Source: Cloacibacillus sp. An23 (GTDB lineage Bacteria > Synergistota > Synergistia > Synergistales > Synergistaceae). Taken from it: a DNA stretch of 64,000 nucleotides. Under the pieces are notes generated by a model. The model had not been told where the DNA came from. It made no database searches and was given only the letters and a program-made list of their open reading frames with translations. This document shows positions 1-64,000 of the stretch, in pieces. The position numbers and the translations under genes were made by a program. Position 1 is the first letter of the stretch, and each line of letters starts with the position of its first letter. The stretch is taken from contig NZ_NFJQ01000001.1 of NCBI RefSeq assembly GCF_002159945.1, forward strand, positions 186,001 through 250,000. Reading direction: 5' to 3'.

Positions 1-615
1 ATGCGCCCGCTGCGTATGCTGCTGCCGGAGGAGCCGCGCAATCTCAATCCGTTCACCGCCTCGTCGGCCTATTCGTGGCAGGTGCTCGGCATGATATACG
101 AGACGATGATAGGCACGGACCCTTACACGCTGGAGGATATGCCGGCTCTGGCCGAATCTTGGAGCGTACGCACGGAGGGCGAGGGCGCGGAGCGCCACAC
201 CGAGCTCGTATTCAGGCTGAAGGACGGGCTGAAATGGAGCGACGGCTCGCCGCTCACGGCGCTCGACATGAAGGCTTCGATAGATTTCATAAAAGACAAC
301 AAGCTGCCGCGCTTCTTCGACAGCGTCAAGAATGTACGGAAGACGGAGACGCCGGACCGCCTGACGCTGCGCGTAGAGATGGACGGCGTCAGCTACTGGC
401 ATCTCGACAACATCGGCGGACTGCCGTGTTTCCCGAAGAAGGCGCTAGACATGATATCCGACTGGCAGAATTGGGACCCGCTCGGAGCGGAAGCTAAATT
501 CGGCCCGCGCGGGCTGCTCGGCTGCGGCCCGTTCATGCTCGAGAGCTACAAGCCGGGCGAGTACGTCATGATGCGCCGCAATCCTCATTACAGGCTTCTG
601 GAGGGCGCGAAATGA
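1..615 (+). CDS. peptide-type ABC substrate-binding protein, partial (5' off window) and lacking the C-terminal half
   Basis: Matches the first half of family 5 (Dpp/Opp) extracytoplasmic solute-binding proteins: an LNPFT start of the fold, a FRLKDGLKWSDG block (about residues 72-83) and the GCGPFMLESYKPGEYVMMRRN block near the end. Family members are about 500 residues. Here the frame stops 204 codons after the window edge, just past the RRNPHY motif, so the second lobe and C-terminus are absent. The stop overlaps the next gene's start by 4 bases (ATGA), which argues that the early stop is the native gene end rather than a sequencing slip. The true start and any signal peptide lie upstream of base 1. 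A permuted protein with the missing part upstream cannot be excluded. Confidence 0.75.
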   Translation: MRPLRMLLPEEPRNLNPFTASSAYSWQVLGMIYETMIGTDPYTLEDMPALAESWSVRTEGEGAERHTELVFRLKDGLKWSDGSPLTALDMKASIDFIKDNKLPRFFDSVKNVRKTETPDRLTLRVEMDGVSYWHLDNIGGLPCFPKKALDMISDWQNWDPLGAEAKFGPRGLLGCGPFMLESYKPGEYVMMRRNPHYRLLEGAK

Positions 616-1586
616 GCCGCGGCTGGCTGCTGCGCCGCGTCGCTTCGTCGCTCGTCGTGCTCGCGGCGGTGCTGGTGCTCAACTTCCTGCTCTTCCGCCT
701 GATGCCCGGCGACGCCGTGAGCTCAATAATAGACCCGTCCTTCTCGCCCGAGGCGAAAGCCAACCTTCGCGCGCTCTACGGCCTCGACAGGCCGCTATGG
801 GAGCAGTTCGTCATATACATCAAGCAGATGCTGACGTTCAGCTTCGGACTATCGTTTATGAGCCGCCGCCCGGTCTGGGACGAACTTCTGTCGCGGCTTC
901 CGGTGACGCTCACGCTTACGGTCTCGTCGATGTTTATCTCGTCGCTGCTCGGCACGTGGCTCGGGGTCAAGGCCGCCGTCAACCGCGGCAAATTCGCGGA
1001 AAAGCTCGTGCTGCGCGCCAGCGCCCTCACTTCGTCCTTCCCGGGATTTTTCGTGCAGCTCGTGCTGCTGATGCTCTTCGCGCGCGCTCTGCCGCTCTTC
1101 CCGCTGCGCGGCACTCTCTCCGTGCCGCCGCCTGACGGCGGCTTCGCTCTCGCGGCGGATTATATATGGCACATGGCGCTGCCGGTGCTGTCGCTTTCTC
1201 TGATGGGTTTCGGCGGCTGGGCGCTGTACGTGCGCAACCTGATGGTGCGCGCGATGGGCGAGGATTTCGCGCTGATGGCGCGCGCGCGCGGCCTGTCGCG
1301 TCAGCGCGTCGTATGGCACGCATTCCGCACGATTCTGCCGCCCGTCGTGACGATACTGCTGATGTCTGTGCCGGGGCTTGTCTCGGGCGCGGTCATAACG
1401 GAATCCGTCTTTTCGCTGCACGGCATCGGCACATTCCTGCTTGAAGCCATTTCCGGCAGCGACTACCCCAGCGCCGGCGCGGCTTTCTACCTTCTCGCGC
1501 TGATAACGGTCTCGTGCAATCTGCTCGCCGACATAGCCTGCGGCCTCGTCGATCCGCGCGTGAGAATCGAGGGACGCAAAGAATGA
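612..1586 (+). CDS. ABC transporter permease, DppB/OppB type
   Basis: 324 residues. First inner-membrane permease of a peptide/nickel-type ABC importer. It has an N-terminal transmembrane anchor, a short periplasmic region containing LYGLDRPLWEQF as in DppB, then about five membrane helices. The EAA loop (MARARGLSRQRVVWHAFR, about residues 222-239) contacts the ATPases. The length is normal for the family. Its start overlaps the stop of the truncated binding protein (ATGA) and its own stop overlaps the next permease, so the cluster is translationally coupled. The substrate is inferred only from family and could be a peptide, a nickel-chelate or another oligomer. Confidence 0.9.
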   Translation: MSRGWLLRRVASSLVVLAAVLVLNFLLFRLMPGDAVSSIIDPSFSPEAKANLRALYGLDRPLWEQFVIYIKQMLTFSFGLSFMSRRPVWDELLSRLPVTLTLTVSSMFISSLLGTWLGVKAAVNRGKFAEKLVLRASALTSSFPGFFVQLVLLMLFARALPLFPLRGTLSVPPPDGGFALAADYIWHMALPVLSLSLMGFGGWALYVRNLMVRAMGEDFALMARARGLSRQRVVWHAFRTILPPVVTILLMSVPGLVSGAVITESVFSLHGIGTFLLEAISGSDYPSAGAAFYLLALITVSCNLLADIACGLVDPRVRIEGRKE

Positions 1587-2761
1587 AAGATATACTTTCG
1601 CGCAAAAGCGTCATAGCCTTCATACTGCTCGCGCTTCTCGGCGTTTTCGGCCCCGCGCTGCTGCCTCGCTCGCCGTACGAATTCGCGGGCGCTCCGTTCG
1701 CGCGCCCCGTATGGTGGCGCTCCGGCACGCTTCCGGCGAACGTCTCATACGAAATAAACTCCGCCGAGACTTCCATAACGTGGGATAAAAACCCGCCGGC
1801 TATATTCTCGCTGTCCGGAAAGATAAAAGCCTCGCCCGAGTCGCGCGTCACGGTGACGTGGCGCACGCCTGAGCGCAAGTTCCTGCTCGCGGAACTGTCG
1901 GGGGAATCCGAATACTGGCTGAACCTCGACGGACGCGACATGATTTTCAAACATGCGCTCGGCCTGCCGCTCATAAGCAGAAGCGTGGACTATCTCTTCC
2001 CGCGCGCCGGCGTGTATGAACTTCGCGTAGAAGGCGCGGGCGAAGATATTTCGCTCAGACTTTCGCTGCCCGGCGAACGCTGCGGACTGCTCGGCACGGA
2101 CCAGCGCGGGCGCGACGTTTTCACCCTGCTGATATACGGCATACGCGCATCGCTGATAATAGGCGTCAGCGCGACGCTGATAGCCAGCCTGCTCGGAATG
2201 TCGCTCGGCCTCGCCGCGGGCTACGCGGGCGGCCTCTGCGACGCGCTTATAATGCGCGCGGTGGACATTCTCATGTCTATACCGACGCTGCCCATCCTCA
2301 TGGTGCTCGCGGGGATATGGGGCAAGGGGCTGTGGCAGCTCGTGCTGATACTTTCAATATTCTCGTGGATGGGGACGGCGAGAAGCGTCCGCGCGCTAGT
2401 GCTGACGCTGCGCGAGAGCCAGTGGGTCGAGTCTCTGCGCGCTCTCGGCGCGAAGCGCAGCTACATACTCGCGCGCCATCTCGTTCCCGAGACGGCCCCC
2501 GTTCTGCTCGCGAACATCGCGCTCGGCGTCCCCGGCGCGATACTGGCCGAGGCGGGCCTCGCCTTCCTCGGCCTCTCCGACCCGAGGCTCATATCGTGGG
2601 GGCGTATGCTGCACGAGGCGCATTCGTTCGGCGCGTTCACCGAGGGCGCGTGGTGGCTGCTGCTGCCGCCGGGTCTAGGAATCGTCGCCGTCTGCCTGAT
2701 TTTTATGGACATAGGCAAATTCCTTGAAGAAAAGATAGATCCGAGGCTCGGCAAAAAATGA
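1583..2761 (+). CDS. ABC transporter permease, DppC/OppC type, with a large extracytoplasmic insertion
   Basis: 392 residues from the ATG that overlaps the preceding stop; a longer frame exists but has no reason to be used. The second half is a normal DppC permease: LLGTDQRGRDVF, about five helices and an EAA loop (VESLRALGAKRSYILARH). DppC proteins are usually near 300 residues. The excess is a roughly 125-residue polar, beta-rich segment (about residues 35-165) between the first helix and the GTDQRGRD motif, so it should face the periplasm. Its last part (SVDYLFPRAGVYELRVEG) looks like a jelly-roll or Ig-like carbohydrate- or peptide-binding fold, but I do not recognise a named family. It neighbours a binding protein that lacks one lobe. 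Confidence 0.85.
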   Translation: MKDILSRKSVIAFILLALLGVFGPALLPRSPYEFAGAPFARPVWWRSGTLPANVSYEINSAETSITWDKNPPAIFSLSGKIKASPESRVTVTWRTPERKFLLAELSGESEYWLNLDGRDMIFKHALGLPLISRSVDYLFPRAGVYELRVEGAGEDISLRLSLPGERCGLLGTDQRGRDVFTLLIYGIRASLIIGVSATLIASLLGMSLGLAAGYAGGLCDALIMRAVDILMSIPTLPILMVLAGIWGKGLWQLVLILSIFSWMGTARSVRALVLTLRESQWVESLRALGAKRSYILARHLVPETAPVLLANIALGVPGAILAEAGLAFLGLSDPRLISWGRMLHEAHSFGAFTEGAWWLLLPPGLGIVAVCLIFMDIGKFLEEKIDPRLGKK

Positions 2762-3522
2762 TGCTCGAAGTCAAAAACCTTACCGTAACATACGACGCGC
2801 GCGGCGAATCGAACGAAGCCGTGAAAAACGTCTCCTTCTCCGTCGCGGAGAACTCCTTCTGCGGCCTCATAGGCGAATCCGGAAGCGGCAAAAGCACCGT
2901 GCTAATGACGCTGCTCGGCCTGCTCCCCGCCGGAGCCGAGGCGCGCGGCGAAATCATCTACAAGGGTCGCGGCATCCTAGGCCTGCCGGAAGACGAGCTC
3001 GCCGCGCTGCGCCAGCGCGAGATAGCGCTCGTGCCGCAGGGGGCGCTCAACTCCTTCACGCCGGTCATGACGATAGGCCGGCACATAAAAGAAGTGCTCG
3101 ACGTACATCTCGGCATAAAAGGAGAAGAGGCGGAACGGCGCGCCGCGAAGATGCTCGAGGAGGTCGAGCTTCCCGCGGAGACGGCGCGCCGCTATCCGCA
3201 CGAGCTCTCGGGCGGTCAGAAGCAGCGCGCGGCTATCGCCCTCGCGCTCTCATGCGAGCCGAGTTTGGTCCTCGCCGACGAGCCGACGACGGCGCTGGAC
3301 GTGATAACGCAGGCGGCGATTCTGAAGCTTCTCGAAAGGCTGCGCCGCGATAAAAATTTGACGATACTGCTCGTGACGCACGACCTCCCGATGGCCGCGC
3401 AGGCATGTTCCGAACTTTTCGTAATGAAGGACGGGCGGCTGATAGAGAGCGGCTCTCCCGCGGAACTCATACGGGCGCCGAAAGAAGCGCATACGAAGGC
3501 GCTCGTCGCCTCGATGCTGTGA
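2758..3522 (+). CDS. ABC transporter ATP-binding protein, DppD type
   Basis: 254 residues. One of two ATPases of the importer. Walker A is GESGSGKST, the signature is LSGGQKQR, Walker B is LVLADEPTTALDV and the switch is THD. The family's frequent C-terminal extension (about 330 residues in E. coli DppD) is missing, including the Cys-rich tail that binds an Fe-S cluster in some members. Overlaps the permease stop (ATGATG) and precedes the second ATPase by 10 bases, within one operon. Confidence 0.9.
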   Translation: MMLEVKNLTVTYDARGESNEAVKNVSFSVAENSFCGLIGESGSGKSTVLMTLLGLLPAGAEARGEIIYKGRGILGLPEDELAALRQREIALVPQGALNSFTPVMTIGRHIKEVLDVHLGIKGEEAERRAAKMLEEVELPAETARRYPHELSGGQKQRAAIALALSCEPSLVLADEPTTALDVITQAAILKLLERLRRDKNLTILLVTHDLPMAAQACSELFVMKDGRLIESGSPAELIRAPKEAHTKALVASML

Positions 3523-3532
3523 GGGAGGAAAA

Positions 3533-4321
3533 ATGACGGCTGAACCTATTCTTGAGATAAAAGACCTTACTGTGGAATTCAAATCGCGCGCGGCGAGGAG
3601 CCACACCGCGCTCGACGGAGTGAGCCTTTCGCTCGCGGGAGGCGGCGCGGCGCTCGCGATAGTCGGCGAGTCGGGAAGCGGCAAAAGCACGCTGCTGCGC
3701 GCGGCTATAGGGCTGGTTCAGCCTAAATCCGGAAGAGTAAAGCTTTTCGGCAGGGAGCTCGGCGCAGTTACGGCACGCGAGCTGACTGCGCTGCGCCGCC
3801 GCTGCGGCTACGTGCCGCAAGACCCGTACGGCGCTCTGCCGCCCGGGCTTTCGGTAATGGACGCCGTGACGGAACCCGAGATAATAGCGGGCGTGAAACG
3901 CACGAAGGCAGAGCGCCGCGAACGAGCGAAGGAACTTCTCGCCGAGTTCGGCCTCACAGACGAGCGCATCTTCGCCTCGCGCGCCGTCGGCCTGTCAGGC
4001 GGGCAGCGCCAGCGCGTCGAGTTGGCGCGCGCTCTGATGCTCGGGCCTGAGCTGCTGCTATGCGACGAGCCGACATCGATGCAGGACGCATCCACGCGCG
4101 GAGAGATAATCGAAGCGCTGCGCCGCCGCACCGCGACAGGCATGTCGATGATCTTCGTCACGCACGACCTGCGCCTCGCCGCCTACGCAGCAGAAAACAT
4201 AATAGTGCTCAAAGACGGAAAAATCTGCGAAAGCGGACACGCGCGCGAAATAATGCAGAACCCGCGCCACGAATACACCAAGGCGCTGATCGACGCTCTG
4301 CCTAAGCTGCCTAAACTATAA
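3533..4321 (+). CDS. ABC transporter ATP-binding protein, DppF type
   Basis: 262 residues, preceded by a GAGGGAGG-like ribosome site. Walker A is GESGSGKST, the signature is LSGGQRQR, Walker B is LLLCDEPTSMQD and the switch is THD. The residue after the Walker B serine is Met rather than the usual Ala/Val-Leu. Last gene of the importer operon. It partners the preceding ATPase to form the nucleotide-binding heterodimer under the two permeases. The C-terminal oligopeptide-transporter extension is short. Confidence 0.9.
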   Translation: MTAEPILEIKDLTVEFKSRAARSHTALDGVSLSLAGGGAALAIVGESGSGKSTLLRAAIGLVQPKSGRVKLFGRELGAVTARELTALRRRCGYVPQDPYGALPPGLSVMDAVTEPEIIAGVKRTKAERRERAKELLAEFGLTDERIFASRAVGLSGGQRQRVELARALMLGPELLLCDEPTSMQDASTRGEIIEALRRRTATGMSMIFVTHDLRLAAYAAENIIVLKDGKICESGHAREIMQNPRHEYTKALIDALPKLPKL

Positions 4322-4324
4322 AAA

Positions 4325-4358
4325 ACGGCGGACCGCAGTGTGAAGGGACGCCCGCCGT
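4325..4358 (-). terminator. intrinsic terminator of the LUD gene
   Basis: Seven-base-pair stem (ACGGCGG / CCGCCGT), followed on the minus strand by TTTTTAT. It lies 38 bases past the stop of the minus-strand LUD gene and between convergent genes. Confidence 0.6.
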
Positions 4359-4396
4359 ACGAATAATTTTCTGACGATTCTTCGACTAACTTCGAC

Positions 4397-4993
4397 TTAC
4401 AGCCCGAGATCTTCGTCTATAAGTATAACCTCGGCCTCCATTCCGCCCATAGGACGCCACAGCGTCGCCATGCCGCAGCAGATGCTTTCGGCGGAACGGC
4501 AGTCGTAGCAGCGGTCGGCGTTTGCGGCGCACGGAGTCTTGCGGCCCATTTGCTGGGCGCGGCGCGGCGCGGCTACGTTGCGAGCGCGCCACACGGCGCT
4601 TTCGTAGTCGGCGGCAAGCTTGTTGCGCCCTACAAGGAAAAATATTTTTTTGTGTCCGAACAGCGTTGAGGCCGCGCGGTTGCCTACTCCGTCGATATTC
4701 ACTATCTCGCCTGTCTCGGCGAGCGCGTTCGCCGAGGTCAGGTAGTAGTCCGCCGTCATGGCGGCCCTGCGCGCTTCTCCAGCCTCCTGCTTCCAGTGCC
4801 ATATCACTTTGTTGTGCTTCTCAAGCATCTCGTACAGCCCAAGCGCCTGCACGGTGCCTGAGCCGCCTATTCCGACGCTCGCGCCGTCTATCGCGCCATC
4901 GACGTAGGCCGCGGCCTCCGCGCCGGTCGCGAATACCTTGACTTTGTAGCCGCGCCCTTCCAGCGCTTTTGTAACTTTAGAAAAATCAGTCAC
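4397..4993 (-). CDS. LUD-domain (LutC-like, DUF162) protein
   Basis: 198 residues from a GTG start at 4993, chosen because GAAGGGG lies 8 bases upstream; an in-frame GTG at 5023 has a poorly placed site. The VGIGGSGTVQALGL motif near residue 40, ALAETGEIVNIDG and VGRNKL are typical of LUD domains. The fold is known from LutC of the lactate-utilisation LutABC complex. A Cys-rich tail (CAANADRCYDCRSAESICCG) could bind a metal or an Fe-S cluster. No LutA or LutB neighbours are seen; this short stand-alone form occurs in anaerobes with no settled function. Monocistronic, with its own terminator. Confidence 0.75.
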   Translation of the reverse strand: MTDFSKVTKALEGRGYKVKVFATGAEAAAYVDGAIDGASVGIGGSGTVQALGLYEMLEKHNKVIWHWKQEAGEARRAAMTADYYLTSANALAETGEIVNIDGVGNRAASTLFGHKKIFFLVGRNKLAADYESAVWRARNVAAPRRAQQMGRKTPCAANADRCYDCRSAESICCGMATLWRPMGGMEAEVILIDEDLGL

Positions 4994-5075
4994 GATACAC
5001 ACCCCTTCGGAAAAGTTTCCCACACAAGAGAATTTTACCCTTTCGCGGCGAATCCGTAAAACGCGCGCGGACGAG

Positions 5076-5110
5076 AAAGAGCCGCGGACGGCTCGCGCCC
5101 GCGGCTCTTT
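5076..5110 (-). terminator. intrinsic terminator of pckA
   Basis: Perfect 12-bp stem AAAGAGCCGCGG / CCGCGGCTCTTT with an 11-base loop, then CTCGT, 25 bases downstream of the pckA stop. Confidence 0.75.
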
Positions 5111-5134
5111 GACAGAAATTTCGGATGTTCCGGC

Positions 5135-6793
5135 TTACTTTATGTTGGAAATGACCTTCTCGAGAGCGTCTACCGCGTCCTGCGGCAGCTTGTCTATTCC
5201 GCCCTTCTCCGTCTCGCGCGACTTGACGAACTTCATGCGGTCGTTCATCCTGCTGATGAACTGCTGCTTGTAATTCGCGTCGCCGAAGTCTGGAACGAAG
5301 CCATCTATCTCCATTATCTGCATGCCGGGGATTTCGTTGAGCGGCTTCCACTCGGCGGTGTTCTCGACTATCTTCTCGATTATCTCGAGCGTCATCTCCT
5401 TCGGTATCTTCTTGTCCATGAAGAAGCCCGTGTTGATGATGTAGCACGACACGCCGTCCTCAAAGAGCGAGCGGAAGCGCGTGTAGTCCATCTCGAGCGG
5501 ATATGTGCGGAACGGGTTCGCATAGCACTCGATGACGAGCGCGTCGGGGTCCACGCCGGGGGCGAGGCGCTCGGCCGAGGTGCGCTTCGTCGCGAGAGTC
5601 GCACCCATGACGGCCGCGAGCGACGGCCCGGTGAGCTTCACGACGGGCGGGAGAGTGGAGTCCTTCATGAGCCAGCATATAGCGTCGAGCGGCTCGTCTA
5701 TCCTGTCTATCCTGTTCGGCGTCCAGAGCTTCGACTTTACCGCGCGTCCGTTGCCGTTGCGGATATCTTCGCCAACTACGACGGTTTTGCCGTCCGGCAT
5801 CACCGTCACGCCGCAGTTCTGGAGCGAAAGGAGATACTTGTTGTCCGGGCAGCCTATCGGGTAATCCTGCATCTTGTCGAAGTACGAAGGTTCGAGCGCT
5901 ATCGCGTACTTATCCTTTACGTTGATGATGACGGCGTCGTCGTGCAGCACGGTAACGTCGTACTTGCCGCCGTGCTTCGCGTGCGTGATGGTGGACTTGC
6001 CGGAGCCGGAGAGTCCGAAGACGGCGAGGACGAACTTCTTGTCGCTTCCGTCCTTGAGCTTATAACGCTTGAGTCCGCCGTGGCACGAGGCGTAGCCGTT
6101 GCGCGCGGCGATGCCCCAGCCGAGCGTCAACGTGCCCTTCTTGTACTCGCCGAAGTAGCGCATGCCGAGGATGGCGGCGCAGTTCTGCTCTGGCGAGAAG
6201 AAGGCGAGGCCGAGCGGATAGTCGGGGTGCGACCAGTACGGATCGGCGAAGACGTAGACGTCGCCGTCGTTGGCAAGCGGACGCGACTTCTCGTAGCGCT
6301 TCGCGTATTCCTCGTTGATGTACTGGAAGTTCAGCATCCAACTGTAAAGGTTGTTCTCAAAGCCTTCGGGGAGCATGAGGTGGGCCTTGACCATGAAGTC
6401 CTCGTCGAGCCCGATGATGGCTTCCGCGCGGTAGTATTTGCGGAAGCGCGAATTGTAGATGGCTTCGCGCAGGAGCAACGCCATTTCGGTGACGTTGACG
6501 CCGGGCTCGCCGGTGATGCGGCGCGCGGCGGCGCAGCGCCCGTAGACGGCGCCGTCGTTGAAGAGAAGGACGTTGGCCCCTTCCGGCAGCCCAAGTTCCG
6601 TCGGCTTATAAACCGGCATTCCGGTGAGTTCTATCGTCCCCGGGCAATCCTTCGCCAGCTTGTAGGCCTCTTTCAGGCTCTCTACAGGCGTAATGTTGTT
6701 CCCGTAAAATGCCGTTTCGATCGTCGATCTGATCGGGGTGGAATTAAGACGTTTGAAGCTGTCGAGATCCACAAAATATTCCTGCGTTGCCAT
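5135..6793 (-). CDS. pckA: phosphoenolpyruvate carboxykinase (ATP type)
   Basis: 552 residues. Interconverts oxaloacetate and phosphoenolpyruvate with ATP/ADP in the cytoplasm, joining C4 acids from amino-acid breakdown to gluconeogenesis and here to glycogen synthesis, or generating ATP in reverse. Seen in the sequence: a P-loop kinase motif FGLSGSGKST about mid-protein, the metal-binding HDDAVIIN, an EPSYFDK segment and a substrate/nucleotide region ATKRTSAERLA. The length is slightly above the E. coli enzyme (540). The start follows AGGAGGG by 7 bases. Preceded by a sigma-70-like promoter with an 88-base leader. Confidence 0.88.
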   Translation of the reverse strand: MATQEYFVDLDSFKRLNSTPIRSTIETAFYGNNITPVESLKEAYKLAKDCPGTIELTGMPVYKPTELGLPEGANVLLFNDGAVYGRCAAARRITGEPGVNVTEMALLLREAIYNSRFRKYYRAEAIIGLDEDFMVKAHLMLPEGFENNLYSWMLNFQYINEEYAKRYEKSRPLANDGDVYVFADPYWSHPDYPLGLAFFSPEQNCAAILGMRYFGEYKKGTLTLGWGIAARNGYASCHGGLKRYKLKDGSDKKFVLAVFGLSGSGKSTITHAKHGGKYDVTVLHDDAVIINVKDKYAIALEPSYFDKMQDYPIGCPDNKYLLSLQNCGVTVMPDGKTVVVGEDIRNGNGRAVKSKLWTPNRIDRIDEPLDAICWLMKDSTLPPVVKLTGPSLAAVMGATLATKRTSAERLAPGVDPDALVIECYANPFRTYPLEMDYTRFRSLFEDGVSCYIINTGFFMDKKIPKEMTLEIIEKIVENTAEWKPLNEIPGMQIMEIDGFVPDFGDANYKQQFISRMNDRMKFVKSRETEKGGIDKLPQDAVDALEKVISNIK

Positions 6794-6888
6794 AAGTGTC
6801 CCTCCTAGTTTTTCCCGTCCGCCCTCTATTCTTCCCGTGAATTAAAGAATAAATTAACGAACCGGTGATACCTGTGTAACATATCCGT

Positions 6889-6916
6889 AGCATACACCAA
6901 TATTTATAATTGACAA
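6889..6916 (-). promoter_or_regulatory. putative sigma-70 promoter of pckA
   Basis: TTGTCA (6911-6916) and TATGCT (6889-6894) separated by 16 bases on the minus strand, in an AT-rich intergenic region. This implies an untranslated leader of about 88 bases. Confidence 0.5.
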
Positions 6917-6957
6917 GAGTTTTTTTACAAAATACACAATTTCTGAATATTAAAACA

Positions 6958-6980
6958 GCGGCCCTCAATTAGAGAGCCGC
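6958..6980 (-). terminator. intrinsic terminator of the FadL-type gene
   Basis: Nine-position stem GCGGCCCTC / GAGAGCCGC with one mismatch and a 5-base loop, continuing into TGTTTTA on the minus strand, 30 bases past the stop. Confidence 0.65.
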
Positions 6981-7009
6981 CGCTGAATCAAAGCTATTAC
7001 GTAATACGA

Positions 7010-8299
7010 TTACTTGAGCTTGACGGTGTAGCCGAGCGAGATGACCTGAGTGAAGCCGTCGAATATCTCAGAGGACTGGTAGTCCATGCCGGGCGAGACA
7101 CGCGACTGAGTTTCACGGCTGTCGGCCCAGATACCAGTGTAGGCGAAGACGATTTCGTGATTTTCCTTGAAGCGGTACTTGAATCCAATGCTTCCGCGAT
7201 GGCGGTCGCCGGTAGGTACTGTGAAGTCCATAGTGCTGTCAGGTATCGGGCTCTCATCAAACACGTAGCCTGCGAGGATACTCCACTGCTTGCTGAGCTT
7301 GTGTTCGATACCTATACCGTAACGCCAGCAGGCTTCCCAATTCTTTTCATTGAGAGAACGTCCATAAACAGGTGGTATTCCCAATGCAGGATTATCAAAA
7401 TAGATATTCAGCGCGTTGTACGTTTCCCAATTTGTCCAGACTGCATTTAGTTCTACACGCGTTTTATCATTGAATTTATGACCAAGACCTATAGCAACTG
7501 AATCCGGTAGTGTAACAGTACCGTTTGCGCCGCTTTCAATGTTAAAGCCGTTGGAGCTAAATGCTATATCAGCATCATCCATTGTATGTTTGATGCGAGA
7601 GCGGTATGTGACAGCTAGAGAAGTTTTATCGTCAAAGTCGTACATCAGCGAAGCCAGCCAACCGACATTTACAGTGTCGCCTTCTAGGTCAGTGCCTACG
7701 TTTGGCATACCTAGATTCGTCAATGGCACGCTTTTACGCATCCTCAACTTAACATAATTTATATCAAGCCCAACTGCCGCAGAAAGTTTATCTCCAATTT
7801 TAAATGCATACGTTGGCTGCACAGTGAAGCCTTTTATACCAGAGAAAATCGTATCATAGCGCCCCGGCCAGAGGTCATTGTATTCTATCTGGTTACCGAA
7901 ACGCGAGAACATCGCCACGCCCCACCATGAATTTTTGCCGGCCTTTGTCGCATAGTACATGTAAGGAATGACAGCTGGGTCGTATTCATTTTCCCAAATT
8001 TCATCCTGACCGTGACCGCCGACAAGCGGACCTAATCTCCTAAACAGTACTTTCGTATCCGGGTTCACCAAGCTGGCGCCGATGCTGAAGTACGTGCCGT
8101 CGAGCTTTGTTATCTGCGCCGGGTTGTAAGCGAGAACAGACGGATCCTCTTCTCCGAACATATAAGCTTCGCCCATGGCGGTTCCGGCGGCGCTCCATTC
8201 GTAGACGCCGAAGCCTTCCGCGAACGCGGCGGACGACGCGCAGGCCGTGAGCGCCGCTGCGGATAACAGCGTCAACAATTTCTTTCTGACGTTGACCAA
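7010..8299 (-). CDS. OmpP1/FadL/TodX-family outer-membrane protein
   Basis: 429 residues. Begins with a signal peptide (Lys-rich start, hydrophobic core, cleavage near AFAEGFGVYEWSAAG). The mature N-terminus has the FadL-family hatch signature GTAMGEAYMFGEEDPSVLAYNPAQI, split here over residues 40-64. The rest is alternating beta-strand sequence of a 14-strand barrel. These proteins pass hydrophobic molecules such as fatty acids or aromatics through the outer membrane. The terminal residues are VKLK rather than the usual aromatic. The central 700 bases are markedly AT-richer than both ends (see findings). Single gene between terminators. Confidence 0.85.
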   Translation of the reverse strand: MVNVRKKLLTLLSAAALTACASSAAFAEGFGVYEWSAAGTAMGEAYMFGEEDPSVLAYNPAQITKLDGTYFSIGASLVNPDTKVLFRRLGPLVGGHGQDEIWENEYDPAVIPYMYYATKAGKNSWWGVAMFSRFGNQIEYNDLWPGRYDTIFSGIKGFTVQPTYAFKIGDKLSAAVGLDINYVKLRMRKSVPLTNLGMPNVGTDLEGDTVNVGWLASLMYDFDDKTSLAVTYRSRIKHTMDDADIAFSSNGFNIESGANGTVTLPDSVAIGLGHKFNDKTRVELNAVWTNWETYNALNIYFDNPALGIPPVYGRSLNEKNWEACWRYGIGIEHKLSKQWSILAGYVFDESPIPDSTMDFTVPTGDRHRGSIGFKYRFKENHEIVFAYTGIWADSRETQSRVSPGMDYQSSEIFDGFTQVISLGYTVKLK

Positions 8300-8325
8300 T
8301 TACAACAATCCTTCCCTAAGAAATT

Positions 8326-8817
8326 TTATTTTGCTATATGCCCGAAGTTCGGATGCTTCTGCCCGAGGCTCGGGGTTATCACAGATATTTCGATGCTCAC
8401 GTCCCTGCCGCTCGCGTAGTAGACCGCGAAGTCGGCGAGCGTGCGCGAGGCGAGGTAGCGCAGGAAGGCGCGAGACAGCTCGTTGACCATGTCCGATATG
8501 AAGCATTTTTTGCCGCGACAGCCCTCGAGCGAACATTCGCGTGATTCAAACGGGCCGCCCAGAAGTTCGAAAACCGGATAGAGCGGCGTCTCGGACGGGA
8601 CGCAGTTCAGTTTGTAGCCGCCGCCGGGGCCGCGGACGGATTTTATCAGCCCGCCCTTGTTGAGCCTCTGGAGCACTTTAGACAGGTGCGGCTCGGACGT
8701 GCCGAGCGCCGCGGCTACCTGCTGCGTCGTGAGGCAGCGCCCAGGATCCTTCGCAAGCTCGCCGAGAGCGTGCAGCCCGAGCAAAAGCGGCTCCGGCAAA
8801 TCTACGATTGGGTTCAG
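8326..8817 (-). CDS. Rrf2-family transcriptional regulator, probably with a CTG start
   Basis: 163 residues if started at the CTG at 8817, which has AGGAGG 8 bases upstream. The first conventional start in frame, a TTG at 8799, is 26 bases from that site and would shorten the first helix. Winged-helix DNA-binding domain (TTQQVAAALGTSEPHLSKVL; wing SVRGPGGGYKL), then a dimer helix and three cysteines (CSLEGCRGKKC) placed as in Fe-S-sensing Rrf2 proteins (IscR, NsrR). It could sense NO, iron, redox or cysteine status. A promoter with an overlapping dyad (8839-8883) suggests autoregulation. Divergent from the gene at 9010. Confidence 0.82.
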   Translation of the reverse strand: MNPIVDLPEPLLLGLHALGELAKDPGRCLTTQQVAAALGTSEPHLSKVLQRLNKGGLIKSVRGPGGGYKLNCVPSETPLYPVFELLGGPFESRECSLEGCRGKKCFISDMVNELSRAFLRYLASRTLADFAVYYASGRDVSIEISVITPSLGQKHPNFGHIAK

Positions 8818-8838
8818 CGTCCTCTCCTCCTCCGCCGA

Positions 8839-8883
8839 TAATGGAATAATGGATATTGTATTCCACCATTAAGATACGGTCAA
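8839..8883 (-). promoter_or_regulatory. promoter and operator-like dyad of the Rrf2 gene
   Basis: TTGACC (8878-8883) and TACAAT (8855-8860) with exactly 17 bases between them on the minus strand. A dyad TGGAATA (8842-8848) / TATTCCA (8859-8865) overlaps the -10, flanked by TAATGG (8839-8844) and CCATTA (8866-8871). This layout suits repression by the encoded Rrf2 protein. Confidence 0.6.
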
Positions 8884-9009
8884 GTGCGCGGTTTTCCGTT
8901 CGGCGGTAAAAAGAAAAATTTTCCCGGCATGTCCCCGCGCGGCGTAAAAAGTGAGATAATATAAAAATGCGCCCGAGCGGGCAGACTGTGTCAGGGGAGG
9001 CTGTCAATC

Positions 9010-9297
9010 ATGCCATGGAGCAATATTTTAGAGGTCGTAATGCTTATATGCTTCGCGGCGGCGTGGCCCGCCTCGATACACAGGTCGTGGGCGAGCCGCA
9101 CGCGGAAGGGCAAGAGCCTCGCTTTCATGCTTATCATCGTCGTGGGCTATCTGGCGGGCATCGCAAAGGTGCTCGTGAGCCACACGGCGATATATATGCT
9201 CATTCCGTACACGCTGAATACGACGCTGGTGCTCTGCGACCTCGCGCTTTATTACAGGAATTACAGGATAGACAACGGGCTGCCGGTGCCGTTCTAA
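9010..9297 (+). CDS. small conserved membrane protein, PQ-loop-like
   Basis: 95 residues with three hydrophobic segments (about 8-22, 38-56, 60-82). AGGGGAGG lies 8 bases before the ATG. The pattern of a tryptophan/proline turn (AAWPASIHRSW), SRTRKGKSLAF and a second helix ending GIAKVL is shared, from memory, by small membrane proteins of anaerobic Firmicutes and Synergistota; function unknown. It lies 56 bases before the class IV aminotransferase on the same strand. Confidence 0.65.
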   Translation: MPWSNILEVVMLICFAAAWPASIHRSWASRTRKGKSLAFMLIIVVGYLAGIAKVLVSHTAIYMLIPYTLNTTLVLCDLALYYRNYRIDNGLPVPF

Positions 9298-9353
9298 GGC
9301 CGGCGCCAGCGCGACGGGATAAAAGTCAATCGACGAAAGAGGGAGAATTTTTT

Positions 9354-10196
9354 ATGGCTATCTGTTACTGCAATGGGAAATACGCGCCTTTGTCGGAGTG
9401 TTCTCTTCCGATAACGGATCTCGTGATACAGCGCGGGGTCGGCACGTTTGAGACTATAAGGATATACCGCGGCAAGACGTTCGCGATGGCGCAGCATCTT
9501 GAGAGGCTGGCGGAGAGCGTCGCCGGCGCCGGCATCATAGGCGGCGGGATTATAGAGAAGCTTCCCGAGGTTATCAGGGGAGGGCTGGCGCTGCCGGAGA
9601 TGAAGGATTTCGACGGCATCGTGAAGCCTTTCGTCACCGGGGGCGACGTGAACGACGGTGGGACTTTCCCGCAGCCGCGCTTTTTCGTGATCTTCGACGA
9701 AGCGCACAAGCCGACCGAGGACGAGCTCAAGAACGGCATCGCGCTCGAGCCGAACCACGTAGACCGTCCCTACCCGACCATCAAGAGCACGAACTATCTT
9801 TTCGGCCTTATCCCGCTTTCCAAGTCGAATAAGACGAATTTCGAGTCGCTTTACATTTCGCCTAAGGGCGAGATAACGGAGGCTCTGAGCAGCAATTTCT
9901 TCCTCTGCAAGGACGGGAAGCTCGTTACGGCCCCGGTGGGGCGCGTGCTCGCCGGAGTGACGCGCGATATAGTGATAACGCTCGCGCGCGAGAACGGCTT
10001 CACGGTAGAGGAACGCTGCCCGCTCGAGGAAGAGCTGGCGCAGGCCGACGAGGCGTTCATCACGGGCTCAGTGAAGGAGATACTCCCGGTGGTGCGCGTA
10101 GGGGCGCAGAAGATAGGCGCAGGCCGCCCCGGCCCCGCCGTGCAGCGGATTCAGCACATTTTCCTTCAGAATATGCCGCGCTGGCTGGGCAAGTAA
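9354..10196 (+). CDS. class IV PLP aminotransferase (branched-chain / D-amino-acid type)
   Basis: 280 residues. The start is the ATG preceded by GAGGGAG; a much longer open frame upstream only overlaps the previous gene. Fold type IV features: RGVGTFETIRIYRGK at the N-terminus, TIKSTNYLF holding the PLP lysine (about residue 144), GEITEALSSNFF and GVTRDIV. Members transaminate branched-chain amino acids or D-alanine, or lyse aminodeoxychorismate; the sequence alone does not separate these. Followed by a strong bidirectional terminator. Confidence 0.85.
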   Translation: MAICYCNGKYAPLSECSLPITDLVIQRGVGTFETIRIYRGKTFAMAQHLERLAESVAGAGIIGGGIIEKLPEVIRGGLALPEMKDFDGIVKPFVTGGDVNDGGTFPQPRFFVIFDEAHKPTEDELKNGIALEPNHVDRPYPTIKSTNYLFGLIPLSKSNKTNFESLYISPKGEITEALSSNFFLCKDGKLVTAPVGRVLAGVTRDIVITLARENGFTVEERCPLEEELAQADEAFITGSVKEILPVVRVGAQKIGAGRPGPAVQRIQHIFLQNMPRWLGK

Positions 10197-10234
10197 TTTC
10201 CCGCGTTTTTGCCTAAAGAGTAAGACAAACTAAA

Positions 10235-10267
10235 GACAGGGCCGCGGTTATGTGCCGCGGCCCTGTC
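10235..10267. terminator. bidirectional intrinsic terminator
   Basis: Perfect 13-bp stem GACAGGGCCGCGG / CCGCGGCCCTGTC with a 7-base loop. T-rich tails follow on both strands (TTTTATTATTT on plus, TTTAGTTT on minus), so it serves both convergent operons. Confidence 0.9.
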
Positions 10268-10304
10268 TTTTATTATTTGTCTATTTGTCGCGCGCCATGC
10301 GCGG

Positions 10305-11360
10305 TTATTCGTACCAGACTACTCGCGGTATAGATATCGAGCAGGCGTGGCCCACTTCAAGGCGCGGCTCGCGGCGGCTTTTTTCGACGCGGATTTCCTG
10401 CGTCCCGACTTTCACCATATAGTCTACGGTTTCGCCGAGGTAGGCCATGCGGTCGATGACTCCGCGCACGCCTTCGCCTTCCGGCACGAACTGCACGTCG
10501 GACGGACGGCAGGCGAGCGTCGCCTTGGGCGCTCCGGCGAATTCCGCCGGTATTTCCGCGGCAAGCGCCCCGGCTTCCGGCGCGCTTTCTATCACGGCGC
10601 GCCCGCCGTCGAGCTTCACCTTGATGAAGTTCGAGAGGCCGATGAAGCTGAATACGAACTGGTTCTTCGGGTGCGCGTAGATGTTGAGCGGCGTGTCTAT
10701 CTGCATCGTGCGCCCGTCCTTCATTACCATGATGCGGTTCGACAGCGCCATCGCCTCGGACTGGTCGTGCGTGACGAATATGATTGAGAAGTCATATTTG
10801 CGCTGAAGGTCCTTTATCTCGAAGCGCATCTCCTCACGAAGGTGAGGGTCGAGGTTGGACAGAGGCTCGTCGAGCAGCAGGAGCCCAGGGTTGATGGACA
10901 GCGCGCGAGCCAAGGCTATGCGCTGCTTCTCACCGCCCGACAGGTCGTTCGGATAGAGCTGAGCCTGTTTCGTGAGGTTCGTGTTCGCGAGCGCCTGCTT
11001 CGTGCGTTCCTCTATCTCGGAGCGGCTGAGCTTCTTTATCTTGAGCGGGAAGGCGACGTTGTCGTAGACGGTCATGTGGGGCCATACGGCGAAGGCCTGG
11101 AAGACCATGCCGAAGCCGCGGTGCTCCGGCGGGACGTAGAAATTCTTCGCCTTCGACGACATGAGCTTGCCGCCGACCTCTATTTCGCCTCCGTCGAGAT
11201 CCTCGAAGCCGGCTACCATGCGCAGCGTCGTCGTTTTGCCGCAGCCGGACGGGCCGAGGAAGGAGAAGCATTCGCCTTTTTCTATGGAAAGGTTGAGCTT
11301 ATCGACTGCGCGCACCGTGCCGAAGAGCTTCGTAACGTCTCTCAGTTCAACATAAGCCAT
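10305..11360 (-). CDS. ABC transporter ATP-binding protein (FbpC/PotA type), second copy of the operon
   Basis: 351 residues. ATPase domain with Walker [10 protein letters not shown], signature LSGGEKQR, Walker B LLLLDEPLSNLD and THD switch, then a C-terminal TOBE-type regulatory domain of about 110 residues. The subfamily energises ferric-iron, spermidine or 2-aminoethylphosphonate importers. It is the last gene of a binding protein - ATPase - fused permease - ATPase operon and begins 2 bases after the permease stop. It is clearly diverged from the ATPase at 13071-14171, so the two may form a heterodimer. Confidence 0.88.
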   Translation of the reverse strand: MAYVELRDVTKLFGTVRAVDKLNLSIEKGECFSFLGPSGCGKTTTLRMVAGFEDLDGGEIEVGGKLMSSKAKNFYVPPEHRGFGMVFQAFAVWPHMTVYDNVAFPLKIKKLSRSEIEERTKQALANTNLTKQAQLYPNDLSGGEKQRIALARALSINPGLLLLDEPLSNLDPHLREEMRFEIKDLQRKYDFSIIFVTHDQSEAMALSNRIMVMKDGRTMQIDTPLNIYAHPKNQFVFSFIGLSNFIKVKLDGGRAVIESAPEAGALAAEIPAEFAGAPKATLACRPSDVQFVPEGEGVRGVIDRMAYLGETVDYMVKVGTQEIRVEKSRREPRLEVGHACSISIPRVVWYE

Positions 11361-11362
11361 TG

Positions 11363-13070
11363 TTAAGCACCTCCGTTGTCTGCGCGGTGCTTCTTTTCAA
11401 AGAAGCGCTTGATGATTATCTCGCCGCCGACGATGAGCAGCAGCGCGACACCCGCGAGGGCGCAGGCGTAGACCGTCTCTCCGTCCTCGTTCAGCGTGTA
11501 GATGGCGACGCCTATCGTCCTCGTCGTAGGCCCGTACAGCAGGACGGAGGTCGTCAGCTCGCGGAGCGCCGGCAGGAAGATCAGGAAGAACGCGGCGACC
11601 ATGCCTGGGCGTATCAGCGGGATGACTATGTCGCGCAGCGACTGCCACGGAGTCGCGCCGCTAGCGCGGCTGGCCTCGACCAGTGAGTCGTGCACCTGCT
11701 CCAGCGCCGCGCTGTTGGACTTGAGCGAGAAGGCCATGTAGCGCGCGATGTAGGCGACGAAGATTATCCACGCCGTGTTATAGATGTTGATGCCGAAGCG
11801 TCCGCTCCAGGTGAGGATGACGCCGAGGGCGATGACCGTCCCGGGGAGCGAGAATGGCAGCATTCCGAGGAACTCGAGGAACCACTTGCCGCGCACTTTT
11901 AGCTTGACGAGGACGTAGGAGATTATTCCGCCCGCGATCATCGTCACGAAGGCCGCGGAGAGCGACAGGTATGTGGAGTTCCATATAGCGTCGCGCGTCA
12001 GCTTCCATTCGAAGAGGACGTAGCGGAAGTTGTCCCACGTCATATTCTCCCACGTCACCGGCACGCCGTAGGTCTTGAGCATTCCGACTATGAATATCGT
12101 GACCGTCGGCATGACGACCGTGATGAGCAGGTAGATGCAGCAGAATATGAAGAGCGGCATACGCAGTCCGCGCAGTTTGAGCACCGTCGGGCGGACGCTC
12201 TTACCGGCGATTATCTGGAAGCGGCCCGATTTGACCACGCGGTTCTGCGCGTAGAGTATGACCGCGGCCGAGAGCACGAGTACGACGGAAAGCACTGTAG
12301 CTGCGCGTATCGCCGCGAAGCTGCCGGCGCTCTGGTGGATCAGCTCGTATATCATAGTCGGTATCGTGTAGATGCCGACGCCGGTGCCGAGTATGGCGGG
12401 CGTTCCGAAGTGCGAGAGCGAGTAGAGGCAGACGAGCAGCGCGCCCGCTACGACGGATGGCATAATCAGCGGTATCGTTATCTTGCGCGTTATCGTAAAG
12501 AGTCCCGCGCCCGATATGCGCGCCGACTCCTCAAGCGTCGGATCCATGTGTTCGAGCGCTCCGCTGACCTGTATGAAGACGAAGGGGAACAGGTACATGC
12601 TTTCTATGACCACTATGCCCCAGAAGCCGTAGACGTTGAAGAGCGGCTCTCTGGTCCCCCACAATCCCATCCAGAACTGGTTGATGTACCCAGCGCGCGG
12701 CGAAAGAAGCATCTTCCACGCGATGGCGCCGATGAACGCCGGAAGCATGAACGGAACGGTAAAGAGAACTTTCATCGTCTCCTTGAAGGGCAGGTCGGTC
12801 CTCGTGACGAGCCAGGCGAAGAGCGTCCCGACGAATGTGCAGAGCACTGTGACGCATATCGCTATCAGCACCGACATTTTGAGGGCCTGGAACGTCTCCG
12901 GCTGCATGATGGTGTCGACGACAGCCTGAAGGTTCAGATGTCCGTCGACTATGAACGACGTCCAGAAAATAAGTATTACCGGGAGCGCGACTATGACGAC
13001 GAGGATAAGGACGGCGAGAAGGAATATTATCTCTGCCATTCCGAATTTCCTGCCGCCCGGATGGTTATGG

Positions 13071-13078
<8 letters not shown>
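11363..13078 (-). CDS. fused ABC permease (FbpB type, two permease domains)
   Basis: 571 residues with about twelve membrane helices in two repeats, each holding an EAA-type loop: [20 protein letters not shown] in the first half, [19 protein letters not shown] in the second. One chain thus supplies both halves of the membrane channel, as in the FbpB ferric permeases. Its start overlaps the stop of the upstream ATPase by 8 bases. Confidence 0.88.
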
Positions 13079-14171
<1,093 letters not shown>

Positions 14172-14207
14172 ACAGATCCACTCCTTTCTTCTGCCATTAA
14201 AAAACTA

Positions 14208-14233
14208 GGAAGGCCGTGAAAACCAGGCCTTCC
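14208..14233 (-). terminator. intra-operon terminator/attenuator after the binding-protein gene
   Basis: Eight-bp stem GGAAGGCC / GGCCTTCC with a 10-base loop, then TAGTTTTTTAA on the minus strand. A second GC-rich imperfect hairpin (about 14257-14297) directly follows the binding-protein stop. Together these should give more binding protein than transporter. Confidence 0.7.
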
Positions 14234-14303
14234 CGTAAAAACCGCCAAAAGACCTTATGCGTGCGGCCGCGCCTCGATCACGCGCAGCCGCGGCGCATAA
14301 CGG

Positions 14304-15296
14304 CTACTTGCCGGGGCGCAGAATTTCTTTGAATTCCTTGATGAAGGCTTCCTTGCCCTCGCCGCTCATCTTCTCGAAGTCGAGCTTGATGGCGTTGACG
14401 ACCGCGTCGTGCGGCTTCGGCAGCGGGCTGCCGGCCGGGAGCTCGACGTCGTCGCGCACGGGAAGCGTGTAGTTGTTGGCTATGATCTGCTGGCCTTCCT
14501 TGGAGAGCAGGAAGTCCACGAACTTCTTAGCGGCGGAAAGATTCTCAGTACCCTTGATGATGGCGACGGGGCTCGGAAGCACTATCGTCTCCTTCGGGTA
14601 AGCCATGGCGAGCGTGGCGCCCTTCTCTATCTTAGCCATCGTGATGTAGTCGACACCTATGCAGGCGACGAGGTCGCCCATCGCGGTGTCGTCCACGACC
14701 TGGCCGGAGCCCTGGCTCATGATGCCGCCGTTCTTCTGCATATCCTTAAAGTAGTCCCATCCGTAGAGGTTCACGAGAGCGGCCGCGCTGCCGTAGGCGG
14801 TGCCGGAAAGGGCCGGGTCGGCTACGCCGAAAGCGTCCTTATAGTCGGGGCCGAGGACGTCTTTCCAGGTCTTCGGGGCTTCTTTGATGAAGCGCGTGTT
14901 GTAAACTATGCCGAGCGTCCCGTTGCGGGCGGGCGTGAAGTATCCGTCCGGGTCGATGACGGGGCTGTCTACATACTGCGCGTTGGGCGACTTGTAGGCC
15001 TCGAGCACGCCCTGCGCCTTAAGCTGATAGAAGTCGGGAACTTCGCTGTGCCAAAGAACGTCGGCGACCATCTTGCCGGACTGGCGCTCAGCGGCGATCT
15101 TAGCCATGAGCTTGCCCGCGCCGGCGACGTAGGCGTCGAACTGAACGTCAGGGTTCTGTTTCAGGAAAGCGTCCTTAAGCTCGCCGATAAGCGAGTCCTT
15201 CATCGACGTGTAGACCGTCAGCTTCTCCGCAGCCATCGCAGCGCTGGATACGAACAGCATCGTAACCAGCATCAAAAACGCAAAAAATTTCTTCAT
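14304..15296 (-). CDS. extracellular solute-binding protein (FbpA / AEP type)
   Basis: 330 residues with a signal peptide (cleavage after SSAAMAA). The mature protein starts EKLTVYTSMKDSLIGELKDAF, divided over residues 23-43, and has NGTLGIVYNTRF and FLLSKEGQQIIANNYTLPVR, typical of family 1 ferric- and aminoethylphosphonate-binding proteins. It feeds the fused permease and two ATPases downstream. The tyrosines that bind Fe(III) in FbpA cannot be assigned by eye, so the ligand may be iron, a phosphonate or another anion. No clear Fur box is visible upstream. Confidence 0.87.
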   Translation of the reverse strand: MKKFFAFLMLVTMLFVSSAAMAAEKLTVYTSMKDSLIGELKDAFLKQNPDVQFDAYVAGAGKLMAKIAAERQSGKMVADVLWHSEVPDFYQLKAQGVLEAYKSPNAQYVDSPVIDPDGYFTPARNGTLGIVYNTRFIKEAPKTWKDVLGPDYKDAFGVADPALSGTAYGSAAALVNLYGWDYFKDMQKNGGIMSQGSGQVVDDTAMGDLVACIGVDYITMAKIEKGATLAMAYPKETIVLPSPVAIIKGTENLSAAKKFVDFLLSKEGQQIIANNYTLPVRDDVELPAGSPLPKPHDAVVNAIKLDFEKMSGEGKEAFIKEFKEILRPGK

Positions 15297-15508
15297 AAAA
15301 CTACCTCCTTATACGTATTGCGGGGTCTCCCCAATTTAATTTCAGTCCCGCCCTCGCCGGCTGATTATATAGAGGGCGAAAACAAAAATTACATACTTAA
15401 TACAGAGCCGTTATCACCTTACCATTACTTATGTGCTAATAAAATGTAAAAACTTTGTAAAAATATTACATATCTTTACGTGTCGGAATGATATAACAGG
15501 GCAATAAA
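15297..15508. other. AT-rich upstream region of the binding-protein gene
   Basis: No gene seen. On the minus strand it has a TATAAT (about 50-70 bases before the start) without a convincing -35 and several runs of T/A, so it probably holds the operon promoter. Confidence 0.4.
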
Positions 15509-15548
15509 AAAATCAACACGAGGCGATTTACTGCTTTGTGTTGATTTT
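15509..15548 (-). terminator. intrinsic terminator downstream of folD
   Basis: Perfect 11-bp stem AAAATCAACAC / GTGTTGATTTT with an 18-base loop, followed on the minus strand by TTTATT, 80 bases past the folD stop. Confidence 0.75.
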
Positions 15549-15628
15549 CACGTTTTTCTTTATTTTTAATAGACTCAATCGCGGGATATTGTCTGACCTA
15601 CAGGCTTATCGGCAATTTCGCCTATTTT

Positions 15629-16495
15629 TTACAACTTCGTCGTTTTATTCATCATCCTGCCGCAGGCTTCGACCACGTGCTTAGCGAGCACCGCGGTCGT
15701 GACGCGCCCTATACCACCGGGGACGGGAGTCACGGCGCGCGCCGTCTTGGAGGCCTCGTCGCAGTCCACGTCGCCGCACATCGCGCCGGTTTCGTCAAAA
15801 TTTATCCCTATGTCCACGATCACCTGCCCCGGCGAAAAATATTCGCGTCCGAGCATCTTCGCGTGCCCTACCGCGACGACGAGGATGTCGGCCTCGCGGC
15901 ATATCGACGGCAGGTTTTTCGTCTTCGTGTGGCAGACGGTGACGGTGGCGTCGCGTTCGAGCAGCATCATCGCGACCGGCTTTCCTACGACGAAGCTGCG
16001 CCCAACGACGACGGCGCGCTTGCCGGCTATCTCTATGCCGTAGTGGTCGAGCATATCGATGCAGGCCTCCGCCGTGCAGGGCGCGAAGCCTATCTTCTTG
16101 CAGGAGTAAAGCCCGGCCATCGAATACTCCGTGATGCCGTCCACGTCTTTCTCCGGCGCCAGCGCGCGGCAGACGGCGCGGTCGTCTATGTGCGGAGGCA
16201 GCGGACGCAGCAGCAGGACGCCGTGGACGGCGGCGTCCCTGTTGAGCTCCCGGATGTACCCTATAAGCTCGTCCTGCCCCACGGACGCCGGGAAATGGCG
16301 GCGTTTCACCTCGACGCCGGCGGCTTCGCAGCATTTCGCCGCGCTGCGCTCGTATGCCATGTCGTCCTCGCTGTCGCCGACGCGGATTATCGCGAGCGCC
16401 GGCGCGGAGCCTTTCGCGCGCAGCTCGTCCGCTCGGTTCTTGAGGTGATCGTTAAGCTTGTCTATGACGGGCCTGCCCTTTAGTATCTCTGCCAT
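15629..16495 (-). CDS. folD: bifunctional methylene-THF dehydrogenase / methenyl-THF cyclohydrolase
   Basis: 288 residues. Interconverts methylene-, methenyl- and formyl-tetrahydrofolate with NADP in one-carbon metabolism. Visible signatures are GVLLLRPLPPHID, EKDVDGI, VVGRSFVVGKP for the dinucleotide fold and the C-terminal TPVPGGIGRVTTA. The usual catalytic YxxxK is replaced: Tyr48 is present, but position 52 is Ala and the nearest lysine is Lys54 (YERSAAK). From memory, a clostridial FolD group reads YERGAxK at the same place, so this is a known variant. Monocistronic. Confidence 0.92.
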   Translation of the reverse strand: MAEILKGRPVIDKLNDHLKNRADELRAKGSAPALAIIRVGDSEDDMAYERSAAKCCEAAGVEVKRRHFPASVGQDELIGYIRELNRDAAVHGVLLLRPLPPHIDDRAVCRALAPEKDVDGITEYSMAGLYSCKKIGFAPCTAEACIDMLDHYGIEIAGKRAVVVGRSFVVGKPVAMMLLERDATVTVCHTKTKNLPSICREADILVVAVGHAKMLGREYFSPGQVIVDIGINFDETGAMCGDVDCDEASKTARAVTPVPGGIGRVTTAVLAKHVVEACGRMMNKTTKL

Positions 16496-16670
16496 ATCGG
16501 TTCACGTCTTTCATTAAAAATAACTCTCCGGCGCGCAGGGCGCGCGCAGCAGTCATAATTTTAACACACCGCGGAAACCGGCGCCCATGCGCGCCAATGC
16601 CGCGTGACATAGATATATTGTTTTGAAAAGAGTATAATTACAGAGTAAATGAACTCGGGAGGAGACGCGA

Positions 16671-17939
16671 ATGTCGCACAACCACACTCACGGCTCGCCC
16701 TATACGCGGCTTATCGAAAGACTGAACCGCTTCCCGCAGGGCGCGCCCGAATCAAAACGTTTATACGACATATTAAAAATACTCATGACGGAGAAAGAGG
16801 CCGGGCTTATGGCCCAGCTTCCTATAAAGCCGTTCAACGTGCGCAAGGCCGCTCAAATGTGGCAGATGCCCGAGCACGAAGCCCAGAAGATGCTCGACGA
16901 CCTCGCGGGGAAGGCGCTCATCGTCGATATAGAGCAGGAGGGCGAGCAGATGTACGCGGTGCCGCCGCCTATGGCCGGCTTTTTCGAGTTCTCGCTCATG
17001 CGCGTGCGCCACGACATAGACCAGAAGACGCTGAGCGAGCTTTTTTACCAGTACATCACGGTAGAAGAAGACTTCATGCGCGACCTCGTATGCGGCGGCG
17101 ACATACAGATGGGACGCATCTTCGCGCAGGAGCCGCAGATTCCGGACGAATATCTTCTGCAGGTGCTCGACTATGAACGCGCGACGAACGTCATAGACAC
17201 GGCCACGCATATCGGCGTAAGTATGTGCTACTGCCGCCACAAGGCTATGCACGAAGGACACGCCTGCGACGCGCCGATGGATATCTGCATGACCTTCAAC
17301 ACGACGGCGTACACGTTAATCAAATACGGGCACGCGCGCGAGATCGACGCCGCGGAGTGCCGCGACCTTCTCGCGCAGGCGTACGACTACAACCTCGTCC
17401 AGTTCGGCGAAAACGTGCGCCGGCGCGTCAATTTCATCTGCAACTGCTGCTCGTGCTGCTGCGAAGCGATGCTTGCGATAAAGCGATTCGGCGTCGCGCA
17501 GACGATATGCTCGAACTTCCTGTCTAAGGCGAACGCGGAAAAATGCGTAGGGTGCGGCAAGTGCATGAAGATATGCCCGGTAAACGCTATAGAGATGACG
17601 GAAGAGAACGGACGCAGAAAAGCCCGCGTCGTCCCTGAGCGCTGCATAGGATGCGGAGTCTGCGTCAAGAACTGCCAGACGCACGCGCTGATGCTGGAGC
17701 CGCGGCCGAACAGGCTGATAACGCCGCTCGACACGACGCACAAGGCGGTCGCGATGGCTACGGAGCGCGGCAAGCTGCAGGATCTGATATTCGACAACAA
17801 GGTTCTCTTCAGCCACCGCCTTCTCGCAGGCGTCCTCGGCGCGATACTGAAACTCCCAGGCCTCCAGCGTTCTTTCGCTCAGGCCCAGCTCAAATCAAGA
17901 TACCTGGAAAAGCTGATAAGCAAAGCCGCGGGGGAATAA
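16671..17939 (+). CDS. 2x[4Fe-4S] ferredoxin-domain protein with N-terminal winged-helix-like region
   Basis: 422 residues, with GGGAGGAG 8 bases before the ATG. Residues about 50-105 resemble a winged-helix fold (VRKAAQMWQMPEHEAQKMLD). A middle region has Cys/His clusters (MCYCRHKAMHEGHAC, CNCCSCCCE). Two classical ferredoxin motifs then follow, CVGCGKCMKICP and CIGCGVCVKNCQ, for two [4Fe-4S] clusters. The last 60 residues are hydrophobic-basic. Similar proteins are known in anaerobic deltaproteobacteria and Synergistota as 4Fe-4S-binding proteins of unknown role. Stands alone. Confidence 0.8.
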   Translation: MSHNHTHGSPYTRLIERLNRFPQGAPESKRLYDILKILMTEKEAGLMAQLPIKPFNVRKAAQMWQMPEHEAQKMLDDLAGKALIVDIEQEGEQMYAVPPPMAGFFEFSLMRVRHDIDQKTLSELFYQYITVEEDFMRDLVCGGDIQMGRIFAQEPQIPDEYLLQVLDYERATNVIDTATHIGVSMCYCRHKAMHEGHACDAPMDICMTFNTTAYTLIKYGHAREIDAAECRDLLAQAYDYNLVQFGENVRRRVNFICNCCSCCCEAMLAIKRFGVAQTICSNFLSKANAEKCVGCGKCMKICPVNAIEMTEENGRRKARVVPERCIGCGVCVKNCQTHALMLEPRPNRLITPLDTTHKAVAMATERGKLQDLIFDNKVLFSHRLLAGVLGAILKLPGLQRSFAQAQLKSRYLEKLISKAAGE

Positions 17940-18214
17940 AAAACACCGGATATAAAAGAAGGGCGAAGGGCGCTTAGCTCATAGTACGAGAGAAAGCGCC
18001 ATATCATGGACGGCCGGCGATCCGCCGAGCCGTCCGGCTTTTCCTCGGCCGCCCAAATTTATGAAGCGCCGTGCGACGGCGACTGCGGCGCAGCCGCGCC
18101 GCACCCGCGGAACGGGCGGGCAAGAGGCCGCCGGCCCGCCGTCAAACACGGCGCGCCGGCATTTTTTCAGCGATTTATTATCGGACGCCGGATTCCTCGG
18201 CCGTCGCAGACGGT
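17940..18214. other. GC-rich hairpin-bearing intergenic region between convergent genes
   Basis: No gene seen. A hairpin at 18008-18042 (GACGGC-C-GGCG / CGCC-GA-GCCGTC, then CGGCTTTTCC) can end the ferredoxin transcript. CCGTCTGCGACGG near 18204 is a weaker element on the other strand. The remaining sequence is rich in CG-containing short dyads. Confidence 0.5.
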
Positions 18215-18928
18215 TTAGATGCTTTCAAAATCGGTTCCGTCGTAAGCCTCCACCGCGGGCCAGAAATCTTCTCCGTAACGCTCCGCCAGCATTGAGCGGA
18301 CTTTCCCGACAACTTCGCCGGCGCGTTCCGGCGCGACTTGCCCCAGAACGCGGCCGAACATCTGATATATGTCGGCGCAGTGGTAGGCCATCTCCCGCTT
18401 GACGCGCTCCCCCGGCTTGAGACGCTTCGCGTAAGTCTCCATGAAATCCTCTTTTATCTCGGGGCTGCTGAAATAAAAGTCGCACGACGAGTTCAGGTGC
18501 ATATTCTGCGCGCATAAGAAGCCGAGTGACGGGTTGAATCCTCTTAAGATAGACCCGTCGATCTCACGGCAGTAATCCACACCGCACTCAGCGCACCCCA
18601 TCGCGCGGAACTCCCGCGCCCACCAACAGTCCGTCTGACGTTCGTGAACGACGCCGGGCGCAGCCTCATACGTTCCGCAGTCGGTCAGCCCTTCGTCGTC
18701 GCAGAGCAGTTCGCCGTACGCGAAGTAAGACGTTACGTCGAGCGGATTTCCGTCGCGCAAGGCCCTCATCGCCATCCTGCGCCCACGCCTCGCCCCGTAC
18801 GCGCGCGATGCGGTCATGAAAATGTCGAGGCCGCGCTCCTTGCCGAAGCACTCGGCAAGCGTCTTATAAAAAGCCGCGACGATTCCGCCGTGGTGGGTCT
18901 CAGTCAACGACGTCTTCAGCTTCGGCAT
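18215..18928 (-). CDS. L-2-amino-thiazoline-4-carboxylic acid hydrolase family protein
   Basis: 237 residues from the ATG at 18928 (GAGGTGCAGG upstream); the frame has an ATG 15 bases earlier and a TTG at 18909. The family signature region is residues about 35-75: GARRGRRMAMRALRDGNPLD followed by TSYFAYGE. The named family member opens the thiazoline ring of ATC to N-carbamoyl-cysteine. The fold also occurs in other hydrolases, so the substrate is uncertain. A further block carries CAECGVDYCREID and LGFLCAQN, with many Cys. The C-terminal 80 residues (after about 155) are an extra helical part. Last gene of the MarR-linked operon, overlapping the small membrane gene by 29 bases. Confidence 0.72.
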   Translation of the reverse strand: MPKLKTSLTETHHGGIVAAFYKTLAECFGKERGLDIFMTASRAYGARRGRRMAMRALRDGNPLDVTSYFAYGELLCDDEGLTDCGTYEAAPGVVHERQTDCWWAREFRAMGCAECGVDYCREIDGSILRGFNPSLGFLCAQNMHLNSSCDFYFSSPEIKEDFMETYAKRLKPGERVKREMAYHCADIYQMFGRVLGQVAPERAGEVVGKVRSMLAERYGEDFWPAVEAYDGTDFESI

Positions 18929-19148
18929 CGTCCTGCACCTCAAGATTCGGGAACGCGAGAATCAAAACAAGCGCCGCCGTCGCGATAAGGCTGACTGTGA
19001 AAAGCGCGGCGCTTCCGCCCATCATATAGCGTATACAAATGCCGTAGGCAAGGAAGAAATTTGCTGCGCACAGCAGCAGAGTCAGCACGCAGCGCATACG
19101 AAGCGGCCCGACGCTGGATTCCAGAAAGCGCGATATAGTTTTTGCCAT
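18900..19148 (-). CDS. small two-helix membrane protein
   Basis: 82 residues starting at the ATG in TAATG, overlapping the transporter's stop. Two hydrophobic helices (about residues 20-40 and 45-65) and an acidic tail (DDAEAEDVVD). Not recognised. Strict coupling to the NRAMP-like transporter suggests an accessory subunit. Confidence 0.6.
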   Translation of the reverse strand: MAKTISRFLESSVGPLRMRCVLTLLLCAANFFLAYGICIRYMMGGSAALFTVSLIATAALVLILAFPNLEVQDDAEAEDVVD

Positions 19149-20461
19149 TACGCCCACACTCCCAATTTAGTAAGAACAAAGATAACGAAGGTGAGGTTGA
19201 GAACGATGACGCTCACCAGTATACCGAGGTTATAGAGATAATTGCGCACTACGTTCCGGCCGAGGAACTTACGGTCGTTGGCAAGAAGGAACCACGAAGA
19301 ACCGCTGACCCAAGAGAAGCATGACTGAAGCCCGGCGACTAGGATGACCGCCCACATCGGCTTTCCTATATAAGCGCCGAGAAAACCGATCTGAGTGCTT
19401 ATTATACCGAACTTCCAAAGCGCCGAGTTCGGATCGAGCGGTTTGCCGAATGCGCGGCAGAGAGATTGGGCGGCGATAGTGCTCATACCTATCATGGTGG
19501 ACACCGTGATGGCCAGCACGCCTATATAAAAACCGATCTGTATCGCAAGGCTCGGTATCGCGCCGACCAGAGCGTGCGCCAGCTCGTAAGTGTCGGTCGG
19601 GAAAGTGCCGCCGCTGAAAGTAACCGCAAAAGCGATGCCTACGAATGTAAGCACCAAGGTGACGGGAACGAGCCCTCCGAAGACGAGGTCGAAATGGGCG
19701 AGCTTCTCATGCACCGGAGTAAAGCGCCGCTGCTTCATGGCGTAATGATACTGGCACCAGTCGCCGACCGCGACTACGGATATGAGGGCGGCGACGCCGG
19801 TGGTGACGCCTTCGACTCCGCTCGGCAGCGTCGGTACGAGCAGCCCGTGGAACAAAGCGCCCCAATCTACGCCGGTCACGAATATTACGGCGACGAAGAC
19901 AAGCATCATGACGACGACGAGGAATTTGCTGAAATTCTCAACAAAGCGCACCGCCTTGTCGTTTTTGCCGTACATCCATGCAAACGGGAAAGACATAAGA
20001 AAAATAATGACCCAGTTCACTGAGCGCGGACAGCTTATCCCGACAAGCGCGAACATATTCTCCAGCGCGTCGGTGCCGAGCGCGTACTGCGCGAATGTAA
20101 AAGTTACGTATCCCAGATAACAGGCTATGAGCCCGGTGACCACGGAGCCTACCAGTTTGGTCTGATACTTGTTCTGCGCCGTGATGACGTCCAGCTTGCT
20201 GTGGACGGCGAATTTGCTGCCCAAAGAAAACATGAACATTCCAAGCAAATAAGAATAAAACGGTATCCACAGCATTTTGTATCCGTAAGCTGCGCCCATG
20301 GCCGCGACCGAGGCGAACGATCCGGCTCCGAGCGTTGTAACCGCTTCCATAAACGCCGGCCCAGTGTACTTGCTGTAGCCCAGCCAGCGCTTGAGGACAG
20401 GCGCGTCGTTAAGCCGCTTTAGGTCCTCAACTTCCCTGAGATATTCTTCCCTATCATTCAT
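19148..20461 (-). CDS. NRAMP-fold transporter lacking the metal-binding motifs
   Basis: 437 residues and about 11 membrane helices. The first helix region (GPAFMEAVTTLGAGSFASV) aligns with NRAMP GP...DPGN, followed by MGAAYGYKMLW as in AGAxxGYxLLW. The metal-ligand DPGN is replaced by GAGS. In helix 6 the MPH motif is absent and the region reads VAVGDWCQYHYAMKQR. The overall hydropathy and remaining NRAMP-like helices support the fold. Loss of both metal motifs predicts a non-metal substrate, plausibly the organic compound processed by the flanking enzymes. Operon position: after the [2Fe-2S] gene (21-base gap), before the small membrane gene. Confidence 0.7.
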   Translation of the reverse strand: MNDREEYLREVEDLKRLNDAPVLKRWLGYSKYTGPAFMEAVTTLGAGSFASVAAMGAAYGYKMLWIPFYSYLLGMFMFSLGSKFAVHSKLDVITAQNKYQTKLVGSVVTGLIACYLGYVTFTFAQYALGTDALENMFALVGISCPRSVNWVIIFLMSFPFAWMYGKNDKAVRFVENFSKFLVVVMMLVFVAVIFVTGVDWGALFHGLLVPTLPSGVEGVTTGVAALISVVAVGDWCQYHYAMKQRRFTPVHEKLAHFDLVFGGLVPVTLVLTFVGIAFAVTFSGGTFPTDTYELAHALVGAIPSLAIQIGFYIGVLAITVSTMIGMSTIAAQSLCRAFGKPLDPNSALWKFGIISTQIGFLGAYIGKPMWAVILVAGLQSCFSWVSGSSWFLLANDRKFLGRNVVRNYLYNLGILVSVIVLNLTFVIFVLTKLGVWA

Positions 20462-20482
20462 ATCTCTTCACTCCTTTGAAAA

Positions 20483-20794
20483 TCAACCTTCGCAGATTAA
20501 ATCGCGGACGACATTCCGACCGTATGGCTCTATAGTCACCTCATCGGCATCCACCCTTTCCTTACAGGCGAGCTTCACCGCCCCGTCCACCTTGACCATG
20601 CACTTGCCGCACGCAGCCTGACGGCACGCGGCGTGCGAAAAAAACGCCAGCGTATGATCCTGGTTTTCATATATATCTTCAAGAATGTTCATAACTGAGA
20701 CGGCGGCGCCGTCGTCCACATCGACGGTATATCTGCACATGCGTCCGCTGCCCGTTTCCGCGCCGCGCAGGATGTTTACAACTATCTTCCTCAT
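20483..20794 (-). CDS. stand-alone [2Fe-2S] protein like the N-terminal domain of SdhB/FrdB/TfrB
   Basis: 103 residues. Cysteines are arranged as ACRQAACGKCM with a fourth in KLACKE, the same spacing as the plant-type [2Fe-2S] site of succinate dehydrogenase/fumarate reductase iron-sulfur subunits. The C-terminal domain that carries [4Fe-4S] and [3Fe-4S] clusters is absent, so it is less than half the usual length. It starts 16 bases after the flavoprotein stop, and the two most likely form a soluble electron-transfer pair. Confidence 0.8.
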   Translation of the reverse strand: MRKIVVNILRGAETGSGRMCRYTVDVDDGAAVSVMNILEDIYENQDHTLAFFSHAACRQAACGKCMVKVDGAVKLACKERVDADEVTIEPYGRNVVRDLICEG

Positions 20795-20810
20795 AGGCCC
20801 TCCTCCTATT

Positions 20811-22568
20811 TCAGCTAAGCTTCCCGATGACCTCTTCCACGTAGGCTATGTAATCTTTACGCACCGGCTCGGGATGGATTTCTGTGTGTACAGGCTCGGC
20901 CCATTCGGTATTGAGCGCCGCGTCCTTTATCACAAGGTTCTTGAGATATCTTTCATTGTCGGTGTACGGATAGTCCTCCCTGAAATGCACTCCGCGGCTC
21001 TCCTTCCGCATATACGCCGCTTTAACTGTGGCCGCGGCGGTAAGCAGGCCGTTGCGCAGCTGCAGGTACTCAATCCATTCCTTGTTGTATCTGCGGTCCT
21101 TCGTGGAAAGGGACACGCTGCCGAGCCCGGCCCGCAGCGACGATATTTCGCCCAGCGCATCCTCGAGGACGTCTCCGCGGCGAATGACCGAAAGTGCGCG
21201 CGCCGTTACTTCGTGCATGGATTTTCTAAGCTCGACGGGGCTCGTCCCGCCCTCGGCGCCGAACGGCCTGAGCAGCTCTTCCTCAATATCCTTGAGGAGC
21301 GTACCGGCGGCCTGCGGCGCGGCGCAGTCTTTCGCGTACGACGCGGCAGAAGCGCCGGCGATGCCGCCTTCTATCAGCATCTCCGTAGTCGCGGCCGATA
21401 CGCGGTTCGCGCCGAACATGCCGCCGGTGCATTCCCCGGCGGCGAACAAGCCTGGGATTTTAGTGCGCATCTCGTCGTCTACTCGTATGCCGCCCTCGAA
21501 GTAGTGGGCGAACGGCGCGCATGTCACGCAGCCGCCTTCACGGAAAATTTTCATAATATCGCCGTATATGCCTTTGGAAAGGCTCGGCAGATCGTTGTAC
21601 AGCTCTTCTTCAAGCTCGCGCGGAGAGAGGTCTATGACATAATAGACGCCGCCGAAACGATTGCGGCCGCGCGAATCGATCTCACGCTGAATCGCGTACG
21701 AAAGCAGCATTTTATTCCATTCAGAATCAAGCGCTAGCGTTTCGACGTCGGGCGAAAGATAACGGTGGGTGAATGTCTTGCCGAATTTATTGACGAAAGA
21801 GCCATATCCTATCGTGTTCGTGATATAAGGCAGGATATTGCCGCGGTACATTTCCGGCGCGAGTATGACGGCGGGGCAGTAGGATATCATCTCCATGTCC
21901 ACAAGCTCCGCGCCGGCGCGCAGAGCTGCGGCCGGGCCTTCTCCGCAGCAGTCGGTAGGGCCGCTCGTATTTCTAAAAATGCCGTGGCTTCCGCCGGTCG
22001 CTATAATAACGGCCTTAGCCGGTATATAGTATATTTCGCCGGAGAGGACGTCGGCGCACACGCACCCTGCGACACGCCCGTCTTCTACGGCCACGTCCGT
22101 GAAAAGACGGTTCTCCGCCCACTCTATCCCCAGTTCCCTGACGCGCCGGAACAACGCGTCGAGAATCGCGGAGCCAAAGACGGATATGCCGCGCTCTCCC
22201 TCGGTGCCCAGCACCTCCATGCCCCAATCCATAAGCTCCTTTATGCGATCAGGCGCGCCGTCTACGAATTTACGGATAAGTTTCTGATTCCCGAGATAAA
22301 ATCCTTCGTGGCACACATCGGCAAAGAATTTATCTTTCGTGTCGTCTTTGTTCCGTTCGCTCAGCCCCATCTTGCAGAGGCTGCCGCCGTCGCAGGCGAT
22401 GTCAGCGCTCAGATTGGCGCCGGCAAGCAGCGTAGATCCGCTGCGATTGATCTTGCCCTTCGCTATGATAAGCGTTTTTGCGCCGCTTTCTGCGGCGCTG
22501 ACGGCGGCGCGCAGCCCTCCGCCGCCGCTGCCGATTACGATCACGTCATATGGAGCGCATCGTTCCAA
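20811..22568 (-). CDS. FAD-dependent fumarate-reductase/succinate-dehydrogenase-type flavoprotein
   Basis: 585 residues from the TTG at 22568 (GGGGG seven bases upstream). The open frame reaches a TTG at 22628, but that lies inside the operator. FAD-binding VIGSGGGGLRAA opens the protein. The covalent-flavin His of SdhA is not there (NRSGSTLLAGAN), so FAD is probably non-covalent. Substrate-site His (AHYFEGGI) and Arg (GANRVSA) of the superfamily are kept. The segment that carries the proton-donor Arg in fumarate reductases (TEGCRGEGG) reads TNTIGYGSF, so the substrate is unlikely to be fumarate. C-terminal SRGVHFREDYP is typical. First gene of the operon. Confidence 0.83.
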   Translation of the reverse strand: MERCAPYDVIVIGSGGGGLRAAVSAAESGAKTLIIAKGKINRSGSTLLAGANLSADIACDGGSLCKMGLSERNKDDTKDKFFADVCHEGFYLGNQKLIRKFVDGAPDRIKELMDWGMEVLGTEGERGISVFGSAILDALFRRVRELGIEWAENRLFTDVAVEDGRVAGCVCADVLSGEIYYIPAKAVIIATGGSHGIFRNTSGPTDCCGEGPAAALRAGAELVDMEMISYCPAVILAPEMYRGNILPYITNTIGYGSFVNKFGKTFTHRYLSPDVETLALDSEWNKMLLSYAIQREIDSRGRNRFGGVYYVIDLSPRELEEELYNDLPSLSKGIYGDIMKIFREGGCVTCAPFAHYFEGGIRVDDEMRTKIPGLFAAGECTGGMFGANRVSAATTEMLIEGGIAGASAASYAKDCAAPQAAGTLLKDIEEELLRPFGAEGGTSPVELRKSMHEVTARALSVIRRGDVLEDALGEISSLRAGLGSVSLSTKDRRYNKEWIEYLQLRNGLLTAAATVKAAYMRKESRGVHFREDYPYTDNERYLKNLVIKDAALNTEWAEPVHTEIHPEPVRKDYIAYVEEVIGKLS

Positions 22569-22613
22569 TTTTTTTCCCCCGTTCTTATAAAAACGGTCAA
22601 AACAGCCGCTTTT

Positions 22614-22664
22614 TATTTTTGTTTCCAACGAAACAAAAATACTATTCTCTCCGCTTCACGTCAA
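22614..22664 (-). promoter_or_regulatory. promoter with perfect 12-bp inverted-repeat operator of the flavoprotein operon
   Basis: Minus-strand -35 TTGACG (22659-22664) and -10 TATTTT (22636-22641), spacing 17. The -10 is the outer part of a perfect inverted repeat: arms 22614-22625 (TATTTTTGTTTC) and 22630-22641 (GAAACAAAAATA), spacer CAAC. It covers the -10 and the predicted transcription start. The MarR gene ends 60 bases upstream, so the encoded MarR protein is the obvious binder. Confidence 0.75.
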
Positions 22665-22700
22665 GGGGAAAATTCAACTTTTATAAAAAACAGATTGTAT

Positions 22701-23186
22701 TTATATTTCAGAGGAAACAGCGGATTCCAGGCGGCGGGCGCAAAGGTCTTCCATGTAATCCGCGTATCTGGTGAGGACGTCAAGAACTATTTCTTTGGAA
22801 CTTTTTGGAAGGGATTCAAAATATGAATAGAATTCGCGGCCGACTGTATTGTGGAAATCGTTGTGGGCGTAAAAAACATCCATCCCGGATTTCGTCGCTT
22901 TATAATATACTTCCTTGCGGTTGAGCCCGTCTCTGTAACATTCTATAAGCCCGCGCTTTACGAAGCCCCTTGTCATTTTTGAGATGGTGCCCTTGGGAAT
23001 GCCTGTCACGCCGGCGAGTTTAGTTGTGTTTATCCCCGGATGGCAGATGATTTTTTCCAAAGTGTGCATTTCGCGCGGCAGCAGACGCATCCCTGGAAGA
23101 TATTCGCGGTGTATCCTGTTGTCCATATTTGTATAGCTGCATATACGAAGCACGGCTTCGTCAAATTTTAAGCGGCTGTCCGACAC
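22701..23186 (-). CDS. MarR-family transcriptional regulator
   Basis: 161 residues from a GTG at 23186 with AGAGGG 8-9 bases upstream; a longer frame to 23348 has a low-complexity, non-family N-terminus. The winged helix is visible: REMHTLEKIICHPGINTTKL, GIPKGTISKMTRGFVKRGLI (recognition helix) and RKEVYYKATKSG (wing). It lies directly upstream of, and on the same strand as, the flavoprotein operon, separated by the operator-bearing promoter. A ligand-released repressor of the operon is the likely role. Confidence 0.82.
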   Translation of the reverse strand: MSDSRLKFDEAVLRICSYTNMDNRIHREYLPGMRLLPREMHTLEKIICHPGINTTKLAGVTGIPKGTISKMTRGFVKRGLIECYRDGLNRKEVYYKATKSGMDVFYAHNDFHNTVGREFYSYFESLPKSSKEIVLDVLTRYADYMEDLCARRLESAVSSEI

Positions 23187-23465
23187 AAAACCATCCCTCT
23201 CCCGCCGCGGCGGCGTTTTATTATGACGCCGGCCTGGTTCTGCCGCGGCCTCCGGCATCCGATAAACTCCGTGCGTCCGCTGCGGCCCTGTTTTTTCCGG
23301 CGCGCGCGCCTCGCACGGAGCAAACGCGGGACGTTCGGCCGGGCGCACGGCGGGCGTTTTTTAAGCTCGCGCGGCCTGCAAATCCCGCTTAGCGGCCGCG
23401 CGCCGTTCAACACGGACGACGGACGGCCCGGTAAATCGATAAAAACCCGCTATTATCGCAAAAAA
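23187..23465. other. GC-rich intergenic region without a recognisable gene
   Basis: Open frames here are shadows with no ribosome site or family resemblance. It should hold the MarR promoter, but no clear -10/-35 pair is visible. The TTTCGC-rich left end belongs to the terminator next to it. Confidence 0.4.
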
Positions 23466-23488
23466 CGCGGCGGGACGCCCCCGCCGCG
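23466..23488 (-). terminator. intrinsic terminator of the LivK-type gene
   Basis: Nine-bp stem CGCGGCGGG / CCCGCCGCG with a 5-base loop, then TTTTTTG on the minus strand, 39 bases past the stop. Confidence 0.85.
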
Positions 23489-23527
23489 CTGATCTTTACG
23501 ACGGACGAGCCGCCGCCGGCAACTTTG

Positions 23528-24673
23528 TTATACTTCCGGACGAATCCTCTTGTAGAACACAGCCGAGCCGTCTTTGGCTTCGAGCATGTAACCGTCTTTG
23601 TTCTTCGGGTTGTGGAACTCGTCCATCGTGAGCTTCGTGTGCATGAGCTGGAGGTCCTTCGTCTGCTCGAGGGCGTCGCGGACCTTCTGCGGGTCGGTGC
23701 TTCCGGCGCGCGTGATAGCGTCGGCGAGCCAGTAGACGGAGTCGTAGGCCATGACGGCGTTCATGAATTCCTGGCACTCCGTCCCGGTCTGCTTCTTATA
23801 TTTGTCGAAGAAGTCTTTCAGCGCCGGGTCTTCCTTCGCGACGTGGCTGACCCAGAAGGTGTTCTTCATGGCTTCCGCTCCGGCGATCTCCCAGAAGTAG
23901 TCGCCGTAGCCGTCGCCGCCGATGATCGGGGCGGTGATGCCGAGCTCGCGGGCCTGCTTGACCGAGAGAGGCGTGCATTTGCCCATCGTCGGGAGGACTA
24001 CGACGTCGGGATTGGATTCCTTTATCTTCGTGAGCTGCGCTCGGAAGTCGACGTCTTCGCCGCGGTGCCCTTCGTCGGCTACGACCTTGCCGCCCTGAGC
24101 CTCGAAGCTCTTAATGAAAAATTCGCGGAGCCCGTGCGAGTAGTCGCTCGACACGTCGTAGAGGATGCCGGCGGTCTTGGCTTTCAGGTCCTGCGCCGCG
24201 AAGGTCGCGAGGATCGCTCCCTGATAGGGGTCGAGGAAGCATATACGGAAGTTGTATGGGCGTACCTTGCCTTTTTCGTCTATCGTAACCTGCGGGTTGG
24301 TCGGCAGAGTGCCTATGTGGGCGACTTTGCCGCTGTTGAAGACCGGAGCGGCGGCTATGCAGAGGCCGGAGCCGCTGGGCCCGATGGCGGCGACTACCTT
24401 GTCCTGCTGGACGAGGCGGCGCGCGGCGTTGACCATGTCTTCATTTCTAGTGCGGCAGTCGTACATGACGACCTCGAGCGGCTTGCCGAGGACGCCGCCC
24501 TTGGCGTTGATTTCTTCGACCGCCATTTTGACGGATTCTACTTCGGCGACGCCGTAAGCGGCGAAGTCGCCCGTGACGGTGGCTATTTCACCAATTTTGA
24601 TCGTGTCGGCGGCAAAAGCGGGGAGAGCAAACAACATTACCAGTAACGCGCTGAAACTAATGAACTTACGCAC
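23528..24673 (-). CDS. branched-chain amino-acid-type ABC substrate-binding protein (LivK family)
   Basis: 381 residues with a signal peptide (cleaved after LPAFA). The mature start DTIKIGEIATVTGDFAAYG and the segments MYDCRTRNEDMVNAARRLV and AAIGPSGSG are type I periplasmic-binding folds of the leucine/isoleucine/valine group. It is an orphan: no LivHMGF genes are adjacent and terminators isolate it, so it must share a transporter encoded elsewhere or serve as a sensor. An extended -10 (TGCTATAAT, minus strand, at 24727-24735) lies about 55 bases upstream. Confidence 0.88.
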   Translation of the reverse strand: MRKFISFSALLVMLFALPAFAADTIKIGEIATVTGDFAAYGVAEVESVKMAVEEINAKGGVLGKPLEVVMYDCRTRNEDMVNAARRLVQQDKVVAAIGPSGSGLCIAAAPVFNSGKVAHIGTLPTNPQVTIDEKGKVRPYNFRICFLDPYQGAILATFAAQDLKAKTAGILYDVSSDYSHGLREFFIKSFEAQGGKVVADEGHRGEDVDFRAQLTKIKESNPDVVVLPTMGKCTPLSVKQARELGITAPIIGGDGYGDYFWEIAGAEAMKNTFWVSHVAKEDPALKDFFDKYKKQTGTECQEFMNAVMAYDSVYWLADAITRAGSTDPQKVRDALEQTKDLQLMHTKLTMDEFHNPKNKDGYMLEAKDGSAVFYKRIRPEV

Positions 24674-24849
24674 AGATATTACCTCCTCAATATTTTATGT
24701 CGCTTTTCTTTTGGTACTGTGCGTTCATTATAGCATATAATTTCACGATATTCCTGTGATATTGTAAATTTTTGAACGAACTTTGTTTATTAAGGAGAAA
24801 CGGCGAAGCTCTTGTAGGCTCGAGCGCCGCCGTCCGGAGGCAGATAAAA

Positions 24850-24893
24850 AACCGCGCGGCTTCGGCGTCTGTAAGCGACGAGGCCGCGCGGTT
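24850..24893 (-). terminator. intrinsic terminator of the Zn/Cd-type ATPase operon
   Basis: Eleven-bp stem AACCGCGCGGC / GCCGCGCGGTT around a 22-base loop, then TTTTTATC on the minus strand, 21 bases past the ATPase stop. Confidence 0.75.
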
Positions 24894-24913
24894 TATTTTT
24901 TATCTTGCCGCGT

Positions 24914-26800
24914 TTACAAATTTTTAACGAAAAGCGCGCGTATCGCGTTGAGCACGGCCAGTATCATGACGCCGACGTCGGCGAATATCGCGAGCCACAT
25001 GTTGGCTATGCCCAGCGCGCCGAGGATGAGGCATATCAGCTTTACGCCGATGGCGAAGACTATGTTCTGATAGACGATTCCGAGACATTTGCGTGAGATT
25101 TTAATCGCCGTCGAAATTTTCAGCGGGTCGTCGTCCATAAGCACCACGTCCGCCGCCTCTATGGCAGCGTCGGAGCCCATCGCGCCCATCGCTACGCCTA
25201 TGTCGGCGCGGCGCAGCACCGGGGCGTCGTTTATGCCGTCGCCCACGAAGGCCAGCTTTTCCTTGTTGGACTTCGTCTTAAGCAGCTCTTCGACCTTCTC
25301 CACCTTGTCCGCCGGCAGCAGCTCCGCGTAAAACTGGTCAATGCCGAGAGTCTCCGCGACCTGGGAAGCCACGGACTTCATATCGCCGGTAAGCATCACC
25401 GTCTGCCGCACGCCAGACGCCTTGAGCGCGGCTATGGCTTCTTTCGAGTGCGGCTTCACCACGTCGGAGATGACGATGTGTCCGGCGTATTCGCCGTTTA
25501 CCGCCATGTGTATGATGGTGCCGACGGAATGGCAGTTGATATATGACACTCCGAGGCGCTCCATCAGCTTCGCGTTGCCGGCCGCGACCGGCACGCCGTC
25601 GACGTTCGCCGTCACGCCCTCGCCGCTCGTTTCCTTTATATTGGTGACGCGCGAGCGGTCTATCTCCTTGCCGTAGGCGCGCTGAAGGCTCTTGCTTATC
25701 GGGTGCGACGAAGAGCTTTCCACCAGAGCGGCGTATTCTATGAGCTTCTTCTCAGCCATTTCGTTATGGTGGACCGCGTTGACTTCAAACACGCCCTTCG
25801 TCAGAGTCCCCGTCTTGTCGAAAACGACTATCTTCGTCTGCGACAGCGTCTCAAGATAGTTCGAGCCCTTGACGAGCACGCCTTCCCTGCTGGCGCCGCC
25901 GATGCCGGCGAAGAAAGAAAGCGGAATGCTTATGACCAAAGCGCAGGGACAGCTTATGACGAGGAACGTCAGAGCACGGTATATCCACTGGTCCCACTCC
26001 GCCGGCAGCCCCATGCCGAAGATTCGGACGAGCGGCGGCAGAACCGCGAGGACCAGAGCCGCGCCGCAGACAGCCGGAGTATAGACGCGCGCGAATTTCG
26101 TGATGAAGTTCTCGGACTTCGACTTGCGCGAGCTGGCGTTCTCGACGAGGTCGAGTATCTTCGATACCGTCGATTCTCCGAACTCCTTCGTCGTCCGTAT
26201 CTTCAGCACGCCCGTCATATTGATGCAGCCGCTGATTATCTCGTCGCCCTGCTTCACGTCGCGCGGCACGCTCTCGCCAGTCAGCGCGCTCGTGTTGAGG
26301 CTCGACGTTCCTTCCGCGACCACGCCGTCTATGGGCACCTTCTCGCCGGGCTGAACGACGATGAAGCTCCCGATGCCGACCTCGTCCGGATCGACCTTTT
26401 CAAGCGCGCCGTCCTTCTCTATGTTCGCGTAGTCCGGGCGGATGTCCATCAGCTCGCTGATATTGCGGCGGCTCTTGCCGACCGCGTAGCTCTGGAACAA
26501 TTCGCCGACCTGATAGAAGAGCATGACCGCGACCGCCTCGGTATAATCGCCGCTCCTGCCGTACAGCGCAAGCGCGATGGCACCCACTGTTGCGACCGCC
26601 ATCAAGAAATTTTCGTCGAAGAGCTGGCGGTTCCTAATCCCCTTCGCCGCCTTAATCAGAATGTCGTAACCTACTATGAGATACGGGACGAGATAGAACG
26701 CGAAGCGCGTCCCCCCCTCCGCGGGGACGAAATGCAAACCGGCCATCAGCGCGAACGCCGCGGCGATACGCGCCAGCATTTTCTTCTGTTTCCTATTCAT
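24914..26800 (-). CDS. heavy-metal P1B-type ATPase (Zn/Cd/Pb-exporting type)
   Basis: 628 residues. Exports soft divalent metals across the inner membrane. All key motifs are intact: TGES in the actuator domain, Cys284-Pro-Cys286 in the transport helix, the phosphorylated Asp328 in DKTGTLT, HPIS in the nucleotide domain, and GDGINDAPV. Residues PLSFFAGIGGASREGVLVKG after the CPC are of the ZntA/CadA group. No N-terminal metal-binding domain is present; it is encoded by the small gene just upstream, 45 bases away. Confidence 0.93.
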   Translation of the reverse strand: MNRKQKKMLARIAAAFALMAGLHFVPAEGGTRFAFYLVPYLIVGYDILIKAAKGIRNRQLFDENFLMAVATVGAIALALYGRSGDYTEAVAVMLFYQVGELFQSYAVGKSRRNISELMDIRPDYANIEKDGALEKVDPDEVGIGSFIVVQPGEKVPIDGVVAEGTSSLNTSALTGESVPRDVKQGDEIISGCINMTGVLKIRTTKEFGESTVSKILDLVENASSRKSKSENFITKFARVYTPAVCGAALVLAVLPPLVRIFGMGLPAEWDQWIYRALTFLVISCPCALVISIPLSFFAGIGGASREGVLVKGSNYLETLSQTKIVVFDKTGTLTKGVFEVNAVHHNEMAEKKLIEYAALVESSSSHPISKSLQRAYGKEIDRSRVTNIKETSGEGVTANVDGVPVAAGNAKLMERLGVSYINCHSVGTIIHMAVNGEYAGHIVISDVVKPHSKEAIAALKASGVRQTVMLTGDMKSVASQVAETLGIDQFYAELLPADKVEKVEELLKTKSNKEKLAFVGDGINDAPVLRRADIGVAMGAMGSDAAIEAADVVLMDDDPLKISTAIKISRKCLGIVYQNIVFAIGVKLICLILGALGIANMWLAIFADVGVMILAVLNAIRALFVKNL

Positions 26801-26845
26801 AACGCTCTCTCCGAATTGCGGGATTGTGAGGCGTTCCCCCGCGCG

Positions 26846-27064
26846 CTAAAGATATATCTCGCAGTCGTCATCAACTTTTTTGCAGTTCTTAAGGACTTCC
26901 TGCATAACGGCCTTGTTGTCGGCCCCGTCCTCGAACTCGACGTTCATCTTCAAAGTCATAAAATTGACGGAAGCGTTCTTCACGCCCGCAGTCCTCTGCG
27001 CGGCCTCTTCCATTTTGTTTGCGCAATTGGCGCAGTCGACGTCGATTTTATATGTTTTCTTCAT
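26846..27064 (-). CDS. heavy-metal-associated (HMA) domain protein
   Basis: 72 residues, the size of a single ferredoxin-like HMA domain. The metal motif is Cys11-x-x-Cys14 in DVDCANCANKM, with an acidic extra segment near the C-terminus (KKVDDDCEIYL) as in Zn/Cd-handling rather than copper-handling domains. It likely delivers metal to, or replaces the missing domain of, the P-type ATPase that follows. First gene of the operon behind a palindromic operator. Confidence 0.9.
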   Translation of the reverse strand: MKKTYKIDVDCANCANKMEEAAQRTAGVKNASVNFMTLKMNVEFEDGADNKAVMQEVLKNCKKVDDDCEIYL

Positions 27065-27096
27065 AGCTGCGTACCTCCGTACATCTTTTTAATAAT

Positions 27097-27151
27097 TAAA
27101 CGATTGCTCAATCGTTTATGTATATAATATACTTCATTCGCCAGAAGTCAA
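27097..27151 (-). promoter_or_regulatory. promoter and palindromic operator of the metal-export operon
   Basis: Minus-strand TTGACT (27146-27151) and TATTAT (27124-27129) with a 16-base spacer. A perfect palindrome follows at the expected transcription start: arms TAAACGATTG (27097-27106) and CAATCGTTTA (27109-27118) separated by CT. The shape is that of ArsR/SmtB-type operators; no such regulator gene is in the window. Confidence 0.65.
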
Positions 27152-27451
27152 GAGCTGAAAAACAATATCAAGCAAATAAAAATAAGAAAATTTTATGCAA
27201 GCCCGCAGGGCCCGTCAGCCCGGCCCGCAGGCTTAAAAGCTCGCGCAGGCCAGTGACGCTTGATCTACGGGCAAGGATATAAAGGGTACGCGTAAGTAAC
27301 ATTCTTCCACAGTTACGCCGTGGTTACGTTATTTCTATATGCAAATGGCATATGCAATAGAAACAAATTATGCGCTATTAAGTGAATTTTTAGATGTGAC
27401 AATGAATAATCCGCAGGCTGCGAAAACCTGCGGCAAGTTCGAATCGGCAGT
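27152..27451. other. non-coding region between the metal operon and tRNA-Leu, with the tRNA terminator
   Basis: No gene seen. A hairpin at 27411-27433 (CCGCAGG / CCTGCGG) follows the 3' end of the minus-strand tRNA and continues as ATTATTC, a weak terminator. GTAAC/GTTAC repeats lie near 27295-27330. Confidence 0.5.
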
Positions 27452-27537
27452 TGGTGCCGGAGGGGGGGGTCGAACCCCCACGGGTGTTACCCCGGAGGAT
27501 TTTGAGTCCTCTGCGTCTGCCATTCCGCCACTCCGGC
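27452..27537 (-). tRNA. tRNA-Leu (anticodon CAA)
   Basis: 86 bases including an encoded CCA. The acceptor stem GCCGGAG pairs with CTCCGGC. The T arm has GGGGGTTCGACCCCC, the anticodon loop is CTCAAAA with anticodon CAA, and a long variable arm (CGGGGTAACACCCG) marks a class II tRNA. Confidence 0.95.
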
Positions 27538-27850
27538 ATTTGGTTTGTTCAGTGCTGGTCAGGTTTTTCCGTTTCCCCGCATTTGCGGGCTTGTGCGTGT
27601 CAGAAAAAGTGCGCACCTCGCCAGTCCACCGACATGACACTCGGGTATTTTAGCATTGTACAGCCGTTTTCGGCAAGTTTTTCCACGACGTTAGAACGGC
27701 GCTTACGTTTGCGCTTCCGCCTCACTCCCTCTGCGACTTCGGCTCGCCCTTGGCGAACGGCGTTTGAGATATGGCGGCGCTCATGATAGAATTGTTGAGA
27801 GTAATCAGATTACACGCGACGCACAAAAAATAATTCGTGGAGGTGCAGAT
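27538..27850. other. intergenic region upstream of the small regulator-like gene
   Basis: No gene seen. Holds the tRNA-Leu promoter side and, at its right end, GTGGAGGTGCAGAT as the ribosome site of the next gene. TTGAGAGTAATCAGATTACACG near 27791 contains a short TAATC/GATTA dyad. Confidence 0.4.
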
Positions 27851-28111
27851 ATGAACTGTTATCAGATAATGGCGGTAAGGATACTTGACCGCGGCAAGAG
27901 CGCCGTTGAGGTGCAGAGAGTTCTGACGGAGCACGGGTGCGCGATACTTACAAGGCTCGGCCTGCACGATCAGTCCGTTCCTGGGACATGTTCCCCATCC
28001 GGACTGCTCGTCCTTCAGCTCTGCTGCGACGCGGATACTTCCGCGGGGCTCGAGAAAAAACTTAATTCGCTTGACGGCGTAAAGGCGAAGCTGGTGGACC
28101 TGTCCGACTAA
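27851..28111 (+). CDS. TM1266-like (iron-only hydrogenase system regulator family) small protein
   Basis: 86 residues from the ATG 6-7 bases after GGAGGTG; a longer frame upstream is not supported. Pattern: a beta strand IMAVRILDRGKSAVEVQRVL, then LTEHGCAILTRLGL, and at the end LNSLDGVKAKLVDL. This resembles the ACT/NikR-C-like fold of the TM1266 family, small proteins annotated as regulators of [FeFe]-hydrogenase loci. No hydrogenase gene is near. Followed at once by a strong terminator, so monocistronic. Confidence 0.6.
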   Translation: MNCYQIMAVRILDRGKSAVEVQRVLTEHGCAILTRLGLHDQSVPGTCSPSGLLVLQLCCDADTSAGLEKKLNSLDGVKAKLVDLSD

Positions 28112-28115
28112 CGCT

Positions 28116-28149
28116 GCGCCGCCGCGTCCGGTCAAAAACGCGGCGGCGC
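28116..28149 (+). terminator. intrinsic terminator of the TM1266-like gene
   Basis: Perfect 12-bp stem GCGCCGCCGCGT / ACGCGGCGGCGC with a 10-base loop, then TTTCC; starts 5 bases after the stop codon. Confidence 0.8.
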
Positions 28150-28274
28150 TTTCCAACACAAGAACAAGCTCCAAAAGCCGATAATACCAAGCGCCGCGGA
28201 AACACGGGCGCTTTTCGGAAAAACGCCCGCGCGTCCCGCCCAGCGAAGATTTGATAAAAAAGGACATCAAGCTC

Positions 28275-28664
28275 CTACGCCATGCGCGTGATAAGCACCT
28301 CGTCCGCAGCGTCCCACGGCGGAGAGACGATACAGAGAAACTCAAGCCTTTCGTCTCCGTCGTTGACGATGTACTGCTCAGCTCCGCATGGGACGGCTGC
28401 GCATACTCCTGCGCGCAGCGCGGCTGTTTCGCCTCCGGCATGCAATATGCCTGTGCCGGAAAGCACCACATAAGTTTCGGCGGAAGTTTTCAAAAAATGC
28501 GGCACGGTGCGTCCGCGAGGCTCGATGTAGGCGTGGGCTAATGAATACGCTCCGAACGGCAAAGCATCGCGCAGCGGATGCGCGGCCTCGGCGAGTATAC
28601 ATCCGTCGCCTGCGGCGAAATGTTTCAATTCATATATATTTTTCACAACAAGCCCGCCGTTCAC
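28275..28664 (-). CDS. cupin-domain protein
   Basis: 129 residues from a GTG at 28664 preceded by AGAGGTG; the frame extends upstream through the tRNA-Val region but is not coding there. A single cupin barrel: EPRGRTVPHFLKTSAETYVVLSG, broken over residues 58-80, is motif 1. It retains the His and Glu, with Thr where one metal His is common. GVCAAVPCGAEQYIVNDGDERLEFLCI is motif 2, also across more than one strand. Metal binding may be weakened. Role unknown; such small cupins are sugar isomerases, dioxygenases or sensors. Confidence 0.75.
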   Translation of the reverse strand: MNGGLVVKNIYELKHFAAGDGCILAEAAHPLRDALPFGAYSLAHAYIEPRGRTVPHFLKTSAETYVVLSGTGILHAGGETAALRAGVCAAVPCGAEQYIVNDGDERLEFLCIVSPPWDAADEVLITRMA

Positions 28665-28825
28665 GCCAGCACCTCTTTCAAAAAAGCTCCTCTCATATAT
28701 TATAAACTGCCGCAGCGAAGAGAACGAAATGGCCGCTGACGCCAGATTCTTGAAAATAGAGAAGCGGTATAAACGGATGGGAATAAAGGTCTTGAGTACA
28801 TACAGAGTACAAGGCAATAAAAAAA

Positions 28826-28849
28826 GGTTTTCAGGAAGTCCCGAAAACC
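28826..28849 (-). terminator. intrinsic terminator of tRNA-Val
   Basis: Seven-bp stem GGTTTTC / GAAAACC with a 10-base loop, then seven T on the minus strand, 12 bases past the tRNA 3' end. Confidence 0.8.
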
Positions 28850-28861
28850 CTGTGATTGCAA

Positions 28862-28936
28862 TGGTGGGCGATAGAAGAATTGAACTTCTGACCTCTTCCG
28901 TGTCAAGGAAGCGTTCTACCTCTGAACTAACCGCCC
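28862..28936 (-). tRNA. tRNA-Val (anticodon GAC)
   Basis: 75 bases with encoded CCA. Acceptor GGGCGGT pairs with ATCGCCC (one mismatch). The D arm GTTCAGAGGTAGAAC, the anticodon stem CTTCC/GGAAG with loop TTGACAC (anticodon GAC) and the T arm AGAAGTTCAATTCTT are all visible. Confidence 0.95.
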
Positions 28937-29099
28937 AACGAGTAGATATTCTACAGAGGGAAGTGCTATCTGTCAACACTTTTTTCTAAAGGACGTGAGA
29001 AAAAAATTTGGGGGCCGGATTCGTGCCTTCGGAGGCGGAGCGGACGCGGCGGAAATATAATATAATAGCGCGAGGACAAATACTTTAGGAGGGGTTTGC

Positions 29100-29576
29100 G
29101 TGAAGACTATAACCCTGTCGCATTATACTATGAAAGGCATCGAGCCATCGCCGTGGAGACAGACATGGGACAATCTCGTACATTTCGCGTCGCGCATGGC
29201 TCCGAAGCTTGCGCCGCTCGGCTTTCAGCTTAAGCTGCGCAAAGCGGAACTTGAGGAGCTTACGCAGGACAATCTTATGACGGCGAATATGGTGACTATC
29301 GAATGTCCCGACAACGACACCCCGGAAACGCCTATAGAGAATATGCTTATGTTCGAGCTTGATTTTACGCCGTGCCCTGAGTGCGTGACTCCGGACGGTC
29401 AGGAATTCCCGTGCCGCACGTTTACAAGTTTCGGCGGCGAGGTCTGCCAGGCTCTGCCGGAGGAATTTTTTATGGAAGCGGCGCTGCGCGTCGTGTTCAA
29501 GTCGCAGCACGAGTGCTCGTGCCATTGCGGCGAATGCGGAAGCGGATGCGGCGGCTGCTCGGGAGAAGGAGAGTAA
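29100..29576 (+). CDS. DUF2703-like Cys-rich protein
   Basis: 158 residues from a GTG with AGGAGGGG 5 bases upstream. The middle part, ending LMTANMVTIECP, then PIENML and TPCPECVTPDGQEFPCRTF, followed by ALPEEFFMEAALR, matches the layout of DUF2703 (helix - LEExLxxSN - PLExxL - CxxC - CRTxxxxG). The family is common in anaerobes with no known function. A C-terminal tail of six Cys within 18 residues (CSCHCGECGSGCGGC) could bind a metal or cluster. Three bases before the corrinoid adenosyltransferase gene, so probably co-translated. Confidence 0.58.
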   Translation: MKTITLSHYTMKGIEPSPWRQTWDNLVHFASRMAPKLAPLGFQLKLRKAELEELTQDNLMTANMVTIECPDNDTPETPIENMLMFELDFTPCPECVTPDGQEFPCRTFTSFGGEVCQALPEEFFMEAALRVVFKSQHECSCHCGECGSGCGGCSGEGE

Positions 29577-29578
29577 AG

Positions 29579-30085
29579 ATGGCTAAGCTTGTTATCACGA
29601 CGAAGGGCGGGGACAAGGGGACGACTTCGCTTGCGAACGGCGAGCGCGTCGCTAAGGACGACCGCCGCGTGGAGCTTTACGGAACGGTAGACGAGTGCCA
29701 AGCCGCGCTCGGAATGGCGCGCGCATTCTGCGATGACGAAAAGACGGCGCTGGATATATATTTCATCGAGGATTATCTTTTCGGCGCTATGGCCTATTTC
29801 GCCAAGTGCGACTACGACGAGCCCGACCCCGCGATTTTAGAGAATATGTCTGACAGGGTGAAGGATGCGCTTCCGGACGACACGATGGCTTTCGTGCGTC
29901 CCGGCGACACCAAGTGCGGCGCGGCGCTGCATCTCGCGCGCACTATAGCGCGAAGGGCGGAGCGCGCTGCTACGCCGCTGTTCCGCGACGGAGAGATAAG
30001 CGAGAAAAGCTACAGGTTCCTGAACAGGCTTTCCGATGTGATTTATCTGTTGTCGCTGAAGGTCGACGCAGATTCTAAAAAGTGA
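29579..30085 (+). CDS. PduO-type corrinoid adenosyltransferase
   Basis: 168 residues. Transfers the adenosyl group of ATP to cob(I)alamin, making coenzyme B12 for mutases and aminomutases of amino-acid fermentation. ATP-binding TKGGDKGTTSLANGERVAKDD with LYGTVDECQ starts the protein (residues 8-42). ARRAERA and FLNRLSDVIYLLS near the end are the corrinoid-site helices. Slightly short of the family's 185-190. Forms a two-gene operon with the DUF2703-like gene, closed by a perfect terminator. Confidence 0.92.
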   Translation: MAKLVITTKGGDKGTTSLANGERVAKDDRRVELYGTVDECQAALGMARAFCDDEKTALDIYFIEDYLFGAMAYFAKCDYDEPDPAILENMSDRVKDALPDDTMAFVRPGDTKCGAALHLARTIARRAERAATPLFRDGEISEKSYRFLNRLSDVIYLLSLKVDADSKK

Positions 30086-30126
30086 CTAAAAGCGCCGCCG
30101 CGTACGCCGAGCGGCGGCGCTTTTAG
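30086..30126 (+). terminator. intrinsic terminator of the adenosyltransferase operon
   Basis: Perfect 16-bp stem CTAAAAGCGCCGCCGC / GCGGCGGCGCTTTTAG with a 9-base loop; starts one base after the stop codon. Confidence 0.85.
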
Positions 30127-30180
30127 AGCCTTGCGGGGAACCGCGCCGCAAAGCTGAAATTTAACGAAAGAGTAAATTTT

Positions 30181-30586
30181 ATGAGCTGCTCCAATCATAC
30201 CGATCCGCGCGGCGGTTTGGCCGTCCGGTTTATGGAATTCGACGGCGGAGTATATGATAAAGAATCCGTCACGATGGAAGCGCTTGACGAAATGACACGC
30301 TTCCCGCTGACGGAGCGCAGTGCTTCCGTCTTTCTCTCCGGACGAGTATGACGAGGACGGCGGGGCTTTCCTTACTGTGGATATACAAAACGGATGGGCG
30401 GCGGCCGCGTTCAACGACTGGGACGATGGCGGAAGGCCGTACATGTACCAGCCGGTCAACCGCGACGGCGGCGAGAAGGAAGACCCCGTCTATACCGGCG
30501 GACAGACGCCGGCCGCCGCGCGCAACGCGCTGCGGGGCACTGATCTCGCTGCTGAATGCGCACGCCGTTTCGCCGTGACGGGATAA
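30181..30586 (+). pseudogene. probable frameshifted small gene
   Basis: From the ATG at 30181 a 56-codon frame (MSCSNHTDPRGG... ending SGRV) stops at 30349. In the next frame an 88-codon reading (from about 30320 to 30586) continues with protein-like sequence: SPDEYDEDGGAFLTVDIQNG, then WAAAAFNDWDDGGRPYMYQP. The two fit as one ~130-residue protein broken by a one-base change between about 30310 and 30345. The second half has the acidic, Trp-containing look of contact-toxin immunity proteins of the Imm1 kind, but I cannot name it. No good ribosome site precedes it. Two small separate genes are the alternative. Confidence 0.45.
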
Positions 30587-31094
30587 CGTTGTCCGGGGCC
30601 GGAATTGGAACGGGCGGCATGACGAAGCGATTTCATGACGAAAGGCGCGGAGGCGGCCGCCCCCAACCTTTGGTCTTTGCATATTGGATATTCTAAATCA
30701 ACGATACAAAAAACGCCGTGCTGATTCGCGGCGCGCCCACTCCGTCCCAGCCCCTCCGTCCATTTATAATCATTTAACTTCTGGAGAAGAATCATAATTT
30801 GTCATAACGGTCTCGACCCGCTATTCAGCGTCTTGCACTTCCCGCGGCCTCACGTGTTTGAAGCCGCGAGATTCCGCGTCCGCGGGGAAACGCCCCCGGC
30901 TGGGCCAGCCCCGTTTCATCTGGCGCTAGCCGCGCGCTGTAGAAATTGCCGATATCCGATCACTCGGACGGCACGCGGCGCCGGAGCGCGGAATGACGGC
31001 AAATCCGACTATTTCTCGTTGATAGTTAAATGAGTATAAGGAATATGCGCGGAACAAACGGCGTGCAGCGTCTAAAAGCTCGGATGCGCGCTTT
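30587..31094. other. 508-base region with no recognisable gene
   Basis: Composition varies from GC-rich to AT-rich patches (30680-30800), with several short open frames that lack ribosome sites and family resemblance. Adjacent to the broken gene at 30181, so it may be decayed sequence. No tRNA, terminator or repeat stands out. Confidence 0.4.
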
Positions 31095-32405
31095 TCAGGA
31101 TTTTTTCTCCGCTTCGTCCTCCGTAGAGAATCTTTTCCAGAGACGTTTGAAGCGCTCTTCCATGCGCGCTTCCGCGCCGAGTTTGCCCGGGAAGTAGAAG
31201 CGCCGCACCTCCGGCAGATAGGCCTGAGGCGTCCAGTGGGCGGGGCTGTCGTGCGGGTAGACGTAGCCTTCGCCGTCGTTGCGCAGGTGGCTCGGCACTT
31301 CCATTATGTTGCCTTCGCGCACGTTTTTCTGCGCGGCCGCTATCGCGAGGTAGGCGCTGTTGCTTTTCGGCGCGGCGGCTAGGTATATGACCGCTTCGCC
31401 GAGTATGATGGACGCCTCCGGCATTCCTACGCGGTCTACGGCGGCGGCGGCGTTCTGCGCGACGACGAGCGCCATCGGGTCTGCGAGACCGACGTCCTCC
31501 GAGGCGAGTATGCAGAGGCGGCGCGTGATGAAGCGCAGGTCGTCGCCGGCTTCAAGCATTCGCGCGAGCCAGTATAGCGCCGCGTCGGGGTCGGAGCCGC
31601 GCACGCTTTTGATGAGAGCGGAGATGACGGCGTAATGGTCGTTCGAGTCGCGGTCGTAGCGCTGTATCGCGCGTCCGGTGCTCTGCGCGATTATCTCTTC
31701 CGTTAGGACGGAGCCGCCGCCCATCGCCGCGGCCGACACCGAGGCCTCGAGCCTGGTCAGAGCCTGGCGCGCGTCGCCGCCCGCGAGCGCCGCGATGTGC
31801 TCCAGCAGTTTTTTGTCCGCGCTCACGCCGAGGCGGCCCAGGCCGCGTTCTTCGTCGCTGAGCGCGCGTTCGAGCAGCGCGCATATATCCTCGGTTTTCA
31901 GCGGTTCGAGCGTGTAGACGACCATGCGCGAGAGCAGCGTTTTGTTTATCTCGAACCACGGATTCTCAGTCGTCGTGCCTACGAGTATGAGGCCGCCGGC
32001 CTCGACCGACGGGAGGAGCACGTTCTGCTGTTTTTTGTTGAAGTGGTATATCTCGTCCACGAAGGCTATCGCGGAGCGGCCCGTCGCGGCTTTCGAGGCG
32101 GCAGCCTCGTCTAGCAGGTCGCGCAGCGTCTCGACCTTCGCGCTGACGGCGTTTATCTCGAGCAGCTCGCGTCCCGTTGTTTTCGCCATGAGGCGCACGA
32201 GCGTAGTCTTGCCTACGCCGGGAGGGCCGTAGAGTATGCAACTCGGCACTTTGCCGCCTTCGAGCAGCACCCGCAGCGCTTTGCCGCGTCCGAGGATATG
32301 CCGCTGTCCCGCGTATTCGCCGAGCGAAGCGGGCCTCATGCGCTCGGCGAGCGGGACCTCGAAACTCGCGCGTTCCGTCCCGCCGAAGAGGCTGCTTTCA
32401 GGCAT
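31095..32405 (-). CDS. rarA: replication-associated recombination protein RarA (MgsA)
   Basis: 436 residues. AAA+ ATPase that acts at stalled forks and single-strand gaps. N-terminal PLAERMRPASLGEYAGQRHI, Walker A GPPGVGKTT, Walker B FVDEIYHFNK (His-Arg of the common FVDEIHRFNK changed to Tyr-His), sensor 1 GTTTENP and the C-terminal tetramer domain with SNSAYLAI and VPSHLRN. Normal length. It begins 2 bases after the HAD phosphatase stop, in a two-gene operon. Confidence 0.93.
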   Translation of the reverse strand: MPESSLFGGTERASFEVPLAERMRPASLGEYAGQRHILGRGKALRVLLEGGKVPSCILYGPPGVGKTTLVRLMAKTTGRELLEINAVSAKVETLRDLLDEAAASKAATGRSAIAFVDEIYHFNKKQQNVLLPSVEAGGLILVGTTTENPWFEINKTLLSRMVVYTLEPLKTEDICALLERALSDEERGLGRLGVSADKKLLEHIAALAGGDARQALTRLEASVSAAAMGGGSVLTEEIIAQSTGRAIQRYDRDSNDHYAVISALIKSVRGSDPDAALYWLARMLEAGDDLRFITRRLCILASEDVGLADPMALVVAQNAAAAVDRVGMPEASIILGEAVIYLAAAPKSNSAYLAIAAAQKNVREGNIMEVPSHLRNDGEGYVYPHDSPAHWTPQAYLPEVRRFYFPGKLGAEARMEERFKRLWKRFSTEDEAEKKS

Positions 32406-32407
32406 CG

Positions 32408-33397
32408 CTATATTTTCTTGCGTTCAAGATAACGCTGAAGGTCAAGCGAATTCTTCGGCGCGTTCAGCGGTTCCTCGCTTTCGGTGACGACCTCGGCGAG
32501 CGGGAAGCGCGTCGCGAGGAATTCGCGCGCGGCTTCGTGCATCGGCCTGCCCATCAGCGCCGTGTCGAAGGACGGGTTCTTCTTCCAGTCGTCTGGGGTG
32601 AACATCCTTTCGGGCTCCACGAATATTTTGCCGACGCCGAGCGCGGCGGCGCGCGCCAGCCAGCAGTCGGCGGTCGGCGACGGGGCGTCCGGCAGGGCGA
32701 AAGTCATCGCCGAGGCGTTGACGAGCCAGTGCTCGCTCTTCCTCGCGTATATCTCTCGGTATTCCCACGGCACCAGCGGCTTGGGCTCTTTCAGCTCCGC
32801 GACCAGGTCCGTCATTTTGGGGTACATCACGTCGGCCCACGCGCTCCACTCCGGATTTTCCCTCTGTACGAGCACGGCGCGCATTCCGGCGCGGCGCGCG
32901 CCCTGAAGGTCGTAGAGAAAGTCGCCGACGTACACGCAGCCCCTCGGGTCCGCGCCTATCTCCTCCGCCGCGGCGAAGAGCGCGCGCGGGTCCGGCTTGA
33001 TCCAGCGAGAGTTGTCGCGCGCCCGCGTGTTCGCGGGGAGTTCGACGCCTATCACTTCGGCGCCGCGTTTTATGACATTCATACAGTTCCTGGAAACGAC
33101 GCAGTAAGGCACTGAGTTCTCCTCGAGCCACGCCAGCAGCTCGAGTGCGCCGGGCACAGGCTCCGCGCGCTCGGCTCCGTCCATCTCGAGCGCCTCGAGC
33201 TCGGCGAAGAACGATTCGCGCATCTCCGGCTCGAGCGTGCAGGCCTCCTCGAGCAGCATAGCCCGGCGTCCGCCGTAATATTTTTCGCGCAGCGGGGTGA
33301 AATCGAGCCGCGTTTCCGCAATGACCCCGTCCCAGTCGAGAATGAAGCCAGACGCGCCCGCCGGTGTCCAGAAGGGCGATTTGATATCTATATTCAT
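32408..33397 (-). CDS. HAD-superfamily hydrolase with C-terminal extension
   Basis: 329 residues from the ATG at 33397 (GGAGG 6 bases upstream); the frame runs on upstream without support. HAD motif I is FILDWDGVIAETR (the second catalytic Asp is in DWD), motif II is VVSRN with Ser, motif III Lys is near WIKPDPRALF, and motif IV is CVYVGDFLYDLQGARRAGM, as in phosphoglycolate-phosphatase-like enzymes. The last ~110 residues are an additional region that I do not recognise. Co-transcribed with rarA, so a housekeeping damage-repair role (for example phosphoglycolate removal) is possible. Confidence 0.8.
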   Translation of the reverse strand: MNIDIKSPFWTPAGASGFILDWDGVIAETRLDFTPLREKYYGGRRAMLLEEACTLEPEMRESFFAELEALEMDGAERAEPVPGALELLAWLEENSVPYCVVSRNCMNVIKRGAEVIGVELPANTRARDNSRWIKPDPRALFAAAEEIGADPRGCVYVGDFLYDLQGARRAGMRAVLVQRENPEWSAWADVMYPKMTDLVAELKEPKPLVPWEYREIYARKSEHWLVNASAMTFALPDAPSPTADCWLARAAALGVGKIFVEPERMFTPDDWKKNPSFDTALMGRPMHEAAREFLATRFPLAEVVTESEEPLNAPKNSLDLQRYLERKKI

Positions 33398-33873
33398 GGC
33401 AAGCCTCCAAAACAGTAAATCCAAACCTAACGAATAAATAAAAACGTCATACGCGCGAAAAGGCGCGGAACGCGACGCAACTATATTATAGCTCAAATTT
33501 CCATATAAAATTGAGCCTTTTGCAAAAATTCGGCGCGGAAGGGAGGACGTGCGCGGCTCACATAAGGGCGGAGAAAGCCGCCGGCGCGCGAAAGGCAAAA
33601 TAAAACCCCGCGGGGCCGTGTATGGGAGGCCTTGACCCGTTCCTAACAGGATATAGGCTAAATGTCCGCCTGACTTGGTCGATAGCTAAGTATCTCCGCC
33701 GCCGTCGGACGAAATGCCTAACGGGATCAATTGTTGGCTCAAGACTCACCCCATATCACACGTACTCAGCAGGGCGAAAGATTAAACGGTTAATCTTCAA
33801 GCATGATTATAGCGGCGATATGAAAAAAAACAAGTGGCGCGCGGATTTTCCGACATCTTTCACCGCCAGAGCC
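33398..33873. other. 476-base region without a supported gene; contains an 8-bp inverted repeat
   Basis: An open frame at 33622-33900 (plus) has no ribosome site and overlaps the next gene's end. 33630-33660 has TTGACC followed by a TATAGG-like hexamer. A perfect dyad AAGATTAA / TTAATCTT (33778-33797, spacer ACGG) lies in a patch of lower GC. The sequence around 33640-33800 has neither coding bias nor tRNA shape. It may hold a small RNA or decayed DNA. Confidence 0.4.
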
Positions 33874-34431
33874 TCATTCGCCGCGAGCCAGAGCTTCTAG
33901 CTCGGCGTTCAGGGTGTCGCGCAGCCACAGACCGACTTCGGGCGAAGCGAGCATGTCCCGGTCGCCGTCGAGCGCTTCGACTATCTCGTCGGTGTCGAGC
34001 GTGAACTCCCTGCCGTTCAGAATGTGGCGGTATTTCCAACGCACGCGCGGAGAGCCCATGACGAGCGTCATCACTGTGGACGGCATGTCGCCGAGCGGCG
34101 GGCGGTCCACGCTGCTAAGGCTGAACGTCGCCGTCACTGTCGTCCCGCGTCCGAGCTCCGAGTCTATCGTCAGCCCTCCGCCGCAGAGTTCGGCGGACTG
34201 TTTAAGGAAGGGCAGCCCCATGCCGACGCGCCTCGTCGTCCGCGTCGTGGTGAACGGGTCGGTAACCCTGGCAGTGAACTCCGGGCTCATCCCCTTTCCG
34301 TCGTCCTTGACGGAAAACATCAGCAGGTCCTTCGCCTCGTCCTCCTCTATCGTTATCCCGACTTCCGTCGCGCCGGCCCTCGTGCTGTTTTCCGCTATGT
34401 CGAGAACATGCGCCGAAAGATCTTCGAGCAT
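33874..34431 (-). CDS. stand-alone histidine-kinase-type ATPase domain protein
   Basis: 185 residues; GGGGGAGTGGGGA precedes the ATG. GHKL fold boxes in order: N box LDIAENSTRAGATEV, G1 VKDDGKGM, F box DPFTTTR, G2 VGMGLPFLK and a final GRGTTVTATF. There is no dimerisation/phospho-acceptor His domain and no sensor. In thermophilic and anaerobic bacteria such solitary domains lie next to NADH-dehydrogenase-like hydrogenase genes; none is here. It could be an anti-sigma-type kinase or a structural ATPase. Confidence 0.8.
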   Translation of the reverse strand: MLEDLSAHVLDIAENSTRAGATEVGITIEEDEAKDLLMFSVKDDGKGMSPEFTARVTDPFTTTRTTRRVGMGLPFLKQSAELCGGGLTIDSELGRGTTVTATFSLSSVDRPPLGDMPSTVMTLVMGSPRVRWKYRHILNGREFTLDTDEIVEALDGDRDMLASPEVGLWLRDTLNAELEALARGE

Positions 34432-34565
34432 TCCCCACTCCCCCTCAGCCTGTGCCGCGCGGCGTTATTTACAAATGATTTATACAATTCGCGGCTCTTG
34501 ATAGTATAATCATATCATGTAGTTGCAAGGTTTGTTATCACCCGCATAGAAGGAGGCTCTTCTTT

Positions 34566-37500
34566 TTGATAAACATAGCGCTGCACGGACATTTCTACCA
34601 GCCTCCGCGAGAAGACCCGTGGACGGGCGCGGTGCCGCGGGATTACAGTGCGGAGCCCGCGCATGACTGGAACGAGCGCGTATGCGCGGAATGCTACACG
34701 CCGAACAGCTGCGCAAAACTGCTCGACGCGGACGGAAGGATAAGGGCGGTATTCAACAACTATTCAAAGCTGAGCTTCGACTTCGGCCCCACCCTCCACA
34801 GGTGGATAGAGGGCAATTCTCCCACGCTTAACTCGATCATCATCAACTCACAGGAACGGGCTATGGCCCAGGCGTACAACCACATCATCATGCCTCTCGC
34901 GTCGGAGCGCGACAGGCTCACGCAGACAGTATGGGGCGTCGAAGATTTCAAGTACCGTTACGGGCGCGAACCGAAAGGCATGTGGCTGCCGGAGTGCGCC
35001 GTGGACACGCCGACGCTCGAAACGCTCGCGTCGTGCGGGATTGAATACGTGATACTTGCGCCGTTCCAGTGCAAGGCCGTAGTGACGGAGGGCGGAACCG
35101 TGGAAACGCCCGGCGGAGCGAACCTCGACGTCACGCGCCCGTACCGCTGCGAGCTGCCGTCTGGGCGTTCCGTGACGGTGCTTTTCTACCACGCCGGCAT
35201 AGCCAGGGACATAGCGTTCGGCGGGCTGCTCGACAACGGCGACGCCTTCAAAGAGGCGATGGTCAGGGCGGCCGCCGAGGGCGAAGACAGGATACTGCTC
35301 GCGGCCACGGACGGCGAGAGCTACGGACATCACCATAAGTTCGGCGAGATGGCGCTCGCGCGGCTTTTCGAGCTTGCGGAAGAGGACAGAAAAGTCGCCA
35401 TGCCTTCGCTCGACGAATTTCTGGAAAAGAATCCGCCCGAGGCGCGCTGCATCATCGTCGAGAAATCGTCGTGGTCATGCGCCCACGGGGTGGAACGCTG
35501 GCGGTCGGACTGCGGCTGCCGCACCGGCGGCGAAGAAGGCTGGAACCAGAAATGGCGCGGCCCGCTGCGCGGCGCTTTCGACGCCCTCGCGGCCTCCGTG
35601 GACGAGCTCTACGAGTCCGAGGTCTCAAAATTCGGCGACCCGTGGCGGCTTCGCAACGAAGCGATAGAGCTTTACAAGTGCGGCCTTCCGCAGACGGAAG
35701 ATGAGAGACGGAAGGAGCGCGCGGCGTTTTTCGCCGGACGCTTCGAAGGCGTAGGCGAACCTGAAACGCGCAGGCTCTCGTCTCTCGTGGAAATGCAGCG
35801 TATGCGCATGTTCATGTACACGTCGTGCGCGTGGTTCTTCAGCGACATATCCGGCGTGGAGGCGCGCCAGATGCTTTCGTTCGCGCTGCGCGCCGCCGAA
35901 ATAGCGGAAGAGATCTCGGGGCGCAGGGACTACGTCGCCCCGCTCATGGAGAATCTGAAAAAGGCGAAAGGCAACACTAAGGATTACCCGGACGCCGCCT
36001 CGGTCGTAACGAAATGTATCGCTCCCCGCGCCGAATACGATGAGCTCATGGAGAAAGAAGAATACTACGCGGAACACGGCGTAGCAAATGGATTGGAGAA
36101 GATGAACGAAATGAGATACGGAAACAATCTGGCGGCGTCGCTGCTCGAGTCGCTCGACAGCGACCCGGCGTTCAGGAACGTAGCCTATTTCTCGATGGAA
36201 ATAGGGCTGAAGCCTGAGATACCGACCTATTCAGGCGGCCTCGGCGTGCTCGCCGGCGACATATTAAAGAGCGCAGCCGACATCGGCGTGCCGATGGTCG
36301 GCATCACGCTGCTCTATAAGAAAGGCTACTTCGCGCAGAAGATAGACAAAAACGGACGCCAGACTGAATCCCCGGTCGAATGGGATCCGCGCGAATTTAT
36401 GGTCCAGCTCCCCAACCGCGTGACTGTAACGATGAACAACAGACCGGTAACGGTCGGCGTGTGGGCTTATAAAGTGCTGGCAGGGCAGTCGGGGCACAAG
36501 CTGCCGATACTGTTCCTCGACACGGACCTGCCGGAAAACACGCCGGACGACAGACAGCTCACGGCGGAACTATACGGAGGCGACAACCGCTACAGGCTCT
36601 GCCAGGAGCTCATCCTCGGCATCGGCGGCCTGCGCATACTGCGCGACCTCGGCTTCCGCAACATAAGGACTTTCCACCTCAACGAGGGACACGCCGGCTT
36701 CCTCACTCTCGAGCTGCTGCGCGAACAGGGCTACGCGGACATCGAAAAAGTCAAGAACCAGGTCATATTCACAACGCACACTCCGGTCGCGGCGGGACAC
36801 GATTTCTTCTCATACGACCTCATCAACGAAGTGCTCGGCGGCAATTTCGCGGAGATACTGCGCCAGCACGTCGGCGGCAGCGGCCTTTCGATGACCGACC
36901 TCGCCCTCAAGTTCAGCCGCTACGTCAACGGCGTCTCGCACAAACACGCGCTCGTGAGCCGCGAGATGTTCGGCGACGAGTCTATAGATTGGATAACGAA
37001 CGGCGTACACTCCAAGACGTGGACGTCGCCGTCGTTCGCGCGCGTCTACGACCGCCACATCCCGGGATGGAGCAACGACCCGTCGCGGCTCATGCAGGCG
37101 CTGCGCATCCCGGACGACGAGATATGGAACGCGCACCAGTCGGCCAAGATGAAGCTGCTGGCCTTCGTGCTCGAGGAGACGGGCATCGAGCTCGACCCGG
37201 ACGTGCTGACGATAGGCTTCGCGCGCCGCGCCGCGACATACAAGCGGGCCGACCTCGTATTCACGGACATCAAACGCCTGGTCGAGATAGGCGGAGGCAA
37301 GATACAGTTCATCTTCTCCGGCAAGGCGCACCCGCACGACGAGCCGGGCAAGGACATGCTGCAGCACATCTGGCGCGTCTCTCAGGAGCTCGGGACGAAG
37401 CTGCCGGTCGTCTTCATAGAAAATTACAACATGGGCCCGGCGAAGCTGATCACGGCGGGAGTAGACCTCTGGCTCAACACGCCGATACGCCCGCGCGAGG

Positions 37501-37841
37501 CGTCCGGCACGAGCGGTATGAAGTGCGTCCATAACGGCGTCATGAACTTCTCGGTGCTCGACGGCTGGTGGATAGAGGGCTGCATCGAGGGCAAGACGGG
37601 CTGGGCGATAGGCCCTGAGCCGACAGAGAACGGCCTGGTAGAGTACGACGAGGCGAAGGACGCCGTAGACCTCTACGACAAGCTTGAAAACAAGATAATC
37701 CCGACATATTACGACAACCGCGGCGAATGGATAAAGATGATGAAAATCGCCATCGCGGTGAACGCAAGCTATTTCAATACGCATAGGGTGGTGCATGAAT
37801 ACTGTGAAAAGGCCTATGGTACTGTTTTCCGCGGACATTAA
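34566..37841 (+). CDS. glgP: fusion of GH57 glycosidase (DUF3536 type) with alpha-glucan phosphorylase
   Basis: 1091 residues starting at a TTG 9 bases after AGGAGG. Residues 1-300 are a GH57 domain: HGHFYQPPREDPW, nucleophile Glu143 in GMWLPECAVD and acid Asp249 in ATDGESYGHHHKF. About 300-510 is the DUF3536 helical part. From about 516 onward it is a GT35 phosphorylase: FSMEIGLKPEIPTYSGGLG, HLNEGHAGF, TTHTPVAAGHD and PLP-lysine Lys986 in GTSGMKCVHNG. One chain can thus hydrolyse or transfer, and phosphorolyse, alpha-1,4-glucan to glucose-1-phosphate. The two are usually separate genes. First gene of the glycogen operon. Confidence 0.93.
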   Translation: MINIALHGHFYQPPREDPWTGAVPRDYSAEPAHDWNERVCAECYTPNSCAKLLDADGRIRAVFNNYSKLSFDFGPTLHRWIEGNSPTLNSIIINSQERAMAQAYNHIIMPLASERDRLTQTVWGVEDFKYRYGREPKGMWLPECAVDTPTLETLASCGIEYVILAPFQCKAVVTEGGTVETPGGANLDVTRPYRCELPSGRSVTVLFYHAGIARDIAFGGLLDNGDAFKEAMVRAAAEGEDRILLAATDGESYGHHHKFGEMALARLFELAEEDRKVAMPSLDEFLEKNPPEARCIIVEKSSWSCAHGVERWRSDCGCRTGGEEGWNQKWRGPLRGAFDALAASVDELYESEVSKFGDPWRLRNEAIELYKCGLPQTEDERRKERAAFFAGRFEGVGEPETRRLSSLVEMQRMRMFMYTSCAWFFSDISGVEARQMLSFALRAAEIAEEISGRRDYVAPLMENLKKAKGNTKDYPDAASVVTKCIAPRAEYDELMEKEEYYAEHGVANGLEKMNEMRYGNNLAASLLESLDSDPAFRNVAYFSMEIGLKPEIPTYSGGLGVLAGDILKSAADIGVPMVGITLLYKKGYFAQKIDKNGRQTESPVEWDPREFMVQLPNRVTVTMNNRPVTVGVWAYKVLAGQSGHKLPILFLDTDLPENTPDDRQLTAELYGGDNRYRLCQELILGIGGLRILRDLGFRNIRTFHLNEGHAGFLTLELLREQGYADIEKVKNQVIFTTHTPVAAGHDFFSYDLINEVLGGNFAEILRQHVGGSGLSMTDLALKFSRYVNGVSHKHALVSREMFGDESIDWITNGVHSKTWTSPSFARVYDRHIPGWSNDPSRLMQALRIPDDEIWNAHQSAKMKLLAFVLEETGIELDPDVLTIGFARRAATYKRADLVFTDIKRLVEIGGGKIQFIFSGKAHPHDEPGKDMLQHIWRVSQELGTKLPVVFIENYNMGPAKLITAGVDLWLNTPIRPREASGTSGMKCVHNGVMNFSVLDGWWIEGCIEGKTGWAIGPEPTENGLVEYDEAKDAVDLYDKLENKIIPTYYDNRGEWIKMMKIAIAVNASYFNTHRVVHEYCEKAYGTVFRGH

Positions 37842-39327
37842 CAAGGAAATGCATCAGGATAAAACGCCGCAGCCGCCTCAGATAAAGGCGCTGCACGTAT
37901 CGCCGGAATGCGCGCCGCTCTCAAAGAAGGGCGGCCTCGGCGATGTCGCCGGCTCCCTGCCGAAAGCGCTGCGCGGCGCCGGCGTGGACGCGCGCGTGCT
38001 GACCCCGGCGTGGCCCGGCGTCCTCGACAAAGCGCGCGAGCTCGGCGCACTGCCTCAGAGGCCGGTGGGCGCCGTCTCCGTCGCAATAAACTGGCGCGCC
38101 GTCACGGCGAAGGTGTGGCGCGCAAACATAAGCGGCCTGCCGGTCTACATCCTCGAAAACGACGAGCTCTTCTCTAACGGGGACATATACCCCGACACGC
38201 TGAACGCGGAGACCGCAGAACCGATGATATTCCTCTCATACGCGGCGATGGAGCTCGAGCACGCCGCCAAGTGGAAGCCGTACATAATCCACTCGCACGA
38301 CTGGCCGACGGCTGCGATTCCGGCCGCGCTGCGCTGGCACAGACACTACGCTTCCCGCGCCGCCGACTACGACACGGTCCACACGATACACAACATCGCG
38401 CACCAGGGGCTATTCTCCTACGACTGCCTCAACGGCTGGGGCTTCCGGCCGGATTCCTACTGGGGGACCTTCGAGTTCTACGGACAGGTGAACCTCATGA
38501 AAGGCGCGATAAACAACGCCGAGGCCGTAACAGCGGTAAGCCCGAGCTACTCGTGGGACATCCAGACGCGCGACGGCGGTTTCGGCCTCGACGGCGTAAT
38601 GGCGGCGAACAAACAGAAGCTCAGCGGCATACTCAACGGCATCGACTACGATGTGTGGAACCCGCGCGCCGATAAACTGATACCGGCGCACTACTCGGCG
38701 GACAGGCTCGACGGCAAAAAATCCTGCCGCCGCGCGCTGATGGAAAAATTCGGCTGGGAGGACGACGGACGCCCGCTCGTCATCTTCGTCGGACGGCTCA
38801 CGGAGCAGAAGGGCGTAGATATAATGCTAGACGCGCTCGCGCAATTCATGCCCGACGGGATATACGCTCTCATAATCGGCTCCGGCAGCGACATGTTCAA
38901 CCGCCGCCTCGAAGACTTTCGCGCGGCCCACGCGGAGTGCGTGCGGACCGTCACCGGATTCAGCGAAGAGACGGCGCACCTCGCCTACGCGGGCGGCGAC
39001 ATACTCGTCATGCCTTCGCTGTTCGAGCCGTGCGGGCTGTCGCAGCTCATCGCCTTCGCCTACGGCACGATACCGGTCGCGCGCGCGACGGGCGGCCTCG
39101 CCGACACGGTGATAGACGCGGACGGCTCGCCGGACGGTACAGGCTTCCTCTTCACCGACTACCGTATAGACGAACTCGCGAAAGCGCTCGGCCGTGCGCT
39201 CGCGGCGAAGGCCGACGCGGAGCGCTGGCGCAGGATAATGCGCAGCGCGATGAAGCGCGACTTCTCGTGGAACGCATCAGCCGCGGAGTACGCCGGCCTC
39301 TACAAGAAAATATTGAAGTCGGAATAG
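37795..39327 (+). CDS. glgA: glycogen synthase (ADP-glucose type, GT5)
   Basis: 510 residues; the ATG at 37795 overlaps the phosphorylase end by 47 bases (AGGGTGG upstream). ATGs at 37816 and 37850 are alternatives, since the enzyme core only begins about residue 30. Motifs: ALHVSPECAPLSKKGGLGDV for ADP-glucose binding (Lys where KTGG has Thr), IHSHDWPTA, HTIHNIAHQG, VGRLTEQKGVDI and PSLFEPCGLSQL with the catalytic Glu. Extends alpha-1,4-glucan with ADP-glucose made by GlgC. Confidence 0.93.
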   Translation: MNTVKRPMVLFSADINKEMHQDKTPQPPQIKALHVSPECAPLSKKGGLGDVAGSLPKALRGAGVDARVLTPAWPGVLDKARELGALPQRPVGAVSVAINWRAVTAKVWRANISGLPVYILENDELFSNGDIYPDTLNAETAEPMIFLSYAAMELEHAAKWKPYIIHSHDWPTAAIPAALRWHRHYASRAADYDTVHTIHNIAHQGLFSYDCLNGWGFRPDSYWGTFEFYGQVNLMKGAINNAEAVTAVSPSYSWDIQTRDGGFGLDGVMAANKQKLSGILNGIDYDVWNPRADKLIPAHYSADRLDGKKSCRRALMEKFGWEDDGRPLVIFVGRLTEQKGVDIMLDALAQFMPDGIYALIIGSGSDMFNRRLEDFRAAHAECVRTVTGFSEETAHLAYAGGDILVMPSLFEPCGLSQLIAFAYGTIPVARATGGLADTVIDADGSPDGTGFLFTDYRIDELAKALGRALAAKADAERWRRIMRSAMKRDFSWNASAAEYAGLYKKILKSE

Positions 39328-39469
39328 AGAAATTAGGTCTGCGACTGATAAAACAGGCGCTTTTACGATAGACGCAAAACTCCGGAACAATTATAATAAA
39401 GCTTAGAAAGAAACAGAAAGTCAGTAAAGTACAATAAAATATACCCTTAGAGAGAAGGAGGAATTTATC

Positions 39470-40765
39470 ATGATCCACGGGAAATACGGACGCGTGCTCG
39501 GTATGATCCTCGCGGGCGGCAAGGGCGAACGCCTGATGCCCCTGACGCGCTACCGTGCGAAGCCCGCGGTGCCCTTCGCGGCGAAATACCGCATCATCGA
39601 CTTCGCGCTCTCGAACATGGTAAACAGCGGACTGTTTTCTATCTATTGCCTCATCCAGTTCAAAAGCCAGTCGCTCCACGAGCACATAGGCAAGGGCTGG
39701 CAGTTCGGCAGCGCCCTTCGCGGCAGAGATTTCTTCGTCAACGTGGTTCCGGCCCAGATGTGGGACGGAGAGCGCTGGTACGAGGGCACCGCCGACGCGA
39801 TATTCCAGAACATGCACCTTGTGACCCTGTTCAACGCCGACCGCGTCTGCATATTCGCGGCCGACCACATCTACAAGATGGACGTCGAACAGATGTTAGC
39901 GTATCACATGGACAACAACGCCGACGTCACGGTCGCCGCGTACGTAGTCCCCTCCTCCGAGGCCAGCCAGTTCGGCTGCATCGCCACCGACGAGACGGGA
40001 CGCATAATAGATTTCGTCGAGAAGCCCGCCGTTCCGCCCGAGATACCGGGACGCCCCGGCTTCAGCTACGTCTCGATGGGCAACTACATCTTCGAGCGCG
40101 AGACCCTCGAAGAGTCCGTACTTTCCGACCACGAGCGCGTCGACAGTTCGCACGACTTCGGCCGCGACATACTGCCGAGCCTATTCGGCACGCACAAGCT
40201 CATGGCCTACGACTTCTCCACCAACGTGCTGCCGGGCAACGACAAGCCCTACTGGAAGGACGTGGGCAGCATCAAAGCCTACTGGGAGGCGCACATGGAC
40301 CTTCTGCGCCGCGAATCCGAGCTTTCGCTCTACAATCCGCAGTGGCCGATACGCACGGTGTCATACTCCGACCCGCCCGGATTCACCTACCCCGACAAAG
40401 ACCACTCCTGCTCCGTAGACGGATGCCTCCGCGCCGAGGCCAGCCGCGTGCTCGGCGCATACGTGCGCAAGAGCGTGCTCTCGCGCAACTGCGTGATAAA
40501 CGCGGGAGCGGTCGTGGAAGAGTCGATCATAGGGCAGAACGTCGAAATCGGCGAGGACTGCCGCCTGCGCCGCGTCATCGTAGACGCTCACAACATCATA
40601 CCGGCCGGCACCTCGATAGGCTTCGACCCGGTCGCCGACGCGGAGCGCTACCACGTAGACCCGGCCTCGGGAATCGTCGTCGTCGGGATGCCTAAGATAC
40701 AGCTCCGCAAAAAGCTCCAGAAGCCCGACACCTACGGCGACGTCAACGACGGCTCCGGCTTCTAG
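39470..40765 (+). CDS. glgC: glucose-1-phosphate adenylyltransferase
   Basis: 431 residues, with AAGGAGG 8 bases upstream. Makes ADP-glucose from glucose-1-phosphate and ATP, the regulated step of glycogen synthesis. LGMILAGGKGERLMPLT binds the nucleotide, RAKPAVPFAAKYRIIDFALSN is broken over residues 29-50, IDFVEKP and KDVGSIKAYWEAHMD follow, and the C-terminal left-handed helix has hexapeptide repeats (VLSRNCVINAGAVVEES). Separated from glgA by 142 bases that contain TAGACG-N17-TATAAT (about 39370-39400), so it may also have its own promoter. Confidence 0.94.
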   Translation: MIHGKYGRVLGMILAGGKGERLMPLTRYRAKPAVPFAAKYRIIDFALSNMVNSGLFSIYCLIQFKSQSLHEHIGKGWQFGSALRGRDFFVNVVPAQMWDGERWYEGTADAIFQNMHLVTLFNADRVCIFAADHIYKMDVEQMLAYHMDNNADVTVAAYVVPSSEASQFGCIATDETGRIIDFVEKPAVPPEIPGRPGFSYVSMGNYIFERETLEESVLSDHERVDSSHDFGRDILPSLFGTHKLMAYDFSTNVLPGNDKPYWKDVGSIKAYWEAHMDLLRRESELSLYNPQWPIRTVSYSDPPGFTYPDKDHSCSVDGCLRAEASRVLGAYVRKSVLSRNCVINAGAVVEESIIGQNVEIGEDCRLRRVIVDAHNIIPAGTSIGFDPVADAERYHVDPASGIVVVGMPKIQLRKKLQKPDTYGDVNDGSGF

Positions 40766-40797
40766 CGCGGCGATACAAAGAGACGGATGTCAAGGCT

Positions 40798-40821
40798 AAG
40801 GCTCCGCGCACGCGGGGCCTT
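40798..40821 (+). terminator. intrinsic terminator of the glycogen operon
   Basis: Ten-bp stem AAGGCTCCGC / GCGGGGCCTT (one G-T pair) with a 4-base loop, then TTTCTTT, 32 bases past the glgC stop. Confidence 0.8.
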
Positions 40822-40889
40822 TTTCTTTGACGCGTGGCGATAGGCCGCGATAGAATTTTCTGCAAAACCAGGTGAAGGGGATGGTATTC

Positions 40890-41390
40890 ATGCCGCGCTG
40901 CGGAAGATGCGGGACTATATACTCGGACGGCGCGCGTTACTGTCCTAAATGCGGACAGCCGGAGGACCAAGCGAAGGGGCTCTTCGCCGCGCCCCGTCCT
41001 TCGTTTGATAAAAGACGCGCCGAAGACGGGCGCGCGCGGCGCGGCGGCGGCTTCTTCGCCGTTCCACTGCCTTTCGCCGTCATAGCCGCCGGCCTGCTGC
41101 TGAATCCGGCCGTGCGCGTCTGGCTGCTCAAAGCGTACTTTTACGCCGTCCAGGCCGTAAGCCCGGCTTATTCTCCGAACCCGCGCGCCGTATGGACGCT
41201 GAGCTGCGTGCCGGGGTTCGTCTCGATGTTCGCCGTCATGCTCGTGCTCGGCGCGTCCGTCCTCAGGGACGGGAGCTCGCGCCTGCTCCGCGCCGCCGCG
41301 GTCCTGCTCCTGATGCTCACCGCGGTCACGCTCGCTGAGGAAGTCTCGAAATTCTTCCAGTATATGCAGACCGCACACGGCGGCTTTTAG
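40890..41390 (+). CDS. zinc-ribbon membrane protein of unknown function
   Basis: 166 residues from the ATG at 40890 (GAAGGGGATGG upstream; earlier GTG and ATG starts are badly spaced). N-terminal zinc ribbon CGRCGTIYSDGARYCPKCGQ, a basic linker, then three to four hydrophobic helices (about 60-80, 100-125, 135-155). Not otherwise recognised. Single gene. Confidence 0.65.
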   Translation: MPRCGRCGTIYSDGARYCPKCGQPEDQAKGLFAAPRPSFDKRRAEDGRARRGGGFFAVPLPFAVIAAGLLLNPAVRVWLLKAYFYAVQAVSPAYSPNPRAVWTLSCVPGFVSMFAVMLVLGASVLRDGSSRLLRAAAVLLLMLTAVTLAEEVSKFFQYMQTAHGGF

Positions 41391-41476
41391 ATTCAGCGCG
41401 CTCCGCTGACGCGCACGGAGGATTATCAGGCGGAAGGCCGGCGCGTCAATATATCAGGCGGCGCGGATATGCAGGT

Positions 41477-41743
41477 TTAGTCCGTTTCGTACGGTTCGCC
41501 GGTCTCGCGCGCCTCTTCGCGCGTGACTATGAGCGCGCGGCTCATGTTCTCTAGTATCGTCTTTCCGCCCGCGCGATACCACGAGGCGAGCCGCGCCGCG
41601 TCGCCCGACGCGACGAGCTTCTCCAGCTCCGTCGGCCAGTCCGAACGTTTTTCTTCGTTCAGCATGTCGAGCGCGACGTAGCCGCGCTCCACTGCGACCG
41701 CGGCCGAGCGCCGTCCCCTGTATTCGATCGTTACGAGTTTCAT
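41477..41743 (-). CDS. fumarylacetoacetate-hydrolase N-terminal-domain-like small protein
   Basis: 88 residues from the ATG at 41743 (GGAGGTG 7 bases upstream). MKLVTIEYRGRRSAAVAVERGYVALD and the following helix resemble the N-terminal ~70-residue cap of FAH-family enzymes, here broken at residue 20 for length. The catalytic C-terminal domain with its metal-binding Glu/Asp residues is wholly missing, and nothing like it lies downstream. Either a relic of a truncated enzyme or a small free-standing cap. The good ribosome site argues that it is translated. Confidence 0.5.
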   Translation of the reverse strand: MKLVTIEYRGRRSAAVAVERGYVALDMLNEEKRSDWPTELEKLVASGDAARLASWYRAGGKTILENMSRALIVTREEARETGEPYETD

Positions 41744-41959
41744 ACACAACACCTCCGCTCAGATATCGTCCGACGACAATTATAACGCGCCGCTCGCAAA
41801 ACGCGGCCCGATGCAAACGCGCCGCTTTCCGCTCCATATTATTCTGTGCAAGAAACTTTTCCGCCTGCGGGAAACTTCCGCGCCTAAAGCGGCGGAAAAC
41901 ATACGCCGCCCGACGCGCGCCCTTCCGCTGACGGCCTGCGCGCCGCGTCCGGCACGCTA

Positions 41960-41988
41960 TTGACAAAAGGGCGCGCGCATTGTAATCT
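41960..41988 (+). promoter_or_regulatory. strong sigma-70-type promoter of the isc operon
   Basis: TTGACA (41960-41965) and TAATCT (41983-41988) with exactly 17 bases between. The predicted transcript starts about 22 bases before the Rrf2 gene. Confidence 0.75.
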
Positions 41989-42017
41989 TCACTAAGTTGA
42001 TAGAGAAGGTGATGTTT

Positions 42018-42485
42018 ATGGCGATCACACAGAAATGCCAATACGCGCTGCGAGCGATATACGAGCTCGCCGTCCGCCAGGGTGAAGGGCCGTGCAAGAT
42101 AGGCGCGGTGGCCGAGGCGCAGGGCATTCCCGTGCGCTTTCTCGAGAACATCCTGAACGGTCTCAAAGGCGCGGGCTTCGTCGATTCCGCGCGCGGCAAG
42201 GACGGCGGATATTTCCTCGCGCGTCCGGCCTCTTCGATAACCGTCGGCGAGGTCATACGCTTCGTGCAGGGCGGCTTCAGGCCGGTCGAGTGCGGCGAGG
42301 GGGAGTTCGACGAGTGCTCGCTCTACGGGAGCTGCGTCTTCCGTCCGCTGTGGGAGGAGGCGCAGGCGGCGCTCGAAGCAGTCTACGACGGCACGACGTT
42401 TCAGGATTTGGTGGACAAATCGGAAGAGAACCGCCACGGCCCGGAGTGCCGCTGCGGGAGGAAGAATAAAATACAGAAAGCATGA
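42018..42485 (+). CDS. iscR: Rrf2-family regulator, IscR-like
   Basis: 155 residues from the ATG at 42018 (GAAGGTG 8 bases upstream). N-terminal ITQKCQYALRAIYELAVRQG, recognition helix region AQGIPVRFLENILNGLKGAG and wing SARGKDGGYFLARP. Three cysteines ECGEGEFDECSLYGSC match the [2Fe-2S] ligand layout of IscR with slightly different spacing. A Cys-rich tail (CRCGRKNK) follows. It heads the Fe-S assembly genes, so it most likely represses this operon when holo. Confidence 0.88.
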   Translation: MAITQKCQYALRAIYELAVRQGEGPCKIGAVAEAQGIPVRFLENILNGLKGAGFVDSARGKDGGYFLARPASSITVGEVIRFVQGGFRPVECGEGEFDECSLYGSCVFRPLWEEAQAALEAVYDGTTFQDLVDKSEENRHGPECRCGRKNKIQKA

Positions 42486-42498
42486 TGAGGTGACGGAA

Positions 42499-43680
42499 AT
42501 GGAACCACGCGAGGTTTATTTAGACAATTCTGCGACGACGAGGGTGGACCCGAAAGTTACGGAGGCGATGCTGCCGTACTTCTCGCAGCGCTACGGCAAC
42601 CCGAACAGCCTGCACAGGCTCGGGCGCGAGGCGCGCGAGGCGGTGGACGAGGCGCGCGCGAAGGTGGCGGCGCTGATAAACGCTGAGCCGACGGACATAA
42701 TTTTCACCGGGGCCGGCAGCGAGGCGGACAACCTCGCGATCAAGGGCGCGGCGTGGGCCCTGCGCGAGCGCGGCAAAGGCTGCCACATAATCACGAGCGC
42801 CATAGAGCACCACGCTATCCTCGACACGGTCAAGTGGCTCGGCAAAATGGGTTTCGAGTACACGATACTGCCGGTCGATTCGCGCGGCATGGTGTCGCCT
42901 GAGGACTTGGAAAAGGCGATACGCCCAGACACGATTCTTGCGACAATAATGGCGGCGAACAACGAGATAGGCACGATACAGCCGGTGCGCGAGCTCGGCG
43001 AGGTCTGCCGCGCGCACGGCGTGATGTTCCACACCGACGGCGTGCAGGCCGCGGGGCATATAAAGGTGGACGTGAAGGAGCTACCCGTCGATATGATGAC
43101 GATGGCGGCGCACAAGATGTACGGCCCCAAGGGGCTCGGCGCTCTCTACGTGCGCCGCGGCATAAAGCTCATCCCCACGCTTCACGGCGGCGGCCAGGAG
43201 TTCGGCCTGCGCTCCGGCACTGAGAACGTGCCTGGAATCGTCGGCTTCGGCAAAGCGGCAGAGCTCGCGAAAGAGCGCCTCGACGCGGGCGAGGACAAGA
43301 AAATCGCCGCGCTTCGCGACTATCTCATCGAAGGCGTACTCTCGCGCGTCCCGGAGTCGCAGCTCACCGGCGCTGCGGGAGACGGCCGTCTGCCCTTCCA
43401 CGCGAGCTTCACGATAAAGTACATCGAGGGCGAAGGGATGCTGCTGCTTCTCGACGCGGCTGGCATCTACGCATCGAGCGGCTCGGCCTGCACCTCCGGC
43501 AGCCTAGAGCCGAGCTACGTGCTGCTCGCGACTGGGCTCGACCACGCGACTGCGCACGGCTCTCTGCGCCTGACGATGAGCCACGAGACTACGAGAGAGG
43601 ATATCGACTACGTGCTTGAGAAATTCCCGCCGATTGTGGAGCGGCTGCGTTCGATGTCCCCGTTCTGGAATAAAAGATAA
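42499..43680 (+). CDS. nifS: cysteine desulfurase (NifS/IscS family)
   Basis: 393 residues from the ATG at 42499 (GAGGTGA upstream). Takes sulfur from cysteine for Fe-S assembly. YLDNSATTRVDP starts the fold, HHAI is the PLP-stacking His motif, Lys206 in AAHKMYGPKG binds PLP, and the persulfide Cys331 lies in SSGSACTSGSLEPS. The long SSGSACxSG loop is of the NifS/IscS (class I) group. Between iscR and iscU. Confidence 0.94.
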   Translation: MEPREVYLDNSATTRVDPKVTEAMLPYFSQRYGNPNSLHRLGREAREAVDEARAKVAALINAEPTDIIFTGAGSEADNLAIKGAAWALRERGKGCHIITSAIEHHAILDTVKWLGKMGFEYTILPVDSRGMVSPEDLEKAIRPDTILATIMAANNEIGTIQPVRELGEVCRAHGVMFHTDGVQAAGHIKVDVKELPVDMMTMAAHKMYGPKGLGALYVRRGIKLIPTLHGGGQEFGLRSGTENVPGIVGFGKAAELAKERLDAGEDKKIAALRDYLIEGVLSRVPESQLTGAAGDGRLPFHASFTIKYIEGEGMLLLLDAAGIYASSGSACTSGSLEPSYVLLATGLDHATAHGSLRLTMSHETTREDIDYVLEKFPPIVERLRSMSPFWNKR

Positions 43681-43703
43681 TAAGGGGAAAGGGAGGAAGA
43701 AAG

Positions 43704-44189
43704 ATGTATAATCAGAAAGTGGTAGATTACTTCATGAATCCGCGCAACGCGGGGCGCATCGAGGACGCGGACGCGGTCGGCGAAGTCGGCAACCCGAAGT
43801 GCGGCGACGTGATGAAGATATACCTGAAGATAAATCCGCAGAGCGAGGTCGTCGAGGACATAAAGTTCGAGACCTTCGGCTGCGCCGCCGCGATAGCGAC
43901 CAGCTCGATGGTGACGGAGCTCGCGAAAGGGCGCACGCTGAGCGACGCTCTCAAAATAACCAACAAGGAGGTCGCCGACGAGCTAGGCGGACTGCCGCCA
44001 GCGAAGCTGCACTGCTCTCTGCTCGCGCAGGAGGGGATACAGGCAGCCGCCGCGGATTACTATATGCGCCGGGACGGAAAGCTCCCCGACGGCCTCACGA
44101 TGCCGAAGACCTGCATAGCCTGCGGCTGCGAGGCCGGGGAAGAAGAGGAAGAAAGGTTCGTGAGCGAACATGACAGAGTCGCAGAATAG
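43704..44189 (+). CDS. iscU: IscU/NifU-type Fe-S scaffold protein with extra C-terminal Cys tail
   Basis: 161 residues. Cluster ligands Cys33 (GNPKCGD), Cys60 (FGCAAAIATSS) and Cys104 (KLHCSLLAQEG), with Asp35 after the first Cys as in all scaffolds. It is about 30 residues longer than E. coli IscU (128). The added tail contains CIACGCEAGEEEEER, a two/three-Cys motif followed by an acid run. The HscA-binding LPPAK motif (LPPVK) is nearly kept (residues 97-101), although no hscA/hscB is here. Overlaps the MOSC gene by 20 bases. Confidence 0.92.
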   Translation: MYNQKVVDYFMNPRNAGRIEDADAVGEVGNPKCGDVMKIYLKINPQSEVVEDIKFETFGCAAAIATSSMVTELAKGRTLSDALKITNKEVADELGGLPPAKLHCSLLAQEGIQAAAADYYMRRDGKLPDGLTMPKTCIACGCEAGEEEEERFVSEHDRVAE

Positions 44190-44631
44190 CGCAAACGCCA
44201 AAGGACGTATAATCGCGGTATGCAGCGCCCCCAAAAAGGGCATGATCAAGCACGACATAGGCGAAGGCACGCTGATCGAGGGGATAGGCCTCGAGGGAGA
44301 CGCGCACGCCGGATTCATGCACCGGCAGGTGAGCCTCATCTCGATGGAGGACATCAGGACGATGATGGCTAAGCTGCCGAACCTCGTGCCGGGAAGTTTC
44401 GCGGAAAACCTGACGACCGAGGGATTCGACCTCGGCGCGCTGAAGATAGGCGACAGGCTGCGCGTCGGCGAGACGTTGCTCGAGGTCTCGCAGATCGGCA
44501 AGGAATGCCACTCGCACTGCGAGGTCTTCAAGCAGACCGGCGAGTGCATAATGCCCAAGAAGGGCGTCTTCACAAAGGTGCTCAAGGGCGGACGGGTAAA
44601 AAAAGGCGACGAGATAGAATTCGCGGAATAA
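44170..44631 (+). CDS. MOSC-domain protein
   Basis: 153 residues. MOSC domains carry sulfur for molybdenum cofactor or related sulfuration. IGLEGDAHAG, RQVSLIS and PGSFAENLTTEGFDL are the family signatures, and the single conserved-type Cys is in GKECHSHCEVFKQTGEC, rich in Cys/His. The class is the short stand-alone type also seen beside MoaC/MogA. Last gene of the isc operon, so sulfur from NifS could be passed to it. Confidence 0.88.
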   Translation: MTESQNSANAKGRIIAVCSAPKKGMIKHDIGEGTLIEGIGLEGDAHAGFMHRQVSLISMEDIRTMMAKLPNLVPGSFAENLTTEGFDLGALKIGDRLRVGETLLEVSQIGKECHSHCEVFKQTGECIMPKKGVFTKVLKGGRVKKGDEIEFAE

Positions 44632-44645
44632 CATGAGGCACACGA

Positions 44646-44668
44646 GGCCGCCGAAGGGCGGCCTTTTT
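44646..44668 (+). terminator. intrinsic terminator of the isc operon
   Basis: Seven-bp stem GGCCGCC / GGCGGCC with a 4-base loop and TTTTTCATT, 14 bases past the MOSC stop and 19 bases before the next start. Confidence 0.75.
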
Positions 44669-44686
44669 CATTCAGGAAGGCTCGAT

Positions 44687-46768
44687 ATGGAACACGAACA
44701 CGACCACGTACATGAACATGAGCGCCGCAGCGGCGAATCGGAGAAAAAATGCGGCTGCGGCCACGTACACAAACACGGAGAGAACGCCGGATGCGAATTC
44801 GGAGACCCGCATAAGCATCATCATTCGGTAGGCCACGACGGCGAGTGCTGCTGCGCCTCGTGCCACACGACCGAGGAGCTTTTTCAGGAGACGGAGGAGG
44901 ACGCGCGGCGCGCGGGCGAAGAATTTCGCCGCGAGATAACGTTTCTCGCGATAACCGGCGCGATATTCTTCGCAGCCTTCGCCGTCGAGGAGCTGCACCT
45001 TTTTCACGACGAGCGCACGCACACGGCGCTTCACGTACTTTTCGCGATTTTATACATCGTCACGGGACGGCCCGTGCTCGCGAACGCGGTACGCGCGCTG
45101 CGGCGCGGCAATATTTTCAACGAATTCACCCTGATGGGCGGCGCGACGCTCGCGGCCTTCGCTATAGGCGAGACCTGCGAGACGGTCGGCGTCATGCTCT
45201 TCTACCGGCTCGGCGAGGCATTTCAGGAGCGCGCCGCGGCGAACTCGCGCCGTTCGATAAAGTCGCTGCTCGCGCGCAAGCCGGTGACGGCGCGCGTAGT
45301 CAAAGACGGGACGGCGGAGACGGCGGACCCGCGCAGCCTCAAAAAGGGCGACATCCTCCAGATAATGCCGGGCGAGCCTATCCCAGCCGATGGGCGCGTC
45401 GTAAGCGGCGAGGCGACCGTCGAGACGCGGACGGGCGGCGAGGCGGCGACGGAGCGCGTAAGCGCAGGCTCGCGCGTGCGCGGCGGGACGCTCTCGCTCG
45501 ACGGGCTGCTTCTGGTCGAGGCCGACGGCCCGTTCTCCGACGGCGGCGCGGAGCGGCTGCTCGAGGCGGCGCGATGCGCGGCGGAGCGCAAGGCCCCGAC
45601 CGAGCGCTTCATCACGAAGTTCGCAAAATGGTACACCCCGGCGGTCTTCTTCATCTCCGCGGCAGTGATGCTCGTCCCGCCGCTCGCGGGGCGCGGCGAA
45701 TGGCACGAGTGGATATACCGCGGGCTCGTGCTGCTCGTAGTCTCCTGCCCCTGCGCGCTCGTCATATCGATACCGCTCGGCTACTTCGGCGGCATAGGCG
45801 CGGCCTCGAAAAACGGCGTGCTCGTCAAGGGCGCGGACGTGTTCGACGCGCTCGGCAGGGTGCGCGCGGCGGTATTCGACAAGACGGGCGTGCTCACCTA
45901 CGGAAATTTCAAAATATCCGGGATAATCCCATACGGCGGCATCTCCGCCGGAGACGTGCTCGCCGCGGCGGCTCTCGCCGAAAGCGGCTCTACGCACCCG
46001 GCCGGGCGCGCGATAGCCGAAGCCGCGGGAGCCGGCCTCGCCCCCGAGGGCGCGGCGATAACGCAGATACCCGGCAAGGGCATGATATACCGCGCCGGCG
46101 GCGACACGATAATCTCGGGCAGCAAGGCGCTGCTCGAGGAGCACGGCGTCGAGGCGCCGGTGATAGGAGGCGGGGCGACAGTCACCTACGTCGCTCAAAA
46201 CGGTCTGTGTATAGGCGCGATAACGGCCGATGACGAACTTCGCCCCGAGGCGGCGGAGGCCGTCGCAAAGCTGCGCGAGCTAGGCATGAACGGAGTCTAC
46301 ATGCTGACCGGAGACCGCGCCGAGGCCGCCGAAAGCGCCGCGCGCGCGCTCCGCCTCGACGGCTGGCGCGCCGGACTGCGCCCCGGCGAAAAAGCGGCCG
46401 CTCTCGCGGAGCTCTGCGGCGGCGCGGAAAAAGCGCTCTACGTGGGAGACGGTATAGCCCGCGGCCCCGTCATAGCGGCTACGGAAGAGGGACTCGAAGC
46501 CGGGGGCTTCGGCCAGCAGGCGTCGGCCGAGACTGCGGACGCGGTGATACTCGGCGGCTCTCCAGCCAAGGCCGCAGTCCTCGTGCGCATAGCGCGCAAA
46601 ACGCGGGCGATAGTATGGGAAAACGTCGCGCTCGCGCTCGGCGTCAAGGGAGTATTCCTGCTGCTCGGCGCGTCGGGCCACGCTGGGCTGTGGGAGGCGG
46701 CCTTCGCCGACGTCGGCGTCGCCCTGATGGCTATACTGAACTCGACGCGGGCCGCTCGGCTGAAATAA
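44687..46768 (+). CDS. His-rich P1B-type ATPase with degenerate catalytic motifs
   Basis: 693 residues from the ATG at 44687 (GGAAGG upstream). The first ~65 residues are a His/Cys-rich metal-binding tail (HEHDHVHEHE, CGCGHVHKHG, HKHHH, CCCASCH). Cys354-Pro-Cys356 in SCPCALVIS and Asp398 are kept. Three signatures are altered: DKTGTLT is DKTGVLT, the actuator TGE is interrupted (TGGEAA, 249-254), and GDGINDAP is GDGIARGP (587-594), losing the Mg-binding Asp. HP of STHPAGR is intact. The intact CPC and length suggest a functional protein, but the turnover may be altered or lost. Confidence 0.88.
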   Translation: MEHEHDHVHEHERRSGESEKKCGCGHVHKHGENAGCEFGDPHKHHHSVGHDGECCCASCHTTEELFQETEEDARRAGEEFRREITFLAITGAIFFAAFAVEELHLFHDERTHTALHVLFAILYIVTGRPVLANAVRALRRGNIFNEFTLMGGATLAAFAIGETCETVGVMLFYRLGEAFQERAAANSRRSIKSLLARKPVTARVVKDGTAETADPRSLKKGDILQIMPGEPIPADGRVVSGEATVETRTGGEAATERVSAGSRVRGGTLSLDGLLLVEADGPFSDGGAERLLEAARCAAERKAPTERFITKFAKWYTPAVFFISAAVMLVPPLAGRGEWHEWIYRGLVLLVVSCPCALVISIPLGYFGGIGAASKNGVLVKGADVFDALGRVRAAVFDKTGVLTYGNFKISGIIPYGGISAGDVLAAAALAESGSTHPAGRAIAEAAGAGLAPEGAAITQIPGKGMIYRAGGDTIISGSKALLEEHGVEAPVIGGGATVTYVAQNGLCIGAITADDELRPEAAEAVAKLRELGMNGVYMLTGDRAEAAESAARALRLDGWRAGLRPGEKAAALAELCGGAEKALYVGDGIARGPVIAATEEGLEAGGFGQQASAETADAVILGGSPAKAAVLVRIARKTRAIVWENVALALGVKGVFLLLGASGHAGLWEAAFADVGVALMAILNSTRAARLK

Positions 46769-46892
46769 CGCGGCGAAGCGCAAAGAAAAGCGGGGCGCGG
46801 CGGACGAAGCCGCGCCTTTTTCGCGCGCTTTACTGGCGCGGAATTTTTGCTATAATCAAACGCTGTTTGACTTTTACATAAGGATGGGAATC

Positions 46893-47492
46893 ATGAGCAA
46901 AATCTACACAATCAAATTCTCACACATTCCGGTAACTCAGATAAAGCCTAACCAGGCCGTAGCCGGCGCGATAGAGATACGCACGGCGAAGATAGCGGCT
47001 TTCGTGAGGCTCAACGGCGAGATACTGCGCCAGTCGGGCGACGCGCGCATGACGACCTGCCTGCGCCCGTGGGGCATCGGACTCTCCGACGAGGAAATGA
47101 AGACTTTCGCGACGCAGGAGGTGAACGGCAGGACCTACATCAACAGCATATACGTGGACCTCGACACCTACTCGAACATACAGGCGCTGCGCCCCGAGAC
47201 GATGTACTCGCTATGGTACGAGCTGGGGCTAGTACATTACGCTCTGACGAACGGCGAAACGATGAACCACATCCGCCCGGCGCGCGAAAAGGCGCTCGAG
47301 GCAGGAGAACTCAGCGCCGCGTCGCTAGACGCGGAGGCCTTCGCCGTGCGCCACACCAGCGCGCAGGCCGCGCTGAAATCGCTGGAGACGCTCAGCGGGC
47401 TGCCGCATCCCGAAAGCGACCTCGCGGCTAAAGAATATCCGCTGCGCATAAAAATGCTCGAAGAGCAGGCCGCCGAGAAAGCGGCGCGCTGA
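46893..47492 (+). CDS. hypothetical protein
   Basis: 199 residues from the ATG at 46893 (AAGGATGGG upstream; a GTG-like earlier ATG at 46884 sits in the ribosome site). Not recognised. It opens with SKIYTIKFSHIPVTQIKPNQ, has a central mixed alpha/beta part with YINSIYVDLDTYSNIQ, and ends in a long charged helix (AAKEYPLRIKMLEEQAAEKA) that may form a coiled coil. No signal peptide or membrane helix. Its right end is 35 bases before the molbindin promoter. Confidence 0.6.
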   Translation: MSKIYTIKFSHIPVTQIKPNQAVAGAIEIRTAKIAAFVRLNGEILRQSGDARMTTCLRPWGIGLSDEEMKTFATQEVNGRTYINSIYVDLDTYSNIQALRPETMYSLWYELGLVHYALTNGETMNHIRPAREKALEAGELSAASLDAEAFAVRHTSAQAALKSLETLSGLPHPESDLAAKEYPLRIKMLEEQAAEKAAR

Positions 47493-47527
47493 TTTTAGAC
47501 AATATCTCGTTTTTATTGAGCAAAAAC

Positions 47528-47555
47528 TTGACCCGTTACAATCCCAGCATAATAT
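47528..47555 (+). promoter_or_regulatory. sigma-70-type promoter of the molbindin gene
   Basis: TTGACC (47528-47533) and TAATAT (47550-47555), spacing 16; predicted leader about 32 bases. Confidence 0.6.
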
Positions 47556-47594
47556 AGGCTTTGCAAAATTTTATGTGGAAGGAAGAAATTACAA

Positions 47595-48023
47595 ATGAAT
47601 CTAAGCGCACGCAACCAGCTTAAAGCGACCGTCGCCGGAGTCAAAAAAGGCGCGGTCAACGACGAAGTTTCGCTCCGCCTCGCGGACGGCACCACGCTCA
47701 CCTCGATAATCACCGAGACGAGCTGCGAGAACCTCGGCCTCAAGGAAGGCGCCGAGGCCTACGCTGTAATCAAGGCGTCGAACGTAATGATCGGCGAGGG
47801 CGACGGAGGACTCAGGCTCTCGGCCCGCAACCAGCTCAAGGGCGTCGTCGAATCAGTCAGGGACGGAGCGGTGAACTGCGAAGTGGACGTAAAGCTCGAG
47901 GGCGGAGAGAAGATCGTCTCCATCATCACGATGTCGAGCGCCAAGCGCCTCGGCCTGGTCCCCGGCAAGGAAGTCCGCGCCGTGATCAAAGCCTCGGACA
48001 TCATGGTCGGCGTGGCGGAATAA
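47595..48023 (+). CDS. molybdopterin/molybdate-binding protein (molbindin, two TOBE/Mop domains)
   Basis: 142 residues made of two repeats, LSARNQLKATVAGVKKGAVN at the start and LSARNQLKGVVESVRDGAVN at residue 75, each ending in VIKASxVM. The Mop fold binds molybdate or tungstate oxyanions in a ring of subunits. Function is storage or homeostasis of Mo/W for formate dehydrogenases or aldehyde oxidoreductases. Single gene with own promoter and terminator. Confidence 0.94.
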   Translation: MNLSARNQLKATVAGVKKGAVNDEVSLRLADGTTLTSIITETSCENLGLKEGAEAYAVIKASNVMIGEGDGGLRLSARNQLKGVVESVRDGAVNCEVDVKLEGGEKIVSIITMSSAKRLGLVPGKEVRAVIKASDIMVGVAE

Positions 48024-48064
48024 CCAAGCCTTCTGCGACGCGGCGCAGGCCGCGCGCTATAGTG

Positions 48065-48097
48065 AAAGCGGCCCCGGCGTAACGCCAGGGCCGCTTT
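48065..48097. terminator. terminator between convergent molbindin and C45 genes
   Basis: Stem AAAGCGGCCC-C-GGCG / CGCC-A-GGGCCGCTTT with one mismatch and a 3-base loop; TTTTTC on plus and TTTCAC on minus. Better for the molbindin side. Confidence 0.8.
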
Positions 48098-48115
48098 TTC
48101 ACGCCTTCGGCTCAA

Positions 48116-49246
48116 TCACCACTCGACGGCGCCGCTCCACTGAGCGAGCTTTGCGGGACGGTCCCATGCGTACTCGCGGAACTGGCCGCAGCACGGCGTC
48201 CCCTTGCAGGCCCAGAGACGCTTGTCCGTCGCGTCCATGACGATGCAGCCGAGCGTGCTTATCTTGTCCAGCTCCTTCTTGCGCTCGTCGCCGTGGCGGC
48301 AGACGCTGAACGGGAATCCGAAATGATCCTTGAATGCCTCTATTATATCCGCGCGCGTTATCGCCCCGGCCTTCGGCGCGAGACGGCGCAGTATGCGGCG
48401 GTCCCTGTAGAGCGTCCCGCCGAGCGCGTCCACCTGATAGCCGTATTTCGGATGCTTGATGTGATTGCTGTGCGAGATGAGGCCGTTCTCAGGATAGAGC
48501 ACCAGCTGCCCGCGCGCGAGCTTTTCAAAGCCCATCGCGTCTCCCGCGCCGTAAGCGGCGGCGTAGTACATCGGCAGCATCGCCTCGGCGCCGAATATCT
48601 TGTTCACAGCGTCCACATAGCGGTCCTGCTCGAGGAACTTGCGGCGGACGAACACGGACGGGACGCCGAATACCTTCGTGTTGCTCGTCTTGTGCAGGCT
48701 GTTGACGCCGAGCGCGAGCCCGGCCTGGTTCATGCCGTAGCGCGCGAGCTGTCCGGCCTCCGTCACTATCATCATGTCGGCGCCGCCGTCTTTAAGTACC
48801 TGTAAAATGACGGTGCCGTATTCCTGCCACGTATATGTATCCCAGTTCTGAGCGAGAATCGTATGGCCGTCAGCCGACGCCTCTGGCAGCACCGCGACGC
48901 TCGAGCAGCCGTCAAGCTCCTCCTCGTCCGAGGCCGGACGGCGCACGAGCGTCATAGCCTCGGAGCGCGAGTTGAGCGTCAGCAGGTCGTCGAAAGACGC
49001 TCCCGAGCCCTCGGCCACGCCGCGGAGCTCCTCGAGAAGCTCCGGCGAGTACGCCTCTATGAACGGAAGGAACTTCTTAGATATCTCGCGCGCGTCGTCC
49101 CAGCTTACCGCAGCGTGGCCGCTGTTGAAGAAGGTCATGTAGCGTTCGAGAACGCCGCCGATAAGCTCTCGGCACTGCGAGCCGTAGTCCGCCCCGCGCT
49201 CGCGCGGAGTCCTCCCCTGAATCGTAAAAAAAGGCATATAAGCCAT
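48116..49246 (-). CDS. C45-type peptidase / acyl-CoA:6-aminopenicillanate acyltransferase family protein
   Basis: 376 residues from the ATG at 49246 (AAGGAG 9 bases upstream). Ntn-hydrolase: the nucleophile Cys114 follows Gly in ELDGCSSVAV and would become the N-terminus by self-cleavage. NWDTYTWQ and GQLARYGMNQAGLALGVN fit the family. Members cleave amides or transfer acyl groups; the substrate is unknown. No signal peptide, so cytosolic. Downstream of abgT-type and amidohydrolase genes but separated by a terminator, so it can be expressed alone. Confidence 0.85.
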   Translation of the reverse strand: MAYMPFFTIQGRTPRERGADYGSQCRELIGGVLERYMTFFNSGHAAVSWDDAREISKKFLPFIEAYSPELLEELRGVAEGSGASFDDLLTLNSRSEAMTLVRRPASDEEELDGCSSVAVLPEASADGHTILAQNWDTYTWQEYGTVILQVLKDGGADMMIVTEAGQLARYGMNQAGLALGVNSLHKTSNTKVFGVPSVFVRRKFLEQDRYVDAVNKIFGAEAMLPMYYAAAYGAGDAMGFEKLARGQLVLYPENGLISHSNHIKHPKYGYQVDALGGTLYRDRRILRRLAPKAGAITRADIIEAFKDHFGFPFSVCRHGDERKKELDKISTLGCIVMDATDKRLWACKGTPCCGQFREYAWDRPAKLAQWSGAVEW

Positions 49247-49280
49247 CTGCCGCATCTCCTTTTTGCAAAATATGGAAAAA

Positions 49281-49324
49281 GCCCCGCTCCGTCCGCGCGC
49301 ATGGCGCCGGCGTGGAAGCGGGGC
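49281..49324 (-). terminator. intrinsic terminator of the AbgT gene
   Basis: Stem GCCCCGCTTCC / GGAGCGGGGC (10-11 bp with one bulge) around a GC-rich loop, then TTTTTCC on the minus strand, 28 bases past the AbgT stop. Confidence 0.75.
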
Positions 49325-49351
49325 GGCCTGATTATTTTACCCCAGTACCGC

Positions 49352-50926
49352 TCATTTGACGAACAGCGTCACGCCCGGGCCGAGCGGCAGCTCGAACACC
49401 CACCAGACGCAGAGCAGTATTATCTGAATGGCTATCGTGACTATCGCGTATGGCATACAGCCGGCGAAGACCGTGCCCATGCCGGGCGTCTTGTCCTTGT
49501 CGGTGTTGTATGCGACTAGAAGGCCGACGATGAGCGCGACGTCGGACGATATCGGCGCGACCGCGTTCATCGCGGAGTCGCCTATGCGGTAGGCGAGCGC
49601 CGTCAGCGCGGGGCTTATGTCCACCGCGTAGAACATCGGTATGAGTATCGGCGCGAGTATCATCCACTTCGACGAGCCGGAGGTCATGAAGAGGTCGAGG
49701 AAGCATGTCATGACGGCGACGACTATGAGCAGCAGCAGCCCGTTGAAGCCGGCCTCCTTAAGCCACTGCGCGCCGGTCGCCCCCAACACGGTCGGAATGT
49801 TCGAAGCGTTGAAGAGGTAGATGAAGAGCGACGCGGGAAGCGCTATGACCATGAAGCTCGTGACGAGTCCTATGCTTTTCGACATCATCTTCGGCATATC
49901 GTTCCATTTCGCGATGGCGCCGGTCGTGCGTCCGTAGACCATCGCCGTGATCTGGAAGAAGAGGAAGAGCAGCGTAAGCACGCTCTTAAGCAGCGGCGAG
50001 TTCGGCACTATGCTGCCGTCCGCCGCGCGGAAGAACGAATCCTGCGGGAAGCAGAGCGCGAAAAGCACTACGAAGAAAAGCACGGCGGCTATCCCCGCGT
50101 TGCGCAGCCCTCTGCGCTCGACCGGCGTCAGCTCGTGCTCTGTCTCCTTGCCGAGCACGAGGCTCAGGTCTTTCGGCTCGCCTATGAAGCCGCGCACGAA
50201 CTTCGTCGTTATAAGAGTGTACGCCACGGTCAGGACTACAAGGCTGGCGATAAGGAAGTACCAATGCTCGAGTACGTGCACCGTCGAAGGGTCGATGCCG
50301 AGCGAGGTGCAGACCGAGACGTTGATGCCGCTGATGAGCACGTCGAGGTTGCCGGCGAAGATGCTCGCAGCCATTCCCGCGTTGCCCGCCGCGTAAGCGA
50401 GTATGATGCCGAGCCACGGGTTGTAGCCGAGCAGGGCGAAGACGGCGGCCGCGACCGTCGTGCAGCCGAGGACGCCCGCGTTTGACGCGATGTGCGCGTT
50501 GATGGCGATGAACGAAACGACGGCGAAGACGAGCGACGGACGAGCGCCGAGTATCGTGCGGCGTATGAGCGCGCTGAAGAATCCGACCTGGTCGGCCAGC
50601 CCGATAGAGAGCATGAGCAGCCCGACCATCATCATCGGCGCGAAGTTGTAATATATCTTATACATATTCTCGGTGACATATGTGATGGTCTCCCTGTTCA
50701 GGAGATTGCGCACCGTGGCGGTGACCATCTTCTCGCCGCCGCCGGAGCTGGACGCCGACATATAGCTTATCGAAGCGCCGCCGAATATCACCGAAAGCGC
50801 GACAGCGATGACGCAGAGTATGCAGAACAGATAGAACGGATGCGGCAACTTGTTGCCGACCACCTCGACGCCGTTGATAAAACGGAAGAAGAGGCTTTTT
50901 TTCTCGCTAGTTACAGATTGTCCCAT
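49352..50926 (-). CDS. AbgT-family transporter (aminobenzoyl-glutamate / dipeptide type)
   Basis: 524 residues, about 13 membrane helices including two hairpin helices. PHPFYLFCILC at the start, MMMVGLLMLSIGLADQVGFF and SNAGVLGCTTVAAAVF, and GNAGMAASIFAGNLDVLISG are family landmarks. E. coli AbgT imports p-aminobenzoyl-glutamate; others import peptides or export sulfonamides. It starts 44 bases after the amidohydrolase stop, so the two form an uptake-plus-hydrolysis operon. Confidence 0.9.
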   Translation of the reverse strand: MGQSVTSEKKSLFFRFINGVEVVGNKLPHPFYLFCILCVIAVALSVIFGGASISYMSASSSGGGEKMVTATVRNLLNRETITYVTENMYKIYYNFAPMMMVGLLMLSIGLADQVGFFSALIRRTILGARPSLVFAVVSFIAINAHIASNAGVLGCTTVAAAVFALLGYNPWLGIILAYAAGNAGMAASIFAGNLDVLISGINVSVCTSLGIDPSTVHVLEHWYFLIASLVVLTVAYTLITTKFVRGFIGEPKDLSLVLGKETEHELTPVERRGLRNAGIAAVLFFVVLFALCFPQDSFFRAADGSIVPNSPLLKSVLTLLFLFFQITAMVYGRTTGAIAKWNDMPKMMSKSIGLVTSFMVIALPASLFIYLFNASNIPTVLGATGAQWLKEAGFNGLLLLIVVAVMTCFLDLFMTSGSSKWMILAPILIPMFYAVDISPALTALAYRIGDSAMNAVAPISSDVALIVGLLVAYNTDKDKTPGMGTVFAGCMPYAIVTIAIQIILLCVWWVFELPLGPGVTLFVK

Positions 50927-50970
50927 TTGAATAATTCACTTCCGACACACAAAAATCTTCAGCGCCTTTA

Positions 50971-52599
50971 TTAGAGCGCCTTTTCATAAACGGTCTCGCC
51001 GCCGATGACGGTGCGCAGTACCCGTATATCCTTTATCTCGTCTTCGGGGCAGGTCATAAAGTCCCTGTCTATCACGACGAAGTCAGCGAGCTTGCCTGGC
51101 TCGATGCTGCCCTTCAGCTTCTCCTCGAATCCGGCGTACGCCCCCCACGTCGTGTAAGAGCGCAGCGCCTCCTCCCTCGTCATCGCCTCGCTCGGATACC
51201 AGCCCCCTTCAGGCTGCCCGTGCTCGTCTTTGCGCGACACCGCGCAGTACATACTGAGGAAAGGATTGTAGCTTTCGACCGGCGAGTCCGTTCCGTTCGG
51301 CACGACGTTGCCGCCGTCGATGAGAGTGCGCCACGCATACGCCCCTTTCATGCGCTCCGCGCCGAGCCGCGCCTCCGCGACCTTCTTGTCGGTGCGCAGG
51401 AATACGGTCTGATGCGTCGGTATGACGCCGAGCTTCCTGAAACGCGGTATATCGTGCGGTGAAAGTATCTGCGCGTGTTCTATACGCAGCCGCGCGTCGC
51501 CGTCGGGGATCTCGGAGAGCAGCCGCTCGTACACGTCGAGCGCCTGGCGGTTCGCCGCGTCCCCTATTGCGTGAATCCATATCTGAAAGCCTGCGCGGCG
51601 CGCTTCGTAGAGGACGTTGTAAAGCTGCTCGTCCGTCCACTTGCCGTTGCCGCGATGCCCGGGACGGTCGCCGTAGTCCTCGAGCATCCACGCGCTTCTG
51701 GCGCCGAGTGAGCCGTCGCCGGATATCTTGTAAGCGCGCGCAGTCAGCCTGTTGCCGTACATGCCTATGCGCAGCCCCTTCTGGAAATAGCGCAGCGAGC
51801 CCTCCATCAGCTCCTCGTAGTTCGGACGCCCGACGACGCGCATGCTCGCGTAGATGCGTATCTTAAGCTCGCGCTTCTGGTAGAGCTCCTCCCACGCCTG
51901 TATCCATTCCTCGGCCGTCCCGGCGTCGTGGACGGTCGTCAGCCCCGCCGATACGAAGCCCTCCTGCGCAAGCAGCACGATGCGCTGAAGCTGCTCTTTA
52001 TTGTACGGTGGGATCGCTTTGTTGAAAGGATCCTGCGCCTGATCCGTCACCGTGCCCAGCAGCGAACCGTCCCCGGCTCTCAGGTATTCGCCGCCCGCTG
52101 GGTCCGGCGTTTCGCAAGTCACTCCGGCCGCGGCGAAGGCCGCGCTGTTCACCCACGCGGCGTGCCCACAGGCGCGCTTGAGATAAACCGGGATGTCCGG
52201 GGCGACGGCGTCGAGCTCCTCCTTCGTAGGGAACGACGCGTCGCTCCACTCGTCGTTGAGCCAGCCGCGTCCGACTATCCACTCGCCCGGCTTCGCGCGC
52301 CCGTAGGCTTCCGCGACCATCGCGACGATCTCTTCACGCCCTTTGCCGACGAGGTTCAGCTCCATCTTCATAGCGCCGGTGTTGTTGACGTGCAGATGCG
52401 AGTCGATGAGCCCGGGAAGGACGCAGCGGCCCTTCAAATCCACTATCTTAGTCTCCGGCGCGCAGAGCGCGCGTATCTCCTCGTCTGTTCCGGCGGCGAC
52501 GAAACGGTCGCCGGAAACGCAGAACGCGGAAACGACGGAGAAGTCCCCGTCTGCGGTGTAGACCTTTCCGTTCACAAATGCTGCGTCAGGCTTTCTCAT
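50971..52599 (-). CDS. metal-dependent amidohydrolase (YtcJ/Nfd-type)
   Basis: 542 residues from the ATG at 52599 (AAGGGGA 7 bases upstream). Typical of the YtcJ group: ADAAFVNGKVYT-like start (PDAAFVNGKVYTADGD), HxH metal ligands in LIDSHLHVN, metal-bridging Lys/catalytic region GDGSLGARSAW, further His in QIWIHAIGD and IEHAQ, and the final Asp in NGTDSPVE. Hydrolyses amide, formamide or similar bonds. Operon with the AbgT transporter, suggesting an imported acyl-amino-acid substrate. 194 bases of mostly AT-rich upstream DNA hold the promoter. Confidence 0.88.
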   Translation of the reverse strand: MRKPDAAFVNGKVYTADGDFSVVSAFCVSGDRFVAAGTDEEIRALCAPETKIVDLKGRCVLPGLIDSHLHVNNTGAMKMELNLVGKGREEIVAMVAEAYGRAKPGEWIVGRGWLNDEWSDASFPTKEELDAVAPDIPVYLKRACGHAAWVNSAAFAAAGVTCETPDPAGGEYLRAGDGSLLGTVTDQAQDPFNKAIPPYNKEQLQRIVLLAQEGFVSAGLTTVHDAGTAEEWIQAWEELYQKRELKIRIYASMRVVGRPNYEELMEGSLRYFQKGLRIGMYGNRLTARAYKISGDGSLGARSAWMLEDYGDRPGHRGNGKWTDEQLYNVLYEARRAGFQIWIHAIGDAANRQALDVYERLLSEIPDGDARLRIEHAQILSPHDIPRFRKLGVIPTHQTVFLRTDKKVAEARLGAERMKGAYAWRTLIDGGNVVPNGTDSPVESYNPFLSMYCAVSRKDEHGQPEGGWYPSEAMTREEALRSYTTWGAYAGFEEKLKGSIEPGKLADFVVIDRDFMTCPEDEIKDIRVLRTVIGGETVYEKAL

Positions 52600-52792
52600 G
52601 TACCAGTCCCCTTTTGCCGATGAAAATAAAAAAACGTGCCGATAATGAATCAACGTAAACACGACACCGGTAGTATAAAGAGGTTCAGCGAAAATGTCTA
52701 ACACTTTATGCCAATCGCCGGCGATAATAAGGGAAAACCACTATTTTATCTTTATATCATAGCTTTATACAAATGTTTTATTTATATAAAGT

Positions 52793-53124
52793 TTATTTTT
52801 TATTCTTATAATAATTTATAAGGCATCTGTCGGACAAGATTTTTCTGTCTTCTTCGCTCACCTCGGGCATTCTCACCGTTATCCGCGTTTTATCCCCGCC
52901 GCCGTCTCCCTCAAGTAGGAATGAATGACCGCGAGATGCGCCGGCACGAAGCCGCAGCTGAACTTTCCCGCCGCGAAGAGGCCGAACGCATGGTCGTCCT
53001 CGTTGATCGTGCCGCCGACGGCGCATAGCGAATTATGGCAGTTCGTGAGGACGTAGGGCAGAGGGAAGCTCTTCATGCCGCTCGCAAGCGCGGATAAATT
53101 ACCACAGCAGCGCGCGGCGTACAA
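52793..53124 (-). pseudogene. remnant of a YbhJ-type aconitase-like hydratase
   Basis: Minus-strand reading 53124-52879 contains [39 protein letters not shown] and [15 protein letters not shown], which matches (from memory) the early part of the 600-plus-residue hydratase family related to aconitase, including the first cluster-region Cys. A change of frame near 52880 leads straight to [20 protein letters not shown] and RCLINYYKN, which matches the extreme C-terminus. The bulk of the gene between the two and the N-terminal ~50 residues are deleted. No start codon with ribosome site. Confidence 0.72.
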
Positions 53125-53198
53125 GGCGGAACGTTATAATACGAAGAGACAAACGCCGCGGCGCGGCATAAGCGCGCCGCAGGGAAGGAGACGAGCGG

Positions 53199-53723
53199 AT
53201 GCTTACGATACGCGCCGCGCGGGCCGGGGAATTTGAGACGGTGCGCGCTTTTTACCACAGCCTCATAGACGCTATGGAGGGGGCGGAATTTCATCCGAAA
53301 TGGGAGAAATACGTCTATCCCTCCGACGATTTCCTGCGTTCGTCGGTCGGGCGCGGCGAAATGTATCTCGGCTTCGACGGAGGAGAACCGGCGGCTGCGA
53401 TGGCGATAAACGGCGATGGCGCTGAGGGTTACGACGGCGCGCCGTGGCGCGTTCCCGCCGCGCGCGGGGAATTTTCCGTCGTCCACGCGCTCGGCGTACA
53501 CCCTGCGTTTCAGGGGCGCGGCTTCGCGCGAGAGCTCGTGCGAAGGGCGATAGCGGAATCGCGGGCGCGCGGCATGAAGGCGCTGCGCCTCGACGTGCTT
53601 TCGGGCAACGTCCCTGCGCTGCGGCTCTACGAATCGGAGGGCTTCCGCTACGTGGAGACGATAAAGCTTTTCTACGAAGACACGGGCGTCGCGGATTTCC
53701 TGCTTTACGAGTACGCGCTGTAA
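53199..53723 (+). CDS. GNAT-family N-acetyltransferase
   Basis: 174 residues, GGAAGGAG upstream of the ATG. Acetyl-CoA loop GVHPAFQGRGFARELV is the GNAT motif A; LRLDVLSGNVPALRLYESEGFRYV, split here at residue 20 of the run, is motif B. The middle also has a GDGAEGYDGAPWR insertion. Substrate unknown. Single gene. Confidence 0.85.
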   Translation: MLTIRAARAGEFETVRAFYHSLIDAMEGAEFHPKWEKYVYPSDDFLRSSVGRGEMYLGFDGGEPAAAMAINGDGAEGYDGAPWRVPAARGEFSVVHALGVHPAFQGRGFARELVRRAIAESRARGMKALRLDVLSGNVPALRLYESEGFRYVETIKLFYEDTGVADFLLYEYAL

Positions 53724-53837
53724 CCTCTGACTATATTTGACAGCTTAGCCGCGCGCGGCTAATATTCATCCGTAGTATATGCCGGACGCATGAGGAAGGG
53801 CGTCCGTTGAATTTGAGATAAAAGGGAGATGCGCTCT

Positions 53838-54677
53838 ATGGCTCAGGAAAACTGCTCCCACGACTGCGGGAGCTGCCAGCAGAAATGCTCCGAGGCTGAG
53901 AAGCCGGATTTTCGCGTAGTGGCGAATCCGCTCAGCGACGTCAAAAAGGTGATAGGAGTCGTCAGCGGCAAGGGCGGCGTAGGAAAGTCGCTCGTCACGG
54001 CGCTGCTCGCCTCCGCGATGCAGAAGAAGGGACTTCAGTGCGGAATACTGGACGCCGACATAACGGGGCCGTCGATACCGAAGATGTTCGGCGTGGACGC
54101 GCTCGCGACCTCGAACGAGTCGGGCATACTGCCCTGCCGCACGCGCGGCGGCATCGACATAATGTCCGTCAACCTGCTGATGGAGGACAAGGCGACGCCG
54201 GTCATATGGCGCGGCCCCGCGATTGCGGGAGTCGTTCAGCAGTTCTGGAGCGACGTAATATGGAGCTATGAGGACTGCCTGCTCGTCGACATGCCGCCGG
54301 GAACGGGCGACGTGCCGCTGACGGTCTTCCAGTCGCTGCCGGTGGACGGCATCGTCATCGTCGCCTCTCCGCAGGAGCTGGTCTCGCTCATCGTCGAGAA
54401 GGCGCTGCGCATGGCTAAGGAGATGAACATCCCGATACTCGGCGTGATAGAAAACATGAGCTACGTCCAGTGCCCGGACTGCGGCAAAAAAATCAAGATT
54501 TTCGGCGAGGGGCGCACGGCGGAGACGGCGGCGAAGTACGGCATAGACTTCCTCGGCGAGATCCCGATCATCCCCGAGCTCGCGGCCCTATGCGACGCGG
54601 GCAACATCGAATACTACTCGGCGGATTTTATGGACAAAGCCATAGAAAAGATAGAATCGGCGGGGAATAAAAAATAA
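53838..54677 (+). CDS. Mrp/NBP35-type Fe-S carrier ATPase (ApbC)
   Basis: 279 residues from the ATG at 53838 (GGGAG 9 bases upstream). N-terminal CSHDCGSCQQKC is a NBP35-like Cys motif; SGKGGVGKS is the deviant Walker A, DADITGPSIP is switch I, DMPPGTGD is Walker B-like and CPDCGKK is the C-terminal CxxC that bridges a [4Fe-4S] cluster between two subunits. Carries clusters to target proteins; suits the many Fe-S proteins here. Ended by a bidirectional terminator. Confidence 0.92.
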   Translation: MAQENCSHDCGSCQQKCSEAEKPDFRVVANPLSDVKKVIGVVSGKGGVGKSLVTALLASAMQKKGLQCGILDADITGPSIPKMFGVDALATSNESGILPCRTRGGIDIMSVNLLMEDKATPVIWRGPAIAGVVQQFWSDVIWSYEDCLLVDMPPGTGDVPLTVFQSLPVDGIVIVASPQELVSLIVEKALRMAKEMNIPILGVIENMSYVQCPDCGKKIKIFGEGRTAETAAKYGIDFLGEIPIIPELAALCDAGNIEYYSADFMDKAIEKIESAGNKK

Positions 54678-54689
54678 CGAAAAAAATCG

Positions 54690-54709
54690 TCCGGCTCAAG
54701 CGAGCCGGA
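54690..54709. terminator. intrinsic terminator after the Mrp gene
   Basis: Perfect 8-bp stem TCCGGCTC / GAGCCGGA, loop AAGC, then TTTTTTA on plus; A-run on the left gives the same on minus. Confidence 0.85.
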
Positions 54710-54802
54710 TTTTTTATCATCCGCCGCCTGAGTGTATAATTTTAAGACGAACGCGAAAGCGCCTGAGGCGGGCGAAAATAACGGCGTGAAAAGAGGCTTG
54801 CG

Positions 54803-56011
54803 ATGAATAAAAAAAATCTTAAGATGAAGCCGGTCGGCAGCGAATACATGGAGCAGTACAACGCGCTGCTGCGCTATGTGTTCCAGGTGACGGACCAGGA
54901 GCTGCATTCCGTCGGCTGGCAGGAGAAGGAAATAATACACGCGAAGTTCCCGACGATGAAGAAGGCGGACGTGATAGGCTGGTTCGACAACGACATGCTC
55001 GTATCGCAGGCCGCCGTCTACCCCATGCAGGTGCGCGTATTCGACAGGACGTACAAGATGGGAGGGCTGACGGGCGTCGGCACCTACCCAGAGTATTCCA
55101 ACATGGGGCTGATGCACAAACTGCTCGAACAGGCTCTCAAGAACATGAAGAAGCGCGGGCAGTACATTTCGTACCTCTACCCCTATTCCATCCCCTATTA
55201 CCGGCGCAAGGGCTGGGAGATAATTTCCGACAAAATCTCCTACGAGATAGAAGACTACCAGCTTCCCAAGAGCCGCCAGGTCGCGGGCGACGTGCGCCGC
55301 GTCAAGACGGACGGCCCGGAGCTCAAGGAGACCTACGAGCGCTACGCGATGCGCACGCACGGCGCTGTGCTTCGCGACGAGCTGGCATGGAACGAATACT
55401 GGCTGTGGGACCCCGACGACATCATGGCGGCGGTCTATTACAACGAGCGCAACGAGCCCGACGGCTACGTCATATACTGGATAGCGAACGAAATCTTCCA
55501 CATCAAGGACATGATCTTCAACAACGAGGACGCGCGCGCGGGGCTGTGGAATTTCGTCTCGGCGCACTTCTCGATGATAGACGCGGTGCAGGGCGACACG
55601 TACACCGACGAGCCGCTCGCCTTCCTGCTCGAGGACGCGAGCATAAAGGAGACGATCTCACCCTACTACATGGCGCGCATCGTGGACTTCCCGTCGTTCA
55701 TAGCCGATTACCCGTTCAAGGCCGACATCGTCGAGCGCGAGTGGAAATTCACCCTCTCCGACCCGATAATGGAGTGCAACCAGGGGACCTTCCGCCTAAC
55801 CATATCGAAGGAGGGCGAGGGACGCGCCGAGCGGATAGCCGAGCAGTGCGGCGACGAGATAAACATACAGACAATGACGACGATGCTGATGGGCTACAAG
55901 CGCCCGGACTACCTCGCGAAGATAGGGCGCCTGCGCGCCGGCGGCGGCGTTATAGACATGCTCGAAGACGCCATAGAACAGCAGACGCCGTATATATCCG
56001 ATTATTTCTAA
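54803..56011 (+). CDS. Eis-type GNAT acetyltransferase
   Basis: 402 residues, the same length as mycobacterial Eis. Acetyl-CoA loop GVGTYPEYSNMGLMHKLLE and LYPYSIPYYRRKGWE with the likely general-acid Tyr are visible. The second GNAT-like domain and a C-terminal SCP2-like domain (about residues 290-395) follow. Chain ends YISDYF, so the C-terminal carboxylate on Phe could act as general base, as known for Eis. Family members acetylate amines, e.g. aminoglycosides or lysine side chains; this one is of the widespread non-pathogen type. 20 bases before the ArsC-type gene. Confidence 0.88.
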   Translation: MNKKNLKMKPVGSEYMEQYNALLRYVFQVTDQELHSVGWQEKEIIHAKFPTMKKADVIGWFDNDMLVSQAAVYPMQVRVFDRTYKMGGLTGVGTYPEYSNMGLMHKLLEQALKNMKKRGQYISYLYPYSIPYYRRKGWEIISDKISYEIEDYQLPKSRQVAGDVRRVKTDGPELKETYERYAMRTHGAVLRDELAWNEYWLWDPDDIMAAVYYNERNEPDGYVIYWIANEIFHIKDMIFNNEDARAGLWNFVSAHFSMIDAVQGDTYTDEPLAFLLEDASIKETISPYYMARIVDFPSFIADYPFKADIVEREWKFTLSDPIMECNQGTFRLTISKEGEGRAERIAEQCGDEINIQTMTTMLMGYKRPDYLAKIGRLRAGGGVIDMLEDAIEQQTPYISDYF

Positions 56012-56031
56012 ATTTAAGGAGGAAATTTTTC

Positions 56032-56382
56032 ATGCTTCTGCTCTGCTACCCCAAATGCACGACATGCCAGAAGGCGAAGAAATGGCTCGACGAAAAGGGC
56101 ATAGCCTATGAGGAGCGCGACATCAAGACGGAGAACCCGAGCGCGGACGAGCTGCGCGCGTGGCACAAGCTCTCCGGCCTGCCGCTGAAAAAATTCTTCA
56201 ACACAAGCGGCAATTCCTATAAAAATCTCGGCCTCAAAGACAAACTTCCGGCGATGAGCGAGGACGAGCAGATAGAGCTGCTCGCTACGGACGGGATGCT
56301 CGTCAAGCGCCCGCTGCTCGTCACGGATACGCGGGTGCTGACCGGCTTCCGCGAGGCCGAATGGAGCGAGGCGCTCAAATAA
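56032..56382 (+). CDS. ArsC/Spx-family thioredoxin-fold protein
   Basis: 116 residues, AAGGAGG upstream. CYPKCTTCQKAKKWL gives a redox Cys9-x-x-Cys12 as in Spx and YffB-like members rather than the single-Cys arsenate reductase. The conserved Arg and region KRPLLVTD (about 93-100) and GFREAEW end the fold. Without the glutaredoxin-type Arg triad seen clearly, arsenate reduction is unlikely; redox or RNA-polymerase regulation is possible. Tightly linked to the M20 gene. Confidence 0.85.
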   Translation: MLLLCYPKCTTCQKAKKWLDEKGIAYEERDIKTENPSADELRAWHKLSGLPLKKFFNTSGNSYKNLGLKDKLPAMSEDEQIELLATDGMLVKRPLLVTDTRVLTGFREAEWSEALK

Positions 56383-56384
56383 CG

Positions 56385-57650
56385 GTGATTCCGCAAAAAA
56401 TAACCGAAGAAATGACGGCGCGCCGCCGCGACTTCCACAAATACCCGGAGCGCGGATGGACTGAATTCCGCACGACGGCGATCTGCGCGGCGGCGCTTGA
56501 GCGGCTCGGCTGGCGCGTGCGCTTCGCGGACGAATTTATAGAGCCGGCGCGCGTCATGGGGCGCGATATCGACGCCGCGGCGGAAAAGCGGCGCGCTCTC
56601 GCGCAGGGCGCGCCCGCGGAGGCCATGTCGCGCATCGGCGAATACACGGGGCTCTGCGCCGAGCTCGGCGAGGGCTCGCCTCTTACAGTCATGCGCTTCG
56701 ACATAGACTGCGTGGAGACGGCGGAGAGCGCAGAACCTTCGCACCGTCCAGCGGCGCTCGGCTTCGCCTCCGTCAACGCGGGGCTTTCGCACTCCTGCGG
56801 ACACGACGGACACGCGGCGATAGGCTTGGCGCTCGCGGAAATGCTTGCGAACGAACGACAGAATCTGCGCGGCACGGTGCGTTTGCTCTTCCAGCCCGCC
56901 GAGGAGGGAGTGCGCGGCGGATACGCCTTCGCGCCGCTCGCGCGCGGCGCGGATCATTTCATAGCCTCGCATCTCGGCCTCGGCCTGCCTACTGGCGTCG
57001 TATGCGGCGGCATGGGCGGCTTCCTCTGCTCGACGAAGTTCGACGCGGAGTTCACGGGCCGGGCCGCCCACGCGGGCGGCGAGCCGGAGCGCGGGCGCAA
57101 CGCGCTGCTCGCCGCGGCGCAGGCGGCTCTCGCGATACACTCAATAGCGCCGCATTCGGGCGGCGTCATGCGAGTCAACGTCGGCGTGCTGAGCGCGGGC
57201 GAGGGGCGCAACGTCGTGCCGCCGCACGCGCTGATGAAGATAGAGACGCGCGGCGAAAACGACGGGATAGCCGCCTACGCCTACGAGCGCGCGGAAGCGG
57301 CGCTCAAGGGGGCGGCTCTGATGTACGGCGCGGAGCTGGCCGTGACGAAGCGGGGCGAGACGACGGCGGCGGAAAGCGACGAAAAGCTGGCGCGCATAAT
57401 AACCGACGAGGCCGCCTCAGTCCCAGGCGTGACCGGGACGCGGCTTCACAGGCGGATATCCGTGAGCGACGACGCCTGCTGGCTCATGCGCGAGACGCAG
57501 AAAAGCGGCGGCCTCGCGGCATACGCATGCTTCGGCGCGGACGCGCCGGCGGGCCACCACAACGGAGCCTTCGACCTCGACGAGGCGGCTCTGCCCATAG
57601 CTCTCGAAACCTTATACAAAACCGCCGCGCGGCTGAACGCCGCGGAATAA
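56385..57650 (+). CDS. M20-family amidohydrolase (AbgB-like)
   Basis: 421 residues from a GTG at 56385; an ATG at 56361 overlapping the previous gene is the alternative. Metal-site motifs HSCGHDGHA and PAEEGVRGG, the N-terminal RRDFHKYPERG and the dimerisation-lid segment GRAAHAGGEPERGRNALLAA. It is closer to the aminobenzoyl-glutamate hydrolase subunit AbgB than to peptidase T. Hydrolyses an N-acyl amino acid. AbgT at 49352 is on the other strand, about 6 kb away, and may import such substrates. Confidence 0.88.
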   Translation: MIPQKITEEMTARRRDFHKYPERGWTEFRTTAICAAALERLGWRVRFADEFIEPARVMGRDIDAAAEKRRALAQGAPAEAMSRIGEYTGLCAELGEGSPLTVMRFDIDCVETAESAEPSHRPAALGFASVNAGLSHSCGHDGHAAIGLALAEMLANERQNLRGTVRLLFQPAEEGVRGGYAFAPLARGADHFIASHLGLGLPTGVVCGGMGGFLCSTKFDAEFTGRAAHAGGEPERGRNALLAAAQAALAIHSIAPHSGGVMRVNVGVLSAGEGRNVVPPHALMKIETRGENDGIAAYAYERAEAALKGAALMYGAELAVTKRGETTAAESDEKLARIITDEAASVPGVTGTRLHRRISVSDDACWLMRETQKSGGLAAYACFGADAPAGHHNGAFDLDEAALPIALETLYKTAARLNAAE

Positions 57651-57664
57651 CGCTAAACGCCGCC

Positions 57665-57690
57665 GCCGCGCCGGAAATTCCGGACGCGGC
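57665..57690 (+). terminator. intrinsic terminator of the M20 operon
   Basis: GCCGCG-CCGG / CCGG-A-CGCGGC stem with one bulge and a 5-base loop, then GCTTTTTAT; 15 bases past the stop. Confidence 0.8.
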
Positions 57691-57802
57691 GCTTTTTATA
57701 AAAAATACCGCTTTTCGCGCGCTTTTCAAAATTACCGCTTGACGCGCGGCGCGCCAGCGTTCAGAATTGTATTTTATACCGCTTAAGTTCGGAGGGTATT
57801 CG

Positions 57803-58297
57803 ATGGACAACAAAAAGAGAGAAGAAATACTCCGCCTGCTCGAGGCCAACGCGAGATACACGCCGAAGGACATCGCCGTGATGCTCGGTCTCGGCGTAGA
57901 AGAGACCGAAAAAGAGATAAAGCAGATGGAGAAGGAGCGCATCATCTGCGGCTACCACGCTCTCGTGGACTGGGACAAGACAGACGACGAAAAGATCTCC
58001 GCGCTCGTCGAGCTCAAGGTCATGCCGCAGCGCGGGCACGGCTACGACAGCATAGCCGAGAAGATATACCAGTACCCCGAGGTCGAATCGCTGTACCTCA
58101 TGTCCGGGGCATACGACTTCTCAGTCATCCTCAAAAAAGCGACGATGAAGGAGATAGCGAACTTCGTCTCCACGCGCCTCGCCGTCATGGAAGAGGTCCA
58201 GAGCACCGCGACGCACATCGTCCTCGTCCGCTACAAGGACCACGGCACGACCTTCGCCGAGACGAAAAAAGACCAGCGCGTGATGGTGATGCCATGA
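57803..58297 (+). CDS. Lrp/AsnC-family transcriptional regulator
   Basis: 164 residues from the ATG at 57803 (GGAGGG 7 bases upstream). N-terminal winged-helix part ILRLLEANARYTPKDIAVML with MEKERIICGYHALVD, then the ligand-binding ferredoxin-like RAM domain (ISALVELKVMPQRGHGYDSI, VESLYLMSGAYDFSV). Overlaps the next aminotransferase by 4 bases, so it is a local regulator likely to respond to that enzyme's amino acid. Confidence 0.9.
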   Translation: MDNKKREEILRLLEANARYTPKDIAVMLGLGVEETEKEIKQMEKERIICGYHALVDWDKTDDEKISALVELKVMPQRGHGYDSIAEKIYQYPEVESLYLMSGAYDFSVILKKATMKEIANFVSTRLAVMEEVQSTATHIVLVRYKDHGTTFAETKKDQRVMVMP

Positions 58298-59484
58298 GAG
58301 ATTTCATCTGCGACAAGATAAAGCGGATAAAGCCGTCGGGCATCCGCCGCCTCTTCGACATCGCGAACGAGATACCTGACGTCATATCGCTCGGCGTCGG
58401 CGAGCCGGATTTCGATACGCCGTGGCACATCCGCGAGGAGGGCATCTACGCGCTCCAGAAGGGACGCACATTCTACACCTCCAACTCAGGCCTGCCGGAG
58501 CTGCGCGAAGAAATAGCGAACTACATGTACCGCAAGTACGGCCTCGTCTACGACCCGAAGAACGAGATAATCCTCACCGTCGGCGGCAGCGAGGCGATAG
58601 ACATAGCCTTCCGCGCGACGCTGAACCCGGGCGACGAGGTGGTCTACCCCGAGCCGGGCTACGTATCCTACGAGCCGTGCATACTGCTCGCCGACGGCAG
58701 GCCCGTCTCGATAGAGCTCTCGGCGGAGACCGAGTTCCGCCTCCAGCCCGAGCAGCTCGAGGCGGCGATCACGCCGAGGACGAAGGTCCTGCTCATATCG
58801 TACCCGAACAATCCGACCGGAGCGATAATGGAGCGAGCCGACCTTGAAAAGCTCGTCCCGGTGATACTCAAGCACGACCTGCTCGTCATCTCCGACGAGA
58901 TATACAGCGAGCTCTGCTACAAGGAGCGCCACGTCAGCATAGCGTCGCTGCCCGGGATGCACGAGCGCACGATAGTCATAAACGGCTTCTCGAAGTCCTT
59001 CGCGATGACCGGCTGGCGTCTGGGCTGGGTCTGCGCGCCGGCGCACCTCATGGAGTATATGCTCAAGATACACCAGTTCGGCATCATGTCCGCGCCGACG
59101 ATGAGCCAGTACGCGGCTATATCGGCGCTGCGCAGCGGCGACAAGGATACGGAGATGATGGCCGAGTCATACAACCAGCGCCGCCGCTTCCTGATGGAGG
59201 CTTTCGCCGAAATGGGGCTGCCGTGCTTCGAGCCTTACGGAGCCTTCTACGTGTTCCCCGACATTTCGGAATTCGGCATGGGCTCGGAAGAGTTCTGCGA
59301 GAAGCTTCTGAAGGCCGAGAACGTCGCGGTCGTCCCCGGCTCCGCCTTCGGCAAGTCCGGCGACAAACACGTGCGCATCTCCTACTGCTACTCCGTCGAG
59401 GAACTCAAAGAGGCTATGACGCGCATAGCGCGCTTCGTCGATAAGCTGCGCTCGGAAGAGAAAGACAAGGCGAAGGAAAGATAA
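58294..59484 (+). CDS. class I/II PLP aminotransferase (aspartate/PatA-like)
   Basis: 396 residues. Fold type I: ISLGVGEPDFDTPWHI, YPNNPTGAIM, DEIYSELCY and PLP lysine in NGFSKSFAMTGWRLGW (about residue 234). C-terminal HVRISYCYSVEEL. Members transaminate aspartate, aromatic or N-acetyl-diaminopimelate substrates. Translationally coupled to the Lrp-type gene. Chain ends with a Lys/Glu-rich tail. Confidence 0.92.
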   Translation: MRDFICDKIKRIKPSGIRRLFDIANEIPDVISLGVGEPDFDTPWHIREEGIYALQKGRTFYTSNSGLPELREEIANYMYRKYGLVYDPKNEIILTVGGSEAIDIAFRATLNPGDEVVYPEPGYVSYEPCILLADGRPVSIELSAETEFRLQPEQLEAAITPRTKVLLISYPNNPTGAIMERADLEKLVPVILKHDLLVISDEIYSELCYKERHVSIASLPGMHERTIVINGFSKSFAMTGWRLGWVCAPAHLMEYMLKIHQFGIMSAPTMSQYAAISALRSGDKDTEMMAESYNQRRRFLMEAFAEMGLPCFEPYGAFYVFPDISEFGMGSEEFCEKLLKAENVAVVPGSAFGKSGDKHVRISYCYSVEELKEAMTRIARFVDKLRSEEKDKAKER

Positions 59485-59508
59485 ACGCCGCAAAAACTCA
59501 AACAGAGC

Positions 59509-59536
59509 GCGCCGCCCTTTTTACAGAGGACGGCGC
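59509..59536. terminator. terminator between convergent operons
   Basis: GCGCCG / CGGCGC stem around a 16-base loop, with ATTTTTTG on plus and GCTCTGTTTG on minus; better for the aminotransferase side. Confidence 0.6.
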
Positions 59537-59555
59537 ATTTTTTGCTGTTCGGAAT

Positions 59556-60059
59556 TTACGCCTTCTCCCTCTGCTCCAGCCAGTCGCAAACCTCGTCAGC
59601 GCCGAGGTCGAACATTCTGCTGTCCTCACGCACCGGCGCGAAGTAGTAGGCGGCCTTCTCCGCGCCGAACTCGCGCTCCAGTTCGTTCCACTGCGAAGCT
59701 GTGAGAATGCAGAAGGCGAGCGTGTCGCCACCGAGCGAGCCCATGTACCAGCGGATTTGATAGTCGGGCGATAGATATTCCTGAATGCTCTTCAGCGTCG
59801 TGTCTCTGTCCGTGCAGTCGTCCTCGTAGGGAATAGGGAGCTTTACGCCGTCCTTTTCAAGAACTATGTCTACGCCGCGTTCTTTGTCCGAATCAACGCA
59901 CTCGAAACGGATTTTATCCTTTTCCGGCAGCTCGTCGTTGAAATACTCGATTACGGATTCGTCCTCGTCTCCCCAGTCAACCCAGATGAGCGCGTCGCTT
60001 TCCCAGAACTCATCTTCGTTTTTGTCGGGGGCTGACAGGAATTTTCTTATCTCATCCAT
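59556..60059 (-). CDS. acidic hypothetical protein
   Basis: 167 residues, GGAGGAAACGCT upstream. Not recognised. Very acidic (start MDEIRKFLSAPDKNEDEF, then DALIWVDWGDEDESV), with no signal or membrane segment. Acidic small proteins with Trp-rich strands are often immunity-type proteins, but no toxin gene is adjacent. Last gene of the MATE-GNAT operon (32-base gap). Confidence 0.6.
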   Translation of the reverse strand: MDEIRKFLSAPDKNEDEFWESDALIWVDWGDEDESVIEYFNDELPEKDKIRFECVDSDKERGVDIVLEKDGVKLPIPYEDDCTDRDTTLKSIQEYLSPDYQIRWYMGSLGGDTLAFCILTASQWNELEREFGAEKAAYYFAPVREDSRMFDLGADEVCDWLEQREKA

Positions 60060-60091
60060 AGCGTTTCCTCCTTTGATTCTGCGCCGTCGCG

Positions 60092-60535
60092 CTAAAGCTC
60101 CTTCTCGAATATCACCTTGTCCTCGCCCTCGTGAAATCCGTTCTTTCTATAAAAGCCGCAGGCCGGCGCGTCCCGCTTCGTCCAGAGCGAAAGGCTTTTC
60201 ACGCCGCGCTCTTTCAGCCACGGTTCCATGAGCTTCAGGAGCTCCGTACCAGCGCCGCGGCCCTGCGCCGACGGGTGTACGCAGAGGTCGTCTATGCAGT
60301 ATTCCGCGCCCCAGTACCAGCGTTTTATACGCCCGAGCGACACGGCGGCGAGCCGCCCTTCGTCGTAAAGGCCGAGCGATAATGAATCGGGCGCTCCGGT
60401 CAGCCCGTCGATATACTCGCGCAGCGCCGCCTCGTCGTCCCACGTTTCGTTCCACGGAGACTGAGCGAAGGCCCCGCGTATAATTTCCATAACTTCGGCG
60501 ATTTCTCTTTTTACGTCGATTTCTCTGAGCTCCAT
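60092..60535 (-). CDS. GNAT-family N-acetyltransferase
   Basis: 147 residues. Acetyl-CoA motif CVHPSAQGRGAGTELLKLME and CGFYRKNGFHEGEDKVIFEKE at the end. Middle strand YCIDDLCV. Short single-domain GNAT. It follows the MATE exporter by 6 bases. Export and acetylation of the same toxic amine is a reasonable reading. Confidence 0.87.
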   Translation of the reverse strand: MELREIDVKREIAEVMEIIRGAFAQSPWNETWDDEAALREYIDGLTGAPDSLSLGLYDEGRLAAVSLGRIKRWYWGAEYCIDDLCVHPSAQGRGAGTELLKLMEPWLKERGVKSLSLWTKRDAPACGFYRKNGFHEGEDKVIFEKEL

Positions 60536-60541
60536 AAAAAT

Positions 60542-61870
60542 TCACGCCTTTCCGTAATTATCCTGAGATTTTTTCTTATAAACAGCGCGCGACGCGTAGA
60601 GCGCGAGCTGCAGCAGCCACTGAAAAGCCTCGGCGAACGCTATGGACATGTTGCCGAAGAGCGGAAGGAGCGCGTAGGAGGCTGCGATGCGGAAAGCCAG
60701 CGTCCCTACGCCCGCAGCGCTCGACCACAGCACGTCTCCGAGCCCTTCGATAAAGCCGCGGAAGGCGGTCGCGAGCCCGAATGCCCAGTAGAAGCTCGCG
60801 ATGCGCAGGAAAAAGTCGCGCCCGATGGCGACGGCCTCTCCGCCCGCTCCGAATGCCGCGATGAGGCGGCTCCCCGTCGGGATTACGAGCAGCGTCAGCA
60901 TTACCGAGACCGCCGCCATGAGCGCCGCGCCGGCAGTCAATATCCTGCCGGCGCGCTCCGTGTCGCGCGCGCCGCGGGCCTGCGCGACGAGCGTCGATAT
61001 AGCCGAGCCGAGGTTGATTACCGGCAGCAGTATGATTGTGTCTATCCTGTAGGCCGTCGTTATCGCCGCGACCGTCGGCGTGCCGAAGCCGTTCATGAAA
61101 TTCTGCAGCACGAGGTTGCCCACCGACGTGACGCTGAACTGCACCGTAGGCGGAACGCCTAGGCGGCAGCCCTCGGCGAGCGCCGCGCGGTCTATCAGAG
61201 GCCCGCCGCGCGCGAAGCGGAGCGCGGGATGCCTGCGCGCGCCGTAAAAGACGAGGAAAACCGCCATAGCCGCCTGCGAGGCGACCGTAGCCGCGGCGGC
61301 TCCCGCGACGCTCCAGCGGAACACGGCGACGAACAGCAGGTCGAGCGCGACGTTCACGGCGGAGGATACGAGCACGGCGCAGAACGGCGCGCGGCTGTCT
61401 CCGACGCCGCGCAGCGCGGCGGAATAAACGTTGTAGAGCGCAAGAAAAGGAACGCCGGCGAGCACGATGACGAGATACTCCTCAGCCATCGCGAAGGTGT
61501 CCTCCGTCGTGTGCAGGAGGCGCAGCAGAGCCGGCGCAGCGGCCATGCCGAGAGCCGCGAGGGCGGAGAATACGGCGAAGAGCACGACGGAGAAGGTCGA
61601 GAGCTGCCGCGGCAGCTTGTCCGTCTCGCCGCTTCCGTAGGTCTGCGCGAACATGACGGAGAGGCCGACGGAAAATCCGGCTATGAGATAGACGAAGAAG
61701 CCGACCGCGGTCGCAGTAGCACCGACGGCTGCGAGCGCCGCCTCGCCCTCGACGTTGCCGACGATAAAGGCGTCGGCCCAGTTGTAAAGCTGCTGAAGAA
61801 CTCCGCTCAGTATCAGCGGCAGGCTGAAATCCGCCAGCTCGCGCGCCGTTTTTCTTAAATCGCCGTTCAT
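60542..61870 (-). CDS. MATE-family multidrug exporter
   Basis: 442 residues, 12 membrane helices in two halves. DFSLPLILSGVLQQLYNWAD and VGNVEGEAALAAVGAT open helices 1-2, GVPFLALYNVYSAALRGVGDS is broken over helix 4-5, and GVPPTVQFSVTSVGNLVLQNF covers helix 7, all typical of the NorM/DinF-like group. Na+- or H+-coupled export of cationic compounds. Preceded by a 96-base leader with a terminator hairpin (61871-62000). First gene of a three-gene operon. Confidence 0.92.
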   Translation of the reverse strand: MNGDLRKTARELADFSLPLILSGVLQQLYNWADAFIVGNVEGEAALAAVGATATAVGFFVYLIAGFSVGLSVMFAQTYGSGETDKLPRQLSTFSVVLFAVFSALAALGMAAAPALLRLLHTTEDTFAMAEEYLVIVLAGVPFLALYNVYSAALRGVGDSRAPFCAVLVSSAVNVALDLLFVAVFRWSVAGAAAATVASQAAMAVFLVFYGARRHPALRFARGGPLIDRAALAEGCRLGVPPTVQFSVTSVGNLVLQNFMNGFGTPTVAAITTAYRIDTIILLPVINLGSAISTLVAQARGARDTERAGRILTAGAALMAAVSVMLTLLVIPTGSRLIAAFGAGGEAVAIGRDFFLRIASFYWAFGLATAFRGFIEGLGDVLWSSAAGVGTLAFRIAASYALLPLFGNMSIAFAEAFQWLLQLALYASRAVYKKKSQDNYGKA

Positions 61871-62000
61871 CCGCGCACCCTCCGTCGATATGCTTTAACG
61901 CAAAAAAACCGTATGCAGCCTTGCATACGGTAAGGTACTCAACCCGAGGTTGTTATTGAAAATCCGAGGAAACTATATCAAGCGCGGGCGAAAAACTCAA
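61871..62000 (-). promoter_or_regulatory. promoter and attenuator-like leader of the MATE operon
   Basis: Minus-strand TTGAGT (61995-62000) and TATAGT (61972-61977), spacing 17. The leader holds CCTCGG twice, an AACC-TCG-GGTT mini-hairpin, then a strong terminator, stem ACCGTATGCA / TGCATACGGT (61922-61931 / 61908-61917) and TTTTTT, before the MATE ribosome site GGAGGG. CCTT/AAGG could pair alternatively and break the terminator. It looks like a riboswitch-type or attenuation control but matches no class I know. Confidence 0.6.
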
Positions 62001-62050
62001 TAGGGGCGAAACGCGCAAATCGTACCGCCGCCGCGCCTCCGGCAGCTCCG

Positions 62051-62908
62051 CTATTCCTTCGAAGATCGCAGAGTCGAAAGCAGTGCCGTGCCTAAAATCA
62101 CCGCTCCGCCCGCGAGCTCGCGAAGCGTCGGGAACTCGCCGATAAAAAGCGCCGCCGCAGCGATGCCGTAGACGCTTTCGAGGCTCGCTATCACGCCCGC
62201 CGTCTGCGCGCGCACGCTCTTCATGCCGCTGATAAAAAGCGAGTGCGCGACGCCTGTGAGCACGACGCCGAGCACGGCGAGAAGCGCCCAGTCCGCCGGC
62301 GTGACGTGCGGCCTGTCGAAAAGCAGGACCGGCAGCATCAGAAGCGCCGCAGTCCCCTGCTCGTAGAAGGCCACGACGCTGCCGTCGTAGCGCGCGACGA
62401 ACTTCCTGTTGAGCAGCGACATCACCGCGTAAGAGAGGCTCCCGGCCATGCCCCAGATCATCCCCGCAATCATGCCGGGCCCCGCATCGAAGCCGGGCAC
62501 GACGAGCAGCACTCCGCCGAACATCACGAACGCGGCGAGCACGTCAGCGCCGCGCAGCCTTTCACGGAACAGCAGCGGCTCGAGGAAAGTGACGAAAATA
62601 GGGTAAGCGGCGAAGGTCAGCACGCCTATCGCGACTGTCGAGAGCTTGACTGAAAGATAAAAGGCGGTCCAGTGGAGCGCGAGCACCGCCCCGACCGCGG
62701 CGATCGCCGCGTAATCGGCGGCGCGGGCCAGACGCACATTCTTTTTCCTTAAAAAGAAGAAAAGCCCCATCGACGCGGAGGCGAAGAACACGCGCCCGAG
62801 CACGATGTACGGCGCGGGCAGGCTTATGAATTTGCCGAAAAGCCCCGTAAGGCCGAAAAGTACGACTGAAAGATGAATTTCCAGAAGATTCCGCGTCCTG
62901 ACGTCCAC
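62051..62908 (-). CDS. EamA/DMT-family transporter
   Basis: 285 residues from a GTG at 62908 (GGAGG 9 bases upstream); the open frame extends far upstream over the regulator gene. Ten membrane helices in two EamA repeats: LFGLTGLFGKFISLPA start, and GMIWGMAGSLSYAVMSLLNRK in the second half over two segments. Exports or imports amino acids and other metabolites. Begins 14 bases after the YheO-type regulator stop, in one operon with the ornithine-cyclodeaminase-family gene. Confidence 0.88.
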   Translation of the reverse strand: MDVRTRNLLEIHLSVVLFGLTGLFGKFISLPAPYIVLGRVFFASASMGLFFFLRKKNVRLARAADYAAIAAVGAVLALHWTAFYLSVKLSTVAIGVLTFAAYPIFVTFLEPLLFRERLRGADVLAAFVMFGGVLLVVPGFDAGPGMIAGMIWGMAGSLSYAVMSLLNRKFVARYDGSVVAFYEQGTAALLMLPVLLFDRPHVTPADWALLAVLGVVLTGVAHSLFISGMKSVRAQTAGVIASLESVYGIAAAALFIGEFPTLRELAGGAVILGTALLSTLRSSKE

Positions 62909-62922
62909 GCAGCGCTTCCTCC

Positions 62923-63582
62923 CTATTCCGCGCCGCAGCGCTTCCTGACGGCGCGCAGGTCGGCGTACAGGGTGTAGCGGCTCTTCCCCATCTCGCGCGC
63001 GAGATAGTCTATCGAGCCCTTGAGACGGAAGAAGCCGCGCCCGTCGAGAAATTCCACGCACTCCCGGCGTTCCCCGCTCGTGAGATACTCGAGCGGGCGG
63101 CCCATGCGGCGGCGCGCCTCTTCGACGAAAGACGCCTCGTCCTCGGGGCCTCCGAACCTCTCCACCCTGGGGCCGTCGAAGGAAAGCGGCTTTACCGCGG
63201 TCAGGAAGGAAGCCGCGTCGAGAAGCATCCTCGCCTTCGTCGTATCGTAATTGACGCAGAGCATCCCGACGAGCTTCCGCCCCGCGTCGCGTATCAGCAG
63301 GACGCTCGAACGGAGCTGCCGCCCGTTCCGCGCCTCCGCCGGGTAGTTAGCGATATAGTCCAGCGTCTCCACCTCGGAGCTGGTCATGAGAAAGCGCCCG
63401 AAGTCCGACATAGGCGCGTCCGCGCCGCGCCCCGAAAGACGCTCGTTCGCGGAGGCGATTATCCTCGTACCCTCCGGCGTCAGGTCGTGCAGTATTACCT
63501 CGTAATCAGGGCCGAGCGTCTCGCCGAGCATACCGACGAGCGGCACGAAAGGCGCGAGCAGCGGATGACAAATCTCTGACAT
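62923..63582 (-). CDS. YheO/DauR-type transcriptional regulator
   Basis: 219 residues. N-terminal PAS-like YheO domain (FVPLVGMLGETLGPDYEVIL, HDLTPEGTRIIASANERLSG) and a C-terminal HTH_22 domain (RGFFRLKGSIDYLAREMGKS, YTLYADLRAVR). DauR of Pseudomonas, in the same family, controls D-arginine use through an ornithine-cyclodeaminase-homologue gene. Here the gene upstream is also of that family, and an EamA transporter follows. A local regulator of that pathway. Confidence 0.88.
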   Translation of the reverse strand: MSEICHPLLAPFVPLVGMLGETLGPDYEVILHDLTPEGTRIIASANERLSGRGADAPMSDFGRFLMTSSEVETLDYIANYPAEARNGRQLRSSVLLIRDAGRKLVGMLCVNYDTTKARMLLDAASFLTAVKPLSFDGPRVERFGGPEDEASFVEEARRRMGRPLEYLTSGERRECVEFLDGRGFFRLKGSIDYLAREMGKSRYTLYADLRAVRKRCGAE

Positions 63583-63685
63583 AAAAAGCCTCCATACAAA
63601 AATAAGGCGAAGAGCCTTTCTCTCCGCCTATTATACCCACGCGCGCGGCGCGGCGGAAGTTCGGCGCGCCGGCGCCGTGCCTTCG

Positions 63686-64000
63686 CTACATCGCCACTTC
63701 GACGCCCGCGCCCGCGGCCTTCGCCTTTTTCACTATCTCGGCGGCGGCGACCACGTCGAGCGTCGCGAAGCCCACTGTCTTCATGATCGTGACGTCCTGC
63801 GGCGAGCGGCGTCCTTCGACGCGCCCGAGTATCAGCTCGCCGAGCTCGCCGGAAATCATATCGGGCGAGAATTTACCCTCGCGCTCCGCTATTATAAAGT
63901 CTCCCGCCTCGGCGAGCACCGCCTCGCGGTTGTCCACGAAAATGCGCGACGCGCGCGCGAAAAGCTCCGCGGGTATCTCGCGCATCTCGGGCGTGTAGGC
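63686..64000 (-). CDS. ornithine cyclodeaminase / mu-crystallin family protein, partial (5' off window)
   Basis: Only the last 104 codons are inside the window; the start is beyond base 64000. Match to the C-terminus of the family: IFVDNREAVLAEAGDFI, ISGELGELILGRVEGRRSP and VTIMKTVGFATLDVVAA. Members act on ornithine, D-arginine-derived imino acids, pyrroline-2-carboxylate or lysine. It heads the minus-strand operon with the YheO-type regulator and the EamA transporter. A short AAGGC-TCTTC-GCCTT hairpin followed by ATTTTTG lies about 60 bases downstream (near 63605), a possible attenuator. Confidence 0.85.
   Translation of the reverse strand, partial: AYTPEMREIPAELFARASRIFVDNREAVLAEAGDFIIAEREGKFSPDMISGELGELILGRVEGRRSPQDVTIMKTVGFATLDVVAAAEIVKKAKAAGAGVEVAM

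Follow-up and report, generated by a model that had tools for sequence, protein, structure and literature searches.

What would an operon do that joins a flavoprotein of the fumarate reductase superfamily, a free [2Fe-2S] protein, a carrier of the NRAMP fold and a member of the aminothiazoline-carboxylate (ATC) hydrolase family? Our literature searches turned up nothing that brings an ATC hydrolase together with a fumarate reductase-type flavoprotein and an NRAMP carrier. The question is raised by six genes on the minus strand of an anaerobic Synergistota bacterium, lying within the window, by which we mean the whole 64-kb stretch of DNA that was analysed.

Operon layout and probable MarR control

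The six genes, with their promoter and operator, are as follows:

22701..23186, minus strand: MarR-family regulator (PF01047, 31.7 bits against a cut-off of 24.6; 64% identity to L005:313-795)
22636..22664, minus strand: sigma-70-like promoter, TTGACG-17-TATTTT, between the MarR and flavoprotein genes
22614..22641, no strand: operator palindrome TATTTTTGTTTCGTTGGAAACAAAAATA, with 12-bp arms and a 4-nt spacer, overlapping the -10, its core common to other clusters
20811..22568, minus strand: FAD flavoprotein of the fumarate reductase/succinate dehydrogenase (FRD/SDH) superfamily (PF00890 and PF02910; alignments)
20483..20794, minus strand: stand-alone plant-type [2Fe-2S] protein (Fer2), 103 aa (PF13085, Fer2_3, 62.5 bits)
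19148..20461, minus strand: NRAMP-fold (LeuT-fold) carrier without metal ligands (PF01566, 72.9 bits; AF2 model; ligand alignment)
18900..19148, minus strand: small conserved two-helix membrane protein (2-TM protein; two hydrophobic stretches; kept in L005 and L022)
18215..18928, minus strand: ATC_hydrolase-family protein with three invariant Cys (PF14196, 53.8 bits; AF2 model)

The MarR gene is the first on the strand and itself stands ahead of the operator promoter. The flavoprotein and Fer2 genes are separated by 16 nt and the Fer2 and NRAMP-like genes by 21 nt, the ATG of the 2-TM gene sits within TAATG, and the ATC_hydrolase gene overlaps the 2-TM gene by 29 nt. An earlier note on this DNA had described five genes in this order and coupling, and on re-reading the minus strand its description is exact to the base.

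The regulator combines a winged-helix domain above the family cut-off with a palindrome at its own promoter region. This palindrome of 28 nt, with a TTTGTTTC-N4-GAAACAAA core, sits on the promoter -10. Because the upstream-most TTG of the flavoprotein gene (22628, the start in the open reading frame list) falls within the operator, translation more likely begins at the TTG at 22568, which is preceded by GGGGG, giving a protein of 586 aa. The core occurs once in the window with no mismatch, and three matches are found with up to two mismatches, against 0.51 expected. In the organism's own genome, a search allowing one mismatch finds two clusters and three further places, none of which precedes a plausible target, and a reversed control pattern gives a similar number of matches. 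The operator core is common to the window operon and the clusters of its relatives, and the operator of the sister cluster described below is similar. The MarR control that had been proposed earlier is thus supported by comparative genomics, through a candidate operator that overlaps the promoter and whose core is found at other clusters.

Properties of the encoded proteins

The flavoprotein matches FAD_binding_2 (153.9 bits) and Succ_DH_flav_C (88.7 bits) and retains one carboxylate-binding pair, His375 and Arg409 (numbered from the far TTG), features that it shares with SDH/FRD and L-aspartate oxidase; the Fer2 partner, of the FrdB N-domain type, is a further likeness to SDH/FRD. In the alignment to FrdA, the proton-donor Arg stretch TEG.RG is replaced by TNTIGYG and QFHPTG by SYCPAV, in agreement with the earlier claim that the substrate-site His and Arg are kept without the proton-donor Arg segment. 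The covalent-FAD His is absent (the aligned stretch reads NRSGSTLL), and the second half of the SDH/FRD site has lost its His and Arg, leaving a single carboxylate site. The flavoproteins of the sister clusters carry Glu at the position of the active-site His, and therefore the substrates may differ between cluster types. The [2Fe-2S] protein consists of the Fer2_3 domain alone, with no second domain, as had been noted, and its four Cys are invariant across five clusters. Neither a second Fe-S cluster domain of the SDH/FRD kind nor a membrane anchor is found among the operon genes, so that the window system differs from SDH/FRD and L-aspartate oxidase in proton donor, flavin attachment, second Fe-S domain and anchor alike. 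Its flavoprotein also scores far under the cut-offs of these families (for L-aspartate oxidase, NadB, TIGR00551, 164.6 against 452.75 bits).

The carrier exceeds its family cut-off of 29.8 bits by a wide margin, and its AF2 model (pLDDT 85.6) has Nramps as the closest PDB structures (TMq 0.71-0.79). The canonical DPGN aligns with G45-A46-G47-S48 (GAGS) and the TM6 Met with A231. Profile score, fold match and ligand alignment agree on an NRAMP fold in which both metal motifs are replaced, as first described, and support the prediction of a non-metal NRAMP; the protein scores below the NCBIfam cut-offs TIGR01197 (42.1 against 272.5) and NF037982 (34.1 against 50). Such a carrier is not without precedent, since the NRAMP-family PxpT is required for the uptake and use of 5-oxoproline, a cyclic amino acid (PMC13274462). 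PxpT/YcsG with PxpABC resembles the window system in its NRAMP fold, its replaced DPGN and an adjoining ring-opening catabolic enzyme. However, all nine NRAMP relatives with the GPGT motif adjoin PxpC, whereas the window carrier has GAGS, no Pxp genes nearby and about 18–22% identity to the PxpC-linked relatives, and its operon contains other enzymes and the small 2-TM protein, which has no Pfam match and is probably the partner of the carrier. A plasmid tblastn search with the carrier as query gave no match.

The last enzyme was correctly assigned to the ATC_hydrolase family (curated cut-off 28.1 bits). Its C100, C119 and C148 are invariant in 39 sequences of the family, and three Cys are common to this family and the V4R/MopR-type domains (PMC5847659). 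The best structure matches of its AF2 model (pLDDT 93.8) are weak, namely the DmpR/PoxR/MopR sensor domains and TRAPP Bet3 (Z at most 7.4, best Foldseek E 0.09), and a weak PDB sequence match of the profile to annexin (E 0.002), covering just 43 C-terminal residues, was set aside as chance. Because this is a broad three-Cys V4R-like family, its name does not prove thiazoline hydrolysis. Its members are found in many contexts without flavoprotein or L-cysteine desulfidase (CyuA), and the pairing with the flavoprotein is present in at least three separate ATC branches.

Relatives of the operon and their link to cysteine desulfidase

The operon is recurrent in other genomes and not a one-off. Its gene order is kept at three loci (L005, L022 and L023, the last interrupted by a contig end), belonging to a second family of the order, a congener (cut by the contig end) and an Oscillospiraceae MAG. 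L005 lies on a MAG contig that is possibly misbinned. A search of genome contigs gave only L005 and weak matches. A sister cluster of nine genes, MarR-ATC-flavo-Fer2-NRAMP-SDR-M20-nitroreductase-CyuA, is found in the window's own genome and in three Oscillospirales genomes (L025, L081, L083 and L182). Co-occurrence in other genomes, on which the earlier note had staked its proposal, is thus seen in several genomes of two phyla. The flavoprotein, Fer2 and ATC genes stand together as a trio at 15 loci, where the carrier is NRAMP-like, an Opp-type ABC system or MFS_2. The trio is the conserved core and the carriers are swappable; because the carrier is exchanged while the core stays, the strict five-gene set has to be given up as the unit.

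CyuA is encoded at 7 of the 15 trio loci, compared with 1 of 36 ATC-only loci (p=3.7e-4) and none of 12 loci with the flavoprotein pair only (p=0.008); collapsing for kinship gives p=1e-3. The clustered CyuAs match the PDB L-cysteine desulfidase 9fsl (E 1.6e-31), and in the alignment all eight clustered copies keep Cys23, Glu25 and three [4Fe-4S] cluster Cys, the residues that separate CyuA from serine dehydratases (PMC12647591). Across phyla, eight genes of the sister cluster are 51–87% identical and CyuA just 33–37%, and the congener G001 has CyuA without the cluster; CyuA has therefore joined the cluster more than once. It is not a rare gene, since the window's genome has three CyuA-like copies and genome G047 four. 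M20 is associated with CyuA (p=0.0015) and not significantly with the flavoprotein (p=0.18). Neither gene adjoins the window operon; CyuA, clustered in the relatives, is here encoded elsewhere in the genome, the sister cluster included. One independent operon (L269) holds PorABC, ACD, flavoprotein, Fer2, ATC, MFS, M20 and CyuA in a single run, and its M20, CyuA, pyruvate:ferredoxin oxidoreductase and ADP-forming acetyl-CoA synthetase would together form a cysteine-to-acetate route. Because of the repeated linkage with CyuA and M20, comparative genomics supports L-cysteine as the likely output.

A candidate pathway and its rivals

We see about an even chance that the operon is substrate-induced and serves the anaerobic catabolism of cyclic cysteine derivatives (thiazolidine- and thiazoline-4-carboxylates); substrate identity and redox direction are what we infer. 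Candidate substrates would be the adducts that cysteine forms with aldehydes, or ATC, a product of cyanide. The NRAMP-fold carrier and its 2-TM partner would import a proline-like ring acid, with PxpT as class precedent, and the flavoprotein would dehydrogenate the ring C-N bond while Arg409 and His375 bind the carboxylate, its electrons moving first to the free [2Fe-2S] protein and then to a soluble carrier. The ATC_hydrolase-family protein, going by its family, may open the thiazoline and so yield a cysteine acylated on N or S, an amidohydrolase (M20 in the relatives) would free cysteine, and the linked CyuA would feed fermentation by converting it to pyruvate, NH3 and H2S. Binding of a pathway compound would end the repression that MarR is proposed to exert from the palindrome on the -10. 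The uptake, redox conversion, hydrolysis and MarR induction suggested earlier for a heterocyclic or carbamoylated compound stand in outline, given co-occurrence, shared operator and non-metal NRAMP carrier, with L-cysteine as the more specific, likely product.

There are precedents for parts of such a route. In Pseudomonas, ATC is turned via carbamoyl-cysteine and cysteine into pyruvate, H2S and NH3 by ATC racemase, L-ATC hydrolase, carbamoyl-cysteine amidohydrolase and cysteine desulfhydrase (PMC10821248). An ATC_hydrolase-family member, an amidohydrolase and a cysteine-degrading enzyme are likewise clustered in the relatives of the window operon, whereas the FAD/[2Fe-2S] pair, the Fe-S CyuA as desulfurase, the NRAMP-fold carrier and MarR control are different here. 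Bacteria also oxidise thiazolidine-4-carboxylate to N-formylcysteine (PMC9814826), by proline dehydrogenase (its references 23-25); flavin dehydrogenation of a cysteine-derived ring followed by opening is proposed here too, but by a dedicated, clustered and inducible system with an unrelated flavoprotein family and a separate hydrolase.

More tentatively, and with somewhat less than an even chance, a widespread anaerobic pathway may exist in which the soluble FAD/[2Fe-2S] dehydrogenase and three-Cys V4R-like hydrolase open thiazolidine-4-carboxylates (aldehyde or cyanide adducts of cysteine) oxidatively, the cysteine yielding acetate and ATP by way of CyuA and pyruvate:ferredoxin oxidoreductase. 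If so, aldehyde and cyanide scavenging, H2S formation and energy gain would be joined in gut-type anaerobes in a so far undescribed way. Should the operon indeed serve the catabolism of cyclic cysteine derivatives, a source of cysteine-derived H2S in anaerobes would be identified, and a conserved flavoprotein/[2Fe-2S]/ATC module now annotated by family alone would gain a function. It would also be further evidence for an NRAMP-fold branch carrying ring-shaped organic acids, and would give experimenters a small set of substrates and a defined operator to try.

S-(2-succino)cysteine, or another cysteine with an open-chain substituent on its sulfur, is an unlikely substrate, though one that would account equally for CyuA and M20: the SDH-superfamily flavoprotein would dehydrogenate the succinyl arm, the ATC-family protein would hydrolyse the vinyl thioether C-S bond, in line with the C-S bond cleavage attributed to ATC hydrolase (PMC5847659), M20 would remove the N-acyl group and CyuA would take the cysteine. 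Against it, only one carboxylate site is left, Glu takes the place of the active-site His in the sister clusters, and the carrier precedent concerns ring acids. Catabolism of a hydantoin, lactam or similar heterocycle or carbamoyl amino acid that is not cysteine-derived, with CyuA incidental or acting on another beta-substituted amino acid, is a reading for which the earlier note left room, but it also appears unlikely. NRAMP relatives adjoin 5-oxoprolinase genes and, at L086, what by eye look like carbamoyl-transfer genes of the FdrA type, and several trio loci lack CyuA, but CyuA is enriched only where flavoprotein and ATC occur together, has joined repeatedly and conserves its cysteine-specific residues. 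It is quite unlikely that the cyclic cysteine derivatives are handled in the reverse redox direction, with the flavoprotein and [2Fe-2S] protein as a Stickland-like terminal reductase for a thiazole or thiazoline acceptor and the ATC protein acting on the native oxidised ring; fumarate and urocanate reductases are relatives in the superfamily, but the proton-donor Arg segment of the former and a second, quinone-coupling Fe-S domain or a membrane anchor are absent from the operon. Ergothioneine breakdown (no hydratase/ergothionase genes) and 3-hydroxy-4-pyridone degradation were set aside, as both leave CyuA unexplained. Metal homeostasis, in which the carrier would bring Mn or Fe to neighbouring enzymes, is very improbable and was set aside: the NRAMP fold and the claim that Bacillus subtilis YcsG, a PxpT relative, is a Mn importer (PMC10448178) speak for it, yet the metal-ligand positions are all replaced, the partner genes are catabolic, and an Opp-type ABC system or MFS_2 takes the place of the carrier in relatives.

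The operon and its relatives in other genomes

The operon in the window represents a catabolic module that is conserved, regulated and real; as a whole it is undescribed in the literature as far as searched, and each of its parts is of a known kind. Re-reading the window bore out all of the genes, order, gaps and overlaps described in the earlier note, and every gene except the small 2-TM protein has Pfam support:

22701-23186, minus strand, MarR regulator
22568 (preferred start, TTG) to 20811 (end), minus strand, FAD flavoprotein
20483-20794, minus strand, [2Fe-2S] protein (Fer2)
19148-20461, minus strand, NRAMP-like carrier
18900-19148, minus strand, small 2-TM protein
18215-18928, minus strand, ATC_hydrolase-family protein (ATC)
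between the MarR and flavoprotein genes, promoter TTGACG-17-TATTTT
between the same genes, palindrome TATTTTTGTTTC-GTTG-GAAACAAAAATA, covering the -10

The TTG at 22568 is preferred because the farthest TTG start sits within the operator. Immediately upstream, on the strand of the operon, is a LivK-like ABC binding-protein gene (23528-24673) with no permease genes directly adjoining. Convergent with the operon, a plus-strand gene (16671-17939) encodes a protein whose C-terminal domain is a 4Fe-4S ferredoxin.

Among 41 close genomes, a full match to the carrier was found only in the An23 genome itself. In the congener G001 the match comprises the first 21 residues, at the end of a contig (L023) on which the same binding-protein gene is followed by the flavoprotein and Fer2 genes, arranged as in the window. 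All six genes are found in order on a contig of an Oscillospiraceae MAG (L005), followed by an EamA gene, with identities to the window of 85% (carrier), 73% (flavoprotein), 67% (ATC and small protein) and 64% (MarR). In G047, from another family of the order, MarR-flavoprotein-Fer2-NRAMP-small protein-ATC is followed by a gene of the family of CyuA, the L-cysteine desulfidase. Contig 3 of An23 holds a second, diverged cluster (L025; MarR-ATC-flavoprotein-Fer2-NRAMP-SDR-M20-nitroreductase-CyuA), and the entire series of genes recurs in three genomes of Oscillospirales (L081, L083, L182).

The core TTGTTT-N6-AAACAA or close variants, located at the -10 or just behind it, is found in the window, L005, L023 and all four of these sister clusters. 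A related palindrome precedes the cluster of L198, and three half-similar copies surround L022, a locus with the window order. At one mismatch or fewer, the core occurs in An23 at its two clusters and at three other places, for which no sensible target was found in this search. Since both An23 clusters share the core, they probably respond to one signal or to similar ones.

The flavoprotein is absent from most of the ~60 ATC_hydrolase loci read in Synergistota and Oscillospirales. The locus L082 (6793-11083), with a sigma-54 activator, short ATC, NRAMP and small membrane protein and without the flavoprotein, is another form of the transporter-ATC pair. At some loci the trio of flavoprotein, Fer2 and ATC is accompanied by genes of an Opp-type ABC transporter, together with either two nitroreductases (L194, L195) or CyuA (L198); at others it has no recognised carrier (L183, L208), and in a Synergistaceae genome the order is M20, nitroreductase, flavoprotein, Fer2, ATC (L268). 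When 38 ATC proteins are placed in a maximum-likelihood tree, the trio label needs four changes, at least three of them forced by well-supported branches, and thus the ATC-flavoprotein pairing arose, or persisted, in separate branches.

Association with L-cysteine desulfidase

The CyuA neighbours match the L-cysteine desulfidase of known structure (E 1.6e-31) and retain Cys23, Glu25 and all three cluster cysteines; Cys23 and Glu25 are reported to be essential and to be missing from serine dehydratases (PMC12647591). Of the 15 trio loci, 7 have CyuA within 8 kb; the figure is 1 of 36 for ATC-only loci (p=3.7e-4) and 0 of 12 for flavoprotein-Fer2 loci without ATC (p=0.008), and the enrichment holds after collapsing kin (p=0.001). 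Several negative loci have flanks truncated by contig ends, so the trio count is conservative. An23 has three CyuA-like genes and G047 four, so that one adjacency alone could be chance (~2% for four copies). Between the An23 and Oscillospirales sister clusters eight genes are 51–87% identical and CyuA 33–37%, and G001 possesses the orthologous CyuA and its flanks without the eight-gene cluster in front, which argues that CyuA joined the cluster repeatedly. At the site in G001 corresponding to L025 (contig 41, L267) the missing cluster amounts to ~8 kb, and the flanks are contiguous with ~96 nt between them. In another locus (L201:1-9651) a Liv-type ABC binding protein, apparent permease/ATPase, ATC, CyuA and M20 occur without the flavoprotein, and this looks like a direct ATC-to-cysteine cluster.

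The proteins and a proposed pathway

The structure model of the carrier (pLDDT 85.6, pTM 0.86) matches solved Nramps, and at the metal site Gly45, Ser48 and Ala231 take the place of Asp, Asn and Met, in agreement with the earlier note's NRAMP fold with altered metal motifs. Among the 20 best Bacillota matches read, all nine proteins with GPGT in place of DPGN have PxpC (5-oxoprolinase) and DUF1445 (YcsI) genes within the fetched stretch (L143-L146, L149, L151, L155, L156, L158), against none of the five DPGN proteins. To grow on 5-oxoproline, C. glutamicum needs the NRAMP-family protein PxpT (PMC13274462); for the homologue YcsG, Mn import has also been claimed (PMC10448178). Given this linkage and precedent, a transporter of ring-shaped amino acids is a reasonable candidate reading. 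The window carrier is only ~18–22% identical to the PxpC-linked carriers. An NRAMP-like gene with GPGT, read by eye, apparently lies among FdrA/DUF1116/carbamate-kinase-like genes (L086:226-12135), which suggests another organic substrate for this carrier branch.

One carboxylate-binding His/Arg pair is retained in the flavoprotein; neither the proton-donor Arg stretch nor the covalent-FAD His is present, and the protein scores far under all SDH, FRD and NadB cut-offs. The carboxylate-site His is Glu in the sister clusters, so their substrates may differ. That the [2Fe-2S] partner is stand-alone, without quinone-coupling parts, suggests a soluble electron carrier as acceptor. Bacillota commonly have a flavoprotein paired with a stand-alone Fer2 where ATC is absent (L270-L281), beside M20 (L270, L271, L273) or apparent TRAP and ETF genes (L271); such pairs make up a broader family of soluble flavoenzymes with two subunits.

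The best matches of the ATC model (pLDDT 93.8) are DmpR/MopR/PoxR sensor domains and TRAPP subunits (Z ~7), which agrees with the remark that ATC hydrolase has three Cys common to V4R domains (PMC5847659); the matches may reflect merely a common arrangement. C100, C119 and C148 are invariant across 39 family sequences, and a zinc site is likely.

In the proposed pathway a ring acid would be imported by the carrier, its C-N bond oxidised by the flavin, the oxidised ring hydrolysed, and the product deacylated to cysteine, which would yield pyruvate, H2S and NH3. Known analogues are the oxidation of thiazolidine-4-carboxylate to N-formylcysteine (PMC9814826) and the Pseudomonas ATC route (PMC10821248). 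We regard this mechanism, as stated, as an even bet. Cysteine output is its best-supported step; the oxidative direction is proposed from the missing proton donor and the downstream logic, and the ring from the ATC family name and the carrier precedent. The main rival is an open-chain S-substituted cysteine as substrate. For the ring-acid pathway, one locus would extend the route: in a single run, L269 encodes PorC, ferredoxin, PorA, PorB and both subunits (alpha and beta) of ADP-forming acetyl-CoA synthetase, followed by flavoprotein, Fer2, ATC (PF14196, 72 bits), MFS_2, M20 amidohydrolase and CyuA, and here pyruvate would proceed through acetyl-CoA to acetate with ATP.
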